From Prevotella sp. (lineage in GTDB: Bacteria; Bacteroidota; Bacteroidia; Bacteroidales; Bacteroidaceae): a stretch of DNA of 64,000 nt. The translations under genes and the position numbers were made by a program. This document shows, piece after piece, positions 1 to 64,000 of this stretch. The stretch covers positions 35,392 through 99,391 of the forward strand of contig JAFUFD010000060.1 of assembly GCA_017470055.1 (NCBI GenBank), given 5' to 3'. Below the pieces are notes generated by a model, which ran no database searches, had not been told where the DNA came from, and was given only the letters and a program-made list of their open reading frames with translations. How positions within the stretch are numbered: the stretch's first letter is position 1; each line of letters opens with the position of its first letter.

Positions 1-1869
1 ACGGATATTGATATGGTCGCTACCCTCACCCAGCCATAAGTCACATCCTAACTCATAGAATTTCTGCTTCAACTCAGAAGCCGTATACTTATCAGTGCCC
101 AGATACTCCACGTAATCCGAGACAACACTATAGCGATTGTCTGCCTTACGCCCAAAGTCAAAACGATAATTCAACTGGAACAGTCCATTCTCATTATTCT
201 TCACATAGAGCATGGGTAACTTGTTCCTGGTCTCAGCGAAAGTAAGGTCTTTCTTGAAGTCAACGAACTTAGGTTGGATAGGCTCTACTTTTGCGTCTTG
301 GACTGCCTGCACAAAGGCACTCTTCATATCACGGTTAGCAGGAATCGGCGTGATGGCAGGCTTATCGATTTTCTTCTGTAAGGTGTCGATGCCTTGTTTC
401 TTGTACACCACGATATAGCCGTCAGTAAAGAACTTATTGGCGAAATCTACAATCTCCTGCTTGGTAATCTTCGAGATACGGTCAATCTTGCCAACCTCCT
501 GTTCCCATTCCACCTCATTGATAAAGGCATCGACAAACATATCCGCACGACTGCGATTATCCTCCAACTGCTGATAGTACTGGCGCTTCTTATTGTTGAT
601 GATACTGGGCAGCAGATTATCAGGGAAGTCGCCCTTCTTCAACTTATCGATCTCACCCATCATCAGCGTCTTCACCTCATCAAGGCTCTGCCCCTGCTTA
701 GGACTACCCATCAGCAGGAAACCGCCGTGGTCATGCATCAGTTCCGAACCTGCGCCGGCACGCTGTACCTTCATAGTCTGGTTCAGGTCGAGGTCGAAGA
801 GACCCGCACGACCGTTACTCAGCACATCCTCCATCAAATCCAGTGTGTCAGCCTGCAAGTCGTTAGCCTGCTTGGCACGCCATGCCACCCATATCTGCTC
901 TGCCTCCTGACCTACGATAGTCGTGTCCTTCGGAGAGGTCAGCGGGGGCAGTGGAGCAAACACAGGCTGACGCACATCGGCACTCGGCTTCCAGTCTGCG
1001 AAATACTTGTCTATGATAGCAATGGTCTGGTCTGGGTCAAAGTCACCTGCCATGCAGATAGCGACATTATTAGGCACATACCACTTATTGAAATAGTTCT
1101 TGATATTGACGATGGAGGGGTTCTTCAGATGCTCCTGCGTGCCAATCGTCGTCTGAGTACCATAGGGGTGGTTGGGCCACAACATCTTACTACCAGTGGC
1201 AAAGAGTTTACGCATGTCAGAAGACAGTCCGATGTTATACTCCTCATAGACAGCCTCCAACTCCGTATGGAAGCCACGGATAACCATGTTCTGGAAACGG
1301 TCTGCCTGGATCTTCGCCCAGTTCTCTATCTCATTAGAGGGGATATCCTCTGTATAGCAGGTGACATCATTGGAGGTATAGGCATTCGTTCCCTGCGCAC
1401 CGATTGCAGCCATCAGTTTGTCATACTCGTTAGGAATAAAATACTGAGCGGCAATCTGACTCACACTGTCTATCTCATGATAGGCTTGCTTGCGGGCTGC
1501 CGGGTCTGTCAACTTACGATACGCCTCATAGCGATCTGTTATCTCGTCCAACAGCGGAGCCTCTGCCTCTGGATTGTTCGTACCAAACTGCTTGGTGCCC
1601 TTGAACATCAGGTGCTCCAGATAATGGGCGAGACCTGTTGTCTCGGCAGGGTCGTTCTTCGAACCCGTTCGCACAGCGATATAGGTCTGGATGCGGGGTT
1701 TCTCCTTGTTGACAGAGAGATATACTCTCAATCCGTTGTCTAACGTATAGATGCGAGTCTTTGTCAGGTCGCCCTCTACAGTCTGATACTTGTAATCCTT
1801 CGCTTGGACATTACCATTGGCGAACAGCCAACAGCCAATAGCCAACAGCCATAAAAACTTAGTCTTCAT
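1..1869 (-). CDS. M16 family zinc metallopeptidase, 3' end outside window
   Basis: Reading leftwards from an ATG at 1869 the frame stays open for 623 codons to the window edge. Residues 5-17 are a hydrophobic signal segment followed by VQA (21-23), so export to the periplasm is likely. The inverted zinc-binding motif HYLEH is at residues 82-86, in the usual place for pitrilysin/insulinase-like peptidases. Full-length Bacteroidota homologues are about 900-950 residues with two M16 halves, so roughly the C-terminal third is missing. The start overlaps the DUF4954 stop by 11 bases, which suggests translational coupling. The DNA coding the signal peptide is a near-repeat of GGCTGTTGGC/GGCTATTGGC units. 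The substrate is not known. Confidence 0.88.
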   Translation of the reverse strand, partial: MKTKFLWLLAIGCWLFANGNVQAKDYKYQTVEGDLTKTRIYTLDNGLRVYLSVNKEKPRIQTYIAVRTGSKNDPAETTGLAHYLEHLMFKGTKQFGTNNPEAEAPLLDEITDRYEAYRKLTDPAARKQAYHEIDSVSQIAAQYFIPNEYDKLMAAIGAQGTNAYTSNDVTCYTEDIPSNEIENWAKIQADRFQNMVIRGFHTELEAVYEEYNIGLSSDMRKLFATGSKMLWPNHPYGTQTTIGTQEHLKNPSIVNIKNYFNKWYVPNNVAICMAGDFDPDQTIAIIDKYFADWKPSADVRQPVFAPLPPLTSPKDTTIVGQEAEQIWVAWRAKQANDLQADTLDLMEDVLSNGRAGLFDLDLNQTMKVQRAGAGSELMHDHGGFLLMGSPKQGQSLDEVKTLMMGEIDKLKKGDFPDNLLPSIINNKKRQYYQQLEDNRSRADMFVDAFINEVEWEQEVGKIDRISKITKQEIVDFANKFFTDGYIVVYKKQGIDTLQKKIDKPAITPIPANRDMKSAFVQAVQDAKVEPIQPKFVDFKKDLTFAETRNKLPMLYVKNNENGLFQLNYRFDFGRKADNRYSVVSDYVEYLGTDKYTASELKQKFYELGCDLWLGEGSDHINIR

Positions 1870-3712
1870 AATCTATTTCGTGATCTAATTTCGATATAAA
1901 GTCGTCAAAAACCTCCTGCTCCACATCACCCATGGCAAACTCCTTCTGGGCATCCTTGCGAATCTCGGCTATCCAGGCACGACGGGCACGGACATAGTCC
2001 TCACGGATACGCTGCATGGCAGACTCCGTCAACTCGTCCAGCCCATAGTAGTCGAGAATCATACGGTACGTCCATGTCCACTGGTACTCCCTATAGTGCT
2101 GGTCGATCTCCTTAAAGCGGTTCAGGATGTCCTTCACACTCTCTATGTTACCACTCTTGATGTCGTCAATCAGGCGTTGCTCCTCTGTGGCAGGCAGCAA
2201 CAGACCAGAGAGGTCGTTCCAGTCACCCAGTCCGATATCTGAAGTCGGCTTTCCAAGGAAACCTCCCTTGATGGCACGCTTCAGGACGGCACCCATATAG
2301 ATGCGCAAGGCGATATCATAGTATTTGATACCTTTGCGGAGCGAGGTAGCATTGATGATATACTCATGGTAGTTATATGACGACACGTTATCACCACCAG
2401 CCTGACGCAATGCCTCCAGGATTTTCTTTCCCTGCACGATCTCACCCACGGTGAAAGGCGACAGCCAGTCGAAGTTGATGATACTCTTACGGCTGGATGG
2501 CGCACGACGGTCACGCTTAGGCCATTTCTTGATGTCACGATAGAGTCCTACCGTCGTGATGTTACGCCCTGGCACGATATACATCGTCTCACCATATGCC
2601 ATCAGATAGGCAAAGGGCAGACAGCGCATGTCCGGGTGGTTCATCAGTTTACCGAAGCAGACAGAGAAGGCACCGATCTTCGCTGGCATCAGCACATAGG
2701 CGCCACTTGCCGTCTTCGAGCCACGCTCCAACACACCATAATGCATCGGTCCCATCTTATAGGCATGGTTCGAGAAGTTGGTGTTAGAACCAGCGTTATA
2801 GAATGAGAACTCGCCACCAATCAGCAGACTTGACTTATGATGCGAGGCAGAAAATGGTCCGCAGAAGGCGGCACATGCCTCACCATTCGCCATGAAAGAG
2901 TTGGCGAAGAACACACTCGCCTCTGCCGTGAAACCGTTGGTAATCTGACAAGCCTCGCCCACGAAGCAGTCCTGCATCTTCACGGAGTTTGTGATAGAGC
3001 AGCCGTTGGAGATGATGGAGTTCTCACAGATGACACCCGTGCCGATATAGACAGAGGCATCCTTCGACGACATGATGGTGCAGTCGCTCAGACGTGCCGC
3101 ACCATTCACCTCACAATCGTCCTTGATGACGGTATTGGTGATCTCCTTGGTATTGATGATCTTCACGCCATTACCTATCGTACCACGCTCTGGCAGCGTG
3201 AAGCGTATCTCCTCATTAATCAGACGGGTGATATTATCTTTGAGCACCTTATCCTTGAGGTGCTTCACCATCAAGGCGGCGAGTTGGGAGTTGAGGTCGT
3301 GGAAGAGGATGACGTTACCATCACCCATCTCGTTCAGCACAGACACCAGATGACCCTCACCATAGGTTGCGCCCTCCGTTGTCTCCATTGTCGAGATATT
3401 GGAGATATAGCAGTCGTCACCTATCGTATAGTTGTTGATGAAGTTGCCGATCTTCTCTATCAGACAGTCGTTACCCACTGTCACATTACGCAGGGTGGCG
3501 TCGTTGATACCTGCGTGCTTGGCAAAGCCCTTGGTCACCTCCACCTGCTTGTCGAAGGAACCTAAACGGATGTCGCCATAGAACACCACACGATGGAAGC
3601 CATAGGGCTTAAACGCCTCTGCCACCATCACACGACTCCAGTCCTCTGCCCAGCAACTATTGCGCTCAAGCACCTCAATTTCCTCTTGTGTTAGTTGTCT
3701 GTAATCTCTCAT
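1859..3712 (-). CDS. DUF4954 family protein with left-handed beta-helix
   Basis: The 617-residue protein begins MRDYRQLTQEE and matches my recollection of the Bacteroidota family DUF4954. Its middle part (about residues 95-300) has many hexapeptide-like isoleucine/valine steps (for example TIGNGVKI, CIIGTG-like turns), as in left-handed beta-helix acyltransferases and nucleotidyltransferase tails. No signal peptide is present, so it is probably cytoplasmic. A helical C-terminal part follows. The gene lies 3 bases after hflX and overlaps the M16 gene, so the three form one transcription unit. Enzymatic activity is unknown; a sugar-nucleotide or acyl transfer role would be a guess. Confidence 0.8.
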   Translation of the reverse strand: MRDYRQLTQEEIEVLERNSCWAEDWSRVMVAEAFKPYGFHRVVFYGDIRLGSFDKQVEVTKGFAKHAGINDATLRNVTVGNDCLIEKIGNFINNYTIGDDCYISNISTMETTEGATYGEGHLVSVLNEMGDGNVILFHDLNSQLAALMVKHLKDKVLKDNITRLINEEIRFTLPERGTIGNGVKIINTKEITNTVIKDDCEVNGAARLSDCTIMSSKDASVYIGTGVICENSIISNGCSITNSVKMQDCFVGEACQITNGFTAEASVFFANSFMANGEACAAFCGPFSASHHKSSLLIGGEFSFYNAGSNTNFSNHAYKMGPMHYGVLERGSKTASGAYVLMPAKIGAFSVCFGKLMNHPDMRCLPFAYLMAYGETMYIVPGRNITTVGLYRDIKKWPKRDRRAPSSRKSIINFDWLSPFTVGEIVQGKKILEALRQAGGDNVSSYNYHEYIINATSLRKGIKYYDIALRIYMGAVLKRAIKGGFLGKPTSDIGLGDWNDLSGLLLPATEEQRLIDDIKSGNIESVKDILNRFKEIDQHYREYQWTWTYRMILDYYGLDELTESAMQRIREDYVRARRAWIAEIRKDAQKEFAMGDVEQEVFDDFISKLDHEIDYED

Positions 3713-3715
3713 AAG

Positions 3716-5005
3716 TTATTTTGTGTAAGTTTGGTATTCGTCAATGGTGTACAGGAAATCATTATAGGGATATTTCTGCACATGGAGTTCGCGCACCTTC
3801 TGATAGAGCACCTCTCGCAGTTCGTCGATATTCTCTTTCCTCTTGGCGGAGATGAAGAGGCAGTCGCCCTGCATCTTCGCCATCCACGTCTTCTTGAGTT
3901 CGTCGAGCGAGATATTCTCTTTTGTGGGCGCTGTCAAGTCGTCCTCGTCCTGAGGGGTCCACGTATAGGCATCTATCTTGTTGAACACCAGCATCGAGGG
4001 CTTATCGGCACAGCCAAGGTCAGCGAGGGTCTTCTCCACCACCTTGATCTGCTCCTCGAAGTCGGGATGCGAGATATCCACCACATGCACCAGCAGATCT
4101 GCCTCCCGCACCTCGTCGAGGGTCGACTTGAAGGAGTCCACCAGGTCGGTGGGCAACTTACGGATAAAGCCGACTGTATCGGCAAGGAGGAACGGCAGGT
4201 TGTCGATGACCATCTTACGGACGGTCGTATCAAGGGTGGCGAAGAGTTTGTTCTCCGCAAAGACATCACTCTTGGCAAGCAGGTTCATCATGGTCGACTT
4301 GCCCACATTGGTGTACCCTACGAGGGCGACACGAATCAGACGCCCGCGGTTCTTGCGCTGGGTGGTCTTCTGCCTGTCGATCTCCGTAAGTCGCTCTTTC
4401 AGCAACGTGATACGATGGAGGATGATACGACGGTCCATCTCCAACTGGGTCTCACCAGGACCACGCAGTCCCACACTACCCTTTCCGCCACCAGAGCCAG
4501 AGCCACCACCCTGACGCTCCAAGTGGGTCCACAGGCGTTGCAGACGGGGCAGCATATAGCGATACTGCGCCAATTCCACCTGGGTCTTCGCCTCCGCCGT
4601 CTGGGCTCGCATAGCGAAGATGTCGAGGATAAGGGAGGTGCGGTCGAGTATCTTCACCTTCAACTCTGCCTCAATATTACGGATCTGCTTTGCCGACAAC
4701 TCATCGTCGAAGATGACCATGCCCACAGGTTGTGTCTCACCAGTAGGATCGTCGTCAGCAGCCTCCTCTTGCTGCTTAATATATTGTCTGATCTCCTCGA
4801 GTTTTCCTTTACCCACGTAGGTCACCTGACTGGGACCTTGCACTCGCTGCGTGAAACGTTTCACCGTCACGGCGCCAGCGGTATCAGCAAGGAACTCCAA
4901 CTCATCGAGGTATTCCTTCGTCTTCGCCTCGCCCTGCTCTTGCGTGATGAGTCCCACCAGCACAGCGGTCTCTGCCTTGACCTCGGAAATCACAAATTCC
5001 TTCAT
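3716..5005 (-). CDS. hflX: GTPase HflX
   Basis: This 429-residue protein has the HflX N-terminal domain, the glycine-rich linker ending in GPGETQLEMDRR, and a G domain with P-loop GYTNVGKS at residues 230-237, DTVGF (G3) and NKID (G4). HflX binds the 50S subunit and splits or rescues stalled ribosomes, especially under heat stress. Length and domain order are normal. The extra acidic loop before SLDEL in the C-terminal part is a minor lineage feature. It is the first gene of the hflX-DUF4954-M16 unit and is transcribed divergently from nagB. Confidence 0.96.
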   Translation of the reverse strand: MKEFVISEVKAETAVLVGLITQEQGEAKTKEYLDELEFLADTAGAVTVKRFTQRVQGPSQVTYVGKGKLEEIRQYIKQQEEAADDDPTGETQPVGMVIFDDELSAKQIRNIEAELKVKILDRTSLILDIFAMRAQTAEAKTQVELAQYRYMLPRLQRLWTHLERQGGGSGSGGGKGSVGLRGPGETQLEMDRRIILHRITLLKERLTEIDRQKTTQRKNRGRLIRVALVGYTNVGKSTMMNLLAKSDVFAENKLFATLDTTVRKMVIDNLPFLLADTVGFIRKLPTDLVDSFKSTLDEVREADLLVHVVDISHPDFEEQIKVVEKTLADLGCADKPSMLVFNKIDAYTWTPQDEDDLTAPTKENISLDELKKTWMAKMQGDCLFISAKRKENIDELREVLYQKVRELHVQKYPYNDFLYTIDEYQTYTK

Positions 5006-5025
5006 ACATTATTATATTATCGGGA

Positions 5026-5084
5026 CAAAGGTACAAAAAAAATGAATATTTCATACATGTTTTGTCATAATTTTATTATCTTTG
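5026..5084. promoter_or_regulatory. Divergent hflX / nagB promoters
   Basis: A TACCTTTG box on the minus strand (5026-5033) serves hflX, and TATCTTTG on the plus strand (5077-5084) serves nagB. Both fit the Bacteroidota TAnnTTTG -7 consensus. No convincing -33 box at the usual 19-20 base distance is visible for either. Confidence 0.6.
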
Positions 5085-5119
5085 CAACCAAAACAAGCAC
5101 AACTTAAATTTTAAAACTT

Positions 5120-5914
5120 ATGAGAGTAATTATCGAATCTGACTATCAGAAAATGTCGCAATGGGCTGCTGAACATGTCATTGAGTGTATCAATGCCTTC
5201 CAGCCTACCAAGGAGAAACCTTTCGTGCTGGGTCTGCCTACCGGCTCCTCACCTGAGGGCATGTATGCCTGTCTGGTAAAGGCAAACAAAGAGGGGCGTG
5301 TGTCTTTCAAGAACGTGCTGACGTTCAACATGGACGAGTATGTCAACCTGCCTGAGGACCATCCAGAGAGTTACCACTCCTTCATGGCTCGCAACCTGTT
5401 CGACCATATCGACTGCCCCAAGGAGAACATCCATATCCTCAACGGCAATGCCAAGGACCTCGCCGCTGAGTGCGCCCACTACGAGGAGATGATTCGTGAG
5501 GCTGGTGGCATCGACCTCTTCATCGGAGGCATCGGTCCTGACGGACATATCGCTTTCAACGAGCCTTATTCCTCACTGACCAGTCGCACCCGTGTGAAGA
5601 CGCTGACGACTGACACCATCATCGCCAACAGCCGTTTCTTCGATAACGACGTGAACAAGGTGCCTAAACTTGCCCTGACAGTTGGTGTGGGGACGGTGAT
5701 GGATGCCCGTGAGGTCATGATCCTCGTCAACGGACACCACAAGGCTCGTGCCTTGAAGGCTGCCATCGAGGGTGCTGTCACCCACGAGTGGACCATCTCC
5801 GCACTCCAGATGCACCAGCATGGTATCATCGTCGCCGACGAGCCCGCCACTGACGAATTGAAGGTCGCCACCTACAAGTACTTCAAGGATATCGAGAAGG
5901 ACAATCTGTTGTAA
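5120..5914 (+). CDS. nagB: Glucosamine-6-phosphate deaminase
   Basis: This 264-residue protein converts glucosamine 6-phosphate to fructose 6-phosphate and ammonia, feeding amino sugars into glycolysis. The catalytic residues known from E. coli NagB are at identical positions: Asp72 in MDEY, and Asp141, His143 and Glu148 in PDGHIAFNE. The phosphate loop LPTGSSP is near the N-terminus. Length is normal. It stands alone with its own promoter and a strong terminator, with no nagA beside it. Confidence 0.96.
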
Positions 5915-5933
5915 GTCCCTCTCCCCAATACAT

Positions 5934-5970
5934 AAAACTTCCAACCCAAAACAGGTTGGAAGTTTTTTAT
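5934..5970 (+). terminator. Rho-independent terminator of nagB
   Basis: A perfect 13-bp stem (5934-5946 with 5954-5966), a 7-base loop and a run of T follow the nagB stop by about 20 bases. Confidence 0.9.
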
Positions 5971-6023
5971 TTTTCCCTTGTCAATTCAGAATAAATAAGT
6001 TCTGCAAAAAAATCACTTCAAAA

Positions 6024-6055
6024 TTTGGAGGTATCGAAAATAATACCTATATTTG
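6024..6055 (+). promoter_or_regulatory. Promoter of the DUF4160-DUF2442 pair
   Basis: TTTG at 6024-6027, a 20-base spacer and TATATTTG at 6048-6055 make a textbook Bacteroidota vegetative promoter 30 bases before the start codon. Confidence 0.7.
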
Positions 6056-6085
6056 CAGCATAGTAACAATAAAACAAGATGATTT

Positions 6086-6325
6086 ATGCCAGAAGTGTTT
6101 AGGTTTTTCGGCTTTTCGTTCTTCTTTTATAGCAAAGAACATGAACCGTTGCACGTTCATGTGGAGGGCAATGGTGGAATGGCGAAGTTCATTTGGAATG
6201 GAAAGGAGTTTGAACTTTTTGAGAAACAGAACATCAAAGCAAATGACTTTAAGAAAATAAAGAAGGTGATAGACGAAAATGCCGATATCATTATTAGCCG
6301 TTGGAAAGAATATTTTGAGAAATAA
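6086..6325 (+). CDS. DUF4160 family small protein
   Basis: This 79-residue protein carries the family pattern: an aromatic N-terminal strand, then EHEPLHVHVE, a lysine-rich middle and a WKEYF end. DUF4160 proteins are commonly encoded directly before DUF2442 proteins, as here, and the pair is suspected of being toxin-antitoxin-like; that role is inference. The stop lies 19 bases before the next start. Base composition is AT-rich compared with nagB, consistent with transfer. Confidence 0.75.
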   Translation: MPEVFRFFGFSFFFYSKEHEPLHVHVEGNGGMAKFIWNGKEFELFEKQNIKANDFKKIKKVIDENADIIISRWKEYFEK

Positions 6326-6344
6326 ACAAAAAGAAAGGAAGCCT

Positions 6345-6746
6345 ATGAAGATTAAAGAAATATGGTTCGATACCGATTACATCTTTGGCAAAGATGAAGA
6401 GGGAAAGGAATACAAGCAATCGCTAATTTGGTATCCAAGGCTACGACAGGCAAGTGACACAGAGCGAAGCCAGTACACAATTGGCTTAGGTGGCATTCAT
6501 TGGCGTGGGCTTGATGAGGATGTCAGTTTCGAAAGTTTTGAATATGAGGATGCAGAGCCAAGTGCCATGCAACGTTTCTTCTTAACGCATAAGGAAATTA
6601 ATGTGGCAGAGTTTGCACGCTCGCTTGGAATGAATCCTACGCTACTTAGGAATTATATCAATGGTTTCAAGAAACCATCTAAGGAACGAGAGCAGGAAAT
6701 AATAGACCACATTCACAAATTGGGTGAAGAGATGGTAGCAGCATAA
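6345..6746 (+). CDS. DUF2442 protein with C-terminal helix-turn-helix
   Basis: The start chosen is ATG 6345, preceded by a purine-rich AAAGGAAG; an upstream in-frame ATG at 6279 lies inside the DUF4160 gene. The 133-residue product has a DUF2442 N-terminal half (about 1-75) and a helix-turn-helix-like C-terminal half with VAEFARSLGMNPTLLRNYI, followed by a KPSKERE turn. It pairs with DUF4160 and may act as an antitoxin or autorepressor; this is inferred from context only. Confidence 0.72.
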   Translation: MKIKEIWFDTDYIFGKDEEGKEYKQSLIWYPRLRQASDTERSQYTIGLGGIHWRGLDEDVSFESFEYEDAEPSAMQRFFLTHKEINVAEFARSLGMNPTLLRNYINGFKKPSKEREQEIIDHIHKLGEEMVAA

Positions 6747-6750
6747 AAAT

Positions 6751-6786
6751 AATCGCTTCCAGCCTTTCCGGCTGGAAGCGATTTTT
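6751..6786. terminator. Bidirectional terminator between DUF2442 gene and higA
   Basis: A perfect 14-bp stem (6751-6764 with 6770-6783), a 5-base loop, T5 on the plus side and A/T-rich sequence on the other side separate two convergent genes. Confidence 0.9.
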
Positions 6787-6790
6787 GCTT

Positions 6791-7156
6791 TTAAAACACA
6801 CAAGCCCACCCAAACTTGTGGACGAGTTCTTTCAACAAGTTCCTGTCTCGAACAGGAATAGTCACTGCGACCGTCTCTCGTTGCGAATCCCGCTCTCCTA
6901 AATTAGCAGTATCAATATCATATTGTGTTTGAAGATTCATCCAGATATCTGCTGGAATGCCAAGTCCTTTCTCTAAGGCAATGGCGACATGAAGAGAAAC
7001 AGATCGTTTACCGTTAATAGTCTCGCTTAGGACAGACGGCTTGATGCCTGTCTCTATGGCAAGTTGCTTCTGTGTCATCTTTCTTTCCTTCAGTTCGTCC
7101 TTTATCATCTCACCAGGATGTGTGGCAACAAAAGGTGTCATGCTTTTCTTACTCAT
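6791..7156 (-). CDS. higA: HigA-type antitoxin, XRE family
   Basis: This 121-residue protein has THPGEMIKDEL at the N-terminus and a helix-turn-helix (MTQKQLAIETGIKPSVLSETI), typical of HigA antitoxins, with a short C-terminal extension. It should bind HigB and repress the operon. Its start overlaps the end of higB by 8 bases, giving the toxin-first order characteristic of hig loci. Confidence 0.88.
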   Translation of the reverse strand: MSKKSMTPFVATHPGEMIKDELKERKMTQKQLAIETGIKPSVLSETINGKRSVSLHVAIALEKGLGIPADIWMNLQTQYDIDTANLGERDSQRETVAVTIPVRDRNLLKELVHKFGWACVF

Positions 7157-7466
7157 AATGCTTTGATATTTCTTGAAGTAATATGTCTATAACTATACCG
7201 TTCTCGTCAGGAGAACTATGAAAGAGTAACCTATATTGGTCATTGATCCACACGGCTTCCACACCTTTCAAATCACCTTTCTTCTTTTCATAGTGGAGAG
7301 ATTTGATAAGGAAAAGATCTTCAATACGCCTAACAGCCTTCATATAATTGACTACCTTTGCATAGCGCTTCACTATGTCTTTTGGCAGTTTCTTGTATTT
7401 GCTGTCCGTAGTCGAACCTTTGACGTAGAGTTCTTCTAATGCCGCATTTTCAAATTCAATATTCAT
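7149..7466 (-). CDS. higB: HigB-type toxin, RelE/ParE superfamily
   Basis: The 105-residue protein begins MNIEFENAALEELY, continues with a K/R-rich central strand (LHYEKKKGDLKGVEAVWINDQYRL) and ends with a hydrophobic strand, as in HigB/RelE mRNA interferases. The R and basic residues of QYRLLF correspond to the usual catalytic strand. It is followed directly by higA and preceded by a large palindrome, so autoregulation is likely. Confidence 0.82.
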   Translation of the reverse strand: MNIEFENAALEELYVKGSTTDSKYKKLPKDIVKRYAKVVNYMKAVRRIEDLFLIKSLHYEKKKGDLKGVEAVWINDQYRLLFHSSPDENGIVIDILLQEISKHYE

Positions 7467-7486
7467 TATTCCATCGTTTGATGGTG

Positions 7487-7537
7487 CAAAGATAAAAATT
7501 AATTCGCAAATTTGATAATTATTTGCGAATTAATTTT
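7487..7537 (-). promoter_or_regulatory. higBA promoter with 17-bp perfect inverted repeat operator
   Basis: The minus-strand -7 box TATCTTTG is at 7487-7494. Directly upstream of it lies a perfect 17-bp inverted repeat (7495-7511 with 7521-7537, spacer 9). Its placement over the region between -7 and -33 fits binding by HigA; binding itself is inference. Confidence 0.75.
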
Positions 7538-7625
7538 GAAACTACAACTCGCAATCGTGAAAAAAGTATGTGCGACACCTGATAAATAGCAGTGCAGATA
7601 GTGTCACAAGCCAAGGGAGTGATTG

Positions 7626-7708
7626 CAATTTAGATTAAATTGCACGACAATTTAGATTGGATTGCTGAGCAATTTAGATTAGATTGAAAAGCAATTTAAG
7701 TTAAATTG
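7626..7708. repeat. Four 17-bp palindromes at exact 22-base period
   Basis: Units start at 7626, 7648, 7670 and 7692. Each is CAATTTA, a 3-base centre, then a TAAATTG-like half; units 1 and 4 are perfect palindromes and 2 and 3 carry one or two changes in the right half. Spacers are 5 bases and unrelated (cacga, ctgag, aaaag). The period is about two helical turns, so all sites face the same side of the DNA. The array sits upstream of the HU-HIG gene promoter. Confidence 0.9.
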
Positions 7709-7742
7709 CAATAACAGAAGTAACATTTAGCCTATAGAAGGA

Positions 7743-7773
7743 TTGGAGATTTCAAGAATTATTCGTATCTTTG
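7743..7773 (+). promoter_or_regulatory. Promoter of the HU-HIG / GH97 unit
   Basis: TATCTTTG at 7766-7773 is a good -7 box. A TTG at 7743-7745 lies slightly farther upstream than usual. The start codon is 28 bases downstream. Confidence 0.6.
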
Positions 7774-7801
7774 TCGCCTATAAACCAAACCAATAACAAT
7801 T

Positions 7802-8275
7802 ATGGCTATACATTACATGCTTCAAAGGAGTAATATCAAAGGCAGTAAAACGCAAGACAAATGGTATGCGCATGCCGTCAAACAAGGTGAGTTGACTATG
7901 GAAGAGATTGAGGAGCAGATAGAGGCTGCCTGCTCTTTGAGAAGAAGCGATGTACGTGCTGTAATCACCGAACTTAAGGAAATCGTAGAACGAGGACTGA
8001 AAGACGGGTTGGTAGTCAACCTTGACGAACTGGGCAAGTTCTACTTAAGCATCAAGAGTGTCTGTGTGGATAACCCTAAGGACTTTAGGGTCGACACGCA
8101 CGTCAAGGAGATTGTATGCAAGTACACCCCAGAAGGTCATCGATCGAAGTCTGGCAGTGGTCGTATCGTACGTGCCTTCACCAACAACTGTGAGTTAGTG
8201 GAGCAGGGAACCTACGATGCCGAGAGCAACAAATACAAGCAGTCACGACGTGGCGGAACAATCAGAAAAGGCTAA
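7802..8275 (+). CDS. HU-like DNA-binding protein (HU-HIG type)
   Basis: The 157-residue protein opens MAIHYMLQRSNIKG and shows the long HU-like fold of Bacteroidota: helices around residues 38-75, LVVNLDELGKFYLSI as the first beta pair, and a C-terminal basic, glycine-rich tail (SRRGGTIRKG). These proteins resemble HU/IHF but have an extended N-terminus. It probably binds or bends DNA; specific targets are unknown. The stop is 3 bases before the GH97 start. Confidence 0.82.
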   Translation: MAIHYMLQRSNIKGSKTQDKWYAHAVKQGELTMEEIEEQIEAACSLRRSDVRAVITELKEIVERGLKDGLVVNLDELGKFYLSIKSVCVDNPKDFRVDTHVKEIVCKYTPEGHRSKSGSGRIVRAFTNNCELVEQGTYDAESNKYKQSRRGGTIRKG

Positions 8276-8278
8276 GAT

Positions 8279-10219
8279 ATGAGGACAAGACTATTTTTGT
8301 TGACACTGCTCTGTCCATTGTTAGTAATGGCAGCGCAAAGAGAGGTGACATCACCTGACGGCAGACTTGCCGTGAAGGTGAGTGTGGAAGACGGCATCAC
8401 CACCTATGCGGTGACGTATGACAGTATCGAGATGATACAGCCTTCTCGGCTGGGACTGAAGACGAATATCGGGGATTTCACCCAAGGGCTTGCCGTCGTG
8501 GAGGCGAGGGAGTCGATGGTGGAGAAGCACTATGACATGAGTCGCACGAAGACATCGCACAGCGACTTCAAGGCAAAACAGTTGGACATCACCCTGGCGA
8601 ATGCGGAGAGACACCAGATGACGGTGACCTTCCTCGTCGCCGACAATGACATCGCCTTCCAATATACCCTGCTCAGACAGGAGAACGACAATCCCAAGAG
8701 TGCCGTCGTCCATGGCGAGGCTACCGCTTTCCGCCTGCCGGCAGGCACCACGACATTCCTATCACCACAAAGCGACCCCATGATAGGATGGGAGCGCACG
8801 AAACCCAGTTATGAGGAGGTGTACTCCGCTGACGCCGCGATGACGGACAAGTCGCAATACGGGCACGGCTACGTGTTCCCTGCCCTCTTCCATGTAGGCG
8901 ACAAGGGGTGGGTACTGATTAGCGAGACGGGGGTGACCTCTGCCTACGTGGGCGCCCATCTGAGCGACTACGACGCTGCCATGGGCTATACCGTCGCCTA
9001 TCCGATGGAGGGCGAGAACAATGGTATAGGCACCACATCGGCAGGTATCCCCATCCCTGGCAGCACCCCCTGGCGCACCATCACCATTGGGCGTGACCTC
9101 AAGCCCATCGTTGAGACGACCATTGCCTTCGACCCCTTAACCCCATTATATGCCCCCTCTCAGGACTATCAGCCAGGACGCTATACGTGGAGTTGGCTCA
9201 TCTGGCAGGACGAGAGTATCAACTACGAGGACCAGGTGAAGTTCATCGACCTTGCCGCTGCCATGGGCTTCGAGTATTGTCTGGTGGACAACTGGTGGGA
9301 CACAAATATCGGACGAGACAGGATGGCGGAACTCTCCCGATACGCACAAGGGAAAGGGGTGCGCCTGATGCTGTGGTACAACTCGAACGGCTATGAGAAC
9401 GATGCCCCACAGACCCCACGGCAGCGTATGAGTACCAGCATCGCCCGTGACGAGGAGATGGCTTGGCTGAGACGTATCGGGGTCGCCGGTATCAAGGTAG
9501 ACTTCTTCGGAGGCGACAAACAGCAGACCCTCCAACTCTATGAGGATATCCTCAGCGACGCCAACCGCTACGGCTTGCAGTGCATCTTCCATGGCTGCAC
9601 GCTGCCTCGTGGCTGGGAGCGTCTCTATCCCAACTATGTGGCAAGCGAGGCTGTACTCGCCTCTGAGAACGTGTTCTTCGACGAAGGCGCCGCCATCCGT
9701 GAGCCATTCGACCTCACCCTGCATCCCTTCTGCCGCAACGCCGTTGCCTCGATGGACTGGGGAGGTACCATCATGAACCGTTTTATGAGCAAGGACAACA
9801 AGAGCCGTCATAGCCGTAAGACAACGGATATGTTTGAGATCGCCTCTGCCATCACCGTCCAGACCTCCGTCCAGTGTATGGCGATACAGCCTAACAACCT
9901 GCAGGAACTGCCACAGGTGGAGTTGGACTTGATGAAGTCGCTGCCCACCACTTGGGATGAGACAAGACTCATCGACGGCTACCCAGGCAAGTATGTCGTA
10001 CTGGCTCGTCGCCATGGCAACCAATGGTATATCGCAGGACTGAACGGGGAGAAGACTATAAAGAGACTGACACTGCAACTCCCCATGCTGGCTGGCAAGA
10101 CCATCAGTTACTATACAGACAACGTGAAGGGCTATGGAGAACTCAAGACCCTGAAGGTCGACAAGAAAGGACAAGCGAAAGTGGTGATACAACCGAATGG
10201 TGGACTCATCCTAAGATAA
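8279..10219 (+). CDS. Glycoside hydrolase family 97 (alpha-glucosidase/alpha-galactosidase type)
   Basis: The 646-residue protein has a signal peptide (MRTRLFLLTLLCPLLVMAA), an N-terminal beta-sandwich starting EVTSPDGRLAVKV, and a TIM barrel with VDNWWD, MLWYNSNGYEN and GIKVDFFGGD, then a C-terminal beta domain. Asp408 of KVDFF sits where the nucleophile of retaining family members is found (Asp415 in a Bacteroides enzyme of similar length), so a retaining alpha-galactosidase-like mechanism is more likely than the inverting SusB type; this assignment is from memory of the family and uncertain. It acts in the periplasm. No susC/susD genes are near. Confidence 0.88.
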   Translation: MRTRLFLLTLLCPLLVMAAQREVTSPDGRLAVKVSVEDGITTYAVTYDSIEMIQPSRLGLKTNIGDFTQGLAVVEARESMVEKHYDMSRTKTSHSDFKAKQLDITLANAERHQMTVTFLVADNDIAFQYTLLRQENDNPKSAVVHGEATAFRLPAGTTTFLSPQSDPMIGWERTKPSYEEVYSADAAMTDKSQYGHGYVFPALFHVGDKGWVLISETGVTSAYVGAHLSDYDAAMGYTVAYPMEGENNGIGTTSAGIPIPGSTPWRTITIGRDLKPIVETTIAFDPLTPLYAPSQDYQPGRYTWSWLIWQDESINYEDQVKFIDLAAAMGFEYCLVDNWWDTNIGRDRMAELSRYAQGKGVRLMLWYNSNGYENDAPQTPRQRMSTSIARDEEMAWLRRIGVAGIKVDFFGGDKQQTLQLYEDILSDANRYGLQCIFHGCTLPRGWERLYPNYVASEAVLASENVFFDEGAAIREPFDLTLHPFCRNAVASMDWGGTIMNRFMSKDNKSRHSRKTTDMFEIASAITVQTSVQCMAIQPNNLQELPQVELDLMKSLPTTWDETRLIDGYPGKYVVLARRHGNQWYIAGLNGEKTIKRLTLQLPMLAGKTISYYTDNVKGYGELKTLKVDKKGQAKVVIQPNGGLILR

Positions 10220-10249
10220 AGAAAGGGCGACATCAACGTCGCCCTTTCT
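10220..10249. terminator. Terminator between GH97 gene and dnaA
   Basis: A perfect 12-bp stem (10220-10231 with 10238-10249) with a 6-base loop lies between two convergent genes. The T-tract is short on both strands, stronger on the dnaA side. Confidence 0.7.
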
Positions 10250-10263
10250 CACATATTATTCAA

Positions 10264-11673
10264 CTATTGTTTTAACTTAAAAGAATTCTCAATACTACTC
10301 AACTCTGCGGAGAACGACTTATCGACCTTCAAACGTTGCTCGACAGCCGTGCAACTATGGATAACGGTCGAGTGGTCACGCCCTCCTATCAACTGTCCGA
10401 TACGTGACGCTGGCATCTTCGTATACTTCTGAGCAAGATACATCGACACCTGACGCACGATGACATAGTCACGCTTGCGAGACTTGCTGAACACGTTCTG
10501 CTGCGATACATTATAGTGGTCGCAGACACGCTCCAGAATATCGTCCACAGTAAGAGGATGGTTGTCGACCTTGACAGCACGCTTGATGACACGCTCCGCA
10601 AGGCGCATATCGACATTGCTGTTATATACTATTGAGTAAGCCATCAGCGAGTTGACCACTCCCTCCAAGTCACGTACTGAGCCGTTTGCCGTCTCAGCGA
10701 TAAACTGGATGACATCCTCAGGAATCTGCAAGCCATCCCGCTTGCACTTGGCATGCAGGATATCAACACACAACTGCATGTTAGGCTTCTCCAACTCCGC
10801 AATCAGTCCACAGGCGAAACGTGTCAGCAGACGGTCCTTCATACCCTGCAAGTCAACAGGGGGGCGATCGCTGGCAAGAATAATCTGCTTGCCATTGCGG
10901 AACAGATGGTTGAAGATGTGGAAGAAAGTGTCCAGCGTCTTGGGTGACGTAGCCCACTCCTGTATGTCGTCAACGATCAAAACATCGATGGTCTGATAGA
11001 AGCGGATAAAGTCATTGACGGTATTCTGACGTGTGGCATCCGTAAACTGCACTTGGAAGAGACGCGCGGAGACATACAGCACACGCTTCGTAGAATACAT
11101 CTCCTTGCATTTCACACCAATAGCATTAATAAGGTGGGTCTTACCACAACCAGAGGGTCCATAGACAAAGAAGGGGTTGAAAGTCGACTTGCCAGGATGC
11201 TCTGCGATAGAGAGTCCCACGGTACGTGGCAACTTATTGCTGTCGCCCTCGATGAAGGTCTGGAAAGTCTTGTGCACATCCAACTGCGGATTCAAGTCCT
11301 GAGGAACAGCGGCATCCAAAGTCGTAGGCGCCTTGTTGCCACGAGTGGTAGGCTGTGGCTGATCAATATTGACAGGCTCACTACCCTCCTCCTCGACAGT
11401 CAGTTTGTGCGCTTTGTCGACCACGATACGATAGCGAAGTTCGACATTCGCGCCAAAGCAACGGCGCAACACCTTACTTAATAAGGTCACATAGTATTGC
11501 TCCAAATACTCATACACATACCTGCTCGGTACTTGTATGAGAAGCATCTGGCTCTCCGTATCGTATTTCTCGAACACGATAGGCGCGAACCAGGTCTTGT
11601 ATTGCTGCTCTGTAACGTTCTCCCTAATCAGATGAAGGCAGTCGTCCCAAAGCGCCTTTGGAGTTTTTCCCAT
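10264..11673 (-). CDS. dnaA: Chromosomal replication initiator DnaA
   Basis: This 469-residue protein has all four domains: the N-terminal LWDDCLHLI region, a variable linker (about 95-135), the AAA+ core with Walker A GPSGCGKT and Walker B VDDIQ, and the DNA-binding domain ending in the signature GGRDHSTVIHSC. It binds DnaA boxes and opens oriC. The gene is monocistronic, with its own promoter, and no dnaN or recF follows, which is usual in Bacteroidota. Confidence 0.97.
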   Translation of the reverse strand: MGKTPKALWDDCLHLIRENVTEQQYKTWFAPIVFEKYDTESQMLLIQVPSRYVYEYLEQYYVTLLSKVLRRCFGANVELRYRIVVDKAHKLTVEEEGSEPVNIDQPQPTTRGNKAPTTLDAAVPQDLNPQLDVHKTFQTFIEGDSNKLPRTVGLSIAEHPGKSTFNPFFVYGPSGCGKTHLINAIGVKCKEMYSTKRVLYVSARLFQVQFTDATRQNTVNDFIRFYQTIDVLIVDDIQEWATSPKTLDTFFHIFNHLFRNGKQIILASDRPPVDLQGMKDRLLTRFACGLIAELEKPNMQLCVDILHAKCKRDGLQIPEDVIQFIAETANGSVRDLEGVVNSLMAYSIVYNSNVDMRLAERVIKRAVKVDNHPLTVDDILERVCDHYNVSQQNVFSKSRKRDYVIVRQVSMYLAQKYTKMPASRIGQLIGGRDHSTVIHSCTAVEQRLKVDKSFSAELSSIENSFKLKQ

Positions 11674-11742
11674 GCGGCGTTATACTTTTTAAATTATTAA
11701 TAAACTAATCTTGTTAAAGAATATAGTTTTCGTTTTCGATTG

Positions 11743-11774
11743 CAAAGTTCGTACTTTTTTTTGAAATATGCAAA
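11743..11774 (-). promoter_or_regulatory. dnaA promoter
   Basis: On the minus strand TTTG (11771-11774), a 20-base spacer and GAACTTTG (11743-11750, one change from TAnnTTTG) form a promoter about 70 bases before dnaA. The 379-base gap between dnaA and the MCE gene otherwise holds a terminator near 11925 and one DnaA-box-like TTATTCACA (11782-11790); no cluster of boxes is present. Confidence 0.6.
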
Positions 11775-11904
11775 TACGTATTTATTCACAAAAAATATAC
11801 AACCCATCGTAACTTACTAATCTATCGGGGTTTAGAGCATACACGGAAGAAATGAAGACTTTTTCTATTTGCAAAATCACAAGTTTCTGCCTCTCAAAGA
11901 CTTA

Positions 11905-11941
11905 CCAAAAACCGCACACCCGACATGGAATGTGCGGTCTT
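11905..11941 (-). terminator. Terminator of the amidase-MCE operon
   Basis: On the minus strand ACCGCACA pairs with TGTGCGGT (11911-11938, loop 12) and is followed by a T5 tract. It lies about 110 bases after the MCE gene stop. Confidence 0.8.
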
Positions 11942-12052
11942 CGTTTATCTCAAAACTCCAAACGTTGCTATTATCAAGCAGTTCCGAATGATACGTTGAA
12001 ACTTCTTTCACCTTCTCTTCTTATTTAGACAAAATAAAAATTAAGAAGAATT

Positions 12053-12958
12053 TTATTTGTCTTTTTTGCCGAAAACGGAGAAGTGCACATAGCGTTTTGG
12101 ATGCTGTTTCAAATCTCTCATCAGAGAGTCAGCATCGGCGGCTGTGGCACTCAAATGGTTATAGAGGGAAGCGTCACGCATCAGAAGTCCTAAGGTGCCC
12201 TCGTTGCTGTTGAGTTTCTGGGTCATCTCCTCCACATTCGCCAACGTCTTATTGACATTCGCCTGCATCGCAGCCACATCGATGGACGACAGGTTTGCCG
12301 TCAACTGCTGGGTATTATCCAGCACACCATCCGCTTTCCTCAGCATCGAGGGGACATCACGCCCCAGACTTGCCGACAGGGTACGCAGGTCGACACTCGT
12401 CTGCTGAAGGTTTGCCGTCATTCCCTCTACGTTATGCAACGTGTTACGAAGCGCAGGATCAGCAAGCAACAGGTTCAGACTGGTCAGGATAGAGTCGAGT
12501 TTTGGCATCATCGCCTCAATGGCGGGAACCATCTCGCCCACCTTACTCATAACACCTTCCTCGATTTTCCCCACAATGGTGTCGCCCACTGCCACAAAAC
12601 TCAGCGGATTGTCCGACAATACCAAATTGATCTTGATATTACCCAGCAAGTCACTGGCAAGTTCCGCATGGGAACCTACAGGCACCCGCATCTGCTTGTC
12701 GAGTCCCATGATGGCGATAATCTTATTAGGACGTTCATAGTCATACTCGATACGCTCGACGACACCCACCTTATAGCCATTGGCATAGACTGGTGAGGAT
12801 GCGGCAAGTCCACTGACATCATCGAACGCCACACAGTAATTGTTGGAATTCGAGAAAACACTCAGCCCCTTCAGGAAATTCAAACCGAAATAAAGCACCA
12901 CCAACGCCACGATAGCGACCAAGGCTATCTGTATCTCTTTTGTAAAGAACTTCTTCAT
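12053..12958 (-). CDS. MCE/MlaD family lipid-transport protein
   Basis: The 301-residue protein has one N-terminal membrane anchor (about residues 8-28), an MCE domain (about 38-115, with YCVAFDDVSGLAASSPVYANGYKVG) and a long helical C-terminal part. MCE proteins form hexameric rings or needles that move phospholipids between inner and outer membranes. The permease and ATPase partners are not in this window. It starts 3 bases after the amidase gene ends. Confidence 0.9.
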   Translation of the reverse strand: MKKFFTKEIQIALVAIVALVVLYFGLNFLKGLSVFSNSNNYCVAFDDVSGLAASSPVYANGYKVGVVERIEYDYERPNKIIAIMGLDKQMRVPVGSHAELASDLLGNIKINLVLSDNPLSFVAVGDTIVGKIEEGVMSKVGEMVPAIEAMMPKLDSILTSLNLLLADPALRNTLHNVEGMTANLQQTSVDLRTLSASLGRDVPSMLRKADGVLDNTQQLTANLSSIDVAAMQANVNKTLANVEEMTQKLNSNEGTLGLLMRDASLYNHLSATAADADSLMRDLKQHPKRYVHFSVFGKKDK

Positions 12959-12961
12959 GTG

Positions 12962-14173
12962 TTATCGTTTATTCTTATTTGCTCTGAACTCACGGATAGC
13001 CGCACGGGTATCCACTTTCTTGTCACCTCTAAACGCGATGATAAAAGCCTCTGGGAAATTCGCCACCAGACTCTCACGCACCTTGGCAATCTCATCATAG
13101 TCGGTAGACGCTCCTACCGTATATTTATAGAAGCCTCCCTCCTCGTAGCACTGGGCGGCAGGCTGTCCGTTCAACTTCGACTTGCTGACCTTCTGGCGAG
13201 AGGCGCTTGCCATAATCTGCACCTTGAACACCAAGGCGGAGTCTGTCGGCTCCTTGACCTCCTCCACCTTACTCACTGGAGCCATTGGCTCTTGCTCCGC
13301 TTTCTCTGGAACGGCAGCGACGGGCTCTTTCTGTTTTTCCTCTTGCGGCACTATAGAAGGAATCTGATAATCCTGCTTCTGCTCTGCCTGATAAGGTACC
13401 GTGATATTAGAGTCGTACTTCCGCTTGTAGTCCAGAAAAGCCTGATAGATGCCATAGCCCAGACGGTCGATGCCATTAGAACTGTTCAACATCTGCTCCT
13501 CATCCGAGGTCGTGATAAAACCTAACTCTATCAGACAACTGGGCATGGAGGTCTCACGCAACACCAGAAAACCAGCCTGCTTCACCCCCTTGTCTGGACG
13601 ATTGGCTGCCGCACAGGCTCTTTTCTGCACGAAACGTGCCAGTTCCACACTCTGTGCCATATTCTTGTCCTGCATGAACTCAAACATGATATAACTCTCA
13701 CTGGAGTTGGGATCGAAGCCCTCGTAGCGCTGTTTGTAGTCTTTCTCTATGAGAATAACGGAGTTCTCACGCTTTGCCACATCCAGATTGGTGGCGGCAC
13801 GGTGCATTCCTAGTGTATAGGTCTCCATGCCACGAGCCACCCTACCTCGAGGCACTGCGTTCGTATGGATGGAGATAAAGAGGTCTGCCTTGTTCTTATT
13901 GGCGATGTCGGCACGGGTATGCAAGGGGATAAAGACATCCGTCTTGCGGGTATAGATCACTCTCACGTCAGGACAGTTCCTCTCAACATACCGCCCAAAG
14001 GCGAGAGCCACGTTCAAGTTAATATTCTTCTCCTTGGAAAAAGCACCCAAGGCACCTGCGTCATGCCCGCCATGACCAGCGTCGATAACCAGTGTGAATT
14101 TCTTGTTTGCGGCAGCCACAGCCACTACAAACCCCACCGTTATCCATATCAGAAATAGTATCCTATTCTTCAT
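12962..14173 (-). CDS. N-acetylmuramoyl-L-alanine amidase with C-terminal SPOR-like domain
   Basis: The 403-residue protein has a signal peptide (ILFLIWITVGFVVAVAAA), an Amidase_3 domain (VIDAGHGGHDAGA with the zinc His, SIHTNA, and PSCLIELGF containing the catalytic Glu), a Pro/Glu-rich linker (about 275-315) and a C-terminal SPOR-like domain starting FKVQIMAS. It cleaves the peptide stem from peptidoglycan, probably at division sites. It leads the two-gene unit with the MCE protein. Confidence 0.92.
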   Translation of the reverse strand: MKNRILFLIWITVGFVVAVAAANKKFTLVIDAGHGGHDAGALGAFSKEKNINLNVALAFGRYVERNCPDVRVIYTRKTDVFIPLHTRADIANKNKADLFISIHTNAVPRGRVARGMETYTLGMHRAATNLDVAKRENSVILIEKDYKQRYEGFDPNSSESYIMFEFMQDKNMAQSVELARFVQKRACAAANRPDKGVKQAGFLVLRETSMPSCLIELGFITTSDEEQMLNSSNGIDRLGYGIYQAFLDYKRKYDSNITVPYQAEQKQDYQIPSIVPQEEKQKEPVAAVPEKAEQEPMAPVSKVEEVKEPTDSALVFKVQIMASASRQKVSKSKLNGQPAAQCYEEGGFYKYTVGASTDYDEIAKVRESLVANFPEAFIIAFRGDKKVDTRAAIREFRANKNKR

Positions 14174-14225
14174 ATCTACGTTTTCAAGGGTGCAAAATTA
14201 GTTATTTTCCCGCAAAAACCGACAC

Positions 14226-14612
14226 TTATCCGCCAGTTTTATCATTTATTAAATGTAATTCCACGCCAGCCCCCTTACAGTCGGCACCCATAGGGGGATT
14301 CTGCTTCATAAGTCGGAGATCAACACTTGTCACCTTGGGGAAACGCTTAAGGAGGGTATTCACGATACGCCCCGCTACATGCTCCAGCAAGGCAGAAGGC
14401 TGCTCCATCTCCTGTCGCACGAGTCGGTAGACCTCCGCATAGTTGAGGGTATCCTCCACGTGGTCAGAAGCCATCGCCTCCGAGAGGTCGTAGCCCATGC
14501 GGAGAGACACGAGGAAATCGGCTCCCACATTCCTCTCCTGGGGCATCACCCCATGGAAGGCATGAAAGCGGACATCCTTCAAAAAGACATATCCTGACTT
14601 TACTCTCATCAT
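14226..14612 (-). CDS. folB: Dihydroneopterin aldolase
   Basis: This 128-residue protein of normal length carries FHAFHGVMPQER at the N-terminus, LNYAEVYRLV with the conserved Tyr, the catalytic Glu in LLEHVAGRIV, and a lysine in MKQNPP. It releases glycolaldehyde from dihydroneopterin in folate synthesis. Two ATGs (14612, 14609) are possible. It follows the ribonucleotide-reductase-like gene by 3 bases. Confidence 0.92.
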   Translation of the reverse strand: MMRVKSGYVFLKDVRFHAFHGVMPQERNVGADFLVSLRMGYDLSEAMASDHVEDTLNYAEVYRLVRQEMEQPSALLEHVAGRIVNTLLKRFPKVTSVDLRLMKQNPPMGADCKGAGVELHLINDKTGG

Positions 14613-14615
14613 TGC

Positions 14616-15137
14616 CTACTCTTGTGACTCCTCCTGCTCGTCGTTATTGCCTGGCAAGTATTTCTTCAAGGCACGCTCCACACCCACCTTCCAAGTATTG
14701 ATACTCTCGTCTTTAAGAGACAGAGAGCCTACGAGACGGATGACATGCTCCAAAGGCATGCGGTAACGCAACACGCCACTGATCAACTTGGCGTAGTTCC
14801 AATACTCTGGGTTGAACTTCTCCGAGAGTCCCTCCACAGTGGTCTTATAGCCCCGTTTGTTCTCAAACTGGAAGTCATAACGCTTGGTGCCATCAGGATT
14901 TACCTGCTTGATGATCTTACCATGGGTGACCGTCTTGGGCAGGACGATACCCTCCTCATCATCCTGTAAACCCGTGAATATCTCATAGGGATAGCCGTCG
15001 AGCAACCCGACGAAGGCGACCCATTTCTCTTTGTTGTTCTGGAAACGCACCACATCGCACTCTAAGACCTGAGGACGAATCTCCACTACTTCAGGACGTT
15101 GGTCCTGTACTGACTCTTTCTTGTTATTTCCTTCCAT
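14616..15137 (-). CDS. Stand-alone protein resembling the C-terminal region of class II ribonucleotide reductase
   Basis: The 173-residue protein contains CDVVRFQNNKEKWVAFVGLL, YEIFTGL, YDFQFENKRGYK and YWNYAKLISGVLRYRMPLE, followed by INTWKVGVERALKKYLPG. I recognise this block as the region just before the Cys-rich tail of adenosylcobalamin-dependent ribonucleotide reductases (NrdJ) of Bacteroidota. Here it stands alone, has its own start and promoter, and ends in an acidic tail without the zinc-ribbon cysteines. It is not a pseudogene by appearance. A regulatory or assembly role is possible but unknown. Confidence 0.65.
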   Translation of the reverse strand: MEGNNKKESVQDQRPEVVEIRPQVLECDVVRFQNNKEKWVAFVGLLDGYPYEIFTGLQDDEEGIVLPKTVTHGKIIKQVNPDGTKRYDFQFENKRGYKTTVEGLSEKFNPEYWNYAKLISGVLRYRMPLEHVIRLVGSLSLKDESINTWKVGVERALKKYLPGNNDEQEESQE

Positions 15138-15154
15138 ATCTTGACTATTTTTTG

Positions 15155-15185
15155 CAAAGTTACTAACTTTATCTGATATAACAAA
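15155..15185 (-). promoter_or_regulatory. Promoter of the RNR-like gene / folB unit
   Basis: Minus-strand TTTG (15182-15185), a 19-base spacer and TAACTTTG (15155-15162) match the Bacteroidota consensus and lie 18 bases before the start codon. Confidence 0.7.
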
Positions 15186-15250
15186 TAACTTTTTCGGAAA
15201 CTTTCAATAAACTTTCAGGGGAAAAGTTCTCCTTTTTGGGAAAGATTATG

Positions 15251-15258
15251 TACTTTTG
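15251..15258 (+). promoter_or_regulatory. -7 box of the nitroreductase gene
   Basis: TACTTTTG ends only 4 bases before ATG 15263, so transcription would begin at or just inside the start codon, a leaderless arrangement. No clear -33 box is seen at the standard distance. Confidence 0.5.
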
Positions 15259-15262
15259 CAGC

Positions 15263-16024
15263 ATGAAGAATCTGACAACACGGCGAACAATTCGCCAATA
15301 CAGCAACAAGGAAGTGAACGAGGAACTCCTCAATCGCCTCATGACGGAGGCGAGTCGCACACAGACAATGGGCAACCTCCAACTCTATAGCGTGGTGGTG
15401 ACCCGCTCCGAAGAGATGAAGCAGAGGCTTGCTCCTGCGCATTTCAACCAACCCATGGTGACACAGGCTCCTGTGGTACTCACCATCCTCGCCGACTTCA
15501 ACCGTACCAGCGCATGGGCTCGCTGCCGCAACGCGGAACCCGGCTACGACAACTTCCTGTCGTTCTTCAATGCCAGTATCGATGCCCTGCTCTATACACA
15601 GACACTTTGTAACCTGATGGATGAGGAAGGACTGGGATATTGCTATTTGGGGACGACGGTCTATCAACCCCAGCAGATCATCGACATTCTGGAACTGCCT
15701 CAACTCACGTTCCCTGTCGCCACGCTCACCGTCGGCTGGCCTGCCGAGGAGCCTCCCCTCTCTGATCGTCTGCCCTTGGAGAGTTTCATCCACCATGAGA
15801 CATACACAGACTATCTCGCCAAAGACATTGACACCTATTATACGGCAAAAGAACACCTGCCCGAGAATCAGCATTTCGTGGCAATCAACCACAAAGAGAC
15901 TCTCGCGCAGGTGTTTACCGACATCCGTTATACACGGAAAGACAATGAGGCGATGTCCAAGGGGCTCATCGAAGCCCTGACACGACAAGGGTTTATTGGT
16001 TGTACTTCCTCAAGAGTCCCTTGA
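15263..16024 (+). CDS. Nitroreductase family NAD(P)H-dependent oxidoreductase
   Basis: The 253-residue protein starts MKNLTTRRTIRQYSNKEV, the typical FMN-binding N-terminus of the family, and has the GYCYLGTTVY segment seen in NfsA/FRP-like members. It would reduce quinones, flavins or nitro compounds with FMN. Start ATG 15263 is preferred; in-frame ATG 15248 would place the promoter-like box inside the gene. Its last 32 bases overlap the convergent GH5 gene. Confidence 0.87.
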   Translation: MKNLTTRRTIRQYSNKEVNEELLNRLMTEASRTQTMGNLQLYSVVVTRSEEMKQRLAPAHFNQPMVTQAPVVLTILADFNRTSAWARCRNAEPGYDNFLSFFNASIDALLYTQTLCNLMDEEGLGYCYLGTTVYQPQQIIDILELPQLTFPVATLTVGWPAEEPPLSDRLPLESFIHHETYTDYLAKDIDTYYTAKEHLPENQHFVAINHKETLAQVFTDIRYTRKDNEAMSKGLIEALTRQGFIGCTSSRVP

Positions 16025-16943
16025 CAAGTTTTCCGTAGACCTTGATGACATCGTCTGCCCACGGTCCTGTGGCTGTGGCACGGGGAAGAAGCATCGAGCA
16101 ACTCTCATTCTTGTCGCTGATAGACCAGCATACCCAACTGACACCAAGACGCTCACAGAGTTGAATCCACTGCTCTTCCGACTCGGGGTCGATCTTTCCG
16201 TCGCCTGAAGCCTCTGTGGCACCGCTCTCTGAGATAAAGACAGGAATGCCCTTCTTAACGGCATCCTCCATACGGTCACGCAGGTAGTCACCATGAGTGG
16301 CGGCATAGAAATGGACGGTGTACATGATATTGGAGTAACCTGTCAATGGGCTCTCCGCCACCAAGTGGATGTCCTGATCCCAATGGGGGCAGCCCACAAG
16401 GACGATATTATCGGGGTCGTATTTACGAATCTCGCCAATCACCTCCGTGGCGTATTTCTTCAAGTCTGCCCAAGTGTCCTCCACTGGCTCATTGTATATC
16501 TCATAAATGACATGCGGATACTTGCCGTACTTCTGCGCCATCTCCCCAAAGAACCTCTTTGCCTCAGCGGTCTTCAGGATATGGGAGTGCCAGTCGATGA
16601 TGACATAGACATTATTCTTGATGGCAGCCTCAATGACAGGGGTGATACATTGCATGGCAAAGGTTGGGTTCTCCAAGTAGTTGTCCTCTATGAGGATGCC
16701 CATAGCGGCACGTACCACACTGGCATTCCAGTCTTCCTTGAGGGTCTTGATCACCTTTTTATTATAGAAACGAGGCCAGATGTTATGCCAGCCCAGACTA
16801 ACACCACGCAAGATAACAGGATTCCCGTTCTGGTCGCAGAGTTGAGCGCCCTTTACCTGCAGTTGCCCGTATTGCTTGACGGGATCGTTAGCGTATACAC
16901 TCAGTGCACACACAAAAAGGATAATAGTTAAAAGTTTTCTCAT
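15993..16943 (-). CDS. Glycoside hydrolase family 5 endo-beta-1,4-glucanase
   Basis: The 316-residue protein has a signal peptide (LLTIILFVCALSVYA) and a single GH5 catalytic domain close to the bacterial cellulase subfamily. The acid/base Glu is in YEIYNEP and the nucleophile Glu in VFISESG; WHSHIL and VHFYAATH give the other conserved active-site residues. It should hydrolyse beta-1,4-glucans. It starts 3 bases after cdsA, so it appears to be the last gene of the rsfS-ftsH-cdsA unit. Confidence 0.92.
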   Translation of the reverse strand: MRKLLTIILFVCALSVYANDPVKQYGQLQVKGAQLCDQNGNPVILRGVSLGWHNIWPRFYNKKVIKTLKEDWNASVVRAAMGILIEDNYLENPTFAMQCITPVIEAAIKNNVYVIIDWHSHILKTAEAKRFFGEMAQKYGKYPHVIYEIYNEPVEDTWADLKKYATEVIGEIRKYDPDNIVLVGCPHWDQDIHLVAESPLTGYSNIMYTVHFYAATHGDYLRDRMEDAVKKGIPVFISESGATEASGDGKIDPESEEQWIQLCERLGVSWVCWSISDKNESCSMLLPRATATGPWADDVIKVYGKLVKGLLRKYNQ

Positions 16944-16946
16944 ATT

Positions 16947-17834
16947 CTAAAATAAAGATATAGTGTACAAATAAACGACGGCTGCGGGGATGGCAAGAAG
17001 CGAGGAGTCGAAACGGTCAAGCATACCACCATGACCAGGCAGGATACTACCACTATCCTTGACGCCAAGCGTACGCTTGAGGAGACTCTCCACCAAGTCG
17101 CCCCATGTACCGAAGACAACGACGACGAGTCCCAGTCCCAGCCATTGCGCCATCGTGAGCATTCCCCTTGACCTGAAGCCCGCATCAGCGAGACAGGTCA
17201 GTTGCCCGCTGTCGAAGAGGTATATGAGGTAGGCGACCAACAATACGACTACACCGCCGCCTATGCTTCCCTCCCATGACTTCCCCGGCGAGATACGGGG
17301 GAAGAGTTTATGCCTGCCTATCAGCGACCCCACGCAATAGGCTCCCGTGTCGTTCATCCACAAGAAGATGAATACCGACAAGGGCAGAATGGGATTGAAG
17401 AGCACCAGTCCCTCTGGGGAGGCAGTGAATGCCAGAACGTTAAGCAGTGAGAACGGCAAGGCAATATACATCTGCGACAACATGGTATATGCCCAGTCGT
17501 TGATAGGGTCAGCCTGCTTCAGATAAAGTTCCGCCACCAGCAGATAGATAACCGTCACCAGATAGGGGATGAAGACCACCGACTTGGCGGCACCACCATA
17601 GATATCACTGCAATAGTAGGTCATCGCAAAAAAGAAATAGACACCCGCTACTGTCGAGATGAAGCGGTTGACGGTCACCCCGGGACGCTCGTTCACCAGT
17701 CCCGTAAACTCCCAGATGGTAAGTCCTGTCACAATAGCGAACAGCAACACCATTGCCTCTGGGCGAAGGAAACTTGCCACAATGGCAGCCACAAAGATGA
17801 TACCCGTAACGGTTCTGACAATGAAATTTTTCAT
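16947..17834 (-). CDS. cdsA: Phosphatidate cytidylyltransferase
   Basis: The start chosen is ATG 17834 (MKNFIVRTVTG), 7 bases after ftsH; a longer frame begins inside ftsH. The 295-residue protein has about seven membrane segments and the CDP-diglyceride synthase signature SPGKSWEG and LGVKDSGSILPGHGGMLDRFD. It makes CDP-diacylglycerol from phosphatidic acid and CTP for phospholipid synthesis. Confidence 0.94.
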   Translation of the reverse strand: MKNFIVRTVTGIIFVAAIVASFLRPEAMVLLFAIVTGLTIWEFTGLVNERPGVTVNRFISTVAGVYFFFAMTYYCSDIYGGAAKSVVFIPYLVTVIYLLVAELYLKQADPINDWAYTMLSQMYIALPFSLLNVLAFTASPEGLVLFNPILPLSVFIFLWMNDTGAYCVGSLIGRHKLFPRISPGKSWEGSIGGGVVVLLVAYLIYLFDSGQLTCLADAGFRSRGMLTMAQWLGLGLVVVVFGTWGDLVESLLKRTLGVKDSGSILPGHGGMLDRFDSSLLAIPAAVVYLYTISLF

Positions 17835-17841
17835 AGGCTTA

Positions 17842-19887
17842 TTATTTTGACTCGGAGTTCTCTGAGGGTTCGGAGTTCTCGGAGACCTCCACATCTTTCT
17901 TCTCTGCCTCTAATTCCTTGGCACGCTCCTCTGCCATGCGCTCTGCCTCAGCACGCTGCTGCGCCTCCAAGAGTTCCTCTGCACGACTGGTCCATGGACG
18001 CTTGCCGAAGATTTCCTCCACGTCGTCTGCGAAAATCACCTCACGGTCCATCAGCAACTGGGCGAGACGGGCATGTCCCTCCTTATGCTCTGTCAGGATA
18101 TGCTTGGCACGCTCATACTGCTCGTTGATCATTTTCAGCACCTCATCGTCCATCACCTTCGCCGTCGTCTCTGAGTATGGGCGTTGGAACGAGTATTCAT
18201 TATTGTTGTAATAGCAGATATTAGGCAGTTTCTCGCTCATACCCGCATAGGCAATCATTCCGTATGCCTGTTTGGTGGTACGCTCCAGGTCGTTCATGGC
18301 ACCTGTGGAGATATGTCCGACAAACAGTTCCTCCGCAGCACGTCCACCCAAGAGCGAGCACATCTCGTCAAGCATCGCCTCCTTCGTCTGCAGGACACGC
18401 TCCTCTGGCAGATACCAGGCTGCACCTAATGCCTGTCCACGGGGCACGATAGAGACTTTCACCAATGGGTTGGCAAACTCCGTAAACCAGGAGATGGTGG
18501 CGTGTCCTGCCTCGTGGATGGCGATACTACGTTTCTCCGCCTCCGTCATCACCTTCGTCTTCTTCTCCAGTCCACCGATGATACGGTCAACAGCATCGAG
18601 GAAGTCCTGCTTACCCACCTTCTGACGATTATGACGGGCGGCGATCAGTGCAGCCTCATTACATACATTGGCAATATCCGCACCCGAGAAGCCTGGGGTC
18701 TGACGGGCAAGGAAGTCGATGTCCAGACTCTCGTCGAGTTTCAAGGGTTTCAGATGAACCTGAAATACCTCCTTACGCTCACTGAGGTCAGGCAGATCAA
18801 CATGTATCTGACGGTCGAAACGTCCAGCACGCATCAAGGCGGAGTCGAGCATATCAGCACGGTTGGTGGCGGCAAGGGTGATGATACCACTATTGGTACC
18901 AAATCCGTCCATCTCCGTCAACAAGGCGTTCAGCGTGTTCTCACGCTCGTCATTACCGCCCATAGCAGGGTTCTTGGAACGGGCACGCCCAACAGCGTCT
19001 ATCTCGTCGATGAAAATGATACAAGGTGCCTTCGACTTCGCTTGGTTGAACAGGTCACGCACACGGCTGGCACCCACGCCGACAAACATCTCTACGAAAT
19101 CGGATCCACTCATTGAGAAGAAAGGCACACCAGCCTCACCGGCGACAGCCTTGGCAAGCAGGGTCTTACCTGTTCCCGGAGGACCTACCAGCAAGGCACC
19201 TTTGGGAATCTTACCTCCCAAGTCAGTATATTTCTGCGGGTTCTTCAGGAAATCCACGATCTCCTGCATCTCCTGCTTGGCACCAGCCTGACCTGCCACA
19301 TCCTTGAAAGTAATACCTAACGAGCCACCCTTCTCATACATCTGTGCCTTTGACTTGCCGACGCTGAAGATACCTCCACCGCCGCCCATGCCACCGCCAC
19401 CCATGCGGCGCATGATGAATATCCACACGAAGATGATACCCGCGAAGAAGAGCACATTCATGACCAAGGAGTTGAAGAACTCGCTCTCCCGTTGGTTGTT
19501 ATACGACAACTCACCACTGAATCTTTCCAGTTCACGAGCCTGGTTGACAAACTGCTCCACCTGGTCTACAGAACCGAACTCCACGGACACCGTAGGCTCC
19601 TTACCAGTCGCCTTCACCCCCTGATGGAACACATCACGGATATGCTCTGGCTTGACATACATCTGCAAGGTATTCGTGTTCTTATTGACCACAATCTTAG
19701 AGGCATAGCCCTTCATGACCCATGTCTTGAAGTTACTGTACGATGTCGTGGTCTGCACACTCGTATTCTCACCGCCACCTGTCAGATACAGCACAGCGAG
19801 TGCGACGATGGCAAGCATATATATCCAGTTCATGTTGAACTTGGGCATATTCATCTGTGGCTTATTATTGTTTGACTTGTTATTCAT
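17842..19887 (-). CDS. ftsH: ATP-dependent zinc metalloprotease FtsH
   Basis: The 681-residue protein has two membrane segments (about 18-37 and 140-160), a Gly-rich linker, the AAA domain with Walker A GPPGTGKT at 235-242 and the second-region-of-homology arginines, and the protease motif HEAGH at 458-462. It degrades membrane and regulatory proteins. The C-terminal tail is acidic and rich in Glu/Ser. It follows rsfS by 4 bases. Confidence 0.97.
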
Positions 19888-19891
19888 ATGA

Positions 19892-20251
19892 TTAATCTAT
19901 ATCAGGTATTTGGGTTATATTGGCATCTTCCCAAAGATGCTCCAAATCGTAATACTCACGGACATCGGGCAAGAAGATATGGACCATCACGTCAGTATAG
20001 TCCATAGCCACCCATTGCGCATTCTCCAGTCCTGCCACTGCCGTAGGTTTCTCTTGCAGTTCCTTGCGGGCAAACTCGCCTATCGACTCCGTTATGGCCT
20101 CCACCTGCGAGGGGGAATTGCCTTGGCAGATAATAAAATATTGACAGATAGCCCCCTCGATACCTTTCAAGTCAACGGTGGCAATCTGCGACCCTTTTTT
20201 CTCTTGTATTCCTTTTATGATGGTGTCAACCAGTTGTGTTGATGCTTCCAT
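19892..20251 (-). CDS. rsfS: Ribosomal silencing factor RsfS
   Basis: The 119-residue protein shows the family features IVDTIIKGIQEKKG-like N-terminus, ICQGNSPSQVEAI, and WVAMDYTDVMVHIF. It binds L14 and blocks joining of the ribosomal subunits in starvation. A minus-strand -7 box TACCTTTG lies at 20280-20287. It leads the ftsH-cdsA-GH5 unit. Confidence 0.93.
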   Translation of the reverse strand: MEASTQLVDTIIKGIQEKKGSQIATVDLKGIEGAICQYFIICQGNSPSQVEAITESIGEFARKELQEKPTAVAGLENAQWVAMDYTDVMVHIFLPDVREYYDLEHLWEDANITQIPDID

Positions 20252-20358
20252 TTATATATAATAATGTGTTATTAAGGTGCAAAGGTACACCTATTTCCTG
20301 ACATTACGAGAGTAAAACATGATTTTTTGCGCTTTTTTAGAAAAAATAGTCGTTTTTT

Positions 20359-20389
20359 TTTGCGTTTTCCGAAAAAAGCACTACCTTTG
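20359..20389 (+). promoter_or_regulatory. tRNA-Gln promoter
   Basis: TTTG (20359-20362), a 19-base spacer and TACCTTTG (20382-20389) form a consensus promoter 30 bases upstream of the tRNA. Confidence 0.8.
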
Positions 20390-20418
20390 CAGGCGCAAAT
20401 TCAGATTTGCGCCTGCAA
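20387..20418. repeat. Perfect 14-bp inverted repeat at the tRNA transcription start
   Basis: TTGCAGGCGCAAAT (20387-20400) and its exact complement (20405-20418) are separated by TCAG. The left arm begins in the -7 box and the right arm ends one base before the tRNA, so the tRNA precursor 5' leader would be a partial or complete hairpin. Confidence 0.85.
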
Positions 20419-20419
20419 T

Positions 20420-20490
20420 TGGGGTATGGTGTAATGGTAACACTACAGATTCTGGTCCTGTCATTCTTGGTTCGAGTCCGAGTACCCCAA
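20420..20490 (+). tRNA. tRNA-Gln (anticodon CTG)
   Basis: The 71-base gene folds as a cloverleaf: acceptor TGGGGTA with TACCCCA, discriminator A, D arm GTGT-AATGGTA-ACAC, anticodon loop TTCTGGT and T arm with TTCGAGTC. The anticodon stem carries an A-C mismatch next to the loop. The 3' CCA is not encoded. A terminator follows directly. Confidence 0.93.
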
Positions 20491-20494
20491 CACA

Positions 20495-20524
20495 AAAAGG
20501 CTTCCGAATCGGAAGCCTTTTGCT
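20495..20524 (+). terminator. Terminator of tRNA-Gln
   Basis: An 11-bp perfect stem (20495-20505 with 20511-20521) with a 5-base loop ends in T4 and follows the tRNA by 4 bases. Confidence 0.88.
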
Positions 20525-20541
20525 ATTTTAGCACATAAGCA

Positions 20542-21459
20542 ATGACATACTTCGGAGAACTGATATCCATTGGCGTGGCTTTCTCATGGACCGCCACCGC
20601 ACTGCTCAGCGAGTTTGGCAGCAAGAGATTAGGCAACCTGACGCTGAATGTGCTTCGCATGTCGTTGGCACTACTGTTCTCTGTGGTGCTGTTTTGGGTC
20701 GTGACAGGATCACCTCTTCCGCCTGTCGGGTCTCTGGAAGCATGCGGATGGATGCTGCTTTCAGGGTTGGTCGGGTACGTCATCGGCGATTTCTGTCTCT
20801 TCCAATGCTATATCATCATCGGCTCACATTATGGACAGTTGTTTATGACGCTGGCGCCATTGGCTGCGGCATTGATGGCATGGATCACCTTGGGACAGCA
20901 GATGGCTCCCATGAGTATTGTCGCAATGCTCATTACCCTTATCGGTATCAGTATCTCCGTGTTAGGTCGTGGTGAGCATCACAGGGTATCATTGAAGTTA
21001 CCGCTTAACGGTGTGCTCTTTGCCACAGGCGCTGCTCTCTGCCAGGGAATCGGTTTGGTACTGAGCAAGATTGGTATGGATCATTACGAAAGCGGTGCCA
21101 TGCCAGACTGGCTTATTCCGTTCAGTGCCAATTTCCTGCGCTGCATTGCCGGCATCACCGGTTTCAGTCTTCTGCTATATGTCCGCGAGGGATTCAAGCC
21201 CTTGCGTGATGCCATGCACGACCGTAAAGGCTTGACCGTCGCTACTGCCACTACCATCTTTGGACCATTTATCGGAGTGGGGTTCTCTCTGATGGCGGTA
21301 CAATACACGAGCGCTGGCATTGCCTCCACATTGATGGCACTGACACCCATTATCATCATCCTGCCCTCATACTGGCTATTCCATCAGAAGATTACATGGA
21401 GATCGGTCCTCGGTTCCGTTATCTCCGTCCTTGGTGTCAGTCTGTTCTTTCTGGGATAA
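20542..21459 (+). CDS. EamA/DMT family transporter
   Basis: The 305-residue protein has ten predicted membrane segments in two repeated EamA halves (about 5-140 and 155-300), with Pro/Gly-rich helix ends such as LMALTPIIIILPSYWLF. DMT exporters move metabolites or drugs; the substrate cannot be deduced. It lies between the tRNA terminator and a shared terminator with DUF349, so it appears monocistronic. Confidence 0.88.
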   Translation: MTYFGELISIGVAFSWTATALLSEFGSKRLGNLTLNVLRMSLALLFSVVLFWVVTGSPLPPVGSLEACGWMLLSGLVGYVIGDFCLFQCYIIIGSHYGQLFMTLAPLAAALMAWITLGQQMAPMSIVAMLITLIGISISVLGRGEHHRVSLKLPLNGVLFATGAALCQGIGLVLSKIGMDHYESGAMPDWLIPFSANFLRCIAGITGFSLLLYVREGFKPLRDAMHDRKGLTVATATTIFGPFIGVGFSLMAVQYTSAGIASTLMALTPIIIILPSYWLFHQKITWRSVLGSVISVLGVSLFFLG

Positions 21460-21460
21460 A

Positions 21461-21490
21461 ATAAAGCCCTGCGTGTGGGCAGGGCTTTAT
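21461..21490. terminator. Bidirectional terminator between EamA and DUF349 genes
   Basis: A perfect 12-bp stem (21461-21472 with 21479-21490) with a 6-base loop and T-rich flanks on both strands lies between convergent genes. Confidence 0.88.
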
Positions 21491-21493
21491 TTC

Positions 21494-23302
21494 TTATTCT
21501 TTCTCACGGTTCTCAGCATCAATCGCCTTGATCTTATCACGAACCAGTTGCACCTCGTCTTTCAGTTTCTGCACCTTGCGATTCATCTCGTCAATTAAGG
21601 AGTTACCCTTCTTCGAGGAGGCATTGAGGAACCCGAGGTTATTCTCATAAGTCTGCACCTCTGCCTTCAACTGCTCGTACTGGCGCATCAAGCGGGCACG
21701 CTCATTGTCAAGGGCATTCTCACCACGCTCTGCCACCTGCTTGAGATTGTCCTTAAACTTATTGAGGCGACGCTTAGCCACCGTGATATTCAGTTCTTTA
21801 TAGAGTTTGTCTACGACGGCATGATACTCCTCGTAGATTTTGTCTTTCTCCTTGAAGGGCACGTGTCCGATACTTTGATATTCCTCGACCAGTTTCTGGA
21901 CTTTCTCCTGCAAGCCCTCTCCAGCCTCCTCGGCAGCGGCTTTGAGTTGTTCGATAACACCCCGTTTCTTCTCCAGGTTCTGATACTCCTCACTACGCCC
22001 ACCTGCCCCAGCGGCATTACGTGCCTCAAAGAACTTATTACAAGCACCCAAGAACTCCTCCCACAGTTGGTCGCCCAGTTTCTTAGGCACCATTCCGATG
22101 GCCTTCCACTCTTTCTGGAGGTTGATAAGTTTATCACTGGTCGACTTCCACTCTGTAGAGTCTTGCAATGCCTTTGCCTTCTCAATCAGCGCGCGCTTCT
22201 TGTCGGCATTCTCCTTGAAGTTCTCCTTGAGACCCTTGAAATACTCTGCCTTACGACCGAAGAAGTCGTCGCAGGCGGCACGGAAACGCTCGAATATCTT
22301 GACATTCATTTTCTGAGGAGCGAAGCCGATAGTCTTCCACTCTGCCTGGATGGCGATGATCTCTTTGGTATGGCGCTCCCAGTCGGCACTGCCCTTGTTC
22401 TCCTCTGCGGCAATCGCCTCCACTTTCTCACAAAGGGCGGTCTTGCGGGCGAGGTTGTCCTCCTCCTTAGCACGCAGTTCCTCGAAATGCTGCTGATGAC
22501 GCTTATTGATCACTGTCGACGCAGCCTTGAAGCGGGTCCATATCTCCTCACGGAGTTCCTTGGCGACAGGACCAATCTCACGAAACTCCTGATGGAGTTT
22601 CTGTAACTGATGGAAGGCGCTGATTACCTCTGGCTCGTCTGCCAGTTTCTCTGCAGCCTCACAGAGTCTCGTCTTCAGTTCGAGGTTCTTCTTGAAATCA
22701 TACTCACGAGCCTCACTATTGAGTTTTAGCAGGTCATAGAATTGCTCCACATAGAGTTGGTAGTTACGCCAGAGTTCATTCGCCTTCTCGGCAGGCACAT
22801 TCTTAATCTCCTTCCACTCGTCTTGCAGTGCCTTGAACTCCTTATATGACTTATTCGCCTCCTCAGGTGAGGTCACCATCGCCTTGATCTTCTCGATGAT
22901 GTCGAGTTTCTTCTGTAAGTTGTCCTGTTTCTCCTGCTCCTGCTCCTTGAAGAGTTTCTGGCGTTTCTCCTTGATGATCCCCATCTCTGCCTTGAAAGCC
23001 TCCTCGTCCTCATCGGGAAGAATCTGGTATGCTTCAGGATCCCCGCCACCATCGATATATTCTTTCAGACGCGCCTCCCTCTCGGCAATATGCAGTTTAT
23101 AGAAGGCAGTCTTCAAATAGTCTACCTCCTCTTTCTGAGGCGCCTCATCCCCTTGTGCTATCTCACGGGCACGAGTCAGTACCTCTTTCTTCGTCTGGTA
23201 CTGCTTTCGCTCGGGTTCTGCCACTGGGGCTGTTGTCTCTGTTTCCACTACGTTCTGTTCCACGTTCTGCTCTTGTTCAAGAGCGTTTTCTTGAGAGTCC
23301 AT
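21494..23302 (-). CDS. DUF349 repeat coiled-coil protein
   Basis: The 602-residue protein has an acidic Gln/Glu-rich N-terminus and five or so DUF349 repeats (about 130-520), each containing a variant of LQ-EWK-IG-VP or WKTIGFAPQK, separated by charged helices. The C-terminal 70 residues form a coiled coil. No signal peptide or membrane segment is present. The family is widespread in Bacteroidota, and its role is unknown. Confidence 0.88.
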   Translation of the reverse strand: MDSQENALEQEQNVEQNVVETETTAPVAEPERKQYQTKKEVLTRAREIAQGDEAPQKEEVDYLKTAFYKLHIAEREARLKEYIDGGGDPEAYQILPDEDEEAFKAEMGIIKEKRQKLFKEQEQEKQDNLQKKLDIIEKIKAMVTSPEEANKSYKEFKALQDEWKEIKNVPAEKANELWRNYQLYVEQFYDLLKLNSEAREYDFKKNLELKTRLCEAAEKLADEPEVISAFHQLQKLHQEFREIGPVAKELREEIWTRFKAASTVINKRHQQHFEELRAKEEDNLARKTALCEKVEAIAAEENKGSADWERHTKEIIAIQAEWKTIGFAPQKMNVKIFERFRAACDDFFGRKAEYFKGLKENFKENADKKRALIEKAKALQDSTEWKSTSDKLINLQKEWKAIGMVPKKLGDQLWEEFLGACNKFFEARNAAGAGGRSEEYQNLEKKRGVIEQLKAAAEEAGEGLQEKVQKLVEEYQSIGHVPFKEKDKIYEEYHAVVDKLYKELNITVAKRRLNKFKDNLKQVAERGENALDNERARLMRQYEQLKAEVQTYENNLGFLNASSKKGNSLIDEMNRKVQKLKDEVQLVRDKIKAIDAENREKE

Positions 23303-23414
23303 CGTCTAATTGTTTTAGTTCATGAAAATGGTTAGTACACACATATCAAGGTACAAACTTATTAAAAAAAACTGAAAGTACCTAATTTTTTGCCATTTTT
23401 TTTAGAAAAGAGGA

Positions 23415-24341
23415 CTAAATCAGTCGTTTATGACGGAAGAACAGCCACGAAACGACTGAAATAGCAAGCGACAGGACGATGGCGATAATGAAGCCCACAG
23501 GATTACTTTCCATGCCGTTGATGAGGTTCATGCCGAAGAAACTGGATATCAGCGTAGGCAGCATGAGGATGATGGTCACAGAGGTCAGCGTACGCATGAT
23601 GGTATTCATGTTGTTGTTGATGATACTCTGGTAGGTGTCCATCGTTGACTCAAGGATGTTGGAATAGATATTGGTGGTCTCTCGTGCCTGTGTCATCTCG
23701 ATATTCACGTCCTCAATCAGGTCTGCGTCCAACTCGTCGATCTGTAATTTGAATTTCAATTTGGAAAGCAGGGTCTCATTGCCTCGGATAGAGGTGTTGA
23801 AATAGGTGAGTGAGTCCTGTAGACGCGACAGTCCTATCAGGCTCTCGTTATTCACCTCCCTGTCAAGGTTACGCTTTGCCTTCTCAATGAGCAGGGAGAT
23901 CTGCTTGAGTCGTTTCAGATACCAGACAGCACTTGAGAGGAACAGGCGGAAAATCATGTCGACATAGTCCGTGAAGCCCTCACCACGTTTCTGCTGAAAC
24001 GACACGAAGTCTATCATCATATTCGTCTCGTAGTAGCACACGGTGATGGTGACATCACGCTTGTGGATGATGCCTAAAGGCACAGTGGTATAAGGGGTGC
24101 GGGAGCGTACCTCCTTGACATAGGGAATACGCAGGATGATAAGCATCCATCCGTCGTCGTACTCATAACGGGCACGCTCGTCTGTATCGCTGATGTCAGA
24201 GAGAAAATAGTCAGGAATCTGATACTGCTCTTCCAGCATCTGGATGTCTTCTTCCGTCGGACACGTCACTTGTATCCAACAATTAGGCTGCCATGTCTCC
24301 AATTGGCTAAGCCCACCAGAAATGTTCCAATAAGTCTTCAT
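23415..24341 (-). CDS. corA: CorA-type magnesium/divalent cation transporter
   Basis: The start chosen is ATG 24341 (MKTYWNISGG), which follows a structured leader; an upstream alternative would lie inside that leader. The 308-residue protein has a cytoplasmic alpha/beta funnel domain, a long helix, and two C-terminal membrane segments joined by the selectivity motif GMN at residues 270-272. CorA proteins are pentameric Mg2+ channels. The gene has its own promoter, leader peptide and hairpins. Confidence 0.92.
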   Translation of the reverse strand: MKTYWNISGGLSQLETWQPNCWIQVTCPTEEDIQMLEEQYQIPDYFLSDISDTDERARYEYDDGWMLIILRIPYVKEVRSRTPYTTVPLGIIHKRDVTITVCYYETNMMIDFVSFQQKRGEGFTDYVDMIFRLFLSSAVWYLKRLKQISLLIEKAKRNLDREVNNESLIGLSRLQDSLTYFNTSIRGNETLLSKLKFKLQIDELDADLIEDVNIEMTQARETTNIYSNILESTMDTYQSIINNNMNTIMRTLTSVTIILMLPTLISSFFGMNLINGMESNPVGFIIAIVLSLAISVVSWLFFRHKRLI

Positions 24342-24344
24342 TAT

Positions 24345-24406
24345 GCTAATCCTTTTGTCAAACGGTCTTAGCGGCAAGAGGATTAGCGGTCTTGCCTGCT
24401 ATCCTC
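24345..24406 (-). promoter_or_regulatory. Switchable hairpins in the corA leader
   Basis: Region 1 GAGGATAGC (24406-24398) can pair with region 2 GCTAATCCTC (24387-24378, one bulged A). Region 2 GCTAATCC (24387-24380) can instead pair perfectly with region 3 GGATTAGC (24352-24345), which ends 3 bases before the corA ATG. A third stem GGCAAGA/TCTTGCC (24396-24390 with 24379-24373) displays region 2 in its loop. Pairings 1:2 and 2:3 exclude each other, as in attenuators. Function is inferred. Confidence 0.62.
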
Positions 24407-24411
24407 ACGCC

Positions 24412-24447
24412 TTACGAATTGTAATGATTCGCCGGGTAATCGTCCAT
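24412..24447 (-). CDS. Putative corA leader peptide MDDYPANHYNS
   Basis: An 11-codon frame starts 31 bases after the -7 box, behind an A-rich stretch, and stops 5 bases before region 1 of the hairpin switch. The peptide has two aspartates and a proline directly after Met. Acidic and proline residues near the N-terminus destabilise translating ribosomes when Mg2+ is low, the mechanism known for the E. coli mgtA leader peptide MgtL. Translation of this peptide is not proven. Confidence 0.5.
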   Translation of the reverse strand: MDDYPANHYNS

Positions 24448-24477
24448 TTTTGTCGTTATTATTTTGGTTATCGGGTG

Positions 24478-24485
24478 CAAAGATA
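24478..24485 (-). promoter_or_regulatory. corA promoter -7 box
   Basis: Minus-strand TATCTTTG lies about 137 bases before the corA start. It abuts the T-tract that ends the upstream repeat hairpin; no TTTG -33 box is visible, the region being filled by AGTTCAT repeats. Confidence 0.65.
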
Positions 24486-24493
24486 CGAAAAAA

Positions 24494-24580
24494 AGTTCAT
24501 AGTTCATAGTTCATAGTTCATAATTTTTATCTTTTTTTTGAAAACTAAGTTTCTAATTATGAACTGAGAACTATGAACTG
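24494..24580 (-). terminator. pepD terminator with AGTTCAT heptamer repeats
   Basis: Four exact AGTTCAT units (24494-24521) on the plus strand are complementary to ATGAACT copies at 24560-24566 and 24574-24580. On the minus strand this makes a long hairpin after the pepD stop, ending in T7. The tandem arm is of a kind prone to replication slippage, so its length may differ between strains. Confidence 0.65.
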
Positions 24581-24591
24581 TGAACAGTGAA

Positions 24592-26049
24592 TTATTTCAC
24601 AGGTACGTCCTCCAACGTCTTCTTCAGCAACTCCCAGAAAGGTGCCACAGTCTCAATGAGGGCACGCTCTGTAGTGGTGTGGGGCGACTTCATCGTGGGA
24701 CCCAGAGAGACGACATCCAGCCAAGGGTACTTGCCGAGGATGACAGAGCACTCCAGACCCGCATGGTCTACTTGGATGATACCGTCCTTGCCAAACAACT
24801 CCTTGTACTCTTTGAGCAACAGGTGCAGGATGGGGGAGTCGGGATTGGGGTCCCAACCACCATACGAGCCTTCGGTCTCCACTTTCATGCCAGCCATGTT
24901 GAAACAACTCTCCAAGGTCTTGACGATGTAGTCTTTCATATCCTCACGACTGGAACGGGCGAGGATCTGCAGTGATGCTTTCCCCTCTCCGATATTGATA
25001 ATCGCCAGGTTGCTGGAAGTCTCCACGACACTGGGATAAGACGGAATCATGCGGATAACCCCGTCGTGACAGCCGTAGATAGCGTTGATGAGGTTGTCCT
25101 GAATCTCCACAGGCACTTCCTTCTTGGGGGTATCGACCTCCTCGACTGTCAGTTCAATACCATTCTCAATACCCTTATACTCGTCTTGGAAATCCTCCAA
25201 CCAGTCAGCAGCGAGTTCACGGAGTGCAGGGACGTTCTCTTTGGGAAGTGTCAGGACGACTTCTGCCTTAAACGGAATGGCGTTCCGCATATTACCCCCC
25301 TGCCAACAGGCGAGACGCGCCTCCGTCTCTTCGATAGCCTCACGAACGAAACGCACCATCAGTTTATTGGCATTGCCACGTCCCTCGTGAATCTCCAGTC
25401 CTGAGTGACCACCACGCAGTCCCTTCAAGGTGACATGTACGGCGACATCCTCTGGGTCGGTATCCACTTCTTGATAATCGAGGGTTGCTGTCACGTCAAT
25501 ACCACCAGCGGAGCCAATGACAAATTTTCCCCATGTCTCTGAGTCGAGGTTCATGAGGATGTCACCCTCCAACTCACCTGTTGGCAGGTCGTTGGCACCA
25601 TACATACCCGTCTCCTCATCGGCAGTGATGAGGGCGCTGACAGGTCCGTGCCTCAGTGTCTTGTCCTCCATGATAGCCATGATGGCGGCGACACCCAGTC
25701 CGTTGTCGGCACCCAGTGTAGTGTCTTTCGCCTTCACCCACTCTCCGTCAATCCACGGCTGGATGGGGTCGGTCTCAAAGTTATGCGTACTCTCTGGTGT
25801 CTTTTGTGGCACCATGTCCATATGAGCCTGCAGAATGACACCTTTCCGGTTCTCCATCCCTACGGAGGCTGGTTTGCGCATCACGATATTGCCAGCAGGG
25901 TCTTTGAACACTTCCACACCAGCCTGTTTTCCGAAATCAAGCAGGAACTGTTGGATATTCTCTAAATGTCCACTGGGACGTGGAACTTGTGTGAGTGCAT
26001 AGAAATTCTTCCAGATGCACTTAGGATTCAGATTCTGGATTTCATTCAT
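24592..26049 (-). CDS. pepD: Aminoacyl-histidine dipeptidase
   Basis: The 485-residue M20-family enzyme has metal ligands in LQAHMDMVPQKTPES, TLGADNGLGVA and TADEETGMYGAND. It cleaves dipeptides with N-terminal residues before histidine (carnosinase-like) and is cytoplasmic. Length is normal. Its start overlaps the end of the upstream membrane protein gene by 8 bases. Confidence 0.93.
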   Translation of the reverse strand: MNEIQNLNPKCIWKNFYALTQVPRPSGHLENIQQFLLDFGKQAGVEVFKDPAGNIVMRKPASVGMENRKGVILQAHMDMVPQKTPESTHNFETDPIQPWIDGEWVKAKDTTLGADNGLGVAAIMAIMEDKTLRHGPVSALITADEETGMYGANDLPTGELEGDILMNLDSETWGKFVIGSAGGIDVTATLDYQEVDTDPEDVAVHVTLKGLRGGHSGLEIHEGRGNANKLMVRFVREAIEETEARLACWQGGNMRNAIPFKAEVVLTLPKENVPALRELAADWLEDFQDEYKGIENGIELTVEEVDTPKKEVPVEIQDNLINAIYGCHDGVIRMIPSYPSVVETSSNLAIINIGEGKASLQILARSSREDMKDYIVKTLESCFNMAGMKVETEGSYGGWDPNPDSPILHLLLKEYKELFGKDGIIQVDHAGLECSVILGKYPWLDVVSLGPTMKSPHTTTERALIETVAPFWELLKKTLEDVPVK

Positions 26050-27034
26050 TGTATATAGATTTTTTAGAAGTAAAATTCAAGGAAAGCCATGCATAGATAC
26101 CCAGCAGGATAACCAGCATGGTCTGTACAGTATGTACGATAAGTACGAAATAGAGTGCCTGCTCATCAGCGACACCATAGAGAATCAGCATCGTCTTCAC
26201 AGCGAAATGCCAAGGTCCCGCACCATTGGGTGTGGGTACGATGACTGCGATGGAGCCTACGATAAAGGTCACCAGTGCACACCCCAGTCCCAACTCTGCC
26301 GTGAAGTCGAAGCAGAAGAAGGTCAGGTAGTAATGCAGAAAATAACTCACCCAGATGCCTAGTGTGAAACACACGAACAAGAGGACGTTGCGCACGTTCC
26401 TCAGGGAGATGACACCCTGCCAGATACTCGAGAGTGTCGCCCTCACCTTATTATATATGGAGAGTTTGCGCAACAAGAAATGCAATAGGATCAGAATGGC
26501 TACGACGCAAATGGCAACTACCAGATACCCCATCCACGAGAAACCATGCAGGATAGTATGCAGGTTCGTCCCCGTCTTGCGGAAAAAGGTGCCGAAAGTG
26601 CTCATCTCCAGCAACAGCACGATGGCGGTGATGCCCATCACCAGCAGAGAGTCTATGGCACGTTCCGTCACCACCGTTCCTAATGCTTTGGGGAACGACA
26701 CGTTATCGTAACGCCTCAACACGCCACAACGGGTAAACTCCCCCACCCTGGGTATCACCAACGAGGCAGCATACGACAGGAAGATAGCGTGAATACTCAC
26801 AGAGGAACGGGGATGCTCCCCTACAGGCTCCAACGACTGTCCCCACCGCCACCCACGGAGCATTTGGGCAAGGATGCCAAAGGGGAACGACAGCAGCATC
26901 CATGTCCAGTCCATCTCGTCGGTCATGACATGGCGTATCTGCTGCCAGTCCTCGCCTCGATACATCCAATAGAGGATGGCACCGCCCAGCAGAAGGGGCA
27001 TCAACACTTTCAATATGATGTTGCTTATCTTCAT
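26042..27034 (-). CDS. Lysylphosphatidylglycerol synthase-like membrane protein (UPF0104)
   Basis: The start chosen is ATG 27034 (MKISNIILKVLMP); a TTG 12 bases upstream is less likely. The 330-residue protein has about eight membrane segments and the motif YAASLVIPRVGEFTRCGVLRRY, typical of the flippase domain of MprF without the synthase domain. Such proteins may move lipids across the inner membrane. It lies between a secreted protein gene and pepD in one unit. Confidence 0.85.
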   Translation of the reverse strand: MKISNIILKVLMPLLLGGAILYWMYRGEDWQQIRHVMTDEMDWTWMLLSFPFGILAQMLRGWRWGQSLEPVGEHPRSSVSIHAIFLSYAASLVIPRVGEFTRCGVLRRYDNVSFPKALGTVVTERAIDSLLVMGITAIVLLLEMSTFGTFFRKTGTNLHTILHGFSWMGYLVVAICVVAILILLHFLLRKLSIYNKVRATLSSIWQGVISLRNVRNVLLFVCFTLGIWVSYFLHYYLTFFCFDFTAELGLGCALVTFIVGSIAVIVPTPNGAGPWHFAVKTMLILYGVADEQALYFVLIVHTVQTMLVILLGIYAWLSLNFTSKKSIYNE

Positions 27035-27050
27035 CGTAGTGCGCAATAAT

Positions 27051-27539
27051 CTATTCTTGAGGTTCCACTTTACTCCTCCATGGAGCGAAGAACCGCTCTA
27101 TAGCGGCATATGCCGCACTTGCCTCGGCTTTGATGTCATGCCCGCTCCATACGGCATTAACCGTATCGCCAGAAGCATACTCCTGATAGATACGATAGGT
27201 GGCGCCACCTTCCAGCGATTCATCATATTTATAGCCATCGAGCAAGTACACCTTTTGCTCGGCAAGTATCTGCTGCATCCGCTCGACATCCTGCTCGGTG
27301 ACATCAAACGTTTTCTTGACGGCATCCCTGTAGAAACAGTCGTTATGCAAACTGACCACTACCTGAGGGCGTTTCCCCACATCAGCAATCAACTCACAAT
27401 AGTCCTTGCCTTGACCGGCATGACCATTACGCGCATAACTGCAGTAAATCAGTTTCCCTTTCGGTGCCGTTTTTTCTTGTGCCAAACCGTTCATTGTCGT
27501 CATCAGCAAAATACTTAGTACAAATAATATCCTATTCAT
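27051..27539 (-). CDS. Secreted protein of unknown function
   Basis: The 162-residue product has a signal peptide (MNRILFVLSILLMTTMNGLAQ) and a mature part with two cysteines (near YCSYAR and DYCEL) and a third in NDCFYRD. I do not recognise the family. The gene starts 2 bases after uraA ends and precedes the membrane protein, so it is co-transcribed with the nucleobase permeases. It is probably periplasmic. Confidence 0.7.
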   Translation of the reverse strand: MNRILFVLSILLMTTMNGLAQEKTAPKGKLIYCSYARNGHAGQGKDYCELIADVGKRPQVVVSLHNDCFYRDAVKKTFDVTEQDVERMQQILAEQKVYLLDGYKYDESLEGGATYRIYQEYASGDTVNAVWSGHDIKAEASAAYAAIERFFAPWRSKVEPQE

Positions 27540-27541
27540 CT

Positions 27542-28750
27542 TTATGCGTTTTCCTTTTTAGGTTTTGGCAATAAGAGGTTCAGCAGCACACCGACCACAG
27601 CAGAGAGTCCGATTCCACTGATGGAGAAGGTGCCAAAGGTAAGGACAGCGCCACCAACACCCAAAGTCAGCGTGACACTGACGATGATGATATTACGGGT
27701 CTGATTCAAGTCTACCTTATGGTTAATAAGATTCTGAACACCCACAGAGGCAATAGAGCCAAAAAGCAACAACATGATACCACCCAGAACAGCAGAGGGG
27801 ATGCTCTGAAGAATAGCACTCAGTTTGCCAATGACGGAGAAGACGATTGCTGTCCCTGCGGCGATACGGATGACCTGAGGATGGGTGACACGCGTAATCT
27901 GCATAGCACCAGTCACCTCACTATAGGTAGTCACTGGAGGACCGCCAACGAGAGAGGCGAAGAGACAAGCGAGACCGTCACCCAACATCGTTCGGTGTAA
28001 TCCTGGATCTTTCACAAAATCCTTGTCGGCGACAGCACCTACGACATACACATCACCAATATGCTCAATCACTGGGGCTATTGCCACAGGAATCATGAAC
28101 ACAAAGGGCTCCCAAGCGAACTGAGGCATCTGGAAGTGGGCAATCATCGGAGGTAGGGAGAACCAAGGAGCGGTAGCCACTGCGGACATATCGACGATTC
28201 CCATAAAGAGTGCCACAACATATCCTACGATAATGCCAATCACCACAGGCACGAGTTTCACGAGTCCTTTAGCGAACACCAATACGAGGATGGCACTAAT
28301 CAGTGAAATAAAGGCAAGCAGCCAGTTGTCCTTCGCCATATTGACGGCGGCGGGAGAGAGCGACAAGCCTATGAGAATAATCACAGGACCGATGACTACA
28401 GGCGGGAAGAGACGGTCGAGCAGTTTCTTTCCCTGCCATTTGATGAGTGCCGACATGACGAAGTACACCAAGGCGACACCAGAGATTCCCGCAATGGTAC
28501 CAGGCATGCCCCATTGTTTGGAGGCCGCGATAACCGGTGCGATGAATGCGAAACTGGAACCTAAGAAGATGGGCACCTTCCCTTTCGTCACCAGATGGAA
28601 GATAAAAGTACCGACACCTGCCGTAAACAATGCGGTGGCGGGATCAAGTCCTACCAGCAACGGTACCAGTACCGTGGAGCCGAAAGCGACAAACAGGAAC
28701 TGTATGCCGACAATCGTCTTACGGGTCGGGGATAATTGTTGTGCTTCCAT
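27542..28750 (-). CDS. uraA: Uracil permease, NCS2 family
   Basis: The 402-residue protein has about 14 membrane segments and the UraA-type motifs GSSFAFIAPV near the N-terminus, IAPVIEHIGDVYVV (with the substrate Glu) and GPPVTTYSEVTGAMQITRV. It is a proton-coupled uracil importer. It lies 14 bases after the DUF5020 gene. Confidence 0.92.
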   Translation of the reverse strand: MEAQQLSPTRKTIVGIQFLFVAFGSTVLVPLLVGLDPATALFTAGVGTFIFHLVTKGKVPIFLGSSFAFIAPVIAASKQWGMPGTIAGISGVALVYFVMSALIKWQGKKLLDRLFPPVVIGPVIILIGLSLSPAAVNMAKDNWLLAFISLISAILVLVFAKGLVKLVPVVIGIIVGYVVALFMGIVDMSAVATAPWFSLPPMIAHFQMPQFAWEPFVFMIPVAIAPVIEHIGDVYVVGAVADKDFVKDPGLHRTMLGDGLACLFASLVGGPPVTTYSEVTGAMQITRVTHPQVIRIAAGTAIVFSVIGKLSAILQSIPSAVLGGIMLLLFGSIASVGVQNLINHKVDLNQTRNIIIVSVTLTLGVGGAVLTFGTFSISGIGLSAVVGVLLNLLLPKPKKENA

Positions 28751-28764
28751 AGACTTCTATCCCT

Positions 28765-29475
28765 TTAGAAGTTCCACTTAACGGCAACGGTCGGATTCCA
28801 GAAGAAAGTCTTCGAACTCTCTGGGTCGGTATTATAGATGAAGTTATTGGAGAACTCCCACTCTGTACCTACACTGAAATGCTCGTTGAAGTTATACCAG
28901 AACTGAGGCTCTGTGAGGATGACCAGACAACCGTGGTTGTTTGCCTTCTCACCACGCCAGAAATCAATGAAGCCAGAGAAAGTGCATTTCTTATCGGCGA
29001 ACGTCAAGCCCCAGACACCCGTCAACTGGGCACTGGCATAGGAGTGGGTTGTATCATAACTTTTAAAATACTGCTTATACATTAACTGTACCGACCATGT
29101 CTTGGAGAAATCGGCAGAGTGTCCGTTATAGGCGGCACCCACCAAGGCTGCCTGTTGGAAACTACCATTACGGCTTAGCCCACCATCGTACTCGATATGG
29201 GCGGCAAAAGGCGACTGCTTGCCGAAGTTAAACTCACGGGAGATCTCGGTATAGGCACTCTCCGTGAAATGACTGCTCAGGTCAACATCCACGAAATAGT
29301 ACCAAGAGCCCCACTGGTCAGCCTTAAACTGCTCGAGGGTGACTGTCACTTTCTGACGACCTGCTTCCTCGCCAGTGTAGATGTTACGACCAAAGTCATA
29401 GTGAACCTGAATGTTCTGTGCTCCTACTGTCATGCATGATGCGAGGAACAAAAGAGATAGAATCTGCTTTTTCAT
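28765..29475 (-). CDS. DUF5020 family, Tsx-like outer-membrane channel candidate
   Basis: The 236-residue protein has a signal peptide (ILSLLFLASCMTVGAQ) and a mature chain of alternating aromatic/polar strands ending in the outer-membrane signature VAVKWNF, as in small beta-barrels. DUF5020 proteins resemble the Tsx nucleoside channel superfamily. Its place between a purine-type permease and uraA supports a role in passing nucleobases or nucleosides through the outer membrane; that is inference. Confidence 0.78.
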   Translation of the reverse strand: MKKQILSLLFLASCMTVGAQNIQVHYDFGRNIYTGEEAGRQKVTVTLEQFKADQWGSWYYFVDVDLSSHFTESAYTEISREFNFGKQSPFAAHIEYDGGLSRNGSFQQAALVGAAYNGHSADFSKTWSVQLMYKQYFKSYDTTHSYASAQLTGVWGLTFADKKCTFSGFIDFWRGEKANNHGCLVILTEPQFWYNFNEHFSVGTEWEFSNNFIYNTDPESSKTFFWNPTVAVKWNF

Positions 29476-29498
29476 AATGTATTGATATTAATGTGTGA

Positions 29499-30813
29499 TT
29501 ACAATAACGGTGCGATGTATTTAAGCACAAAGAATACAGCAAGGATATACATCATGGCTGTGATCTCACGATAGCGACCTGTGCATACCTTCACGATGAC
29601 GTATGCCAACATACCCAGAACGATACCCTCTGAGATACTTGCCGTAAACGGCATCATCAAGATAGTTACGAAACAAGGCATCGCCTCCGAGAAGTCGGCG
29701 AAGTCAATATGCACAATCTGACGCAGCATCATCACACCCACGAGGAATAGGGCACTGGTGGTAGCGGCAGAGGGAATCATCAGGAATATCGGAGAAAAAG
29801 AGGGAGAGGAAGAACAATAGAGCAACGGTCAACGCAGTCAGCCCTGTGCGACCACCCTCTGCGATACCTGTGGTACTCTCTACGTAAGTCGTCACGGTAG
29901 ACGTACCACAGAGGGCACCCACCGTCGTACCAACGGCATCAGCCATCAACGCCTTGTTGAGACCTGGAATCTTACCCGTCTTCTTATCCACCATACCTGC
30001 ACCTGTGGAGGCGCCAATCAAGGTACCGATAGTGTCAAACAGGTCCATAAACAACAAAGTTGCCACTACGATATAGTAGTCGATATCCAAAGATATGAAA
30101 CGAGAGAAATCCATTTTGAGAGCAATCGGCTCCAATGAAGAAGGCAAACTCAATATCGTAAAATGCTCAGGAATCTGTGTTACCCCCAAAGGAATACCCA
30201 CAATCGTCATAATCATAATGGTATAGAACAATGCGCCTTTGATTTTCATCGTCAACAGGATGGCACCCAGCAGAATACCACTGACAGCCACCAGAGAAGT
30301 GGCATTCCATGTTCCCAGACCCGTTACCGTAGCCTCGTTGGCAACAACAATACCACCGTTCTTCAGTCCGATGAAGGCGATAAACAATCCGATACCTACG
30401 GAGATAGAATAGCGCAGGTTCAGGGGAATGGAGTCGACAATAGCCTCACGTACCTTTAAAATAGTCAAGACGATAAAGAACAGACCCTCAACCAATACGG
30501 CGGCAAGCGCCTCCTGCCAGGTATAGCCCATCACCAATACCAAGGTGTAGGCAAAGAAAGCATTCAGTCCCATACCAGAGGCAAGGGCAAACGGCATCTT
30601 CGCATAGATAGCCATCACCATCGTCGCCACCACGGCGGCAATGACTGTCGCAGAGAACACGGCACCTTTCTCCATGCCAGCGTCTCCAAGGATAATGGGG
30701 TTTACGGCGAGAATGTAAGACATGGTCAAGAAGGTGGTCAGTCCTGCCATCATCTCAACCCTCACAGAATGTTTTGCTGGGTCAAAGCCCAAGAATGATA
30801 ATAATGTTTTCAT
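29499..30813 (-). pseudogene. Guanine/hypoxanthine/adenine permease (AzgA/PbuG type) with frameshift
   Basis: The frame from 30813 encodes a normal NCS2/AzgA N-terminus (FDPAKHSVRVEMMAGLTTF, ALASGMGLNAFFAY, LFDTIGTLIGASTGAGM) up to FFLSLFF at about codon 340. It then runs out of frame to a short nonsense tail, while SPIFLMIPSAATTSALFLVG and the last membrane segments continue in another frame to 29499. Total length 1315 bases is one more than a multiple of three, and the break is at an A5 run (29795-29799). With one base removed the product would be 437 residues, the family's normal size. Either a real inactivating mutation or a sequencing error. Confidence 0.85.
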
Positions 30814-30820
30814 AAAAGTA

Positions 30821-31960
30821 TTAATTATGTTTACTAAGTCTTTCTACCATCAGTTGCGCCGCCACATCGGGTGCATGGCTATCGCCCAAGCGGTGATGCA
30901 CCTCCTCGTAACCTTCCAGCATCTGCTGCCGTGCTGCACCGCCAGGCAGGAGTGCCTCCAGATGCGAGCGAATATTCTCCACGCTAAAGGTGTCTGCGAC
31001 TAGTTCCGGTACGATCTCACGGTCGGCTATCAAGTTTACCAAAGAGATATACCTCACTTTCAGAAAATGTTTCTTCAAGAAGGCAATCACTTTCGGAATC
31101 GGTGTCTCGTAGCACACCACCTGCGGCACACGGAACATCGCCGTCTCCAAAGTTGCCGTGCCACTGGTCACCAAAGCCGCTGTCGCTTCTGACAATAATT
31201 TGTATGTCTTGTTGTCAACGAGACGTACAGCACTTCCTTCCAGGAACTGCTCGTAATAGGACGGGGCTATACTCGGAGCACCTGCCAGTACGACATCATA
31301 AGTTCCTACAAGATGCTTCGTCGCTGCTATCATTGCCGGGAGGTTGTCCTTTATCTCCTGCTTACGGGAACCTGCGAGCAAGGCGATGACAGGTCTCTCC
31401 GGGCTATCGGAGTTCCCTGTTTTCTCTAAGAACTCCCTCACCTCCTGCGCTGTCGGATTACCGACATAATGGATGGGATACTGGTGTTTCTTCTCGTAGA
31501 AGTCTACCTCGAAAGGCAGGATAGAGAAGAGTTCGTCCACATCCCGTTTGATATTCTTGATACGGTATTCTTTCCAAGCCCATATCTTGGGAGAGATGTA
31601 GTAATAGACTTGGGGCTGTTGCCTGTTGGTTTTTAGCCGTTGACTATGCAGATATTTGGCGATCTTCAAGTTAAAGCCAGGATAGTCGACCAAGATGACG
31701 ACATCTGGTTGCCACTGGAGGATATCCTGTTGGCAAGCCTTCATATTCCGAAGGATGGTGGGGAGATGGAGCAAAACGGGTATAAAACCCATATAGGCGA
31801 GTTCCCGATAGTGTTTGACCAAGGTTCCGCCTTCCGCAGCCATCAGGTCACCGCCATAGAAACGGAACACCGCATCCTTGTCGTGGCTCTTCAGTGCATG
31901 CATCAAATGAGAAGCATGCAAATCACCACTCGCCTCACCTACTATCAGATAGTACCTCAT
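30821..31960 (-). CDS. lpxB: Lipid-A-disaccharide synthase
   Basis: The 379-residue glycosyltransferase (GT19) carries the family segments GEASGDLHASHL, VDYPGFNLKIAK, YYISPKIWAWKEYRI, ALLAGSRKQEIK and TSGTATLETAM. It joins UDP-2,3-diacylglucosamine and lipid X in lipid A synthesis at the inner membrane. It overlaps surE by 4 bases (ATGA). Confidence 0.96.
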   Translation of the reverse strand: MRYYLIVGEASGDLHASHLMHALKSHDKDAVFRFYGGDLMAAEGGTLVKHYRELAYMGFIPVLLHLPTILRNMKACQQDILQWQPDVVILVDYPGFNLKIAKYLHSQRLKTNRQQPQVYYYISPKIWAWKEYRIKNIKRDVDELFSILPFEVDFYEKKHQYPIHYVGNPTAQEVREFLEKTGNSDSPERPVIALLAGSRKQEIKDNLPAMIAATKHLVGTYDVVLAGAPSIAPSYYEQFLEGSAVRLVDNKTYKLLSEATAALVTSGTATLETAMFRVPQVVCYETPIPKVIAFLKKHFLKVRYISLVNLIADREIVPELVADTFSVENIRSHLEALLPGGAARQQMLEGYEEVHHRLGDSHAPDVAAQLMVERLSKHN

Positions 31961-32727
31961 AGATCCCAGTCCTTCATCTGTTCTATCATCTCGTAAGAAG
32001 TCACGTCAATCTTGGTGGGGGTGATGGCGACATAGCCATGCTGGAGCGCCCAGTTGTCCGTGTCCTCAGCATCCGGCTCGTCATTGGTGTATCTTCCCAT
32101 CATCCACCAATAGTCGTAACCACGGGGATGACGGCATTTTACGACTTCATTGTCCCATGTACCAGGTGCCATACGACATACCTTTACACCCTTGAACTGC
32201 TCCACCACAGGGAAATTAACGTTCAGACAGACACCCTTGGGAAGTCCGTCGTCTAAGACTTTCCGTACGATCTTACGTATCAAGGGACGCAAAGCACTAA
32301 AGTCCGCAAAGACATCATGCGTACACAAAGAGAATGCCACAGAGGGGATATACTTCATACAACCCTCCAGAGTGACTCCCATCGTGCCACTATAATGCAT
32401 ATTGACTGAGGCATTGTCGCCATGATTGATTCCTCCGATAATCATCTGAGGGCGACGCCCTCCGCATAGTTCCTCTAAGGCAATCTTCACACAATCCACA
32501 GGGGTACCGTTGCACGACCACACCTCCAGTCCCTCCTCTTCTCGCTGAGGGGTGAGCGTCAGCGGGTCGACAGCCGTAAACGCACAAGCATAGCCGCTAC
32601 GACCACTATCTGGGGCGCATACAATGATATCCGCCATATCGCGAATCATCTCCACTAGGCTGTTGATACCTTTTGCCTCAAAGCCGTCATCGTTGGAAAT
32701 CAGTATTAATGCTCTCTTATTTTCCAT
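31957..32727 (-). CDS. surE: 5'/3'-nucleotidase SurE
   Basis: The start chosen is ATG 32727 (MENKRALILISNDDG); an upstream ATG adds eight residues. The 256-residue protein has the metal site SNDDG, the SGR loop in APDSGRSGYACAF, and GINHGDNAS. It dephosphorylates nucleoside monophosphates. A minus-strand TAAATTTG at 32749-32756 may be the -7 box. It leads the long surE-lpxB-permease-pepD unit, and linkage to lpxB is conserved in Bacteroidota. Confidence 0.94.
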   Translation of the reverse strand: MENKRALILISNDDGFEAKGINSLVEMIRDMADIIVCAPDSGRSGYACAFTAVDPLTLTPQREEEGLEVWSCNGTPVDCVKIALEELCGGRRPQMIIGGINHGDNASVNMHYSGTMGVTLEGCMKYIPSVAFSLCTHDVFADFSALRPLIRKIVRKVLDDGLPKGVCLNVNFPVVEQFKGVKVCRMAPGTWDNEVVKCRHPRGYDYWWMMGRYTNDEPDAEDTDNWALQHGYVAITPTKIDVTSYEMIEQMKDWDL

Positions 32728-32772
32728 TAATTTTTTGTTATTTGCCTGCAAATTTACTAAAAAAGGTTGATA

Positions 32773-32806
32773 TTTGACAGATTCTCATCAGAAATTCGTA
32801 ACTTTG
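32773..32806 (+). promoter_or_regulatory. parA promoter
   Basis: TAACTTTG (32799-32806) is a good -7 box; TTTG (32773-32776) lies 22 bases upstream, slightly wide. Confidence 0.6.
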
Positions 32807-32843
32807 CACCCTATTATTATAAGATTATGGTATAAGATAGATT

Positions 32844-33608
32844 ATGGGAAAGATTATCGCTTTAGCAAACCAAAAGGGCGGTGTTGGAAAGACAACGACA
32901 ACCATCAACTTAGCCGCCTCTCTCGCCACACTGGAGAAGTCGGTTCTTGTGGTTGACGCAGATCCACAGGCAAATGCCTCCAGCGGATTAGGCGTGAATA
33001 TTCAGGAAGTTGAGTGCTCTCTATATGAGTGTATCATCGACAAAGCGGATGTACGCGATGCCATCTACACCACAGATATTGAAGGATTGGACATCATACC
33101 AAGTCATATTGACCTGGTAGGTGCGGAGATCGAGATGTTGAATCTGAAAAACAGGGAGAACGTGATAGGACAGGTACTGGCACCCATCCGTGATGACTAT
33201 GACTATATCCTCATCGACTGTTCCCCATCGTTAGGACTGATTACCGTCAATGCGCTGACAGCGGCGAACTCTGTCATTATCCCCGTGCAATGTGAGTATT
33301 TCGCACTGGAGGGTATCAGTAAGTTACTGAACACCATCCGTATCATCAAGAGCAAACTGAATCCGAAACTGGAGATCGAGGGATTCCTGTTGACCATGTA
33401 CGACTCCCGTCTGCGTCTTGCCAGACAAATCTACGACGAGGTGAAACGCCATTTCCAGGAACTGGTGTTCAAGACCGTTATCCAGCGTAATGTCAAACTC
33501 TCAGAGAGTCCCAGTCATGGACTGCCCGTCATCCTGTATGACGCAGACTCGACAGGTTCGAAGAACCATCTTGCCCTGGCAAAGGAGATCATCAACAAAA
33601 ACAACTAA
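32844..33608 (+). CDS. parA: Chromosome partitioning ATPase ParA/Soj
   Basis: The 254-residue ParA has the deviant Walker [10 protein letters not shown] at the N-terminus, VVDADPQAN and a Walker B with LIDCSPSLG. It forms ATP-dependent gradients that move ParB-parS complexes. Normal length for the chromosomal (Soj) type. It precedes parB by 3 bases. Confidence 0.95.
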
Positions 33609-33611
33609 GAC

Positions 33612-34538
33612 ATGGCAGTAAGAAAGAAATACGACAGAAGCGTATTAGGGCGTGGACTCGATGATATCGGGGGCGGTCGTGGACTTGACGCTCTGATAGA
33701 CACGGGAGAGGTGCACACCCAGGGCAGTTCCAACCTTAGCGAGATAGAGATATCACAGATAGAGCCCAATCCCAACCAGCCCCGTAGGGAGTTTGACCAA
33801 GAGGCGTTGCAGGAACTTGCCAACAGTATCCGTGAGGTGGGTATCATCCAACCCATTACCCTACGTCAGGTAGAGAGCGGCAAATATCAGATTATCGCTG
33901 GCGAACGCCGCTGGCGCGCCTCCCAAATAGCCGGTCTGACATCTATCCCCGCCTATATCCGCACGGTGGAGGATGAGGGTGTGATGGAGATGGCACTGGT
34001 AGAGAATATCCAGCGTGAGGACCTGAACGCCATCGAGGTGGCTCTTGCCTATCAGCATCTTGCCGAGACAACTGGGATGACACAAGAGAGAATCTCCAAG
34101 CGTGTGGGCAAGAGCCGTGCTGCAGTCACCAACTACATGCGCTTGCTGAAACTCCCCGCCCAAGTACAGATGGCTCTGAAGAACCATGAGATTGACATGG
34201 GACACGCCCGTGCTCTTTTGGCGATTGACAGTCCTTCCACACAGATCAAACTCTTCAAGGAGATACAGAAGCAACAATATTCTGTACGCAAGGTCGAGGA
34301 ATTGGTACAATCATTAAAGAATGGGGAAGACATCAAGACCTCAACGGGAAAGGTGGCGGCAAAGGCGCAACTGCCTGAGGAGTTCAGCATCCTGAAGCAA
34401 CGTCTCACCCAATTCTTCCAGACAAAAGTGCAGATGACCTGCTCCCCAAAAGGAAAAGGCAAGATCAGCATACCATTTGACAACGAGGAAGAACTGGAGC
34501 GCATCATGAACGCCCTTGATAGTGTCAACAACAAATAA
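33612..34538 (+). CDS. parB: Chromosome partitioning protein ParB/Spo0J
   Basis: The 308-residue protein has the CTPase domain (IEPNPNQPRREFD, GERRWRAS, VENIQREDLNAIE), a helix-turn-helix (TQERISKRVGKSRAAVTNYMRLL) and a C-terminal dimerisation region. It loads as a CTP-gated clamp on parS. No parS-like site was noticed nearby. Confidence 0.95.
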   Translation: MAVRKKYDRSVLGRGLDDIGGGRGLDALIDTGEVHTQGSSNLSEIEISQIEPNPNQPRREFDQEALQELANSIREVGIIQPITLRQVESGKYQIIAGERRWRASQIAGLTSIPAYIRTVEDEGVMEMALVENIQREDLNAIEVALAYQHLAETTGMTQERISKRVGKSRAAVTNYMRLLKLPAQVQMALKNHEIDMGHARALLAIDSPSTQIKLFKEIQKQQYSVRKVEELVQSLKNGEDIKTSTGKVAAKAQLPEEFSILKQRLTQFFQTKVQMTCSPKGKGKISIPFDNEEELERIMNALDSVNNK

Positions 34539-34549
34539 GAGACCTAATT

Positions 34550-35299
34550 TTGAGAAAACGGAATGTCATATTGATTCTTCGGACTGTGGTTGTCATCCTG
34601 ATGATGATCACGGGAATGCAGGTGATGGCACAGACGGAACAGCCAGAGACACCCGTTGACAGTATTGACATCATGATGGCACGTATTGACTCACTGACAC
34701 GTGTCGACTCTATCCTCACGATTCAAGAAGAGCCGACACTGTCTGTGATGGTTGACTCTGCCCGTATCGTCAAGCCTAAGCGTGACTGGAACACATGGCA
34801 GCCCGACCCTAAACGTGCCCTGTGGCTTGCCTTGGTGTTACCCGGCGCAGGACAGATCTATAACCGCAAATACTGGAAACTCCCCATCATTTATGGAGGA
34901 TTCATTGGGTGTATCTACGCGCTCACGTGGAATAACATGATGTACAAGGACTACTCACAGGCATACCTTGACATCATGGACACAGACCCTAGCACGGCAA
35001 GTTACAACAAGTTCCTGCATTTGGGAGTGGAGATCAACAGTTCTAATGAGAGTCGATACAAAGAGATATTCAAGAACCGTAAGGACAAATACCGTCGTTG
35101 GCGTGACATGAGTTTCTTCGTCATGATAGGTGTCTATGCCTTGTCTGTCATCGATGCCTATGTGGACGCAGAGTTATCCGCCTTCGACATTTCCAAAGAC
35201 TTGAGTCTGAAAGTGGAACCTGCCGTTATCCCTAACCACGGAGGAGGCACCCCACTACAAGCCCAGTCGCTTGGAGTAAATTGTAAGTTGAACTTTTAA
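34550..35299 (+). CDS. DUF5683 domain protein
   Basis: The 249-residue protein has an N-terminal signal or anchor (VILILRTVVVILMMITGMQVMAQ), a Thr/Asp-rich linker and a DUF5683 domain from about residue 80 (WQPDPKRALWLALVLPGAGQ, YNRKYWKLPIIYGGF) with two or three membrane segments. It is a conserved neighbour of parB and mltD in Bacteroidota; function unknown, possibly at the envelope. It begins 11 bases after parB. Confidence 0.85.
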   Translation: MRKRNVILILRTVVVILMMITGMQVMAQTEQPETPVDSIDIMMARIDSLTRVDSILTIQEEPTLSVMVDSARIVKPKRDWNTWQPDPKRALWLALVLPGAGQIYNRKYWKLPIIYGGFIGCIYALTWNNMMYKDYSQAYLDIMDTDPSTASYNKFLHLGVEINSSNESRYKEIFKNRKDKYRRWRDMSFFVMIGVYALSVIDAYVDAELSAFDISKDLSLKVEPAVIPNHGGGTPLQAQSLGVNCKLNF

Positions 35300-35312
35300 C
35301 AAACCAAAGAGA

Positions 35313-36626
35313 ATGATAAGTAAAAAACTCTTAATGCTACTCGCCATCCTGTTTGGCCTGTCAATCACCGTTCAGGCACAGATTGTGACGGAACAAGAAG
35401 ATGAAATGGATGAGGAAGACGAACTCATCGTCATAGACCAAAGTGGTAATGAGGAAGTCATCGACTTCCCAGAGGCAATGACCTACGACCTTGACAGTCT
35501 GCTCAATGAGTATATGGCAAAGACCTATCTCTCTGCAGAGGATTGCAACATGAGGAATGAGAATCCTTACTATCCTGAGGAGGTATATATCGACCGCTTA
35601 TCCCGTATGCCAACCATCATGGAGATGGCACATAACAAAGTGGTCCAGCAGTTCATTGATCGCTATGCGTCAAGACTGCGCGGAACGATCTCCTATGTCC
35701 TGGGGGCAGGTAATTTCTATATGCCCATCTTTGAGGAGGCACTGGAGACTTACCAGATTCCCTTGGAATTGAAATATCTGCCTGTCATCGAGTCGGCGTT
35801 AAATCCCAGAGCGGTGTCCCGTGTGGGAGCCACAGGACTCTGGCAGTTCATGCTTGCCACAGGTAAGCAATATAACCTGCAGATCAACTCCCTGGTGGAC
35901 GAGCGTCGTGATCCTATCAAGGCATCATATGCGGCAGCCCATCTGCTGAGTGACTTGTATAAAGTCTTTGGCGATTGGAACTTGGTCATTGCCGCCTATA
36001 ACTGTGGTTCTGGCAATGTGAGCAAGGCTATCCAGCGTTCTGGAGGCTCTAAGGACTATTGGCATATCTACCCGTATCTGCCCAGAGAAACTCGCGGTTA
36101 CGTGCCTGCCTTCATTGCCGCCAACTACATGATGACGTACTACTCCCAGCATAATATCTGTCCGATGAGCAGCAGACTGCCAGCGAAGACGGATACTGTG
36201 ATGGTCAACAGGAAAATACACTTGGAGCAGATATCCAAGGTATTGAACATTGATATTGAGATGCTACGTTCTCTCAACCCGATGTACCGCCACGACATCA
36301 TCCCTGGTAACACGGAGCCTTATGCACTCCGTCTGCCACAAGCGGACATCACCCGATTCATCGAGCAAGAGGATGCCATCTGCAACTACAGAGCCAGTGA
36401 ACTGCTGACCAACCGCATACAGGTAGAGGTCAATGACTACACGCCCACCTACTATCATAAGAGCAAGCGCTCCTACAAGAAAGGACGCAAGGGACGTGCA
36501 GGTCGCAACACAAGAGCCCACCATGGAGGCAAGAAGAGTGCCACACGCAGCAAGGGGCACTCCACTAAAGGTCGGGCTAAGGGCAAGTCCTCTGGTCGTA
36601 AATCATCCAAGAGAAGACGCAGGTAA
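35313..36626 (+). CDS. Membrane-associated lytic transglycosylase, MltD-like, with LysM and basic tail
   Basis: The 437-residue protein has a signal peptide (LLMLLAILFGLSITVQAQ), an acidic linker, an SLT domain (catalytic Glu in LPVIESALNPRA; GATGLWQFM; AAYNCGSGNV) and a LysM-like segment (about 315-360). Residues from about 382 to the end are almost only Lys, Arg, Gly, Ser and His, about 55 residues. It cleaves peptidoglycan glycan strands. The basic tail may bind anionic polymers or DNA; that is a guess. Confidence 0.9.
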   Translation: MISKKLLMLLAILFGLSITVQAQIVTEQEDEMDEEDELIVIDQSGNEEVIDFPEAMTYDLDSLLNEYMAKTYLSAEDCNMRNENPYYPEEVYIDRLSRMPTIMEMAHNKVVQQFIDRYASRLRGTISYVLGAGNFYMPIFEEALETYQIPLELKYLPVIESALNPRAVSRVGATGLWQFMLATGKQYNLQINSLVDERRDPIKASYAAAHLLSDLYKVFGDWNLVIAAYNCGSGNVSKAIQRSGGSKDYWHIYPYLPRETRGYVPAFIAANYMMTYYSQHNICPMSSRLPAKTDTVMVNRKIHLEQISKVLNIDIEMLRSLNPMYRHDIIPGNTEPYALRLPQADITRFIEQEDAICNYRASELLTNRIQVEVNDYTPTYYHKSKRSYKKGRKGRAGRNTRAHHGGKKSATRSKGHSTKGRAKGKSSGRKSSKRRRR

Positions 36627-36651
36627 TATATATAAATTAAGGTGTAAGGAT

Positions 36652-38922
36652 ATGGAAGACGAGAAAGACAAAATGCGCGAGGATAGTGACGATCAAATGG
36701 TCAATAGTGCCTTTCAGCACTTGTTGGACACTTATCTTGCATCACGTCATCGAAAGAAAGTCGACATCATTACCAAGGCTTTCAATTTTGCCCGACAGGC
36801 ACACAAAGGAGTGCGCCGCTTGTCTGGTGAGCCTTATATCCTGCATCCTATCTCTGTCGCCCAGATAGCCTGCGAGGAGGTCGGACTGGGTTCCACCAGT
36901 ATCTGTGCCGCCTTGCTTCATGATGTGGTGGAAGACACGGACTACACCACAGAGGATATTGAGAACATCTTTGGCGCTAAGATAGCCCAGATTGTAGATG
37001 GTCTGACCAAGATCAGTGGTGGCATCTTTGGGGAGCAGGCCTCAGCACAGGCAGAGAACTTCAAGAAGTTGCTATTGACAATGAGCGATGACATCCGTGT
37101 GATCCTTATCAAGATATGCGACCGCCTGCATAACATGCGCACCTTGGAGTCACAGCCCGCTAACAAGCAATATAAGATAGCCGGTGAGACCTTGTATATC
37201 TACGCTCCGCTTGCCAACCGTCTGGGTCTCTATAAGATCAAGTCCGAGTTGGAGAACCTCAGTTTCCAATACGAGCATCCTGACGAATATAAGAGCATCA
37301 AGGCAAAACTTGCTTCCACTGAGGCATCCCGCCACGAACTCTTCGACCAGTTTACGGCGCCTATTGAGGAGGCGCTCCGACACATGGGCATCAAATACGA
37401 GATCAAGGAGCGTGTCAAGACCCCCTACTCTATCTGGAGCAAGATGCAGAATAAGCACGTGACTTTTGACGAGATTTACGACATCCTCGCCGTCCGTATC
37501 ATCTTTACCCCGGATAAGCGTGAGGAGGAGGTCAACGAGTGCTTTAACATCTATGTCGCCATCTCCAAGATATACAAGTCACATCCTGACCGACTGCGCG
37601 ACTGGTTGAACCACCCAAAGGCAAACGGCTATCAGGCACTGCATGTCACCCTGATGTCGAAACAAGGTCGATGGATAGAGGTGCAGATACGCTCTGACCG
37701 CATGGACGAGATCGCCGAACAAGGTTTTGCCGCCCATTGGAAATACAAGGAGGGAGAAGGTGCCGAATATACAGAGGACGAGAGCGAACTCAACGAATGG
37801 CTGCGTACCATCAAGGAGATTCTGGACGACCCACAGCCGGATGCGATGGATTTTCTGGATGCCATCAAACTCAACCTCTTTGCCTCGGAGATTTTCGTCT
37901 TCACGCCAAAGGGAGAGATCAAGACGATGCCGACAGGTTGTACGGCACTCGACTTTGCCTTCAGCATCCACACTTTCCTGGGCTCCCATTGTATTGGCGC
38001 CAAGGTAAACCATAAACTCGTGCCGCTAAGCCACAAACTAAAGAGTGGCGACCAGGTCGAGATCCTGACCTCCAAGGCGCAACATGTACAGGCATCATGG
38101 ATTAATTTCGTCTCCACCGCAAAGGCGAAGGCGAAGATACAGGCTATCTTGCGCCGTAACGGCAGGGAGATACAGAAGCAAGGGGAGGACATCCTCGATG
38201 CTTTCCTGAAGAAGAACAACATCGAGAACACGACTGCTGTCGCCGATAAGTTGGCGGCATTCCATGAGGAGCGTCATCGGGAGGACTTCTTCCAAGCCTT
38301 GGGTGAGAAGACCATCCTGCTGGGCGAGAAAGACCTTGACGAACTACAAGGCAAGAACACAGGTGATGGCAAGAGAGGCTGGCGACGCCTTGTTCCCTTC
38401 TTGGGCAGAAACAAGCAGAAGAAAGACGACACCAACCCACAGGAACTGTTTATCGTTCCCGAGAAGTTCAACAGGAAGAAGCCTATCTTCATCAACGACG
38501 ACAACATCGGACAATACAAGTTCCGTCATTGCTGTCACCCTATCCCTGGTGACGATATCCTTGGCTTTATCGACAACAAGCACCGCATAGAGATTCACAA
38601 GCGCGACTGTCCTGTCGCCGCCAAACTCAAGACCAGTTATGGCAACCGCATCCTCGATGCGAAATGGGACATGCACAAACGCCTTTTCTTCGATGCCTCC
38701 ATCCATATAGAGGGTATTGATCGTATGGGAATGGTGATGGACATCTCCAGTGTCATCTCCTCGCAGATGAGTGTCAACATCCACAAGGTCACCATCACCA
38801 GCGAGGAAGGAGTCTTCGACGGGGATATCGAACTTCGTGTCCACGACCGTGAGGATGTGAAGGACATCATCGACCAGTTGAAGAAGATAGAAGGTCTGCA
38901 GGAAGTCACCCAAATCATGTAA
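36652..38922 (+). CDS. spoT: Bifunctional (p)ppGpp synthase/hydrolase, RelA/SpoT family
   Basis: The start chosen is ATG 36652, after the mltD stop; the frame is open farther upstream only inside mltD. The 756-residue protein has an HD hydrolase domain (HD at residues 90-91 in LLHDVVEDTDY), a synthetase domain (GYQALHVTL, EVQIRSDRMDE), a TGS domain (VFTPKGEIKTMPTG), a conserved Cys region (FRHCCHPIPGDD) and a C-terminal ACT domain. The intact HD motif indicates hydrolysis as well as synthesis. It is followed 4 bases later by the pectinesterase gene. Confidence 0.95.
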   Translation: MEDEKDKMREDSDDQMVNSAFQHLLDTYLASRHRKKVDIITKAFNFARQAHKGVRRLSGEPYILHPISVAQIACEEVGLGSTSICAALLHDVVEDTDYTTEDIENIFGAKIAQIVDGLTKISGGIFGEQASAQAENFKKLLLTMSDDIRVILIKICDRLHNMRTLESQPANKQYKIAGETLYIYAPLANRLGLYKIKSELENLSFQYEHPDEYKSIKAKLASTEASRHELFDQFTAPIEEALRHMGIKYEIKERVKTPYSIWSKMQNKHVTFDEIYDILAVRIIFTPDKREEEVNECFNIYVAISKIYKSHPDRLRDWLNHPKANGYQALHVTLMSKQGRWIEVQIRSDRMDEIAEQGFAAHWKYKEGEGAEYTEDESELNEWLRTIKEILDDPQPDAMDFLDAIKLNLFASEIFVFTPKGEIKTMPTGCTALDFAFSIHTFLGSHCIGAKVNHKLVPLSHKLKSGDQVEILTSKAQHVQASWINFVSTAKAKAKIQAILRRNGREIQKQGEDILDAFLKKNNIENTTAVADKLAAFHEERHREDFFQALGEKTILLGEKDLDELQGKNTGDGKRGWRRLVPFLGRNKQKKDDTNPQELFIVPEKFNRKKPIFINDDNIGQYKFRHCCHPIPGDDILGFIDNKHRIEIHKRDCPVAAKLKTSYGNRILDAKWDMHKRLFFDASIHIEGIDRMGMVMDISSVISSQMSVNIHKVTITSEEGVFDGDIELRVHDREDVKDIIDQLKKIEGLQEVTQIM

Positions 38923-38926
38923 CGAT

Positions 38927-39901
38927 ATGAAAAAACTACTAACACTAACCATCGCCTTACTGGCTATCGTCAATGCACAGGCAGCCAACAACTATGACAA
39001 TCCCGATACCCTCGTCGTGGCACGTGATGGCACGGGGCAGTTCCGCAATATCGCTGATGCTATTGAGGTATGCCGTGCCTTTATGGAGTATCATAAAGTC
39101 ATCTATGTCAAGAAAGGCACCTATAAGGAGAAACTCGTCATCCCACAATGGCTGACGAATATCGAGATATGCGGTGAGGACCGTGACAATACCATCATCA
39201 CGTGGGACGACCATGCCAATATCTACCTCCCCGCCATTGGCAAGGGAATGGGTACCTTCCGCACCTATACCCTCAAGATCCAGGGAAGCCGCATCACCTT
39301 GAGGAATATCACTGTCGAGAATAATGCCGCCCGACTGGGACAGGCTGTCGCCCTGCATACCGAAGGTGACCAGTTGACCTTCATCAACTGCCGTTTCCTC
39401 GGACATCAGGACACCATCTATACAGGTAATGCGAAATGCCGTCACTATTTCAAGGACTGCTATATCGAGGGAACGACCGACTTCATCTTCGGTCCCTCCA
39501 CCGCATGGTTTGAGAACTGTGACATCCTCTGCAAGGCAGACTCCTATATCACCGCCGCCTCTACCCCACAGGATGTACTCTACGGCTATATCTTCAACAA
39601 TTGCCGTATCACTGCCGATGCTCATGTCAACAAGGTCTATTTAGGCAGACCTTGGCGTGACTATGGCTATACCCTCTTCATGAATTGCGAGTTGCCAAAG
39701 CAGATTCGCCCAGAGGGATGGCACCACTGGCGTGAGGAGGCTAAGCAGACGGCACGCTATCTGGAGTATAACAACCGTGGAGAGGGTGCCGCCACTGACA
39801 AACGTGTCGGTTGGAGCCGCCAATTGCCGAAGAAGGAGGCGCAACAGATTACGCTTAAGAAAGTGTTTGCCCTTAACGATGAGTGGATTCCTGCCGAATA
39901 G
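38927..39901 (+). CDS. Pectinesterase, carbohydrate esterase family 8
   Basis: The 324-residue protein has a signal peptide (LLTLTIALLAIVNAQA) and a right-handed beta-helix with the CE8 active site: GQAVAL, GHQDTIY, TTDFIFG and YLGRPWRDY supply the Gln, two Asp and Arg/Trp. It removes methyl groups from homogalacturonan outside the cytoplasm. No pectate lyase or susC/D gene is near, and its start 4 bases after spoT suggests read-through expression. Confidence 0.93.
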   Translation: MKKLLTLTIALLAIVNAQAANNYDNPDTLVVARDGTGQFRNIADAIEVCRAFMEYHKVIYVKKGTYKEKLVIPQWLTNIEICGEDRDNTIITWDDHANIYLPAIGKGMGTFRTYTLKIQGSRITLRNITVENNAARLGQAVALHTEGDQLTFINCRFLGHQDTIYTGNAKCRHYFKDCYIEGTTDFIFGPSTAWFENCDILCKADSYITAASTPQDVLYGYIFNNCRITADAHVNKVYLGRPWRDYGYTLFMNCELPKQIRPEGWHHWREEAKQTARYLEYNNRGEGAATDKRVGWSRQLPKKEAQQITLKKVFALNDEWIPAE

Positions 39902-39965
39902 TCTCTTCTGTTAAGAAACCATAATTATTAAGGTCTTAGGGGTTACAACTTATTGAAATTTTTAG

Positions 39966-39973
39966 TACCTTTG
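39966..39973 (+). promoter_or_regulatory. -7 box of the tolC-hlyD-MFS operon
   Basis: TACCTTTG lies 37 bases before ATG 40011. A -33 box at the normal distance is not clear. Confidence 0.6.
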
Positions 39974-40010
39974 CACGCCAATTTACAATGAGTTGGCTTG
40001 TAAAGTTATT

Positions 40011-41309
40011 ATGAAATACAGAAGTGTTGCGCTTCTGATGGTTGTAATCGGTGCGATGCCGATGAAGGCCCAAGAGAAGCGAACGATAACAGTCGGTCAA
40101 CTGTTTGAGTTAGTAGAAAGCAACAGCAAGACTCTTCAGACACAGAAGACAAGCGTAGAATTTGCGAGTAAGGGTATCGAAGCGGCGAAAAGTCAACGCT
40201 TGCCAGACATCAACACCAGTTTATCTGTCAGTTACAATGGCAATGTCCTCATCACCGACCGTCATTTCGGTGATGCGCATGGCTATAGTGTGCCACATTT
40301 CGGCAATTCCTTTGCCTTAGAGGCACAGCAGGTAGTCTATGCGGGTGGAGCCATTGACGCTGGCATCCGCATGGCAATGCTACAAAAAGAGCAGGCCATA
40401 GCCAGCGAGCAACAGACAAGAGAGCAACAGCGTTTCCTGGTGTTAGCACAGTACCTGGATCTTTTCAAGATTGGCAACCGCATGCAGGTGTATGAGAAGA
40501 ACATCGAGTTGACAGCCCATCTGATAGAGGACATCAAGGCGAAGCACGAGGAGGGCATGGCACTCCGTAATGATGTCACTCGCTACGAACTGCAGATGGA
40601 GGACCTGCGCTTGGGGTTGCGCAAACTGCAAGACCAGCGTGCCATCCTCAATTACCAACTGTGCAACACCTTGGGACTTGCCCAAGAGACAGAGATTGTA
40701 CCCGCTGTTGAGTATGACACCACCAATACCAGTCTAAGCAACTGGCAGTCGGAGGCGCTGAGCAATAGTCCCTTGCTACAACAGACACAAATAGGCAAGC
40801 AGATGGCGACAGAGGGGCTACGCCTTGCCAAGAGTGAGATGCTGCCGAAGATAGCCTTAGTGGCTGCCGATAACCTCAGCGGTCCCTTTTCGTATGACAT
40901 TCCCCCCAAGGACATCAACTACAACTACTGGTTCGTAGGCATAGGGGTGAAATACTCCCTCAGTTCTCTGTTCAAGTCCAACAAAAAGATACAACAGGCA
41001 CGCATCAATACCCGCCATACGGACGAGGCGCATGCCGTGGCACAGGAGCAGTTGAGCAACCAGGTGCAACAGGCCTACACTCTCTACCAACAGGCTTTTG
41101 CGGAGTTGGACACCCAACAGAAGAGTGTGCAACTGGCTCGCCAGAACTATGAGGTGGTCAACAACCGTTATCTGTCGCAACTGGCACTTATCACCGACAT
41201 GCTCGATGCCTCGAACATCAAACTCAACGCAGAGTTGCAGGAAGTAGACGCCCGCACCAATATCGTCTACAATTATTATAAAATGAAGTTTATCACAGGA
41301 ACATTATAA
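40011..41309 (+). CDS. TolC-family outer-membrane efflux protein
   Basis: The start chosen is ATG 40011 (MKYRSVALLMVV). The 432-residue protein has a signal peptide ending near KAQE and two OEP repeats with long helices (about 60-200 and 260-420). It forms the outer-membrane duct of a tripartite efflux pump. The next two genes supply the adaptor and inner-membrane transporter. Confidence 0.9.
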   Translation: MKYRSVALLMVVIGAMPMKAQEKRTITVGQLFELVESNSKTLQTQKTSVEFASKGIEAAKSQRLPDINTSLSVSYNGNVLITDRHFGDAHGYSVPHFGNSFALEAQQVVYAGGAIDAGIRMAMLQKEQAIASEQQTREQQRFLVLAQYLDLFKIGNRMQVYEKNIELTAHLIEDIKAKHEEGMALRNDVTRYELQMEDLRLGLRKLQDQRAILNYQLCNTLGLAQETEIVPAVEYDTTNTSLSNWQSEALSNSPLLQQTQIGKQMATEGLRLAKSEMLPKIALVAADNLSGPFSYDIPPKDINYNYWFVGIGVKYSLSSLFKSNKKIQQARINTRHTDEAHAVAQEQLSNQVQQAYTLYQQAFAELDTQQKSVQLARQNYEVVNNRYLSQLALITDMLDASNIKLNAELQEVDARTNIVYNYYKMKFITGTL

Positions 41310-41313
41310 GATT

Positions 41314-42351
41314 ATGAGCAACAAAAAGAATATCAAGAGAATCTACAATATCGCCATCATTACAGTCATCATCATTGCCCTCGCACTGGTATGTAGCCGC
41401 TTTATACATTGGGGCAATGTGGAGTATACGGACGACGCACAGGTATGGCGACATATCTCACCGATCAACACCCGTGTGCAGGGATTCATCAAGGAAATCC
41501 GCTTTGAGGATTACCAACACGTCAAGAAGGGCGATACCCTCGTTATCATCGAGGATGCCGAATACCAGTTGCAACTCGCTCAGGCAGAGGCACAACTGAA
41601 AGGATCACGCTCTGGCTCATCCGCTGTCAGCGCAGGCATGAACACCACAGCGAGCAACGTCCGTGTGGCTGCCGCCGGCATTGAGGAGGCACGTGTCAAT
41701 ATGGAGAACGCCAAGGCTGACTACGACCGCTATGCCACCCTTTTGAAGAAAGACGCTGTCACCCGCCAGCAATACGACAATGCCAAGGCACGCTATGAGG
41801 CAGCCCAGGCACGCTACCAGCAGGCAAACAGCCAGAAGCAGTCTACCGCCTTGGTACAGAGCGAACAGGCTCAGCGTCTCCATCAGACACACGCAGGCAC
41901 TTCTGTGGCGGAGGCGGCTGTTAACCTCGCTCGCCTGAACCTCTCCTATACAGTCATTGTCGCCACCTGCGACGGTGTGATGGGACGCAAGGATATTCAG
42001 GTCGGGCAGTTGGTGCAACCTGGTCAGCAACTCGCGCGCATCGTGGACGACCATCAGATATGGGTAGTCGCCAACTATCGTGAGACGCAGATGAGGCACA
42101 TCAAGACAGGTAGTCTGGTGGAGTTCTCCGCTGACGCCATCCCTGATGTCACTTTCAAGGGCGAGGTGGAGGCTATTGCCGCAGGCACAGGCAGTGCCTT
42201 CTCCCCTATCCCTGTCGATAATGCGACAGGTAATTTCGTCAAGGTGGAGCAGCGTGTCCCTGTGCGCATCAAACTAACTGGCGACAATAAGCCTGAGGAT
42301 GTGGCTCGCCTGCTTGCCGGTCTGAACGTAGAAACAGAAGTGAGGTATTAA
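41314..42351 (+). CDS. HlyD/EmrA-type membrane fusion protein
   Basis: The 345-residue protein has one N-terminal membrane segment (about 11-30), a biotinyl-lipoyl-like domain (DTLVIIEDAEY), a coiled-coil hairpin (about 85-195) and a second lipoyl half (VGQLVQPGQQLARIV). It bridges the MFS transporter and the TolC channel. It lies 4 bases after the tolC-like gene and overlaps the transporter start by one base. Confidence 0.9.
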   Translation: MSNKKNIKRIYNIAIITVIIIALALVCSRFIHWGNVEYTDDAQVWRHISPINTRVQGFIKEIRFEDYQHVKKGDTLVIIEDAEYQLQLAQAEAQLKGSRSGSSAVSAGMNTTASNVRVAAAGIEEARVNMENAKADYDRYATLLKKDAVTRQQYDNAKARYEAAQARYQQANSQKQSTALVQSEQAQRLHQTHAGTSVAEAAVNLARLNLSYTVIVATCDGVMGRKDIQVGQLVQPGQQLARIVDDHQIWVVANYRETQMRHIKTGSLVEFSADAIPDVTFKGEVEAIAAGTGSAFSPIPVDNATGNFVKVEQRVPVRIKLTGDNKPEDVARLLAGLNVETEVRY

Positions 42352-43886
42352 TGGCAGATTGGAATAACCAGAAGTTTGCCATGCCGATGTTCAACGACTG
42401 GGTGCCTGAGGGCATCCGTCCTTGGATCTATCTGCTCTTCGCATTCTTCTTTCAGTTGTCAGGTGGCATCTATTTCGCCAACCTGCAGAATATGATGGGG
42501 GCGACCTCGATGATGCGTGAGGACATCCAACTGATAGCCATGTTCGGAGTCGTGGGGGTTAACATGCCCTTCCCTTTCCTCTTCCGCTTCAAGTTGCGCT
42601 TCACCAATCGCCAACTCCTCATCAATGCGGCACTGGTTATTATCGCATGTAATATCCTCTGCCTCTATGTCACATGGCTGCCTGCGCTCTGTGCCATCTC
42701 CTATGTCGCAGGTTTCTTCAAACTCTGCGGCACGTTCGAGTGCTTCTCGAATATCCGCCTGTGGATATCTCCTAAACAAGACTTCGGGGTCTTTCTCCCC
42801 ACCATCTATATTGTCATATTAGCCGCCATGCCGGCAAGCAACTGGATGGCTCAGCAACTGACCATCGCCTTCGACTCTTGGCAGATGATGCACTGGTTCA
42901 TGGTGGCGCTGATGCTCTTGGTGGTACTCGTCATCTATACCTGTACGCACCCTTGGCGCTTTATGAAGCCACTCCCCCTTATCTCGCTCGACTGGCTCGG
43001 CTGCATCCTCTGGTCAGCAGTCATGCTGGAGATTATCTGGCTGTTCACCTATGGAGAGTACTATAACTGGTGGGATGCTCCTGTATGGCGTTCCGTACTG
43101 GTGGCGCTACCTATCACCCTTGCCGTAACCATCGGACGAATGCTGCATATCCGCCATCCTTACATTGACCCGAAGGTGTGGCCTCATGCCCGTCTGATTC
43201 CCATTCTGGGGATGTTCTTCATCGCTGAGGTGATGAATGCCACACCCCATGCGCTGCAAAACACCCTAACGGGTGGTATTCTCCATTGGGGATTCACAAC
43301 AACCAACCAACTCTATATCTTCGAGTTCATCGGCTATGCCCTCGGCGCTGCCTTCACCGTATTCTGGCATCGCCCATTGCACCAGAAGTACACCCGCCTG
43401 TTGACTGTTGGTTTCTTCTGCCTGCTGATGTATCAGGTGATGATGTATTTCTACGTTTCACCCATCCTGAATATCGAACGGTTATGGATGCCTACCGTAT
43501 TGCGCACCTTTGGCTATGCCATTTTCTTTGCGACAATGACGCTCTATCTGAAAGACCTCATCGCCTTCCCCACTTTCTTCCATTCCCTGACTGTCAGCGG
43601 TTTCATCCGCAATGGTGTGGGTGAGTCGGTATGCTCAGGGGTCTACAACTACGGACTGCGCCATCAGATAGCAGATACCCTGAACCGAGGCATCCACCCT
43701 GATATGCAGGGAATCATCTTAGTGGCTGTCAAGGAGATGTTTGGTCTCATGTGCCTGATTGGGGGATTCACCCTCCTGCTCATGCTGCTCTATGACGTAC
43801 AACCCGTACGCAGCACCATGCAGAAGATGATGCCACTCAATAAAATCGGCAGAATGCTAAAACGCAGGATGAGATTAGGTTACTGA
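42351..43886 (+). CDS. EmrB-like MFS multidrug transporter
   Basis: The 511-residue protein has about 14 hydrophobic segments as in the DHA2 drug-proton antiporters. The sequence is diverged from the canonical EmrB motifs; its assignment rests largely on topology and on the upstream adaptor and channel. It would export toxic compounds across both membranes. Its last 7 bases overlap the convergent merR gene. Confidence 0.82.
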   Translation: MADWNNQKFAMPMFNDWVPEGIRPWIYLLFAFFFQLSGGIYFANLQNMMGATSMMREDIQLIAMFGVVGVNMPFPFLFRFKLRFTNRQLLINAALVIIACNILCLYVTWLPALCAISYVAGFFKLCGTFECFSNIRLWISPKQDFGVFLPTIYIVILAAMPASNWMAQQLTIAFDSWQMMHWFMVALMLLVVLVIYTCTHPWRFMKPLPLISLDWLGCILWSAVMLEIIWLFTYGEYYNWWDAPVWRSVLVALPITLAVTIGRMLHIRHPYIDPKVWPHARLIPILGMFFIAEVMNATPHALQNTLTGGILHWGFTTTNQLYIFEFIGYALGAAFTVFWHRPLHQKYTRLLTVGFFCLLMYQVMMYFYVSPILNIERLWMPTVLRTFGYAIFFATMTLYLKDLIAFPTFFHSLTVSGFIRNGVGESVCSGVYNYGLRHQIADTLNRGIHPDMQGIILVAVKEMFGLMCLIGGFTLLLMLLYDVQPVRSTMQKMMPLNKIGRMLKRRMRLGY

Positions 43887-44236
43887 AGATAGTCCATCTG
43901 TTTTTTCAACGCTTGAAGTTGCTCACGAACGTCAATCAGTTTCGTGAGCACTTCCGCTCTCTTGTTGGCACCATCACGATTGGCGTTGATGATACGCTTG
44001 GCGGCGGCGAGTTTGAAGCCACGCACCTTCACCAGATTATGGATCAACTTAATCTGGTCGATATCCTTTTGCTGATACTGGCGAATCTTTGCCGGTCCAC
44101 TCGTCTTCGGCTTCAGATAGGGGAACTCCGTCTCCCAATAGCGTAACGTGCTCTCATTCACGCCAAACATCTCTGCCACCTCCTTGATGGAGTAGTACAA
44201 TTTCAGATTCTTGTTCAGATTCAGTGCCATAGTCAT
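43880..44236 (-). CDS. MerR-family transcriptional regulator
   Basis: The 118-residue protein has a MerR winged helix (YYSIKEVAEMFGVNESTLRYWE) followed by a basic helix and a short leucine-rich coiled coil, with no effector domain. A second possible start is 6 bases downstream. It could regulate the adjacent efflux operon, but this short form is common in Bacteroidota and also occurs apart from such genes. Confidence 0.88.
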   Translation of the reverse strand: MTMALNLNKNLKLYYSIKEVAEMFGVNESTLRYWETEFPYLKPKTSGPAKIRQYQQKDIDQIKLIHNLVKVRGFKLAAAKRIINANRDGANKRAEVLTKLIDVREQLQALKKQMDYLQ

Positions 44237-44258
44237 CGTCTTTTGATTACCGATGTTG

Positions 44259-44266
44259 CAAAGATA
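44259..44266 (-). promoter_or_regulatory. merR promoter -7 box
   Basis: Minus-strand TATCTTTG lies 22 bases before the merR start. A TTCCCG/CGGGAA hairpin (44284-44302) is nearby; it could terminate plus-strand transcripts. Confidence 0.6.
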
Positions 44267-44338
44267 ATCATTATTTCTGAAACTTCCCGCAAAAGACGGG
44301 AAAATTATTTTCTCACCATCTTCTTTTTACCTGCAACG

Positions 44339-44812
44339 TCACTTGCTAATTAAAGCGACAGCATAGGCGGAGATACCTTCCTCACGACCTGTGAAGCCGA
44401 GTTTCTCTGTGGTTGTCGCCTTGATGGAGATTGCATCCACGTCACAACCGATGACTTGTGCCATACACTGTTGCATAGCGGGGATATGGGGATTCATCTT
44501 CGGACGCTCCGCACAGATCGTGGCATCGATATTCACCAAGTGATAACCCTTGGTGGCGATGAGGTCAATGGTCTTCTTGAGGATGATCTTGCTGTCCATC
44601 CCCTCCGTCTCAGCACTGGTGTCGGGGAAGTGATAGCCGATATCACGCATGTTGGCAGCACCCAGGATAGCGTCACAGATGGCATGTATCAGCACATCGG
44701 CATCACTATGTCCAAGAAGTCCTAACGCATGGTCTAACTTGATGCCGCCCATCCATAGTTCCCGACCAGGAACCAACTGATGGACATCATATCCCATCCC
44801 TACTCTGATCAT
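44339..44812 (-). CDS. ispF: 2-C-methyl-D-erythritol 2,4-cyclodiphosphate synthase
   Basis: The 157-residue protein has GMGYDVHQL with the zinc Asp and His, LLGHSDADVLIHAICDA, and TTEKLGFTGREEGI. It makes the cyclic diphosphate of the MEP isoprenoid pathway, to which dxr in this window also belongs. It overlaps porV by 4 bases. Confidence 0.96.
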   Translation of the reverse strand: MIRVGMGYDVHQLVPGRELWMGGIKLDHALGLLGHSDADVLIHAICDAILGAANMRDIGYHFPDTSAETEGMDSKIILKKTIDLIATKGYHLVNIDATICAERPKMNPHIPAMQQCMAQVIGCDVDAISIKATTTEKLGFTGREEGISAYAVALISK

Positions 44813-45975
44813 CTCTTAAACAAGTCTTTGATGCCGTCCATATCGAAGGCAAGGGTGAAACGGAGGGTCTGGTCGAGCGGATTACTCTTTGCCGTGGCGA
44901 TGACATAGCCCACATCGAGAGAGAACACGTTCATACGGAAGCCACCACCCACGGTGAAATACTTCAGGTTACCCTTGTTCTCGCTCTGGTGATGATAGCC
45001 TGCACGGATAGAGAACTGGTCGTGGTAAGTATACTCCGCACCCACGCTCCACTGTATCTCCTGCAGTTCCTCCTTGAAGCCACCAGGGGCATCATGGAAA
45101 CTCTTGAAGATACCTGCGATAGAACCGATATCATTGTATTTCTCCAGGACACGCTGCTCATAGTCCTCCTTCGACTCACCCTCCTCCTGTTTAGGAACGG
45201 TAGGCACCAAGAGTTTATTGGCATCCGCGGCGATAGAGATACGGTTATACTCGTCGATAGGTATCATCAGCGAGGCACCCAGTCGAAGGTTTGCCGGCAG
45301 GAAGTTGGAACGGTCGTCGCCAAAGTAGGTGATCTTACTACCTACGTTCGAGATATTCATACCCAGTCCCAACTGGCATTCACGCTGACCCATATTGAAA
45401 AAGTTATTATAGTAGAAAGCAAGGTCAGCGGCGAAGGCAGAGGCAGGAGAGGCATCCTCCGAATAGTCGTAACGCAGGTCGCTATACAGCCAGCGGATGG
45501 CGGCGGCAAGGGAGAATTTCTCACTAAGCATCAACGAGTAGGCAACATCCAGCGACATCTCATAAGGCTTCACCGTCATGGCGTTATCATCCATCGACGT
45601 CATCACCTCACCTAACGAGAAATAGCGGAGGGAACCCGATATTGCCGAGTAGTCGCCAATACGATAGTAGCCAGCAACGTAGGCGAGGCTGATGTCATTG
45701 ACCAACTGGCGCAGCCAAGGAGTATAGTTCAGCGCAATACCAGCACGGCTGATGCAGAACGGATACTTGGCAGGGTTCCAGTATTGTGAGTTGACATCCG
45801 GATCGGTAGCGGCGCCCACGTCACCCATACCTGCGGCACGGGCATCAGGGGCAATAGTCTGCGACACCACCGCATGCTCGATAGGATTGAACTGGCTCTT
45901 CGTATCCTGCGCCTGCACCGTGAGGGCGGCGAGCAGGAGTACGACGGTCGTATATATCTTATTTGCTTTCATCAT
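44809..45975 (-). CDS. porV: Type IX secretion outer-membrane protein PorV (LptO)
   Basis: The 388-residue protein has a signal peptide ending TVQAQ, then the conserved PorV opening PIEHAVVSQTIAPDARAAGM-like block and a FadL-type beta-barrel. PorV carries substrates from the type IX translocon to the PorU attachment complex. Two adjacent ATGs are possible (45975, 45972). It lies 21 bases after porU. Confidence 0.9.
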   Translation of the reverse strand: MMKANKIYTTVVLLLAALTVQAQDTKSQFNPIEHAVVSQTIAPDARAAGMGDVGAATDPDVNSQYWNPAKYPFCISRAGIALNYTPWLRQLVNDISLAYVAGYYRIGDYSAISGSLRYFSLGEVMTSMDDNAMTVKPYEMSLDVAYSLMLSEKFSLAAAIRWLYSDLRYDYSEDASPASAFAADLAFYYNNFFNMGQRECQLGLGMNISNVGSKITYFGDDRSNFLPANLRLGASLMIPIDEYNRISIAADANKLLVPTVPKQEEGESKEDYEQRVLEKYNDIGSIAGIFKSFHDAPGGFKEELQEIQWSVGAEYTYHDQFSIRAGYHHQSENKGNLKYFTVGGGFRMNVFSLDVGYVIATAKSNPLDQTLRFTLAFDMDGIKDLFKR

Positions 45976-45996
45976 CTAACAAAACGTTTGGTCTAT

Positions 45997-48900
45997 CTAT
46001 TTATTGCTTATAATAATGATTTTCTTCGCCTTAGAACTCTGGCTGGAGCCGTCGCTGCTGATACGTACCCGATAGAGGTAGACACCAGTATGTAGTCTGC
46101 GCCCGCCGTCAACACAGAGATCCCAGTTGATGGTATAACTGTTGTCGTAAGGAGTACCATGCTCCTCATGCTGCCAGAGGTGATGACCTGCCATGTCGAA
46201 GATATCAAGGATGATATCCATATTACTACCAATACGGTCATGGATAATGCGGAACCCTGTTGTCGTCGTGGCAGGATTCTGGGTACACTCCACATCGAAG
46301 AAGGTGGGTGAGGCTTTTCTCGACACCTTAAAGTTCAGTTCACTCGTCGTTGAGTTGTTCAGCACATCCCAAGCACGGAACTGCAAGCGATGCGGTCCCT
46401 CGCTGAGTTCCGGAATGCTAAAGCCTACCACGCCATTGGTATAACTGCCAAAGTCATACTGGAAGTAGTCGTTAAGCGTATAGGTTCGTGACAGTTCCCC
46501 ATCGATAACCAGTTGCAGGTCATGTCCGATACCATTACCTGTCGAGTTGATACCATTAGGATCGGCTATCTCAGCAATGAAGTATGGGGTAGGATTCACC
46601 ACACCGCCATCCATAAAGGAGTTGCTGTTCAGATAGCAGAAGACAGCAGGACCCTCCTGGTCATCACCGCCACTGCCAGAGCCTCCGAAGGTCAGTTTAT
46701 CCGTATAGCCGTTAGCCTCCTCGTCCCTCTGCTCATTGACAGCATAGACATTGATAAGCCCCGTTCCATCGGAATAACTGATATCACGCGGTACGACAAA
46801 AGAGAACGAGAACTTACCCTCACGCACATTGTCGCTACCCTGGAAGAGTGTCTTGTCACGGGCAGTATAGACAAATGCCGTCCCTGCCTCGGAGGTGTCG
46901 TTGCGACGACAGGTTATCTCCTCTGCCGCATCACGAACGATGGCTGTCATCTCCCCATTAAACTGGTCGTTGACTTGTCCGGAGCCATTATCTATATGAC
47001 CTGCCACATGGACTGTAGAGCCTGCGCTGATCTGCAAGGGGGCAGTCAGGGCGGCAATGCTCTGATGGTTGATAGAGTCGATGACAACAGGTGTGGTGGG
47101 CAGGGCAAGCGCAAGGGCGGGATCACCCAGCAACGTGTATTGTAACTTATTTGCCGTCTGGTCGCTTCCTGTCTGGATCAGATCGTTCTTCGCCAGTCGT
47201 ACCGCCTCCCCAATAGGGACACGTTGACCGTTCTTAGTCGCCAGCACATAGCGGGTAAAGGCGAGGTTCATCAGGCGGTTGTACGACTGATATACCGTAC
47301 GTGTCGTTCCAAAGAAAGCGATGGCTCCACCTTTATCGTTCAAGATGGCAGCCTCACCAATATTCTCCTCCTGTCCGTCAAATGCCATGATATCACAAGA
47401 GGCGGTAACCCATAATGGCAGATGGGACGATACCGAGGTCTTGAAATCCTCACGGAGCAGCACATACTCATGGGAGAAAGCGCCAGGACCGCCATGGCCA
47501 GAATAGTTCATGATGAGGGCACCATTCGTCATCTGCTGCTTGAGCAGACGTGTCACATCGGGGTATCTGTTACCTGTGGCAGAGGAGGTACGGGGATAGG
47601 CATCCCACATCACTCGCTTCACCTGCAAGGCAGGCTGTAACTGCTCCACCAGATTGGCAACGGCTTGGGCATCCTTCATGTGTTGGTTCTCATTACCGTC
47701 GTCTCCCATGACGCAGACGACATTCTGCCATGCGCCTGCCTCCTCATTGAGGACATACTTCTCTATCTTATCGACCATGATAGCAGCCTGGTCAGCCGTA
47801 CGGACAGGGAAGCGTCCTACGGCGACATCGGGCTTGTCGGTTTGCAGCATACTGCCTCCCTCATTATCATCAAGCATACAGAAATAGTCGTCACTGACAT
47901 AGCAGTCAGTCTTGCTAAAGGAGTTATCACTCTCATAGCAGAGCAGGAAATCATCTGGTGTCTCGTTTCTCCAGGAAGATGTCAGCATACGATTATCCCA
48001 TGCGCCATCACCGAACAGCGCCAGGTATTTCGGCATATCCGCCTCTGTCGCAGCACGGTCATAAAGCATCTTCAGGTAACGACGGTAGGCATTAGCGTCT
48101 GGCGTACCACTGCTAAACTCATTGAACAATTCGTCGGCGGGGACGATACGGACACGCAGGTTGTCATTCGTCTCATGGATGGTCTTCAGACGCTCTGCCT
48201 GCTTGGCAAGTTTTCCACTGGCGGGAATAATGATCACCATATCGACAGCCTCATCGGCGTGATGGTCTTGAGGGGTAATCACACCCACATATTCTGGTGC
48301 GGGGAAACTCTCTGCCGATAAGTCGGGAGCCGCCTTGGGCGACTCGCAATAAAGGGAGATATAGTCAAGGCGCACCGTGGCTTGACTATTGGCAGGCTGT
48401 ATCCTGACCGTATTATTTGCCTGCAGGTTATCAACGGTAAAGGTCTGGCTGCCAGTACGCATGGCATCATAGGTACCACAGGAAGGCACGGAGATTGTCC
48501 CCGCCACACTGCCATTCACACTGACAGAGACGGACGTGGCAAGATCGGAAGAGACGACAACGGTGACAGAGCCTTTCGAAGAGCCGCCAGAGCATGTGAG
48601 GGTATAGTCGCCATGACCACCTCCTGTCAGTTTAGTGGCGTCATAGAGGTTACGTCCTCCCGTAAACCAAGCATAGTCGTCCACCTCATAGAGGGTGTTA
48701 TAATCATCCTCCGAAGGATAATAGGCAGCCAAGAACTCCTCCTGACTGACGGTCAGAGGCTCTCCCTCCTGCTCTGTCAGGAAGTAATAGCCATAGTTTG
48801 AATAGGGATTGCGGATGCGCTGATGCCGCTCGCTCCAGGTGACAGGTCCCACCGCATGGAAAAGGCGACGCCCTCCAACCGTACAGGTCGGAACCTCCTG

Positions 48901-49530
48901 CAGGTCATCCGTCGCTTTCAGATAGTCGGCTGTCAACCGCTCGGGTTGCATACCACCTCCATAGCCATAGACTCTCACCTTATTACTATTAGAGAAACCT
49001 GCCTGCCTGATCAACTCATCAGAAAGATGGTAGACACCTGTCGCGGGGATTCGTATCTTCACCCAAGTGCCATTCTGCAACACGGAATGATCCGCATAAC
49101 GATCATCGCTGCCTGCCCGCTGTGAGGCTCTCCTATTAGCAACAGCCTTGGGCTTCACCTTGAGCATGAAACTCACCAACTTCTGGTATCTCTTGTTGCG
49201 ATAGACCAAGGGGACAAAAGAGACCTCCAAGACCCCTTTCTTACGAGAGACACTAATCTGTTGGTTGACTTTTGGCAGTCGGGGAAGTTCCTCATTGGTG
49301 ATCTGCTTGTATTGCTTGACATCCGCATCACTCATGGGAATGAACTCCGGATACTCGATGCTGACAGAATAAGTGGAATCCGCATAGTTGTCGTATAGGG
49401 GAATGGCATAAGAGACCACAGGCAATACAGAGTCAACCTTGACCTGCGGTGCCGTCAAGTTATAGAAACGCTGTGCTCCTATACCCAGACAGGAAAGCAA
49501 CAGACACAGACTCAGTATAATCTTCCTCAT
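45997..49530 (-). CDS. porU: Type IX secretion sortase PorU
   Basis: The 1177-residue protein has a signal peptide, a long N-terminal beta region, a C25 gingipain-like peptidase domain (His in NYSGHGGPGAFSHE, Cys in WVTASCDIMAFDG) and Ig-like domains, ending in a C-terminal-domain-like tail (GVYLYRVRISSDG). PorU removes the C-terminal signal of type IX cargo and attaches it to A-LPS. The start directly follows the FAH-family gene stop. Confidence 0.93.
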   Translation of the reverse strand: MRKIILSLCLLLSCLGIGAQRFYNLTAPQVKVDSVLPVVSYAIPLYDNYADSTYSVSIEYPEFIPMSDADVKQYKQITNEELPRLPKVNQQISVSRKKGVLEVSFVPLVYRNKRYQKLVSFMLKVKPKAVANRRASQRAGSDDRYADHSVLQNGTWVKIRIPATGVYHLSDELIRQAGFSNSNKVRVYGYGGGMQPERLTADYLKATDDLQEVPTCTVGGRRLFHAVGPVTWSERHQRIRNPYSNYGYYFLTEQEGEPLTVSQEEFLAAYYPSEDDYNTLYEVDDYAWFTGGRNLYDATKLTGGGHGDYTLTCSGGSSKGSVTVVVSSDLATSVSVSVNGSVAGTISVPSCGTYDAMRTGSQTFTVDNLQANNTVRIQPANSQATVRLDYISLYCESPKAAPDLSAESFPAPEYVGVITPQDHHADEAVDMVIIIPASGKLAKQAERLKTIHETNDNLRVRIVPADELFNEFSSGTPDANAYRRYLKMLYDRAATEADMPKYLALFGDGAWDNRMLTSSWRNETPDDFLLCYESDNSFSKTDCYVSDDYFCMLDDNEGGSMLQTDKPDVAVGRFPVRTADQAAIMVDKIEKYVLNEEAGAWQNVVCVMGDDGNENQHMKDAQAVANLVEQLQPALQVKRVMWDAYPRTSSATGNRYPDVTRLLKQQMTNGALIMNYSGHGGPGAFSHEYVLLREDFKTSVSSHLPLWVTASCDIMAFDGQEENIGEAAILNDKGGAIAFFGTTRTVYQSYNRLMNLAFTRYVLATKNGQRVPIGEAVRLAKNDLIQTGSDQTANKLQYTLLGDPALALALPTTPVVIDSINHQSIAALTAPLQISAGSTVHVAGHIDNGSGQVNDQFNGEMTAIVRDAAEEITCRRNDTSEAGTAFVYTARDKTLFQGSDNVREGKFSFSFVVPRDISYSDGTGLINVYAVNEQRDEEANGYTDKLTFGGSGSGGDDQEGPAVFCYLNSNSFMDGGVVNPTPYFIAEIADPNGINSTGNGIGHDLQLVIDGELSRTYTLNDYFQYDFGSYTNGVVGFSIPELSEGPHRLQFRAWDVLNNSTTSELNFKVSRKASPTFFDVECTQNPATTTTGFRIIHDRIGSNMDIILDIFDMAGHHLWQHEEHGTPYDNSYTINWDLCVDGGRRLHTGVYLYRVRISSDGSSQSSKAKKIIIISNK

Positions 49531-50148
49531 TTACTTACAATTGAATTCCAACACTTTACGCTCTTCCAACCACCCTTCCAAATGGTCGTCGATATGAACA
49601 GGACCTACTCCCACAGGGGTTCCAGTATAGAGCAAATCACCCGTCTTCAGCGTGAAGAACTGCGAGATATAGGCTATCAACTCATCTACTTTGTAGAGCA
49701 TATCACTCGTACAACCCTCCTGCACGGTCTGACCGTTGATGTCGAGGTGGAAATGAATCGCCTGTATATCCCGAAACTTCTCGATGCCGACCCACTCACC
49801 AATGACGGCGGAGCCATCGAAGCCTTTGCATATCTCCCAGGGATGCCCCTGCTGGCGAGCCTCCTGCTGCCAGTCACGTGCCGTGAAGTCGATACCTACC
49901 GTCACCGCATCATAATAGCGATGGGCAAAACGATCGGGAATACTCTTCCCCAGTCGACAGATACGTACCACCAGTTCCGTCTCATAATCCACCCGCTCAC
50001 TCCAGTCGGGGATGAAGAAGGGTTTGTGGTCCTTCAACAAGGCAGAGTCAGCCTTTGTGAAAATCACAGGCTTCTCTGGTTTATATAACGCTCCATCCAA
50101 CTCTTTATTGTGTTGGATATAGTTCATGCCAACAGCGAATATCTTCAT
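49531..50148 (-). CDS. Fumarylacetoacetate hydrolase family protein
   Basis: The 205-residue protein is of the short FAH type, with FTARDWQQEARQQGHPWE, KGFDGSAVIGEWV and GDLLYTGTPVGVGPV. The acidic metal ligands appear in the VDYETELVVRI segment. Members act as acylpyruvate hydrolases or oxaloacetate decarboxylases. It leads the porU-porV-ispF unit from a divergent promoter. Confidence 0.9.
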   Translation of the reverse strand: MKIFAVGMNYIQHNKELDGALYKPEKPVIFTKADSALLKDHKPFFIPDWSERVDYETELVVRICRLGKSIPDRFAHRYYDAVTVGIDFTARDWQQEARQQGHPWEICKGFDGSAVIGEWVGIEKFRDIQAIHFHLDINGQTVQEGCTSDMLYKVDELIAYISQFFTLKTGDLLYTGTPVGVGPVHIDDHLEGWLEERKVLEFNCK

Positions 50149-50168
50149 ATCATTTGCTTTTTATGCTG

Positions 50169-50206
50169 CAAAGATAATCATTTTATGGAAAAAATCATTA
50201 TCTTTG
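50169..50206. promoter_or_regulatory. Palindromic divergent promoter
   Basis: Minus-strand TATCTTTG (50169-50176, toward the FAH gene) and plus-strand TATCTTTG (50199-50206) form the ends of a 16-bp inverted repeat with one mismatch and a 6-base centre. Both genes start within 8-21 bases of their -7 box. Confidence 0.72.
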
Positions 50207-50214
50207 CAACAAGT

Positions 50215-51198
50215 ATGACAAAAATGTTGCTTACATTATGTCTGATACTCGTTGGAATATCGGACACCTACGCTCAGCGGGACACCCGTTGCATGGACTT
50301 CATGGGTATTCCTCTGGAAGGTCCCGTTGACTCCTTTGTCGTGGCATTGAAAGAGAAAGGCTTTACGGAATGGGGCAACTCTGACGACCTGGAGGACCTC
50401 TTTTTCCGTGGGAACTATTATGGGATACGCGCCAAGGTGATGGTAAATGTGCAACTGACTACCCGCTTCGTGCAATCGGTCTACGTGACGATAGGTCCTT
50501 ATCGCACCAAGGAGATGCTTTCACGCAACCACACCTATTTCCTCAACAAGTTAGAGAAAGAGTACGGAGGGTTCGTCACACGAGGAGGAGCAGACTATTT
50601 CTTTGGAACCTATGGGGACATCAAAGTGTCAGAAACCCAGAACAACAGCGGGACAACCGACCTGAACTTTTTCTACATGCCCTCCACACCTTATTATAAA
50701 GACGCCATACTATTAGGACTGAAAGGACATGTGCAGGAGGTCATCACAGAGAATGCGGTGGCTGAGAATCCGATGGAGCGTTTCGCCAAGAACGGGAAAA
50801 TGGAGAACCCTGACATCACCGAGCGACAGTATGACACCTATGGCTATTTGAGACAAGGAAAGATGCTGGAGAGGACGGGCATGAGTGTCATCGACTATGA
50901 GTACGACAAGAGGAACCGCCTGGTGAAACGGACATTGACGAATAAGGCAGTCAATATCACGTATGTCAATGAGTATATCTACGACGACAATGACGAGATA
51001 CTGAACCTCAGCCAGAAAGTGTATGACGAGACGAACGAGTGCGTGATGTCCATCAACATGCGCAACAACTACGAGGCACATGACGATGTGGGCAACTGGA
51101 CCCGCAACGCCTTGAGCATCGTCTATTGGGAGAAAGACGCACAGAGCCAGTCGACCAATGTCACCCAGACCCGCAAGATCAGATATTGGGAAGAATAA
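50215..51198 (+). CDS. Secreted protein with YD-repeat-like C-terminus, unknown function
   Basis: The start chosen is ATG 50215, which begins a signal peptide (MTKMLLTLCLILVGISDTYAQ) 8 bases after the -7 box; a longer frame upstream crosses the promoter. Residues 25-170 form an alpha/beta domain (DFMGIPLEGPVDSFVVALKEK) seen in other Prevotella exported proteins. The C-terminal third has Tyr/Asp turns (YDTYGYLRQG, YEYDKRNRLVKR) like Rhs/YD repeats. No function can be assigned. Confidence 0.75.
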   Translation: MTKMLLTLCLILVGISDTYAQRDTRCMDFMGIPLEGPVDSFVVALKEKGFTEWGNSDDLEDLFFRGNYYGIRAKVMVNVQLTTRFVQSVYVTIGPYRTKEMLSRNHTYFLNKLEKEYGGFVTRGGADYFFGTYGDIKVSETQNNSGTTDLNFFYMPSTPYYKDAILLGLKGHVQEVITENAVAENPMERFAKNGKMENPDITERQYDTYGYLRQGKMLERTGMSVIDYEYDKRNRLVKRTLTNKAVNITYVNEYIYDDNDEILNLSQKVYDETNECVMSINMRNNYEAHDDVGNWTRNALSIVYWEKDAQSQSTNVTQTRKIRYWEE

Positions 51199-51201
51199 AC
51201 A

Positions 51202-51237
51202 AAAAAGCGCTGACTCCATCATGAGCCAGCGCTTTTT
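51202..51237. terminator. Bidirectional terminator between secreted-protein gene and tsf
   Basis: A perfect 11-bp stem (51202-51212 with 51227-51237) with a 14-base loop is flanked by T runs on both strands between convergent genes. Confidence 0.9.
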
Positions 51238-51255
51238 ATATATTAGATATAGATA

Positions 51256-52254
51256 TTACTCTGCAACGAGTGTGAAACGCTTGAAGTCTACGATCTTCAG
51301 TTCCTTGTCCTGCTGGGCAAGCCACTGTGATACGGTAGCCTTGTCGCCTTCACCAAACTGGAACTCCTGATCAACGAGACAGTTCTCTTTCAAGAACTTC
51401 TGTACACGACCCTTGGCGATGTTCTCAATCATATTGGGATTCAGGGTAGCAGCCTTCTCAGCGGCAGCCTTCTCCTTCAACTCACGAGCCTCCTTAGCCT
51501 GCTCCTCAGTCAGCCAGCCCTTCTTGATGTTGCTCTCGATGTGATCCTCGGAGTCAACCAAGTTAGGATTGATACCAGCCTTCTTCAGGACAACCTCAAC
51601 GTACTTCTCAACCTGCTCGAGTTTTGTCTTCTCAACAGCAGTCTTGTACTCCTCGTCAAGAATCTTCTGGTCTACCTTCTCTGCGTCAAGAGCAACGGGC
51701 TTCATAGCAGCCACCTGCATGGCGATCTTGTGACCAATCTCAGAGGCAGCCTTGTTCAACTGTACCATAGTAGCGAGGGTGTGCTTACCCATGTGGTCGT
51801 AAACCTCAATATTCTCGCCTTCCAGTACGTTGTAGCCGTCCAACTCCATCTTCTCACCAGTGATACCAGAACGCTGGGTGACAGCATCCTGTACCTTCTG
51901 ACCATCAGCAAGAGTCAACTCCTTTACAGCCTCAATATCCTTCGCCTTAGCAGCGATGGCAGCGTCGAGAATGTTCTGGGTCAGTGCGATAAAGTCAGCA
52001 CCATTGGCAACGAAGTCGGTCTCACACTTCAAGGCGATAGTAGCGGCGAAGCCGTCAACAGCCTTTACGAGTACACAACCATTGGATGTCTCACGGTCGC
52101 TACGCTTGGCAGCGATGGCAAGTCCACGCTCACGGAGCAGTTCCTTAGCCTTGTCGAAGTCGCCCTCTGCCTCGGTCAATGCCTTCTTCACGTCAGCAAG
52201 ACCAGCACCAGTCATAGCGCGAAGTTTCTTGATATCGTCTATTGAAATAGCCAT
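51256..52254 (-). CDS. tsf: Elongation factor Ts
   Basis: The 332-residue protein has a UBA-like N-terminus (IDDIKKLRAMTGAGLADVKKAL) with the TDFVAN motif and two dimerisation subdomains. It recycles EF-Tu-GDP. It is longer than E. coli EF-Ts (283 residues) through insertions in the C-terminal half, as usual in Bacteroidota. It lies 45 bases after rpsB. Confidence 0.96.
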   Translation of the reverse strand: MAISIDDIKKLRAMTGAGLADVKKALTEAEGDFDKAKELLRERGLAIAAKRSDRETSNGCVLVKAVDGFAATIALKCETDFVANGADFIALTQNILDAAIAAKAKDIEAVKELTLADGQKVQDAVTQRSGITGEKMELDGYNVLEGENIEVYDHMGKHTLATMVQLNKAASEIGHKIAMQVAAMKPVALDAEKVDQKILDEEYKTAVEKTKLEQVEKYVEVVLKKAGINPNLVDSEDHIESNIKKGWLTEEQAKEARELKEKAAAEKAATLNPNMIENIAKGRVQKFLKENCLVDQEFQFGEGDKATVSQWLAQQDKELKIVDFKRFTLVAE

Positions 52255-52299
52255 AATCTTTTACTTTTTTCTTTTATTCATTAATTCGTAATCTCGAGA

Positions 52300-53172
52300 T
52301 TATTCTGCAGCAGGCGCAGCCTCTTCCTCAGCCTTAGGAGCCTCCTCTACAGGAGCCTCAGCGGGTGCCTCTACAGGTGCTTCAGCAGCAGTCTTGCGGG
52401 GCTTACGGGCAGCACGCTTGGGCTTTGCCTCTTCTGCCTCTGCCTCAGCCTGTGCGTCAGCAGCCTTCTCGTCAGCCTTCTCAACCTTGCGCTCCTCAAG
52501 ACCCTCGGTGATAGCCTCACAGCAAGCGGCGAGAATGGTCTCAACGCTGTCTTTGGCATCATCATTAGCGGGGATGACGAAGTCGATGTTGTTAGGATCT
52601 GAGTTAGTATCTACGATACCGAATACGGGGATACCCAGACGGTTTGCCTCACGAACGGCGATCTGCTCCTTCAATACGTCAACGACGAAGAGAGCGGAAG
52701 GCAGACGTGTCAAGTCAGCGATAGAACCGAGGTTCTTCTCCAACTTAGCACGCTGACGGGTAATCTGCAGCAACTCACGCTTAGAAAGGTTAGCGTAGGT
52801 ACCGTCCTGCATCAGTTTGTCGATGTTCGCCATTTTCTTAACGGCCTTGCGGATAGTCGGGAAGTTGGTCAACATACCACCCGGCCAGCGCTCAATAACA
52901 TAAGGCATGTTCACGCTGGCAGCCTTGTCAGCGATGATTTCCTTAGTCTGTTTTTTAGTAGCGACGAACAGGATTTTCTTACCACTCTTGGCAATCTGCT
53001 TCAGGGCGTCTGCAGCCTCGTCAATCTTAACTACAGTCTTGTGGAGGTCAATGATATGGATACCGTTACGCTCAGTATAGATATACTGTGCCATAGCAGG
53101 GTTCCACTTACGTTTCAGGTGACCGAAATGACAGCCAGCCTGCAATAACTGATCAAAATTAGTTCTAGCCAT
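52300..53172 (-). CDS. rpsB: 30S ribosomal protein S2 with Ala/Glu/Lys-rich C-terminal extension
   Basis: The S2 core (residues 1-225, FGHLKRKWNPAMAQYIY, RWPGGMLTNF, DTNSDP) is normal. From about residue 226 to 290 there is a low-complexity extension of Ala, Glu, Pro and Lys with a basic patch KPKRAARKPRKT. The extension would leave the ribosome surface and its role is unknown. The gene follows a 171-base structured leader. Confidence 0.96.
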   Translation of the reverse strand: MARTNFDQLLQAGCHFGHLKRKWNPAMAQYIYTERNGIHIIDLHKTVVKIDEAADALKQIAKSGKKILFVATKKQTKEIIADKAASVNMPYVIERWPGGMLTNFPTIRKAVKKMANIDKLMQDGTYANLSKRELLQITRQRAKLEKNLGSIADLTRLPSALFVVDVLKEQIAVREANRLGIPVFGIVDTNSDPNNIDFVIPANDDAKDSVETILAACCEAITEGLEERKVEKADEKAADAQAEAEAEEAKPKRAARKPRKTAAEAPVEAPAEAPVEEAPKAEEEAAPAAE

Positions 53173-53216
53173 TTTGCTTTTTCTTTTTATTTGTTTACTT
53201 TCTTTTTAATTCTTTT

Positions 53217-53318
53217 AGTCGCTTACGCTTGGTAAAAGCACTAAAGCAACTACTTGTTAGAATCAGCCAGTGGGTAATTATAGTTAATAGTGACTATAGT
53301 AATTATAAGTCCCACCAG
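53217..53318 (-). promoter_or_regulatory. Structured leader of rpsB
   Basis: On the minus strand CTGGTGGG (53318-53311) pairs with CCCACTGG (53274-53267), and AGTTGCTT (53251-53244) pairs with AAGCGACT (53224-53217), each with one or two G-U pairs. Both lie in the 171-base gap between rpsI and rpsB. An autoregulatory site for S2 is plausible but unproven. Confidence 0.5.
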
Positions 53319-53343
53319 TTTAGATACTAAACGTAGTCCAGTA

Positions 53344-53730
53344 TTAACGCTTACTGAACTGGAAGCGACGACGAGCCTTGGGCTGACCTGGCTTCTTACG
53401 CTCAACCTCACGAGAGTCGCGGGTGAGGAAGCCCTGTACCTTCAGTGCCTTCTTGTCATCAGCATTCACCTTCACCAGTGCACGGGCAATAGCGAGGCGG
53501 AGTGCCTGACTCTGACCTGTGAAACCACCACCGTCAAGGTTTGCCTTGATGTCGTATTTCTCAGCCACCTCAAGCAGGTTCAGCGGCTGCTTAACCACGT
53601 ACTGCAGGATAGCAGAAGGGAAATACTCGGTTAAATCCTTCTTGTTGATCGTGATCTTACCTGTACCTTCGCTCAGATAAACGCGTGCTACAGAACTCTT
53701 ACGACGACCGATTGCATTAATTACTTCCAT
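53344..53730 (-). CDS. rpsI: 30S ribosomal protein S9
   Basis: The 128-residue protein has NAIGRRKSSVARVYL, the GGGFTGQSQALRLAIARAL block and the basic C-terminal end RRRFQFSKR that reaches the P-site tRNA. It follows rplM by 7 bases. Confidence 0.97.
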   Translation of the reverse strand: MEVINAIGRRKSSVARVYLSEGTGKITINKKDLTEYFPSAILQYVVKQPLNLLEVAEKYDIKANLDGGGFTGQSQALRLAIARALVKVNADDKKALKVQGFLTRDSREVERKKPGQPKARRRFQFSKR

Positions 53731-53737
53731 CTTCTAT

Positions 53738-54205
53738 TTATTTATACTGGTTAATATCAATTGCTTTTGGTTTCTGAGCCTCATGCTTGTGCTCAGTGCC
53801 ATTGTAAATATAAAGGTTATTAAGCAGGCTGCGTCCCAGAGGACCTTTTGGCAGCATGCCCTTGACAGCGTGCTTCAGGAAACGCTCAACGCCATAGGGA
53901 GTCTTACGCAACTCGGCGGGAGTGCTGAAACGCTGACCACCAGGATAACCAGTATAACGGGTGTATACCTTGTCAGTCTCTTTCTTGCCAGTGAATTTCA
54001 CTTTAGCGGCATTGATGATGATTACGTTGTCTCCACAATCCTGGTTAGGAGTGAAGTTGGGTTTGTACTTTCCGCGAATCAGTTTCGCAACCTTAGAAGC
54101 AAGGCGGCCAACTACCTGATCGGTAGCGTCGATAACCACCCATTCTTTCTGCTCACGGGCGGCTTCCTTTGATACGGAAATGGTCTTGTAACTTAAAGTG
54201 TCCAT
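53738..54205 (-). CDS. rplM: 50S ribosomal protein L13
   Basis: The 155-residue protein has VVGRLASKVAKLIRGK, YTGYPGG, and the MLPKGPLGR signature. It is the first gene of the rplM-rpsI-rpsB-tsf unit and has a leader of about 190 bases. Confidence 0.97.
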   Translation of the reverse strand: MDTLSYKTISVSKEAAREQKEWVVIDATDQVVGRLASKVAKLIRGKYKPNFTPNQDCGDNVIIINAAKVKFTGKKETDKVYTRYTGYPGGQRFSTPAELRKTPYGVERFLKHAVKGMLPKGPLGRSLLNNLYIYNGTEHKHEAQKPKAIDINQYK

Positions 54206-54412
54206 TTTTACTTTTAATTTTTACTACTAAAAAACATTTACTTTTCTCTTATACACAAACGACACCACGGCAGAGAGTCTAACGCTCCGCAGCAGTCTAA
54301 CGTTCGGTTGAAATGCGATTCACTAACCACTGCGCCCGGCCAAAGACACTGCTATTAACACGCATCCCACGGGGATTCTAAGTCTCTCCCCAATAATCGG
54401 ACTGCAAAGGTA
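54206..54412 (-). promoter_or_regulatory. rplM promoter and long structured leader
   Basis: A minus-strand TACCTTTG (54405-54412) sets a leader of about 190 bases before rplM. It contains a GGGGA/TCCCC hairpin (54371-54391), a G+C-rich middle, and two AGTCTAACG copies 18 bases apart (54276 and 54294). The length and G+C-rich structure are unusual for this genome and suggest ribosomal-protein autoregulation. Confidence 0.5.
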
Positions 54413-54429
54413 CGGCTTTTCTCTTGAAT

Positions 54430-54488
54430 GAGAGAAACGAAGAACTGGATAAGCCAAATATTTAATATTATTTAACTTACCCAGTTCT
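54430..54488 (-). terminator. Terminator of the rseP unit
   Basis: A 13-bp stem with one G-U pair (54476-54488 with 54441-54453) follows the rseP stop on the minus strand and ends in a T-rich run. Confidence 0.7.
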
Positions 54489-54510
54489 ACTACACGTACC
54501 TTATTATATA

Positions 54511-55881
54511 TTATAGGTACCCTAACCAGCGTAGGATATCATTCAGGTTGGCGACGACCATCAAGAGGATGAGGATACCGAAGCCGACGTACTCGGCACG
54601 GATCATAAACTCCTCGGAAGGCTTGCGACGTGTAATCATCTCATAGATCAGGAACAGCACATGTCCCCCGTCGAGGGCAGGGATAGGCAGGATGTTCATG
54701 AAGGCGAGGATGATACTGAGGAAAGCGGTCATCTTCCAGAACATATACCAGTCCCACATGGGAGGGAAGAGGCTGCCTATGGCACCAAAACCTCCTAACG
54801 ACTTTGCCCCGTCGGCGCTGAACACATATTTCAGGTCGCCCACATAACCTGCAAGCACATCCCAGCCGTATTTGATGCCAGCAGGGATGCTCTCAAGGAA
54901 ACCATACTCTTTCGTAATCGGCTCATAAAGACCGGCAAGACTACTGACGACGAATCCCAGTTTCAGGTCGGGAGTCAGTTGGACAACAGCCGTGTCCCTC
55001 CTGCTCTCATTGCCAAATACTATCGTGACGGTGCGTGCCTTTAAACTGTCAGCAGGCGAGGTCGCCATGTCCAGCAAGTCCTGACGACGACCCAACTGGT
55101 CAACAAACTCGTTATAAGAGTCTATAGGACTATCATTGAGGGCAAGGATCTCATCACCCACCTGCATGCCGATCTTCTCCGCAGGAGTACCAGGGACAAT
55201 GCTGTCCACCTTGGCAGGAATCAACGGACGCACGAACGAAGGATCCGCTTTCAGCATCCCCAACAGGTTGAGGTCACCGGGCAGGTTGATGCTCATCTTC
55301 TTGCCGTCACGCATGATGTCCACCCGCTTAGCCTCGGAAATGTCACGGTAGAGATCGGCGGAGAAATCCTTGAAGGTCTTTTTCTCCGTACCTATTAAGA
55401 TATCACCGTCCTTGAAACCGTATGACTTCGCCTCCTGGTTGAACTTCATTCCCAGCGTCATGTTCTCGACGGGGATGTAGGTGTCACCCCAGTAGAACAG
55501 GATCATCGAGTAGATAAACAGGGCGAGCAGGAAGTTCACCAGCACACCGCCAATCATGATTAGCAGACGCTGCCAGGCGGGTTTAGCACGGAACTCCCAA
55601 GGCTGCACGGGTTGCTTCATCTGCTCCGTATCGAAACTCTCGTCAATCATACCGGCTATCTTACAATAGCCGCCCAACGGCAGCCAGCCGATACCATATT
55701 CCGTGTCACTGTTCTTGGGCTTGAACTTAAACAAACTGAACTTCCAGTCAAAGAAAACATAGAACTTCTCCACACGTACTCCGAAGAGTTTGGAGAAGAA
55801 GAAATGCCCGCCCTCATGGAGCAATACCAAGAGGGAGATGGCGAGGATAAACTGTAATACTCTGATTAAAAATACTTCCAT
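54511..55881 (-). CDS. rseP: Site-2 protease RseP
   Basis: The 456-residue intramembrane metalloprotease has HEGGH at residues 22-26, the third ligand motif NILPIPALDGGH near the C-terminus, four membrane segments and a PDZ region (IGMQVGDEILALNDSPI). It cleaves anti-sigma factors or signal peptides in the membrane. The gene is 53 bases after dxr, a conserved pairing. Confidence 0.94.
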   Translation of the reverse strand: MEVFLIRVLQFILAISLLVLLHEGGHFFFSKLFGVRVEKFYVFFDWKFSLFKFKPKNSDTEYGIGWLPLGGYCKIAGMIDESFDTEQMKQPVQPWEFRAKPAWQRLLIMIGGVLVNFLLALFIYSMILFYWGDTYIPVENMTLGMKFNQEAKSYGFKDGDILIGTEKKTFKDFSADLYRDISEAKRVDIMRDGKKMSINLPGDLNLLGMLKADPSFVRPLIPAKVDSIVPGTPAEKIGMQVGDEILALNDSPIDSYNEFVDQLGRRQDLLDMATSPADSLKARTVTIVFGNESRRDTAVVQLTPDLKLGFVVSSLAGLYEPITKEYGFLESIPAGIKYGWDVLAGYVGDLKYVFSADGAKSLGGFGAIGSLFPPMWDWYMFWKMTAFLSIILAFMNILPIPALDGGHVLFLIYEMITRRKPSEEFMIRAEYVGFGILILLMVVANLNDILRWLGYL

Positions 55882-55934
55882 TGTTAATAATTATTTTTAT
55901 TCGATATATCGATATTACGAGATATCGAGAGTCG

Positions 55935-57101
55935 TTATTTCGAGTTGTTCATCAATTCAGACGCAATATGCCTTGCCTCCGCATCTGTGGCGACATAGGT
56001 ATCGTAGTCCGGATTGGCGTCGAAAGCACACTTGACCATCGTCTCGGCGATGATGTCACTCATCTGCAGGAAACCGCACTTATCCTCCAAGAAGCCACGG
56101 TTCACAATCTCGTTGGCGGCATTCACGATACACGGCATGTTACCGCCCTTCTGGATTGCCTCAAAGGCAAGGGCGAGACAACGGAACTTCTTCAGGTCAG
56201 GCTCGAAGAACTCCAGTTTCTGTGACGCAAAGAGATCGAGGCGCTCACTGGAGAGGGTGAGACGCTTGGGGAATGAGAACGCATACTGGATGGGTAGTCG
56301 CATATCGGGCACACCCAGTTGTGCCTTGACGGCACCGTCCGCAAACTGCACGGCACTATGCACGATGCTCTGGGGATGCACCAACACCTGTATTTGTGAC
56401 GCTTTCACGCCAAAGAGCCATTTCGCCTCTATCACCTCGAAGCCCTTGTTCATCATCGAGGCGGAGTCTATCGTGATCTTCGCTCCCATGTCCCATGTCG
56501 GATGGCGCAGGGCATCGTCCTTGGTGACCTTGGCAATCTGCTCCATCGACATATTGCGGAAGGGACCGCCACTCGCTGTGAGCAGTATTTTCTCTATGGG
56601 GTTCTGGTCCTCACCCACCAGGCACTGGAAGATGGCGGAGTGCTCACTGTCGACAGGCAGGATGGGCGCATGATATTGTACTGCCAATGACTGGATCAAC
56701 TCTCCAGCGACCACCAACGTCTCCTTATTGGCAAGGGCTATCGCCTTTCGTGCCCTGATGGCGTGGATGGTAGGTGACAGACCTGCAAAGCCCACCATCG
56801 CCGTCAGCACCATGTCGATGGGGTTTGCCTCTACGATCTCATCCAGTGCCTGCTTGCCGGCATACACCTTTACGTCGGGCATGTCGTCCATCAGCCGCTT
56901 GAGTTCGTCATAACGGTCCTCGTTGGCGATGACGATAGCGGCAGGCTTGAACTGGTGTGCCTGTTGCGCCAGCAGTTCCACCTTGTTATTTGCCGTCAAG
57001 CAATACACCTCATAGAGGTCGGAATGCTCCTCTATCACTTGCAGCGCTTGTGTGCCTATCGACCCCGTAGAGCCGAGGATGGCAATTTGTCTTTTCTTCA
57101 T
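55935..57101 (-). CDS. dxr: 1-deoxy-D-xylulose 5-phosphate reductoisomerase
   Basis: The 388-residue protein has the NADPH motif ILGSTGSIGTQAL, the metal/substrate region VDSEHSAIFQCL and TASGGPFR, and the C-terminal FDANPDYDTYV. It catalyses the second step of the MEP pathway. It overlaps rimM by 4 bases. Confidence 0.96.
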   Translation of the reverse strand: MKKRQIAILGSTGSIGTQALQVIEEHSDLYEVYCLTANNKVELLAQQAHQFKPAAIVIANEDRYDELKRLMDDMPDVKVYAGKQALDEIVEANPIDMVLTAMVGFAGLSPTIHAIRARKAIALANKETLVVAGELIQSLAVQYHAPILPVDSEHSAIFQCLVGEDQNPIEKILLTASGGPFRNMSMEQIAKVTKDDALRHPTWDMGAKITIDSASMMNKGFEVIEAKWLFGVKASQIQVLVHPQSIVHSAVQFADGAVKAQLGVPDMRLPIQYAFSFPKRLTLSSERLDLFASQKLEFFEPDLKKFRCLALAFEAIQKGGNMPCIVNAANEIVNRGFLEDKCGFLQMSDIIAETMVKCAFDANPDYDTYVATDAEARHIASELMNNSK

Positions 57102-57604
57102 AGTTCTAACAATCCCTCAGGGATCTCCATAGTTATTGTTCTTTCTTTGGTATTGATATCGGTAATGAGGTCGTCGGAGGCAGGGATGAGCCGTCCGTCC
57201 TCCAGTTCGAAGAGAATGTTTGCTGTCGCATCGTCGACGGCGGCGATCTTGCCTACCGTCTTGCCTCCCTTTGCCTCCACCAAGTCAAAGCCTACGAGAC
57301 TGTTAAGGGTGGGCGTGTCATCCTCCTCCGCGAGGGCACGAGGGAAATAGACACCGCAGCCCGTCAGTTCCGAGGCACGCTGCTGGGTGTCTACGTCGCA
57401 GAACTTCACGAGGGCAAGGGAATCGGAGCGGAAGCGGTATTCCTCCATGAAGAAAGGCACGAGGATACCGTCAATCTCCAACACGAGATAGTCGGCATCC
57501 ACACGGTCGAAGATATCATCGTCAAACTGGAACGACACCTCGCCTTTCACGCCATGCGCCTTTCCCAGTCTTCCTATCTTATATACCTCCTCTTCCCTGA
57601 TCAT
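57098..57604 (-). CDS. rimM: 16S rRNA processing protein RimM
   Basis: The 168-residue protein has a beta-barrel RimM N-domain (IGRLGKAHGVKGEVSFQF) and a PRC-barrel C-domain (LIPASDDLITDIN). It assists 30S head maturation with S19. It overlaps both murA and dxr by 4 bases. Confidence 0.93.
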   Translation of the reverse strand: MIREEEVYKIGRLGKAHGVKGEVSFQFDDDIFDRVDADYLVLEIDGILVPFFMEEYRFRSDSLALVKFCDVDTQQRASELTGCGVYFPRALAEEDDTPTLNSLVGFDLVEAKGGKTVGKIAAVDDATANILFELEDGRLIPASDDLITDINTKERTITMEIPEGLLEL

Positions 57605-58935
57605 ATTCTCTCAATCTTTGCCCCTAAAGCATTCAGGCGATCCTCGATATGCTCATAGCCACGGTCTATCTGCTCGATATTGCTAATCGTACTGGTGCCG
57701 TTGGCACTCATGGCGGCAATCAACAGGGCGATACCTGCACGGATATCCGGACTCGACATGCGACTGGCACGCAGGGTCAGTTTGCGGTCATGCCCCACGA
57801 CGACGGCACGATGGGGATCGCAGAGGATGATCTGCGCACCCATGTCGATGAGTCGGTCGACGAAGAACAGACGGCTCTCGAACATCTTCTGATGGAACAG
57901 CACGGAGCCGCGAGCCTGTGTCGCCACCACGATGAGCACACTGAGCAGGTCAGGTGTCAGTCCCGGCCATGGCGCATCGGCAAGTGTCATGATGGTACCG
58001 TCGATAAACGAGTCCACGACATAGTGTTTCTGGCGTGGGATATAAAGGTCGTCGCCATCCACCTCCACCTTCACACCTAAGCGGCGGAAGGCTTCGGGAA
58101 TGATGCCGAGGTCTTTCAATGATACATCCTTGATGCGCACACCGTCGCCCACCATCGCCGCCATGCCGATAAACGAGCCCACCTCAATCATGTCTGGCAA
58201 CAGTCGATGCTGTGTACCATGCAGTTGCTCCACACCCACGATGGTAAGCAGGTTGCTGCCGATGCCACTGATATTAGCACCCATGCGGTTCAGCATGTGG
58301 CAAAGTTGTTGCACGTAAGGCTCACAGGCGGCATTGTAGATGGTCGTCGTACCTTTGGCGAAGACGGCAGCCATGATGATGTTCGCGGTTCCCGTCACAG
58401 AAGCCTCGTCGAGCAACATATAGGTGCCTTTGAGGGTGTTGGGTGTCGGGTGATGGGCGTTGGACGGCAGTGCCGAAATCTCATAGACATTACGGTCGTC
58501 TATATGATGGAACTTGGCTCCTAACTTCTCAAAACCTAAGAAATGGGTGTCCAGTCGGCGACGACCAATCTTGTCACCACCAGGCTTCGTGATGACAGCC
58601 TTGCCCATACGTGCCAGCAACGGACCGATCATCAGGACGGAGCCACGCAATTGAGCACACTTATGTACGAACTCGTCGCTCTCCAAATAGTTCAGATTGA
58701 GTTGGTCGGCTTGGAAAGAGAAAGTGTTGGCTGCCGGCTTCTCCACCTTCACACCGATATCCCTCAAGAGTTGGATGAGGTTGTTGACATCACGGATGTC
58801 TGGGATATTATGGATGGTTACCCTCTCACTGGTCAGCAGCGTGGCGCAGATAACCTGCAACGCCTCGTTCTTGGCTCCCTGCGGGATGATAGTACCACTG
58901 AGCGGATGCCCACCTTCTATCTTGAATGATGCCAT
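57601..58935 (-). CDS. murA: UDP-N-acetylglucosamine 1-carboxyvinyltransferase, Asp-type active site
   Basis: The 444-residue EPSP-type enzyme adds enolpyruvate to UDP-GlcNAc in the first step of peptidoglycan synthesis. Lys22-Asn23 of the N-terminal motif are present. In the catalytic loop, where most bacteria have Cys (E. coli Cys115), this protein has Asp121 in PGGDKIGRRR. The same Cys-to-Asp exchange in other bacteria keeps activity but prevents covalent reaction with fosfomycin. It directly follows the DUF4290 gene. Confidence 0.95.
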   Translation of the reverse strand: MASFKIEGGHPLSGTIIPQGAKNEALQVICATLLTSERVTIHNIPDIRDVNNLIQLLRDIGVKVEKPAANTFSFQADQLNLNYLESDEFVHKCAQLRGSVLMIGPLLARMGKAVITKPGGDKIGRRRLDTHFLGFEKLGAKFHHIDDRNVYEISALPSNAHHPTPNTLKGTYMLLDEASVTGTANIIMAAVFAKGTTTIYNAACEPYVQQLCHMLNRMGANISGIGSNLLTIVGVEQLHGTQHRLLPDMIEVGSFIGMAAMVGDGVRIKDVSLKDLGIIPEAFRRLGVKVEVDGDDLYIPRQKHYVVDSFIDGTIMTLADAPWPGLTPDLLSVLIVVATQARGSVLFHQKMFESRLFFVDRLIDMGAQIILCDPHRAVVVGHDRKLTLRASRMSSPDIRAGIALLIAAMSANGTSTISNIEQIDRGYEHIEDRLNALGAKIERI

Positions 58936-59541
58936 TTATTTCTTCTTTTTACCGTTGCGCTTTACATTGTCAGAGACCACTCCAGCCGAACGGTCGAAAC
59001 GGAAAGTCTGGAGGTCCAGTTGTATCTTCCCGTCAGTGAAGCGGGCGAGGTCGTCAGCCACTTTCTCGTCGTCCATCGAGCCATGTCCCCATGTGGCGAG
59101 GTTACGCTTCATCTGGTTTGCCGTCAGGCGCACCAGTTCGTCACGCTCCTCTCCCGCCGGCATGGTCTTCAACTTCTCGAACAACTGCTCTATCAGTCTT
59201 CCATAATGGCGCATGCGGGCACCTCCAGAGGGATGCTCCATGGGCTGGGGCTTCGACAGAATCTTCTCTGCCGCGCTCACATCGAAGGGCCAGTCGATAT
59301 CCAATTGCTTACGACTCATCAGGTAGAGATGGTCCCACAGTGTCTGCTCGGCATTCGTGCTATCCTGCACCTGCGGGTTCTTGTTCTCCATCAGACGTAC
59401 GATGGTCTTGGCGCATTTCAGCCGCTCCGCCTTGTCGGGCAGACTGCATGCATGCTCCACCATCTTCTGAATCTCTCGCCCGTACTCGGGCATCAGCAAC
59501 TTCTCCCGTTGCGTGTTATAATCCAATCCTTTTATATCCAT
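58936..59541 (-). CDS. DUF4290 protein
   Basis: The 201-residue protein begins MDIKGLDYNTQREKLLMPEYG, characteristic of DUF4290 in Bacteroidota, and is largely helical with a Lys-rich end. No signal peptide is present. It always seems to sit before murA and rimM in this phylum; function unknown. Confidence 0.85.
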   Translation of the reverse strand: MDIKGLDYNTQREKLLMPEYGREIQKMVEHACSLPDKAERLKCAKTIVRLMENKNPQVQDSTNAEQTLWDHLYLMSRKQLDIDWPFDVSAAEKILSKPQPMEHPSGGARMRHYGRLIEQLFEKLKTMPAGEERDELVRLTANQMKRNLATWGHGSMDDEKVADDLARFTDGKIQLDLQTFRFDRSAGVVSDNVKRNGKKKK

Positions 59542-59545
59542 ATCG

Positions 59546-60238
59546 CTAAATCAGTTTCTTGGGTTTGATGGCTACAAAGTCTTTCAGGTAGAACGGCACG
59601 AAATAGGCGACATCCTCTGTCTGTCCGTTCAGCAGACGTTTCTCCGCCAATGGCTGCATCCACTTGGCGACGGGCTCAATGCCATCAATATAGTGGGCGT
59701 TCGGATGGTTGATAACCTCCATACACTTCTTCGCGCCATTACCGAAGAAATACACAGGACGCTCGTCCAACCACTCCTTATAGGTATCGCCAGTCACCAC
59801 ATCGGCACCCACTGGGCGCACCTCTCTCAAGGCACGGTCGTAGAGGGCGGCATAAACCTCCATCCGTCGTGCGTCGAGCATCGGACAGAGCAAAGCGGTC
59901 TCCTCTATCTCCTCATGTCCCAGCAACACGGGGATACACAGCAGTTCGAGGGTCGGCACTCCTATCAGTTTCAGGTTACGTCCATAGCAGACGCCCTTTG
60001 CCATCGACACCCCGATGCGCAGTCCTGTGTAGGATCCTGGTCCGCAACTCACGGCGACAGCATCGAACGGGATGGCGTGGCTGTCCGTAAACGACAGAGC
60101 CTCATCGACCATCGACCCCAGCCGTTCCGCATGGTTCGGACCGCTATGGTCCTCCTCATGGTAGATGCAGTGGCTGTCTTCCGACACGGCGACAGAGCAA
60201 ACCGACGTACTGGTCTCTATATGTAAAATGCAAGCCAT
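59546..60238 (-). CDS. tsaB: tRNA threonylcarbamoyladenosine biosynthesis protein TsaB
   Basis: The start chosen is ATG 60238 (MACILHIETSTSVCSVAVS), since the frame upstream crosses the promoter region. The 230-residue ASKHA protein has the N-terminal fold and VSCGPGSYTGLRIGVSMAKG. With TsaD and TsaE it makes t6A37 in tRNA. A minus-strand -7 box TACCTTTG lies at 60266-60273. It leads the tsaB-DUF4290-murA-rimM-dxr-rseP unit. Confidence 0.94.
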   Translation of the reverse strand: MACILHIETSTSVCSVAVSEDSHCIYHEEDHSGPNHAERLGSMVDEALSFTDSHAIPFDAVAVSCGPGSYTGLRIGVSMAKGVCYGRNLKLIGVPTLELLCIPVLLGHEEIEETALLCPMLDARRMEVYAALYDRALREVRPVGADVVTGDTYKEWLDERPVYFFGNGAKKCMEVINHPNAHYIDGIEPVAKWMQPLAEKRLLNGQTEDVAYFVPFYLKDFVAIKPKKLI

Positions 60239-60376
60239 TCTTTCTCTTCTCCTTATTATAAGGTGCAAAGGTACGAATAAGTGAGCAAAATGCAAAAGGA
60301 AAATTTATTTTTCTTTTCATTTTCGTCCCCTCCTTGCCAAATGCAAGAACTGCATTCCCTAAATTTCAATATCAAC

Positions 60377-60475
60377 ATTCGTCCATAAAAATGTGCAAAA
60401 CAACTATTTATTCGTCCATAAAAATGTGAAAGTTTACTTATTATTCGTCAATAAAATTGTGAAGCCCTTGCGTAA
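60377..60475 (+). repeat. Three 33-base direct repeats (iterons)
   Basis: Units start at 60377, 60410 and 60443, exactly 33 bases apart. The first 19 bases, ATTCGTCCATAAAAATGTG, are identical in units 1 and 2 and change at two positions in unit 3; the remaining 14 bases differ. Unit 3 overlaps the -33 region of the downstream promoter. Confidence 0.9.
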
Positions 60476-60498
60476 ATCACTGAAAATATGTAACTTTG
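60467..60498 (+). promoter_or_regulatory. Promoter of the AAA_14/DUF4143 gene
   Basis: CTTG (60467-60470), a 20-base spacer and TAACTTTG (60491-60498) precede ATG 60531 by 32 bases. Confidence 0.68.
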
Positions 60499-60530
60499 CA
60501 GCAATCAGTTTTTAAAAATGAAACATTGAT

Positions 60531-61850
60531 ATGAAAAGAGCACTTTATAATTCGCTATTAAAATGGAAAAAGTCTCCCCGCAGGAAGCCTCTCATCCTAG
60601 AAGGTGCCCGTCAGGTTGGGAAGACTTGGTTGTTGCAAGAATTTGGAAGAAACGAATATGAGAACATGGTCTACATTAATTGCTCAGAGCAAGAATTTGC
60701 TAAGAATTTGTTTATGGACGATCTTGTTCCTAATCGTATTCTACGTGATATAGTTGCAAATACAGGACAGCGTATCATACCTGGACGTACACTGATTTTC
60801 TTTGACGAGATACAGGATGCGCCAAAGGGCATAACTGCATTGAAATATTTCTGTGAGGATGCCCCTGAACAACATGTTGTGGTAGCGGGCTCATTATTAG
60901 GTGTTGTGCATCATCCTGGAGAATCATATCCAGTTGGTAAAGTTAATTTATTAAGGCTATATCCTATGACTTTTGACGAGTTCATTTGGGCTAAAGGAAA
61001 TGCTACACTCGAGAGAATGGTCAAAGACTGTGAATGGGAATCCTTTACGGCTGTGGACCATTATCTGAAAGACCTGCTTCGACAATATTTTTATGTGGGC
61101 GGAATGCCTGAGGCTGTATTGGAATGGGTAACAACAGAGGATGTTCTCAACGTCAGGGATATACAAAACAGAATACTTGTATCGTATGCCAATGACATAT
61201 CCAAGCATACCGGTAATGATACAGAGCATGTTCGAATGGTATGGAATAGCATACCCGCACAGTTGGCAAAGGAAAACAAGAAATTCGTTTATGGAGCCGT
61301 CCGTAAAGGTGGTCGGGCAAAAGATTTTGAAGTGGCAATACAGTGGCTGGTGGATGCAGGATTAACCTATAAAATCCATCGATGTAATTCACCAGAACAA
61401 CCTCTGAAGTTTTATGAAGACTTCGATGCTTTTAAACTATATCTGCTTGATGTGGGACTTTTAGGAGCATTGAGTAAAGTTTCTGCAGGTAAGATGTTGG
61501 TTAATAATGATGTGTTCAAAGAATATAAGGGGGCTTTTACAGAAAATTACGTCTTAGAACAACTGATTACTTCTGAAAATTTAGTCATCTATTATTTCTC
61601 TAAGGAAAATTCCAAAGTTGAAGTTGACTTCCTTGTACAAACAAACAATCGAGTAATTCCTATTGAGGTAAAGGCTGAGGAAAATGTGAAAAGCAAGTCA
61701 CTGTCGCAATTTGTCCGAATAGATCACCCAGACAAGAAATTGAAGGGCTTGCGTTGCTCTATGAAACCCTATATTGACCAAGAATGGATGGAAAACATCC
61801 CACTTTATAGCATAAAGGCATATATTGACAAAGAGAATGAAGCGTTCTAA
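60531..61850 (+). CDS. AAA_14/DUF4143 family ATPase
   Basis: The 439-residue protein has a P-loop GARQVGKT near residue 28, Walker B FFDEIQD, a VAGSLLG sensor-like segment, and a C-terminal DUF4143 domain with a PD-(D/E)XK-like end (VEVDFLVQ, PIEVKAEE). The family is common in Bacteroidota, often as strain-specific copies, and its role is unknown. The gene is clearly more AT-rich than its neighbours, suggesting transfer. Upstream iterons suggest self-regulation. Confidence 0.88.
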   Translation: MKRALYNSLLKWKKSPRRKPLILEGARQVGKTWLLQEFGRNEYENMVYINCSEQEFAKNLFMDDLVPNRILRDIVANTGQRIIPGRTLIFFDEIQDAPKGITALKYFCEDAPEQHVVVAGSLLGVVHHPGESYPVGKVNLLRLYPMTFDEFIWAKGNATLERMVKDCEWESFTAVDHYLKDLLRQYFYVGGMPEAVLEWVTTEDVLNVRDIQNRILVSYANDISKHTGNDTEHVRMVWNSIPAQLAKENKKFVYGAVRKGGRAKDFEVAIQWLVDAGLTYKIHRCNSPEQPLKFYEDFDAFKLYLLDVGLLGALSKVSAGKMLVNNDVFKEYKGAFTENYVLEQLITSENLVIYYFSKENSKVEVDFLVQTNNRVIPIEVKAEENVKSKSLSQFVRIDHPDKKLKGLRCSMKPYIDQEWMENIPLYSIKAYIDKENEAF

Positions 61851-62072
61851 CGACCCGTTTGTAAGCCTCAAACACCTTGAAAGTAAGCCTCAAATCATTC
61901 CCATGTCAGGAAAGAGTGTTCCAGATGTCCACTCCCCTACTCCCGTCCTGAAACACCCTGTAAATCGATGTTTCAGAAGAAAAACGGAGTAGATTTTTCA
62001 AAATCCTTTTTTATGCGTCATTCTACGAAGGTACGGGCTCCGAAGGGAGGATGTAGGGGCTTCGTCCATGAG
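61851..62072. other. Intergenic region with short repeats
   Basis: No convincing gene is present. GTAAGCCTCAAA occurs at 61861 and 61883 (22 bases apart). A perfect 8-bp inverted repeat CTGAAACA/TGTTTCAG lies at 61948-61976. A plus-strand frame from 61968 runs into the following 21-base repeats but has no promoter that I can see. Confidence 0.6.
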
Positions 62073-62200
62073 AAGCCTCCTCACGAAAATTACCAGCCTC
62101 CTCACGAAAATTACCAGCCTCCTCACGGAAAATACCAGCCTCCTCACGGAAAATACCAGCCTCCTCACTGAAATGAGCAGGCTGCTCATGGAAAACTGTA
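62073..62200. repeat. 21-base tandem repeat, six units
   Basis: GCCTCC cores occur at 62075, 62096, 62117, 62138, 62159 and (degenerate) 62180, exactly 21 bases apart. Units 1-2 and 3-4 form identical pairs differing in the AAAATTAC or GGAAAATAC end. Because 21 is divisible by three, one reading frame stays open on each strand (heptads like PPHENYQ on plus, EEAGNFR on minus), so openness is not evidence of coding. Confidence 0.9.
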
Positions 62201-62252
62201 ACCTTTATGACAACAAAATTCATCGAAGACACCTGCCGACTTAGAGTCGAAC

Positions 62253-62303
62253 AATCGGTTGACTGGAGTCAGCAGGTCTGTCGACTGGAGTCGACAACCG
62301 ATT
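62253..62303. repeat. Inverted repeat with nested GTCGAC palindrome
   Basis: AATCGGTTG (62253-62261) and CAACCGATT (62295-62303) flank two near-copies of GACTGGAGTC, the second inside GTCGACTGGAGTCGAC. Role unknown. Confidence 0.75.
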
Positions 62304-62371
62304 AGGATATTTCCAACAACTGATTACAATGGCATTTATTATTGAATACATAGGGACTAATAAACGCAAAA

Positions 62372-62405
62372 GATGGCACCTACACAACGTAGATGCCATC
62401 CTTTT
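62372..62405 (-). terminator. Terminator of the leucine-rich repeat gene
   Basis: On the minus strand a stem of 7 plus 4 bp (62394-62400 with 62372-62378; 62389-62392 with 62380-62383) ends in TTTTGCGTTTATT, shortly after the stop codon at 62422. Confidence 0.8.
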
Positions 62406-62421
62406 AATATATCCAATCAAG

Positions 62422-62990
62422 TTACTTTACAATCACCTTACGACCGTTGATGATATACACGCCCTTAGGCAGTCCTTCAAGTGATGTGGCATGACTCTGT
62501 ATCTTCTGACCTCTCAGATTATAGACATTATAATCGGCTTTTGGGGGCGCTGGTATCGCTGTGATACCTGTTGGATCACCCTCGACTATATTGGAAAAAT
62601 TCTTCCACCCTTCTGCTAACTCATACTTACTTTTTGTTCCTTTAGGAACATACAGCGTACTACTTTCATAAGTAGTATTATCAAAAACATAATCGTCTAT
62701 ATCGAATAGGATTTCTATTTTTGAGATGACAGAAGTCAGACCAGAACACGACGAGAAAGCTTGCCATCCAATATTCGTCACGCTATTAGGTATCGTGATG
62801 GAAGTAAGACCAGAGCAACTATAGAAAGCAAAATCTCCGATGCTCGTCACACCATCTGGAATACTAATCGAAGTTAAACTACTGCAACCGTAGAAAGCAG
62901 CATATCCAATGGTCGTCACACCATCTTGAATAGTAATAGAAGTCAAATTACTACAGTCCGCGAACGCATAATTTCCTATGCTTGTTACGG
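62422..62990 (-). pseudogene. 3' fragment of a BspA-like leucine-rich repeat surface protein
   Basis: The frame encodes about four LRR_5 units (for example DGVTSIGDFAFYSCSGLTSI), a spacer (TLYVPKGTKSKYELAEGW) and a C-terminal VYNLRGQKIQ...GVYIINGRKVIVK tail similar to type IX-type sorting ends in Prevotella. Similarity starts abruptly at about 62990 within a repeat unit; farther upstream the frame is closed by a TAA at 63009, and there is no ATG or signal peptide. It is probably the remnant of a larger gene truncated by rearrangement. Confidence 0.8.
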
Positions 62991-63020
62991 AGAAAATTAT
63001 AACTCTTTAGAAATCATTTT

Positions 63021-63247
63021 GTTACCTCTTTCTGAGTGGTAGTTAGGTAACGATTTAGAAACGAGCTGAATTACATATTCTGTCTCGTTATACACATTTC
63101 CAAAGAACGCTTCTTAGTGAGTGCAAAGATAATCATTTATTCTGTTACCACCAAAGAAACTGGCAAAAACTTAACGTTTTTATAGGATTCTGTTACCTCT
63201 TCTCTGGTTATTATATGTCATTTAGTTACCAAGTCCATTTTGGTAAC
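63021..63247. repeat. Cluster of GTTACC/GGTAAC sites around an orphan promoter
   Basis: GTTACC occurs at 63021, 63144, 63192 and 63225, and GGTAAC at 63046 and 63242. GTTACCAA/TTGGTAAC (63225-63247) is a perfect 8-bp inverted repeat; GTTACCTCTT and GGTAACGATTT each occur twice. A minus-strand TATCTTTG -7 box lies among them at 63124-63131, but only very short frames follow it. Confidence 0.75.
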
Positions 63248-63314
63248 GATTTCCATTTGTTACGACGTCTGCATTATCCGCCCACCATCCCCACGGCAGA
63301 CTGCTTCGTTATTG

Positions 63315-63432
63315 GGCTGTCCTTTTATTGCCGTACCATACTCTTGGGACAAGCCGAAGAGAATGGTATGGCAATGGAGTGACGAGAAGACAGCACGCTA
63401 ACTTCTCCCGATGTCACTCCTTCCGGACGGCC
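63315..63432 (+). other. Three-way-junction element, copy 1
   Basis: P1 is GGCTGTCC (63315-63322) with GGACGGCC (63425-63432), including one G-U pair. P2 is a 19-base hairpin (63327-63345 with 63357-63375) with an 11-base loop GGGACAAGCCG. P3 is GGAGTGAC/GTCACTCC (63376-63383 with 63413-63420), a 5-base bulge, then GAGAAG/CTTCTC (63384-63389 with 63402-63407). Wobble pairs are allowed only if the plus strand is the RNA. Similarity to copy 2 extends left to about 63292. I recognise no known RNA family. Confidence 0.72.
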
Positions 63433-63649
63433 TCAATGACGGCAGTCGATCGTGGGGATAAAGGCGGATAGTGGAAAAGCAATCAGGCATACAACATTCT
63501 GTATTTCTCGCATCGTAGCAGGTACGACGGGGCAAATACAGAGAGTTGTCTGCAATATGACAATCCCCGTCATTAGTGCGTCGGAATGGCGTCAAACATG
63601 GTTTGCCGGATCATCCCGATGCACCAATGCCTTTTGGTGATTGCCGTCC
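63425..63649 (+). other. Nested inverted repeats between the two junction elements
   Basis: GGACGGC/GCCGTCC (63425-63431 with 63643-63649), AATGACGG/CCGTCATT (63435-63442 with 63567-63574) and CTGTATTT/AAATACAG (63499-63506 with 63534-63541, flanked by CAAC/GTTG) are nested. Small hairpins CAAAC/GTTTG and CACCAA/TTGGTG lie on the 3' side. No gene is visible here or in the pyrimidine-rich 63650-63820. Confidence 0.55.
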
Positions 63650-63843
63650 CTGCTTTTCTTTGTTCCTCTTCATACCTTATTTCTAATACTACAGACTTTT
63701 ACGCGTACATTATATTACTATTGCTTTTCTTCGCCTATCCCTTTTTTGCAATAGTTTTGTTCCTCCCCTTACACTTGTTCACTCAATCTTGTTATTCCAA
63801 GTACCTCCACTTTCCTCATGGCCGACGGCTTCGTCGTTGGTGC

Positions 63844-64000
63844 TGTCCTTTTCTGCCAACTCATACTCTGGGGACAAGCCTCAGAGAATGACATGGCAGC
63901 GGATTGGCGAGAAGATAGCGAAGCGAATACCTGCCTGAAAGTATTCGGGCAGACTCTCCCGCTTTGCTCACTTCTCCAGTTGCCACTCCTAAAAGGACAC
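63844..64000 (+). other. Three-way-junction element, copy 2 (reaches window edge)
   Basis: P1 is TGTCCTTTT (63844-63852) with AAAAGGACA (63991-63999). P2 starts at the very next base (63853-63870 with 63882-63899, loop containing GGGACAAGCC). P3 is GGATTGGC/GCCACTCC (63901-63908 with 63982-63989), a 5-base bulge, GAGAAG/CTTCTC (63909-63914 with 63971-63976), then an extended arm with AGCGAAGCG near 63917 and CTGCC/GGCAG at its tip. Left similarity to copy 1 starts at about 63823. Confidence 0.72.

Follow-up and report, generated by a model that had tools for sequence, protein, structure and literature searches.

The window, that is, the whole stretch of DNA that was analysed, comprises 64,000 nucleotides of a Prevotella sp. 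contig and holds, at its right-hand side, only the outer end of what gene order in relatives marks as a conjugative element (ICE). The ICE end region at 62961-63271 adjoins a truncated BspA-like gene (62422-62946, minus strand) and contains several GTTACC/GGTAAC repeats, those between 63000 and 63250 being possible integrase or excisionase sites. It is followed by two copies, A and B, of a folded element, which an earlier note made from the sequence alone had placed at 63315-63432 and 63844-64000 and described as sharing one architecture of a closing stem P1 and two hairpins, P2 and P3. Sequence comparison and folding confirmed both copies at these places, bore out P1, P2 and P3 of copy A and revealed the same parts in copy B.

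Each copy is larger than first described and consists of two tandem three-way junctions (parts I and II) spanning about 400 nt. Part I of copy A, supported by its fold and by homologues in other genomes, is a three-way junction at 63272-63472 with a long closing stem, in which the inner P1 pairs 63315-63322 with 63425-63432 and P1 extends outward to about 63272/63472. Its hairpin P2 (63327-63375) carries the loop GGGACAAGCC at 63347-63356, and its hairpin P3 (63376-63420) contains GAGAAG/CTTCTC and a 5-nt bulge on the 3' side. Part II of copy A is a second branched structure at 63474-63658, closed by GAAAAGC/GCTTTTC, and it recurs in relatives after each of the three copies A, B1 and B2. The predicted folding energy is -122.7 kcal/mol for part I over 63262-63480 and -191.6 kcal/mol for parts I and II together over 63262-63670. 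Copy B, the counterpart of B1, begins near 63814, upstream of the first-described 63844, and its part I (63814-64000) comprises P2 at 63853-63899, identified by sequence, fold and pair comparison, and P3 at 63901-63989 with a longer arm than in copy A; it is incomplete, as the last base of the window (64000) is also the last base of the contig. Elsewhere in the window, about four 21-nt tandem repeats of the CCTCCTCACGAAAATTACCAG type lie at 62080-62175, downstream of a predicted ATPase gene (60531-61850), and an Rfam search of the window reported an L13-Bacteroidia ribosomal leader and a tRNA (at 54317-54391 and 20420-20490) and nothing else.

The base changes on which the earlier note had based its claim of selection on structure were found to be real in a per-pair comparison, namely the both-sided changes from T-A to C-G and from T-A to G-C in P2, from A-T to G-C in P3, and from C-G to T-A between the two window copies. 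Among 25 distinct copies, taken from 59 rows after leaving out partial and antisense matches, the A-A mismatch of P2 is kept in 24, with L052 carrying C-A instead, and the P3 bulge measures 5 nt in all 25 while its letters vary. A separate analysis used 28 of 29 rows, with L137 left out. When the structure was fixed beforehand from copy A and applied to an alignment of ten copies from six genomes, 95.0% of 440 cells paired, and this value dropped to 34.8-61.6% when the partner was slid by one to three columns. Both-sided changes affected 7 of 44 pairs, a number reached in 4 of 500 shuffles; the inner P1, which this alignment misaligns, is excluded from these pair counts, and a second alignment (A2), which misaligns P3, was not used. 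Thus, selection on structure holds, pairing and both-sided changes being beyond chance in this fixed-structure test. The statement that no family could be recognised stands as well, as the element gave no Rfam match at gathering scores in the window or in the loci of eight relatives (L114 left out), and searches with the hairpins returned only matches below gathering, mostly to microRNA families.

Relatives of this family, called type 1, are found in a small fraction of genomes. Among 200 genomes of the genus, a DNA search matched 10, counting the window's own; six of the matches are strong, three are weak and one is limited to 47 bases at a contig end. A covariance-model search, of the kind that the earlier note had proposed, found homologues in 8 of 398 genomes of the genus, one of them with P2 alone, and in 4 of 251 genomes of a family sample, from 3 of its 30 genera. 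Scanning named genomes for an exact pattern yielded 14 stretches with Prevotella, Prevotellaceae, Bacteroidaceae, Bacteroidales or Porphyromonadaceae in their titles, several of them from rumen or deer, and no type 1 match was obtained in viral contigs by exact pattern or in plasmids. Where the contigs continue, the genes and units follow in the order BspA-like gene, A, B1, PRTase, RadC, B2, a small orf, PcfK and PcfJ, after which come tra genes on the opposite strand and then MobC_2, relaxase and coupling protein; the series from A to PcfJ is seen in loci L026 and L028 and in genome G507, and tra, mob and coupling genes are present together in one element on contigs of G081 and G507. Judged by this gene content, the host of type 1 units is a conjugative element of Prevotellaceae and Bacteroidaceae of gut and rumen, and conjugative elements are common in Bacteroidales. 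We take it to be a CTnDOT-like ICE, a name assigned from the gene order. Like CTnDOT-like conjugative transposons, it has a relaxase, MobC_2, a Toprim protein and a tra-like gene series, the tra names being taken from annotated relatives, and it contains a histidine kinase/response regulator pair that is presumably RteA/RteB-like.

The border of the ICE can be placed by comparison, since homology upstream of copy A begins at 62949-62982 in 12 of 14 related loci, the exceptions being L070, without upstream homology, and L052, in which homology reaches 62775; past the border, similarity is weak only and lies in the BspA-like region. At this border (62422-62982) the minus-strand BspA-like gene, which encodes leucine-rich repeats, is truncated, and because the ICE also abuts BspA-like genes in L026, L028 and L071, such genes may be its insertion target. 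In the window's own genome, which is 95.25% complete, no PcfK, no PRTase homologue at E 1e-15 and no core of the hairpin described below as element III was found, and its one RadC (65%) lies on another contig; the rest of its ICE is therefore unassembled or lost.

Within these elements the copies are tied to operons. In G507, the approximately 860 bp before the PRTase gene can be aligned over their full length, at 72% identity, with those before the orf/PcfK operon. The unit sits at the upstream end and is therefore part of an operon leader. In L060, positions 800-1180 hold a decayed B2 unit, whose 3' half is kept and whose 5' half is unrelated sequence. The earlier suggestion of a mobile-element end is correct as to the mobile element, in whose end region the copies lie, and incorrect as to a terminus, as internal copies stand before operons; the same internal placement makes a recombination site, also proposed, a poor fit. 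An integron attC or an element terminus was dropped as well, the copies being internal and tied to operons. It could still be argued that the copies are palindromic repeats of a MITE- or REP-like kind, or recombination or attachment sites of the ICE, given the long inverted repeats near the ICE end and the repetition of the copies, but this is highly improbable in view of the internal copies before operons, the similar placement with respect to genes in different elements and plasmids, and the both-sided changes, which were found in alignments of 71-92% mean identity.

The same plan recurs with other sequences. In G802, from another Bacteroidales family, two tandem three-way junctions stand before PcfK, in the same place and with a different sequence. 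This second family, designated type 2, is unrelated in sequence to type 1 and alike in architecture; it precedes PcfK-PcfJ operons in Bacteroides and Parabacteroides, with relatives in 9 of 295 genomes of the order, the query genome included, and in seven plasmid-collection records from Bacteroides, Parabacteroides and Phocaeicola; PcfK follows in four of six fetched records, and the other two list no gene there. With 11 of its 12 distinct sequences aligned (L136 left out), 97.0% of 735 cells pair and 13 of 67 pairs are changed on both sides, a number reached in none of 500 shuffles. The Parabacteroides plasmid pMMCAT carries a third sequence type twice, before the PRTase operon and before the PcfK operon, with an SSB gene between the two units. 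Seven windows with z below -5 were found in the B. fragilis plasmid record CP103159, five of which precede its five operons, PcfK, SSB, DUF2958, SSB and PRTase, while a P. vulgatus record, with six windows beyond z -5 that are not distributed one per operon, is less clear. Ten other PcfK loci were scanned, of which L117 and L119 lack any window with a z of -2.7 or less and, among the folded ones, L116 alone has the type 2 junction. In L115 (G663:C51), a long and strongly folded region of a different sequence, with -168.7 kcal/mol over 550 nt, lies 1650-2200 nt upstream of PcfK and is perhaps a further type of unit.

A plus-strand noncoding RNA, which the earlier note had offered as one possibility and which was also our working idea, was abandoned after strand-neutral counts. 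Consensus energies of six junction alignments sum to -811.8 for the plus strand and -812.1 for the minus strand, and among pairs predicted on both strands 89 cells are G.T and 106 are A.C; these counts replace an earlier one (53 G.T, 24 A.C) that used a structure fitted to the plus strand. Oriented RNA controls from the same genus behave differently, since RNase P gave 137 G.T to 25 A.C cells with the plus strand better in 29 of 29 sequences and tmRNA gave 48 to 23 with the plus strand better in 23 of 24, so that combined the RNA's own strand folds better in 52 of 53. The G.T/A.C count alone is weak at high identity (about 82%), as tight subsets gave 14 to 13 for tmRNA and 25 to 14 for RNase P. 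With both energies and counts near equal against strongly biased controls, the junctions show no RNA-like strand, and parts I and II look like DNA structures. Individual parts do lean to one strand: type 1 part I alone mostly folds better on the plus strand, and in type 2 the minus strand is better in 11 of 12 sequences for part I and in 9 of 11 for part II. In the six alignments of the strand-neutral counts, type 2 part II is represented by 10 of the 12 sequences (L136 and L139 left out).

Between the unit and the operon, relatives, and only relatives, contain element III, a hairpin about 300 nt long with the conserved core AAAATCTCCA...GGTAGTATTTT. Both type 1 and type 2 have it, it also stands before further PcfK and other genes, and its core pattern was found at 35 sites in 26 of 295 Bacteroidales genomes, with none in the reversed control. 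The minus strand, which serves as the operon's template, is the better-folding one in 39 of 43 element III windows, some of which are related and thus not independent, with RNA and DNA parameters alike, as compared to 99 of 238 background windows. When the flanks are shortened, the minus strand is favoured in 25 of 33 cases with RNA parameters and in 31 of 33 with DNA parameters. The operon-side region of the third type on pMMCAT folds slightly better on the plus strand, and in L122 element III faces away from PcfK. PcfK, PRTase-RadC and SSB genes lie downstream of element III sites or in a module with them, and some sites instead precede DUF6943, DUF6266 or DnaJ-domain genes. The core stands before genes of the function-unassigned families DUF6943 and/or DUF6266 in L176, L187, L188 and L197, which possibly represent a further kind of mobile element with the same predicted promoter, and before a gene for a small DnaJ-domain protein in L181 and L201.

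The promoter consensus of Bacteroidota is TTTG or TAnnTTTG. In element III, TAnnTTTG is found on the minus strand of the left arm, the one away from the operon, at 25 of 33 non-redundant sites, whereas the other combinations of arm and strand give 1, 0 and 1 of 33 and background windows 8.1%. The position is well defined, as 24 of 26 boxes lie 50-59 nt from the core, with 9 of 33 sites having no box there. CTTG lies 20-22 nt upstream in just 17 of 26 boxes, and at least five of the eight box bases are paired with the opposite arm in only 14 of 24 boxes, the other ten not being mostly paired. This box is a predicted promoter, which would point toward the hairpin base and the operon when the strand is folded.

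The best reading of these observations, to which we give about an even chance, is that the copies are folded-DNA units leading the establishment operons of a CTnDOT-like ICE, with element III firing from single-stranded DNA. In the fuller relatives each operon, PRTase-RadC as well as orf-PcfK-PcfJ, is led by a unit made of parts I and II and then by element III, which in the window's own ICE probably followed copy B, as it does in relatives. During conjugation the T-strand would enter the recipient single-stranded and serve as the template of these operons. On this strand element III would form a long hairpin with the TAnnTTTG promoter, often preceded by CTTG, in its 3' arm, and host RNA polymerase would start in the stem and leave the hairpin at its base into the operon before second-strand synthesis. 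In duplex DNA the same box would be directed away from the operon, and the genes would therefore be switched on only during entry. Parts I and II may provide further folded DNA beside element III and perhaps keep SSB off, or may alternatively serve priming or polymerase loading.

The direction of entry is deduced from the side on which the relaxase gene lies. In these elements, relaxase and mob genes lie across the presumed oriT from the tra genes, the position of oriT being itself presumed, and the relaxase gene is normally the last to enter the recipient, according to the Frpo survey (PMC11541004). With this rule and this placement of the mob and tra sides, it is the template strand of the PcfK-side operons that would be transferred. 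Lying beyond the tra operon from the presumed oriT, these operons would not be the first to enter.

Other explanations have to be weighed against transcription from folded single-stranded DNA. If transcription began far upstream, parts I and II could act within the 5' end of the mRNA as a structured leader, be it in regulation, processing or antitermination, and the single fixed orientation of units before operons, together with the plus-strand preference and the G.U pairs of type 1 part I, would fit such a leader. Against it, strand-neutral counts show no G.U excess, which RNase P and tmRNA do show, both parts of type 2 prefer the minus strand, element III is biased toward the template strand and no Rfam family matched at gathering scores; we regard an RNA leader as unlikely. 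An antisense noncoding RNA, driven by TAnnTTTG from the minus strand and carrying parts II and I, would account for a box that looks like a minus-strand promoter in double-stranded DNA and for the better minus-strand folding of most type 2 sequences. It would leave the template-strand bias of element III unexplained, place more than half of the element III hairpin upstream of its own start, as the hairpin spans the box, and conflict with the plus-strand preference of type 1 part I, which makes it improbable.

A single-strand origin, or priming site, at which the complementary strand is synthesized in the recipient or in rolling-circle replication, with no promoter role for the operon, would likewise explain structure at the DNA level and the SSB genes in the module. 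A dual role in transcription and primer synthesis is reported for Frpo in the title of Masai and Arai 1997, cited in PMC11541004. An origin alone, however, needs neither one unit per operon, as seen in several elements, nor a fixed box facing the operon when folded, and on these grounds it is quite unlikely to be the whole explanation. The same distinction separates the Bacteroidales units from the single-strand origin (sso) of ICEBs1, with which they would share a single-strand function in an ICE, while differing in being one per operon with a conserved box that faces the operon when folded.

Through single-strand promoters, F-type plasmids can express protective genes ahead of the double-stranded stage. 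Like Frpo/ssi, the units described here present a long imperfect hairpin, in repeated copies, before establishment operons, ssb among their genes, with a promoter box in the hairpin (in element III by prediction), and their operons are apparently oriented with the T-strand as template. A folding bias toward the template strand is likewise shared by element III and by F regions upstream of ssb and elsewhere. On the F plasmid, a minus bias is seen in the window before ssb (58340) and in those at 53840 and 63620-63680, within a region that averages a plus bias of 5.8 kcal/mol. Other folded windows there, at 52580, 56480 (slightly), 65720-65840 and 66800-66920, are minus-biased too, the one at 65720-65840 lying inside a gene coded on the minus-biased strand, and the bias is therefore not unique to Frpo. 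Differences from Frpo/ssi are the Bacteroidota-type box of element III instead of TTGACA/TATAAT, the added tandem three-way junctions, the location beyond the tra operon from the presumed oriT, and the lack of sequence similarity. While two of the F regions share 86% identity, a blastn comparison of three of them with the 33 element III sites gave no match at E 0.1. On present evidence, the Bacteroidales element would thus work like Frpo without being a member by sequence, and it is best read as a putative, independently evolved Bacteroidota analogue of the Frpo/ssi single-strand promoters. No description of folded leaders at the PcfK/PcfJ end in Bacteroidota appeared among the titles and abstract openings listed in a search of mainly open-access literature, preprints excluded, and the main text of the Frpo survey (PMC11541004) does not contain the string 'Bacteroid'.

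Taken with the relatives, the window copies suggest that such folds help to turn on the genes of the element before it becomes double-stranded in a new host. A broader proposal, for which we rate the chances somewhat below even, is that the conjugative elements of Bacteroidota independently evolved a class of single-strand promoters of their own, with one for each establishment operon, directed away from the operon in duplex DNA and into it in the folded single strand, so that these genes are on only during entry, and that the tandem three-way-junction DNA units add a further conserved component with no known counterpart. The switching on of genes from single-stranded DNA is already known from E. 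coli plasmids, and the searches made here brought up no report of it for Bacteroidota. A conserved element that can be predicted in front of PcfK/PcfJ, RadC, PRTase and SSB operons would give a lead to what these genes do in establishment and would make early expression in Bacteroidota directly testable.
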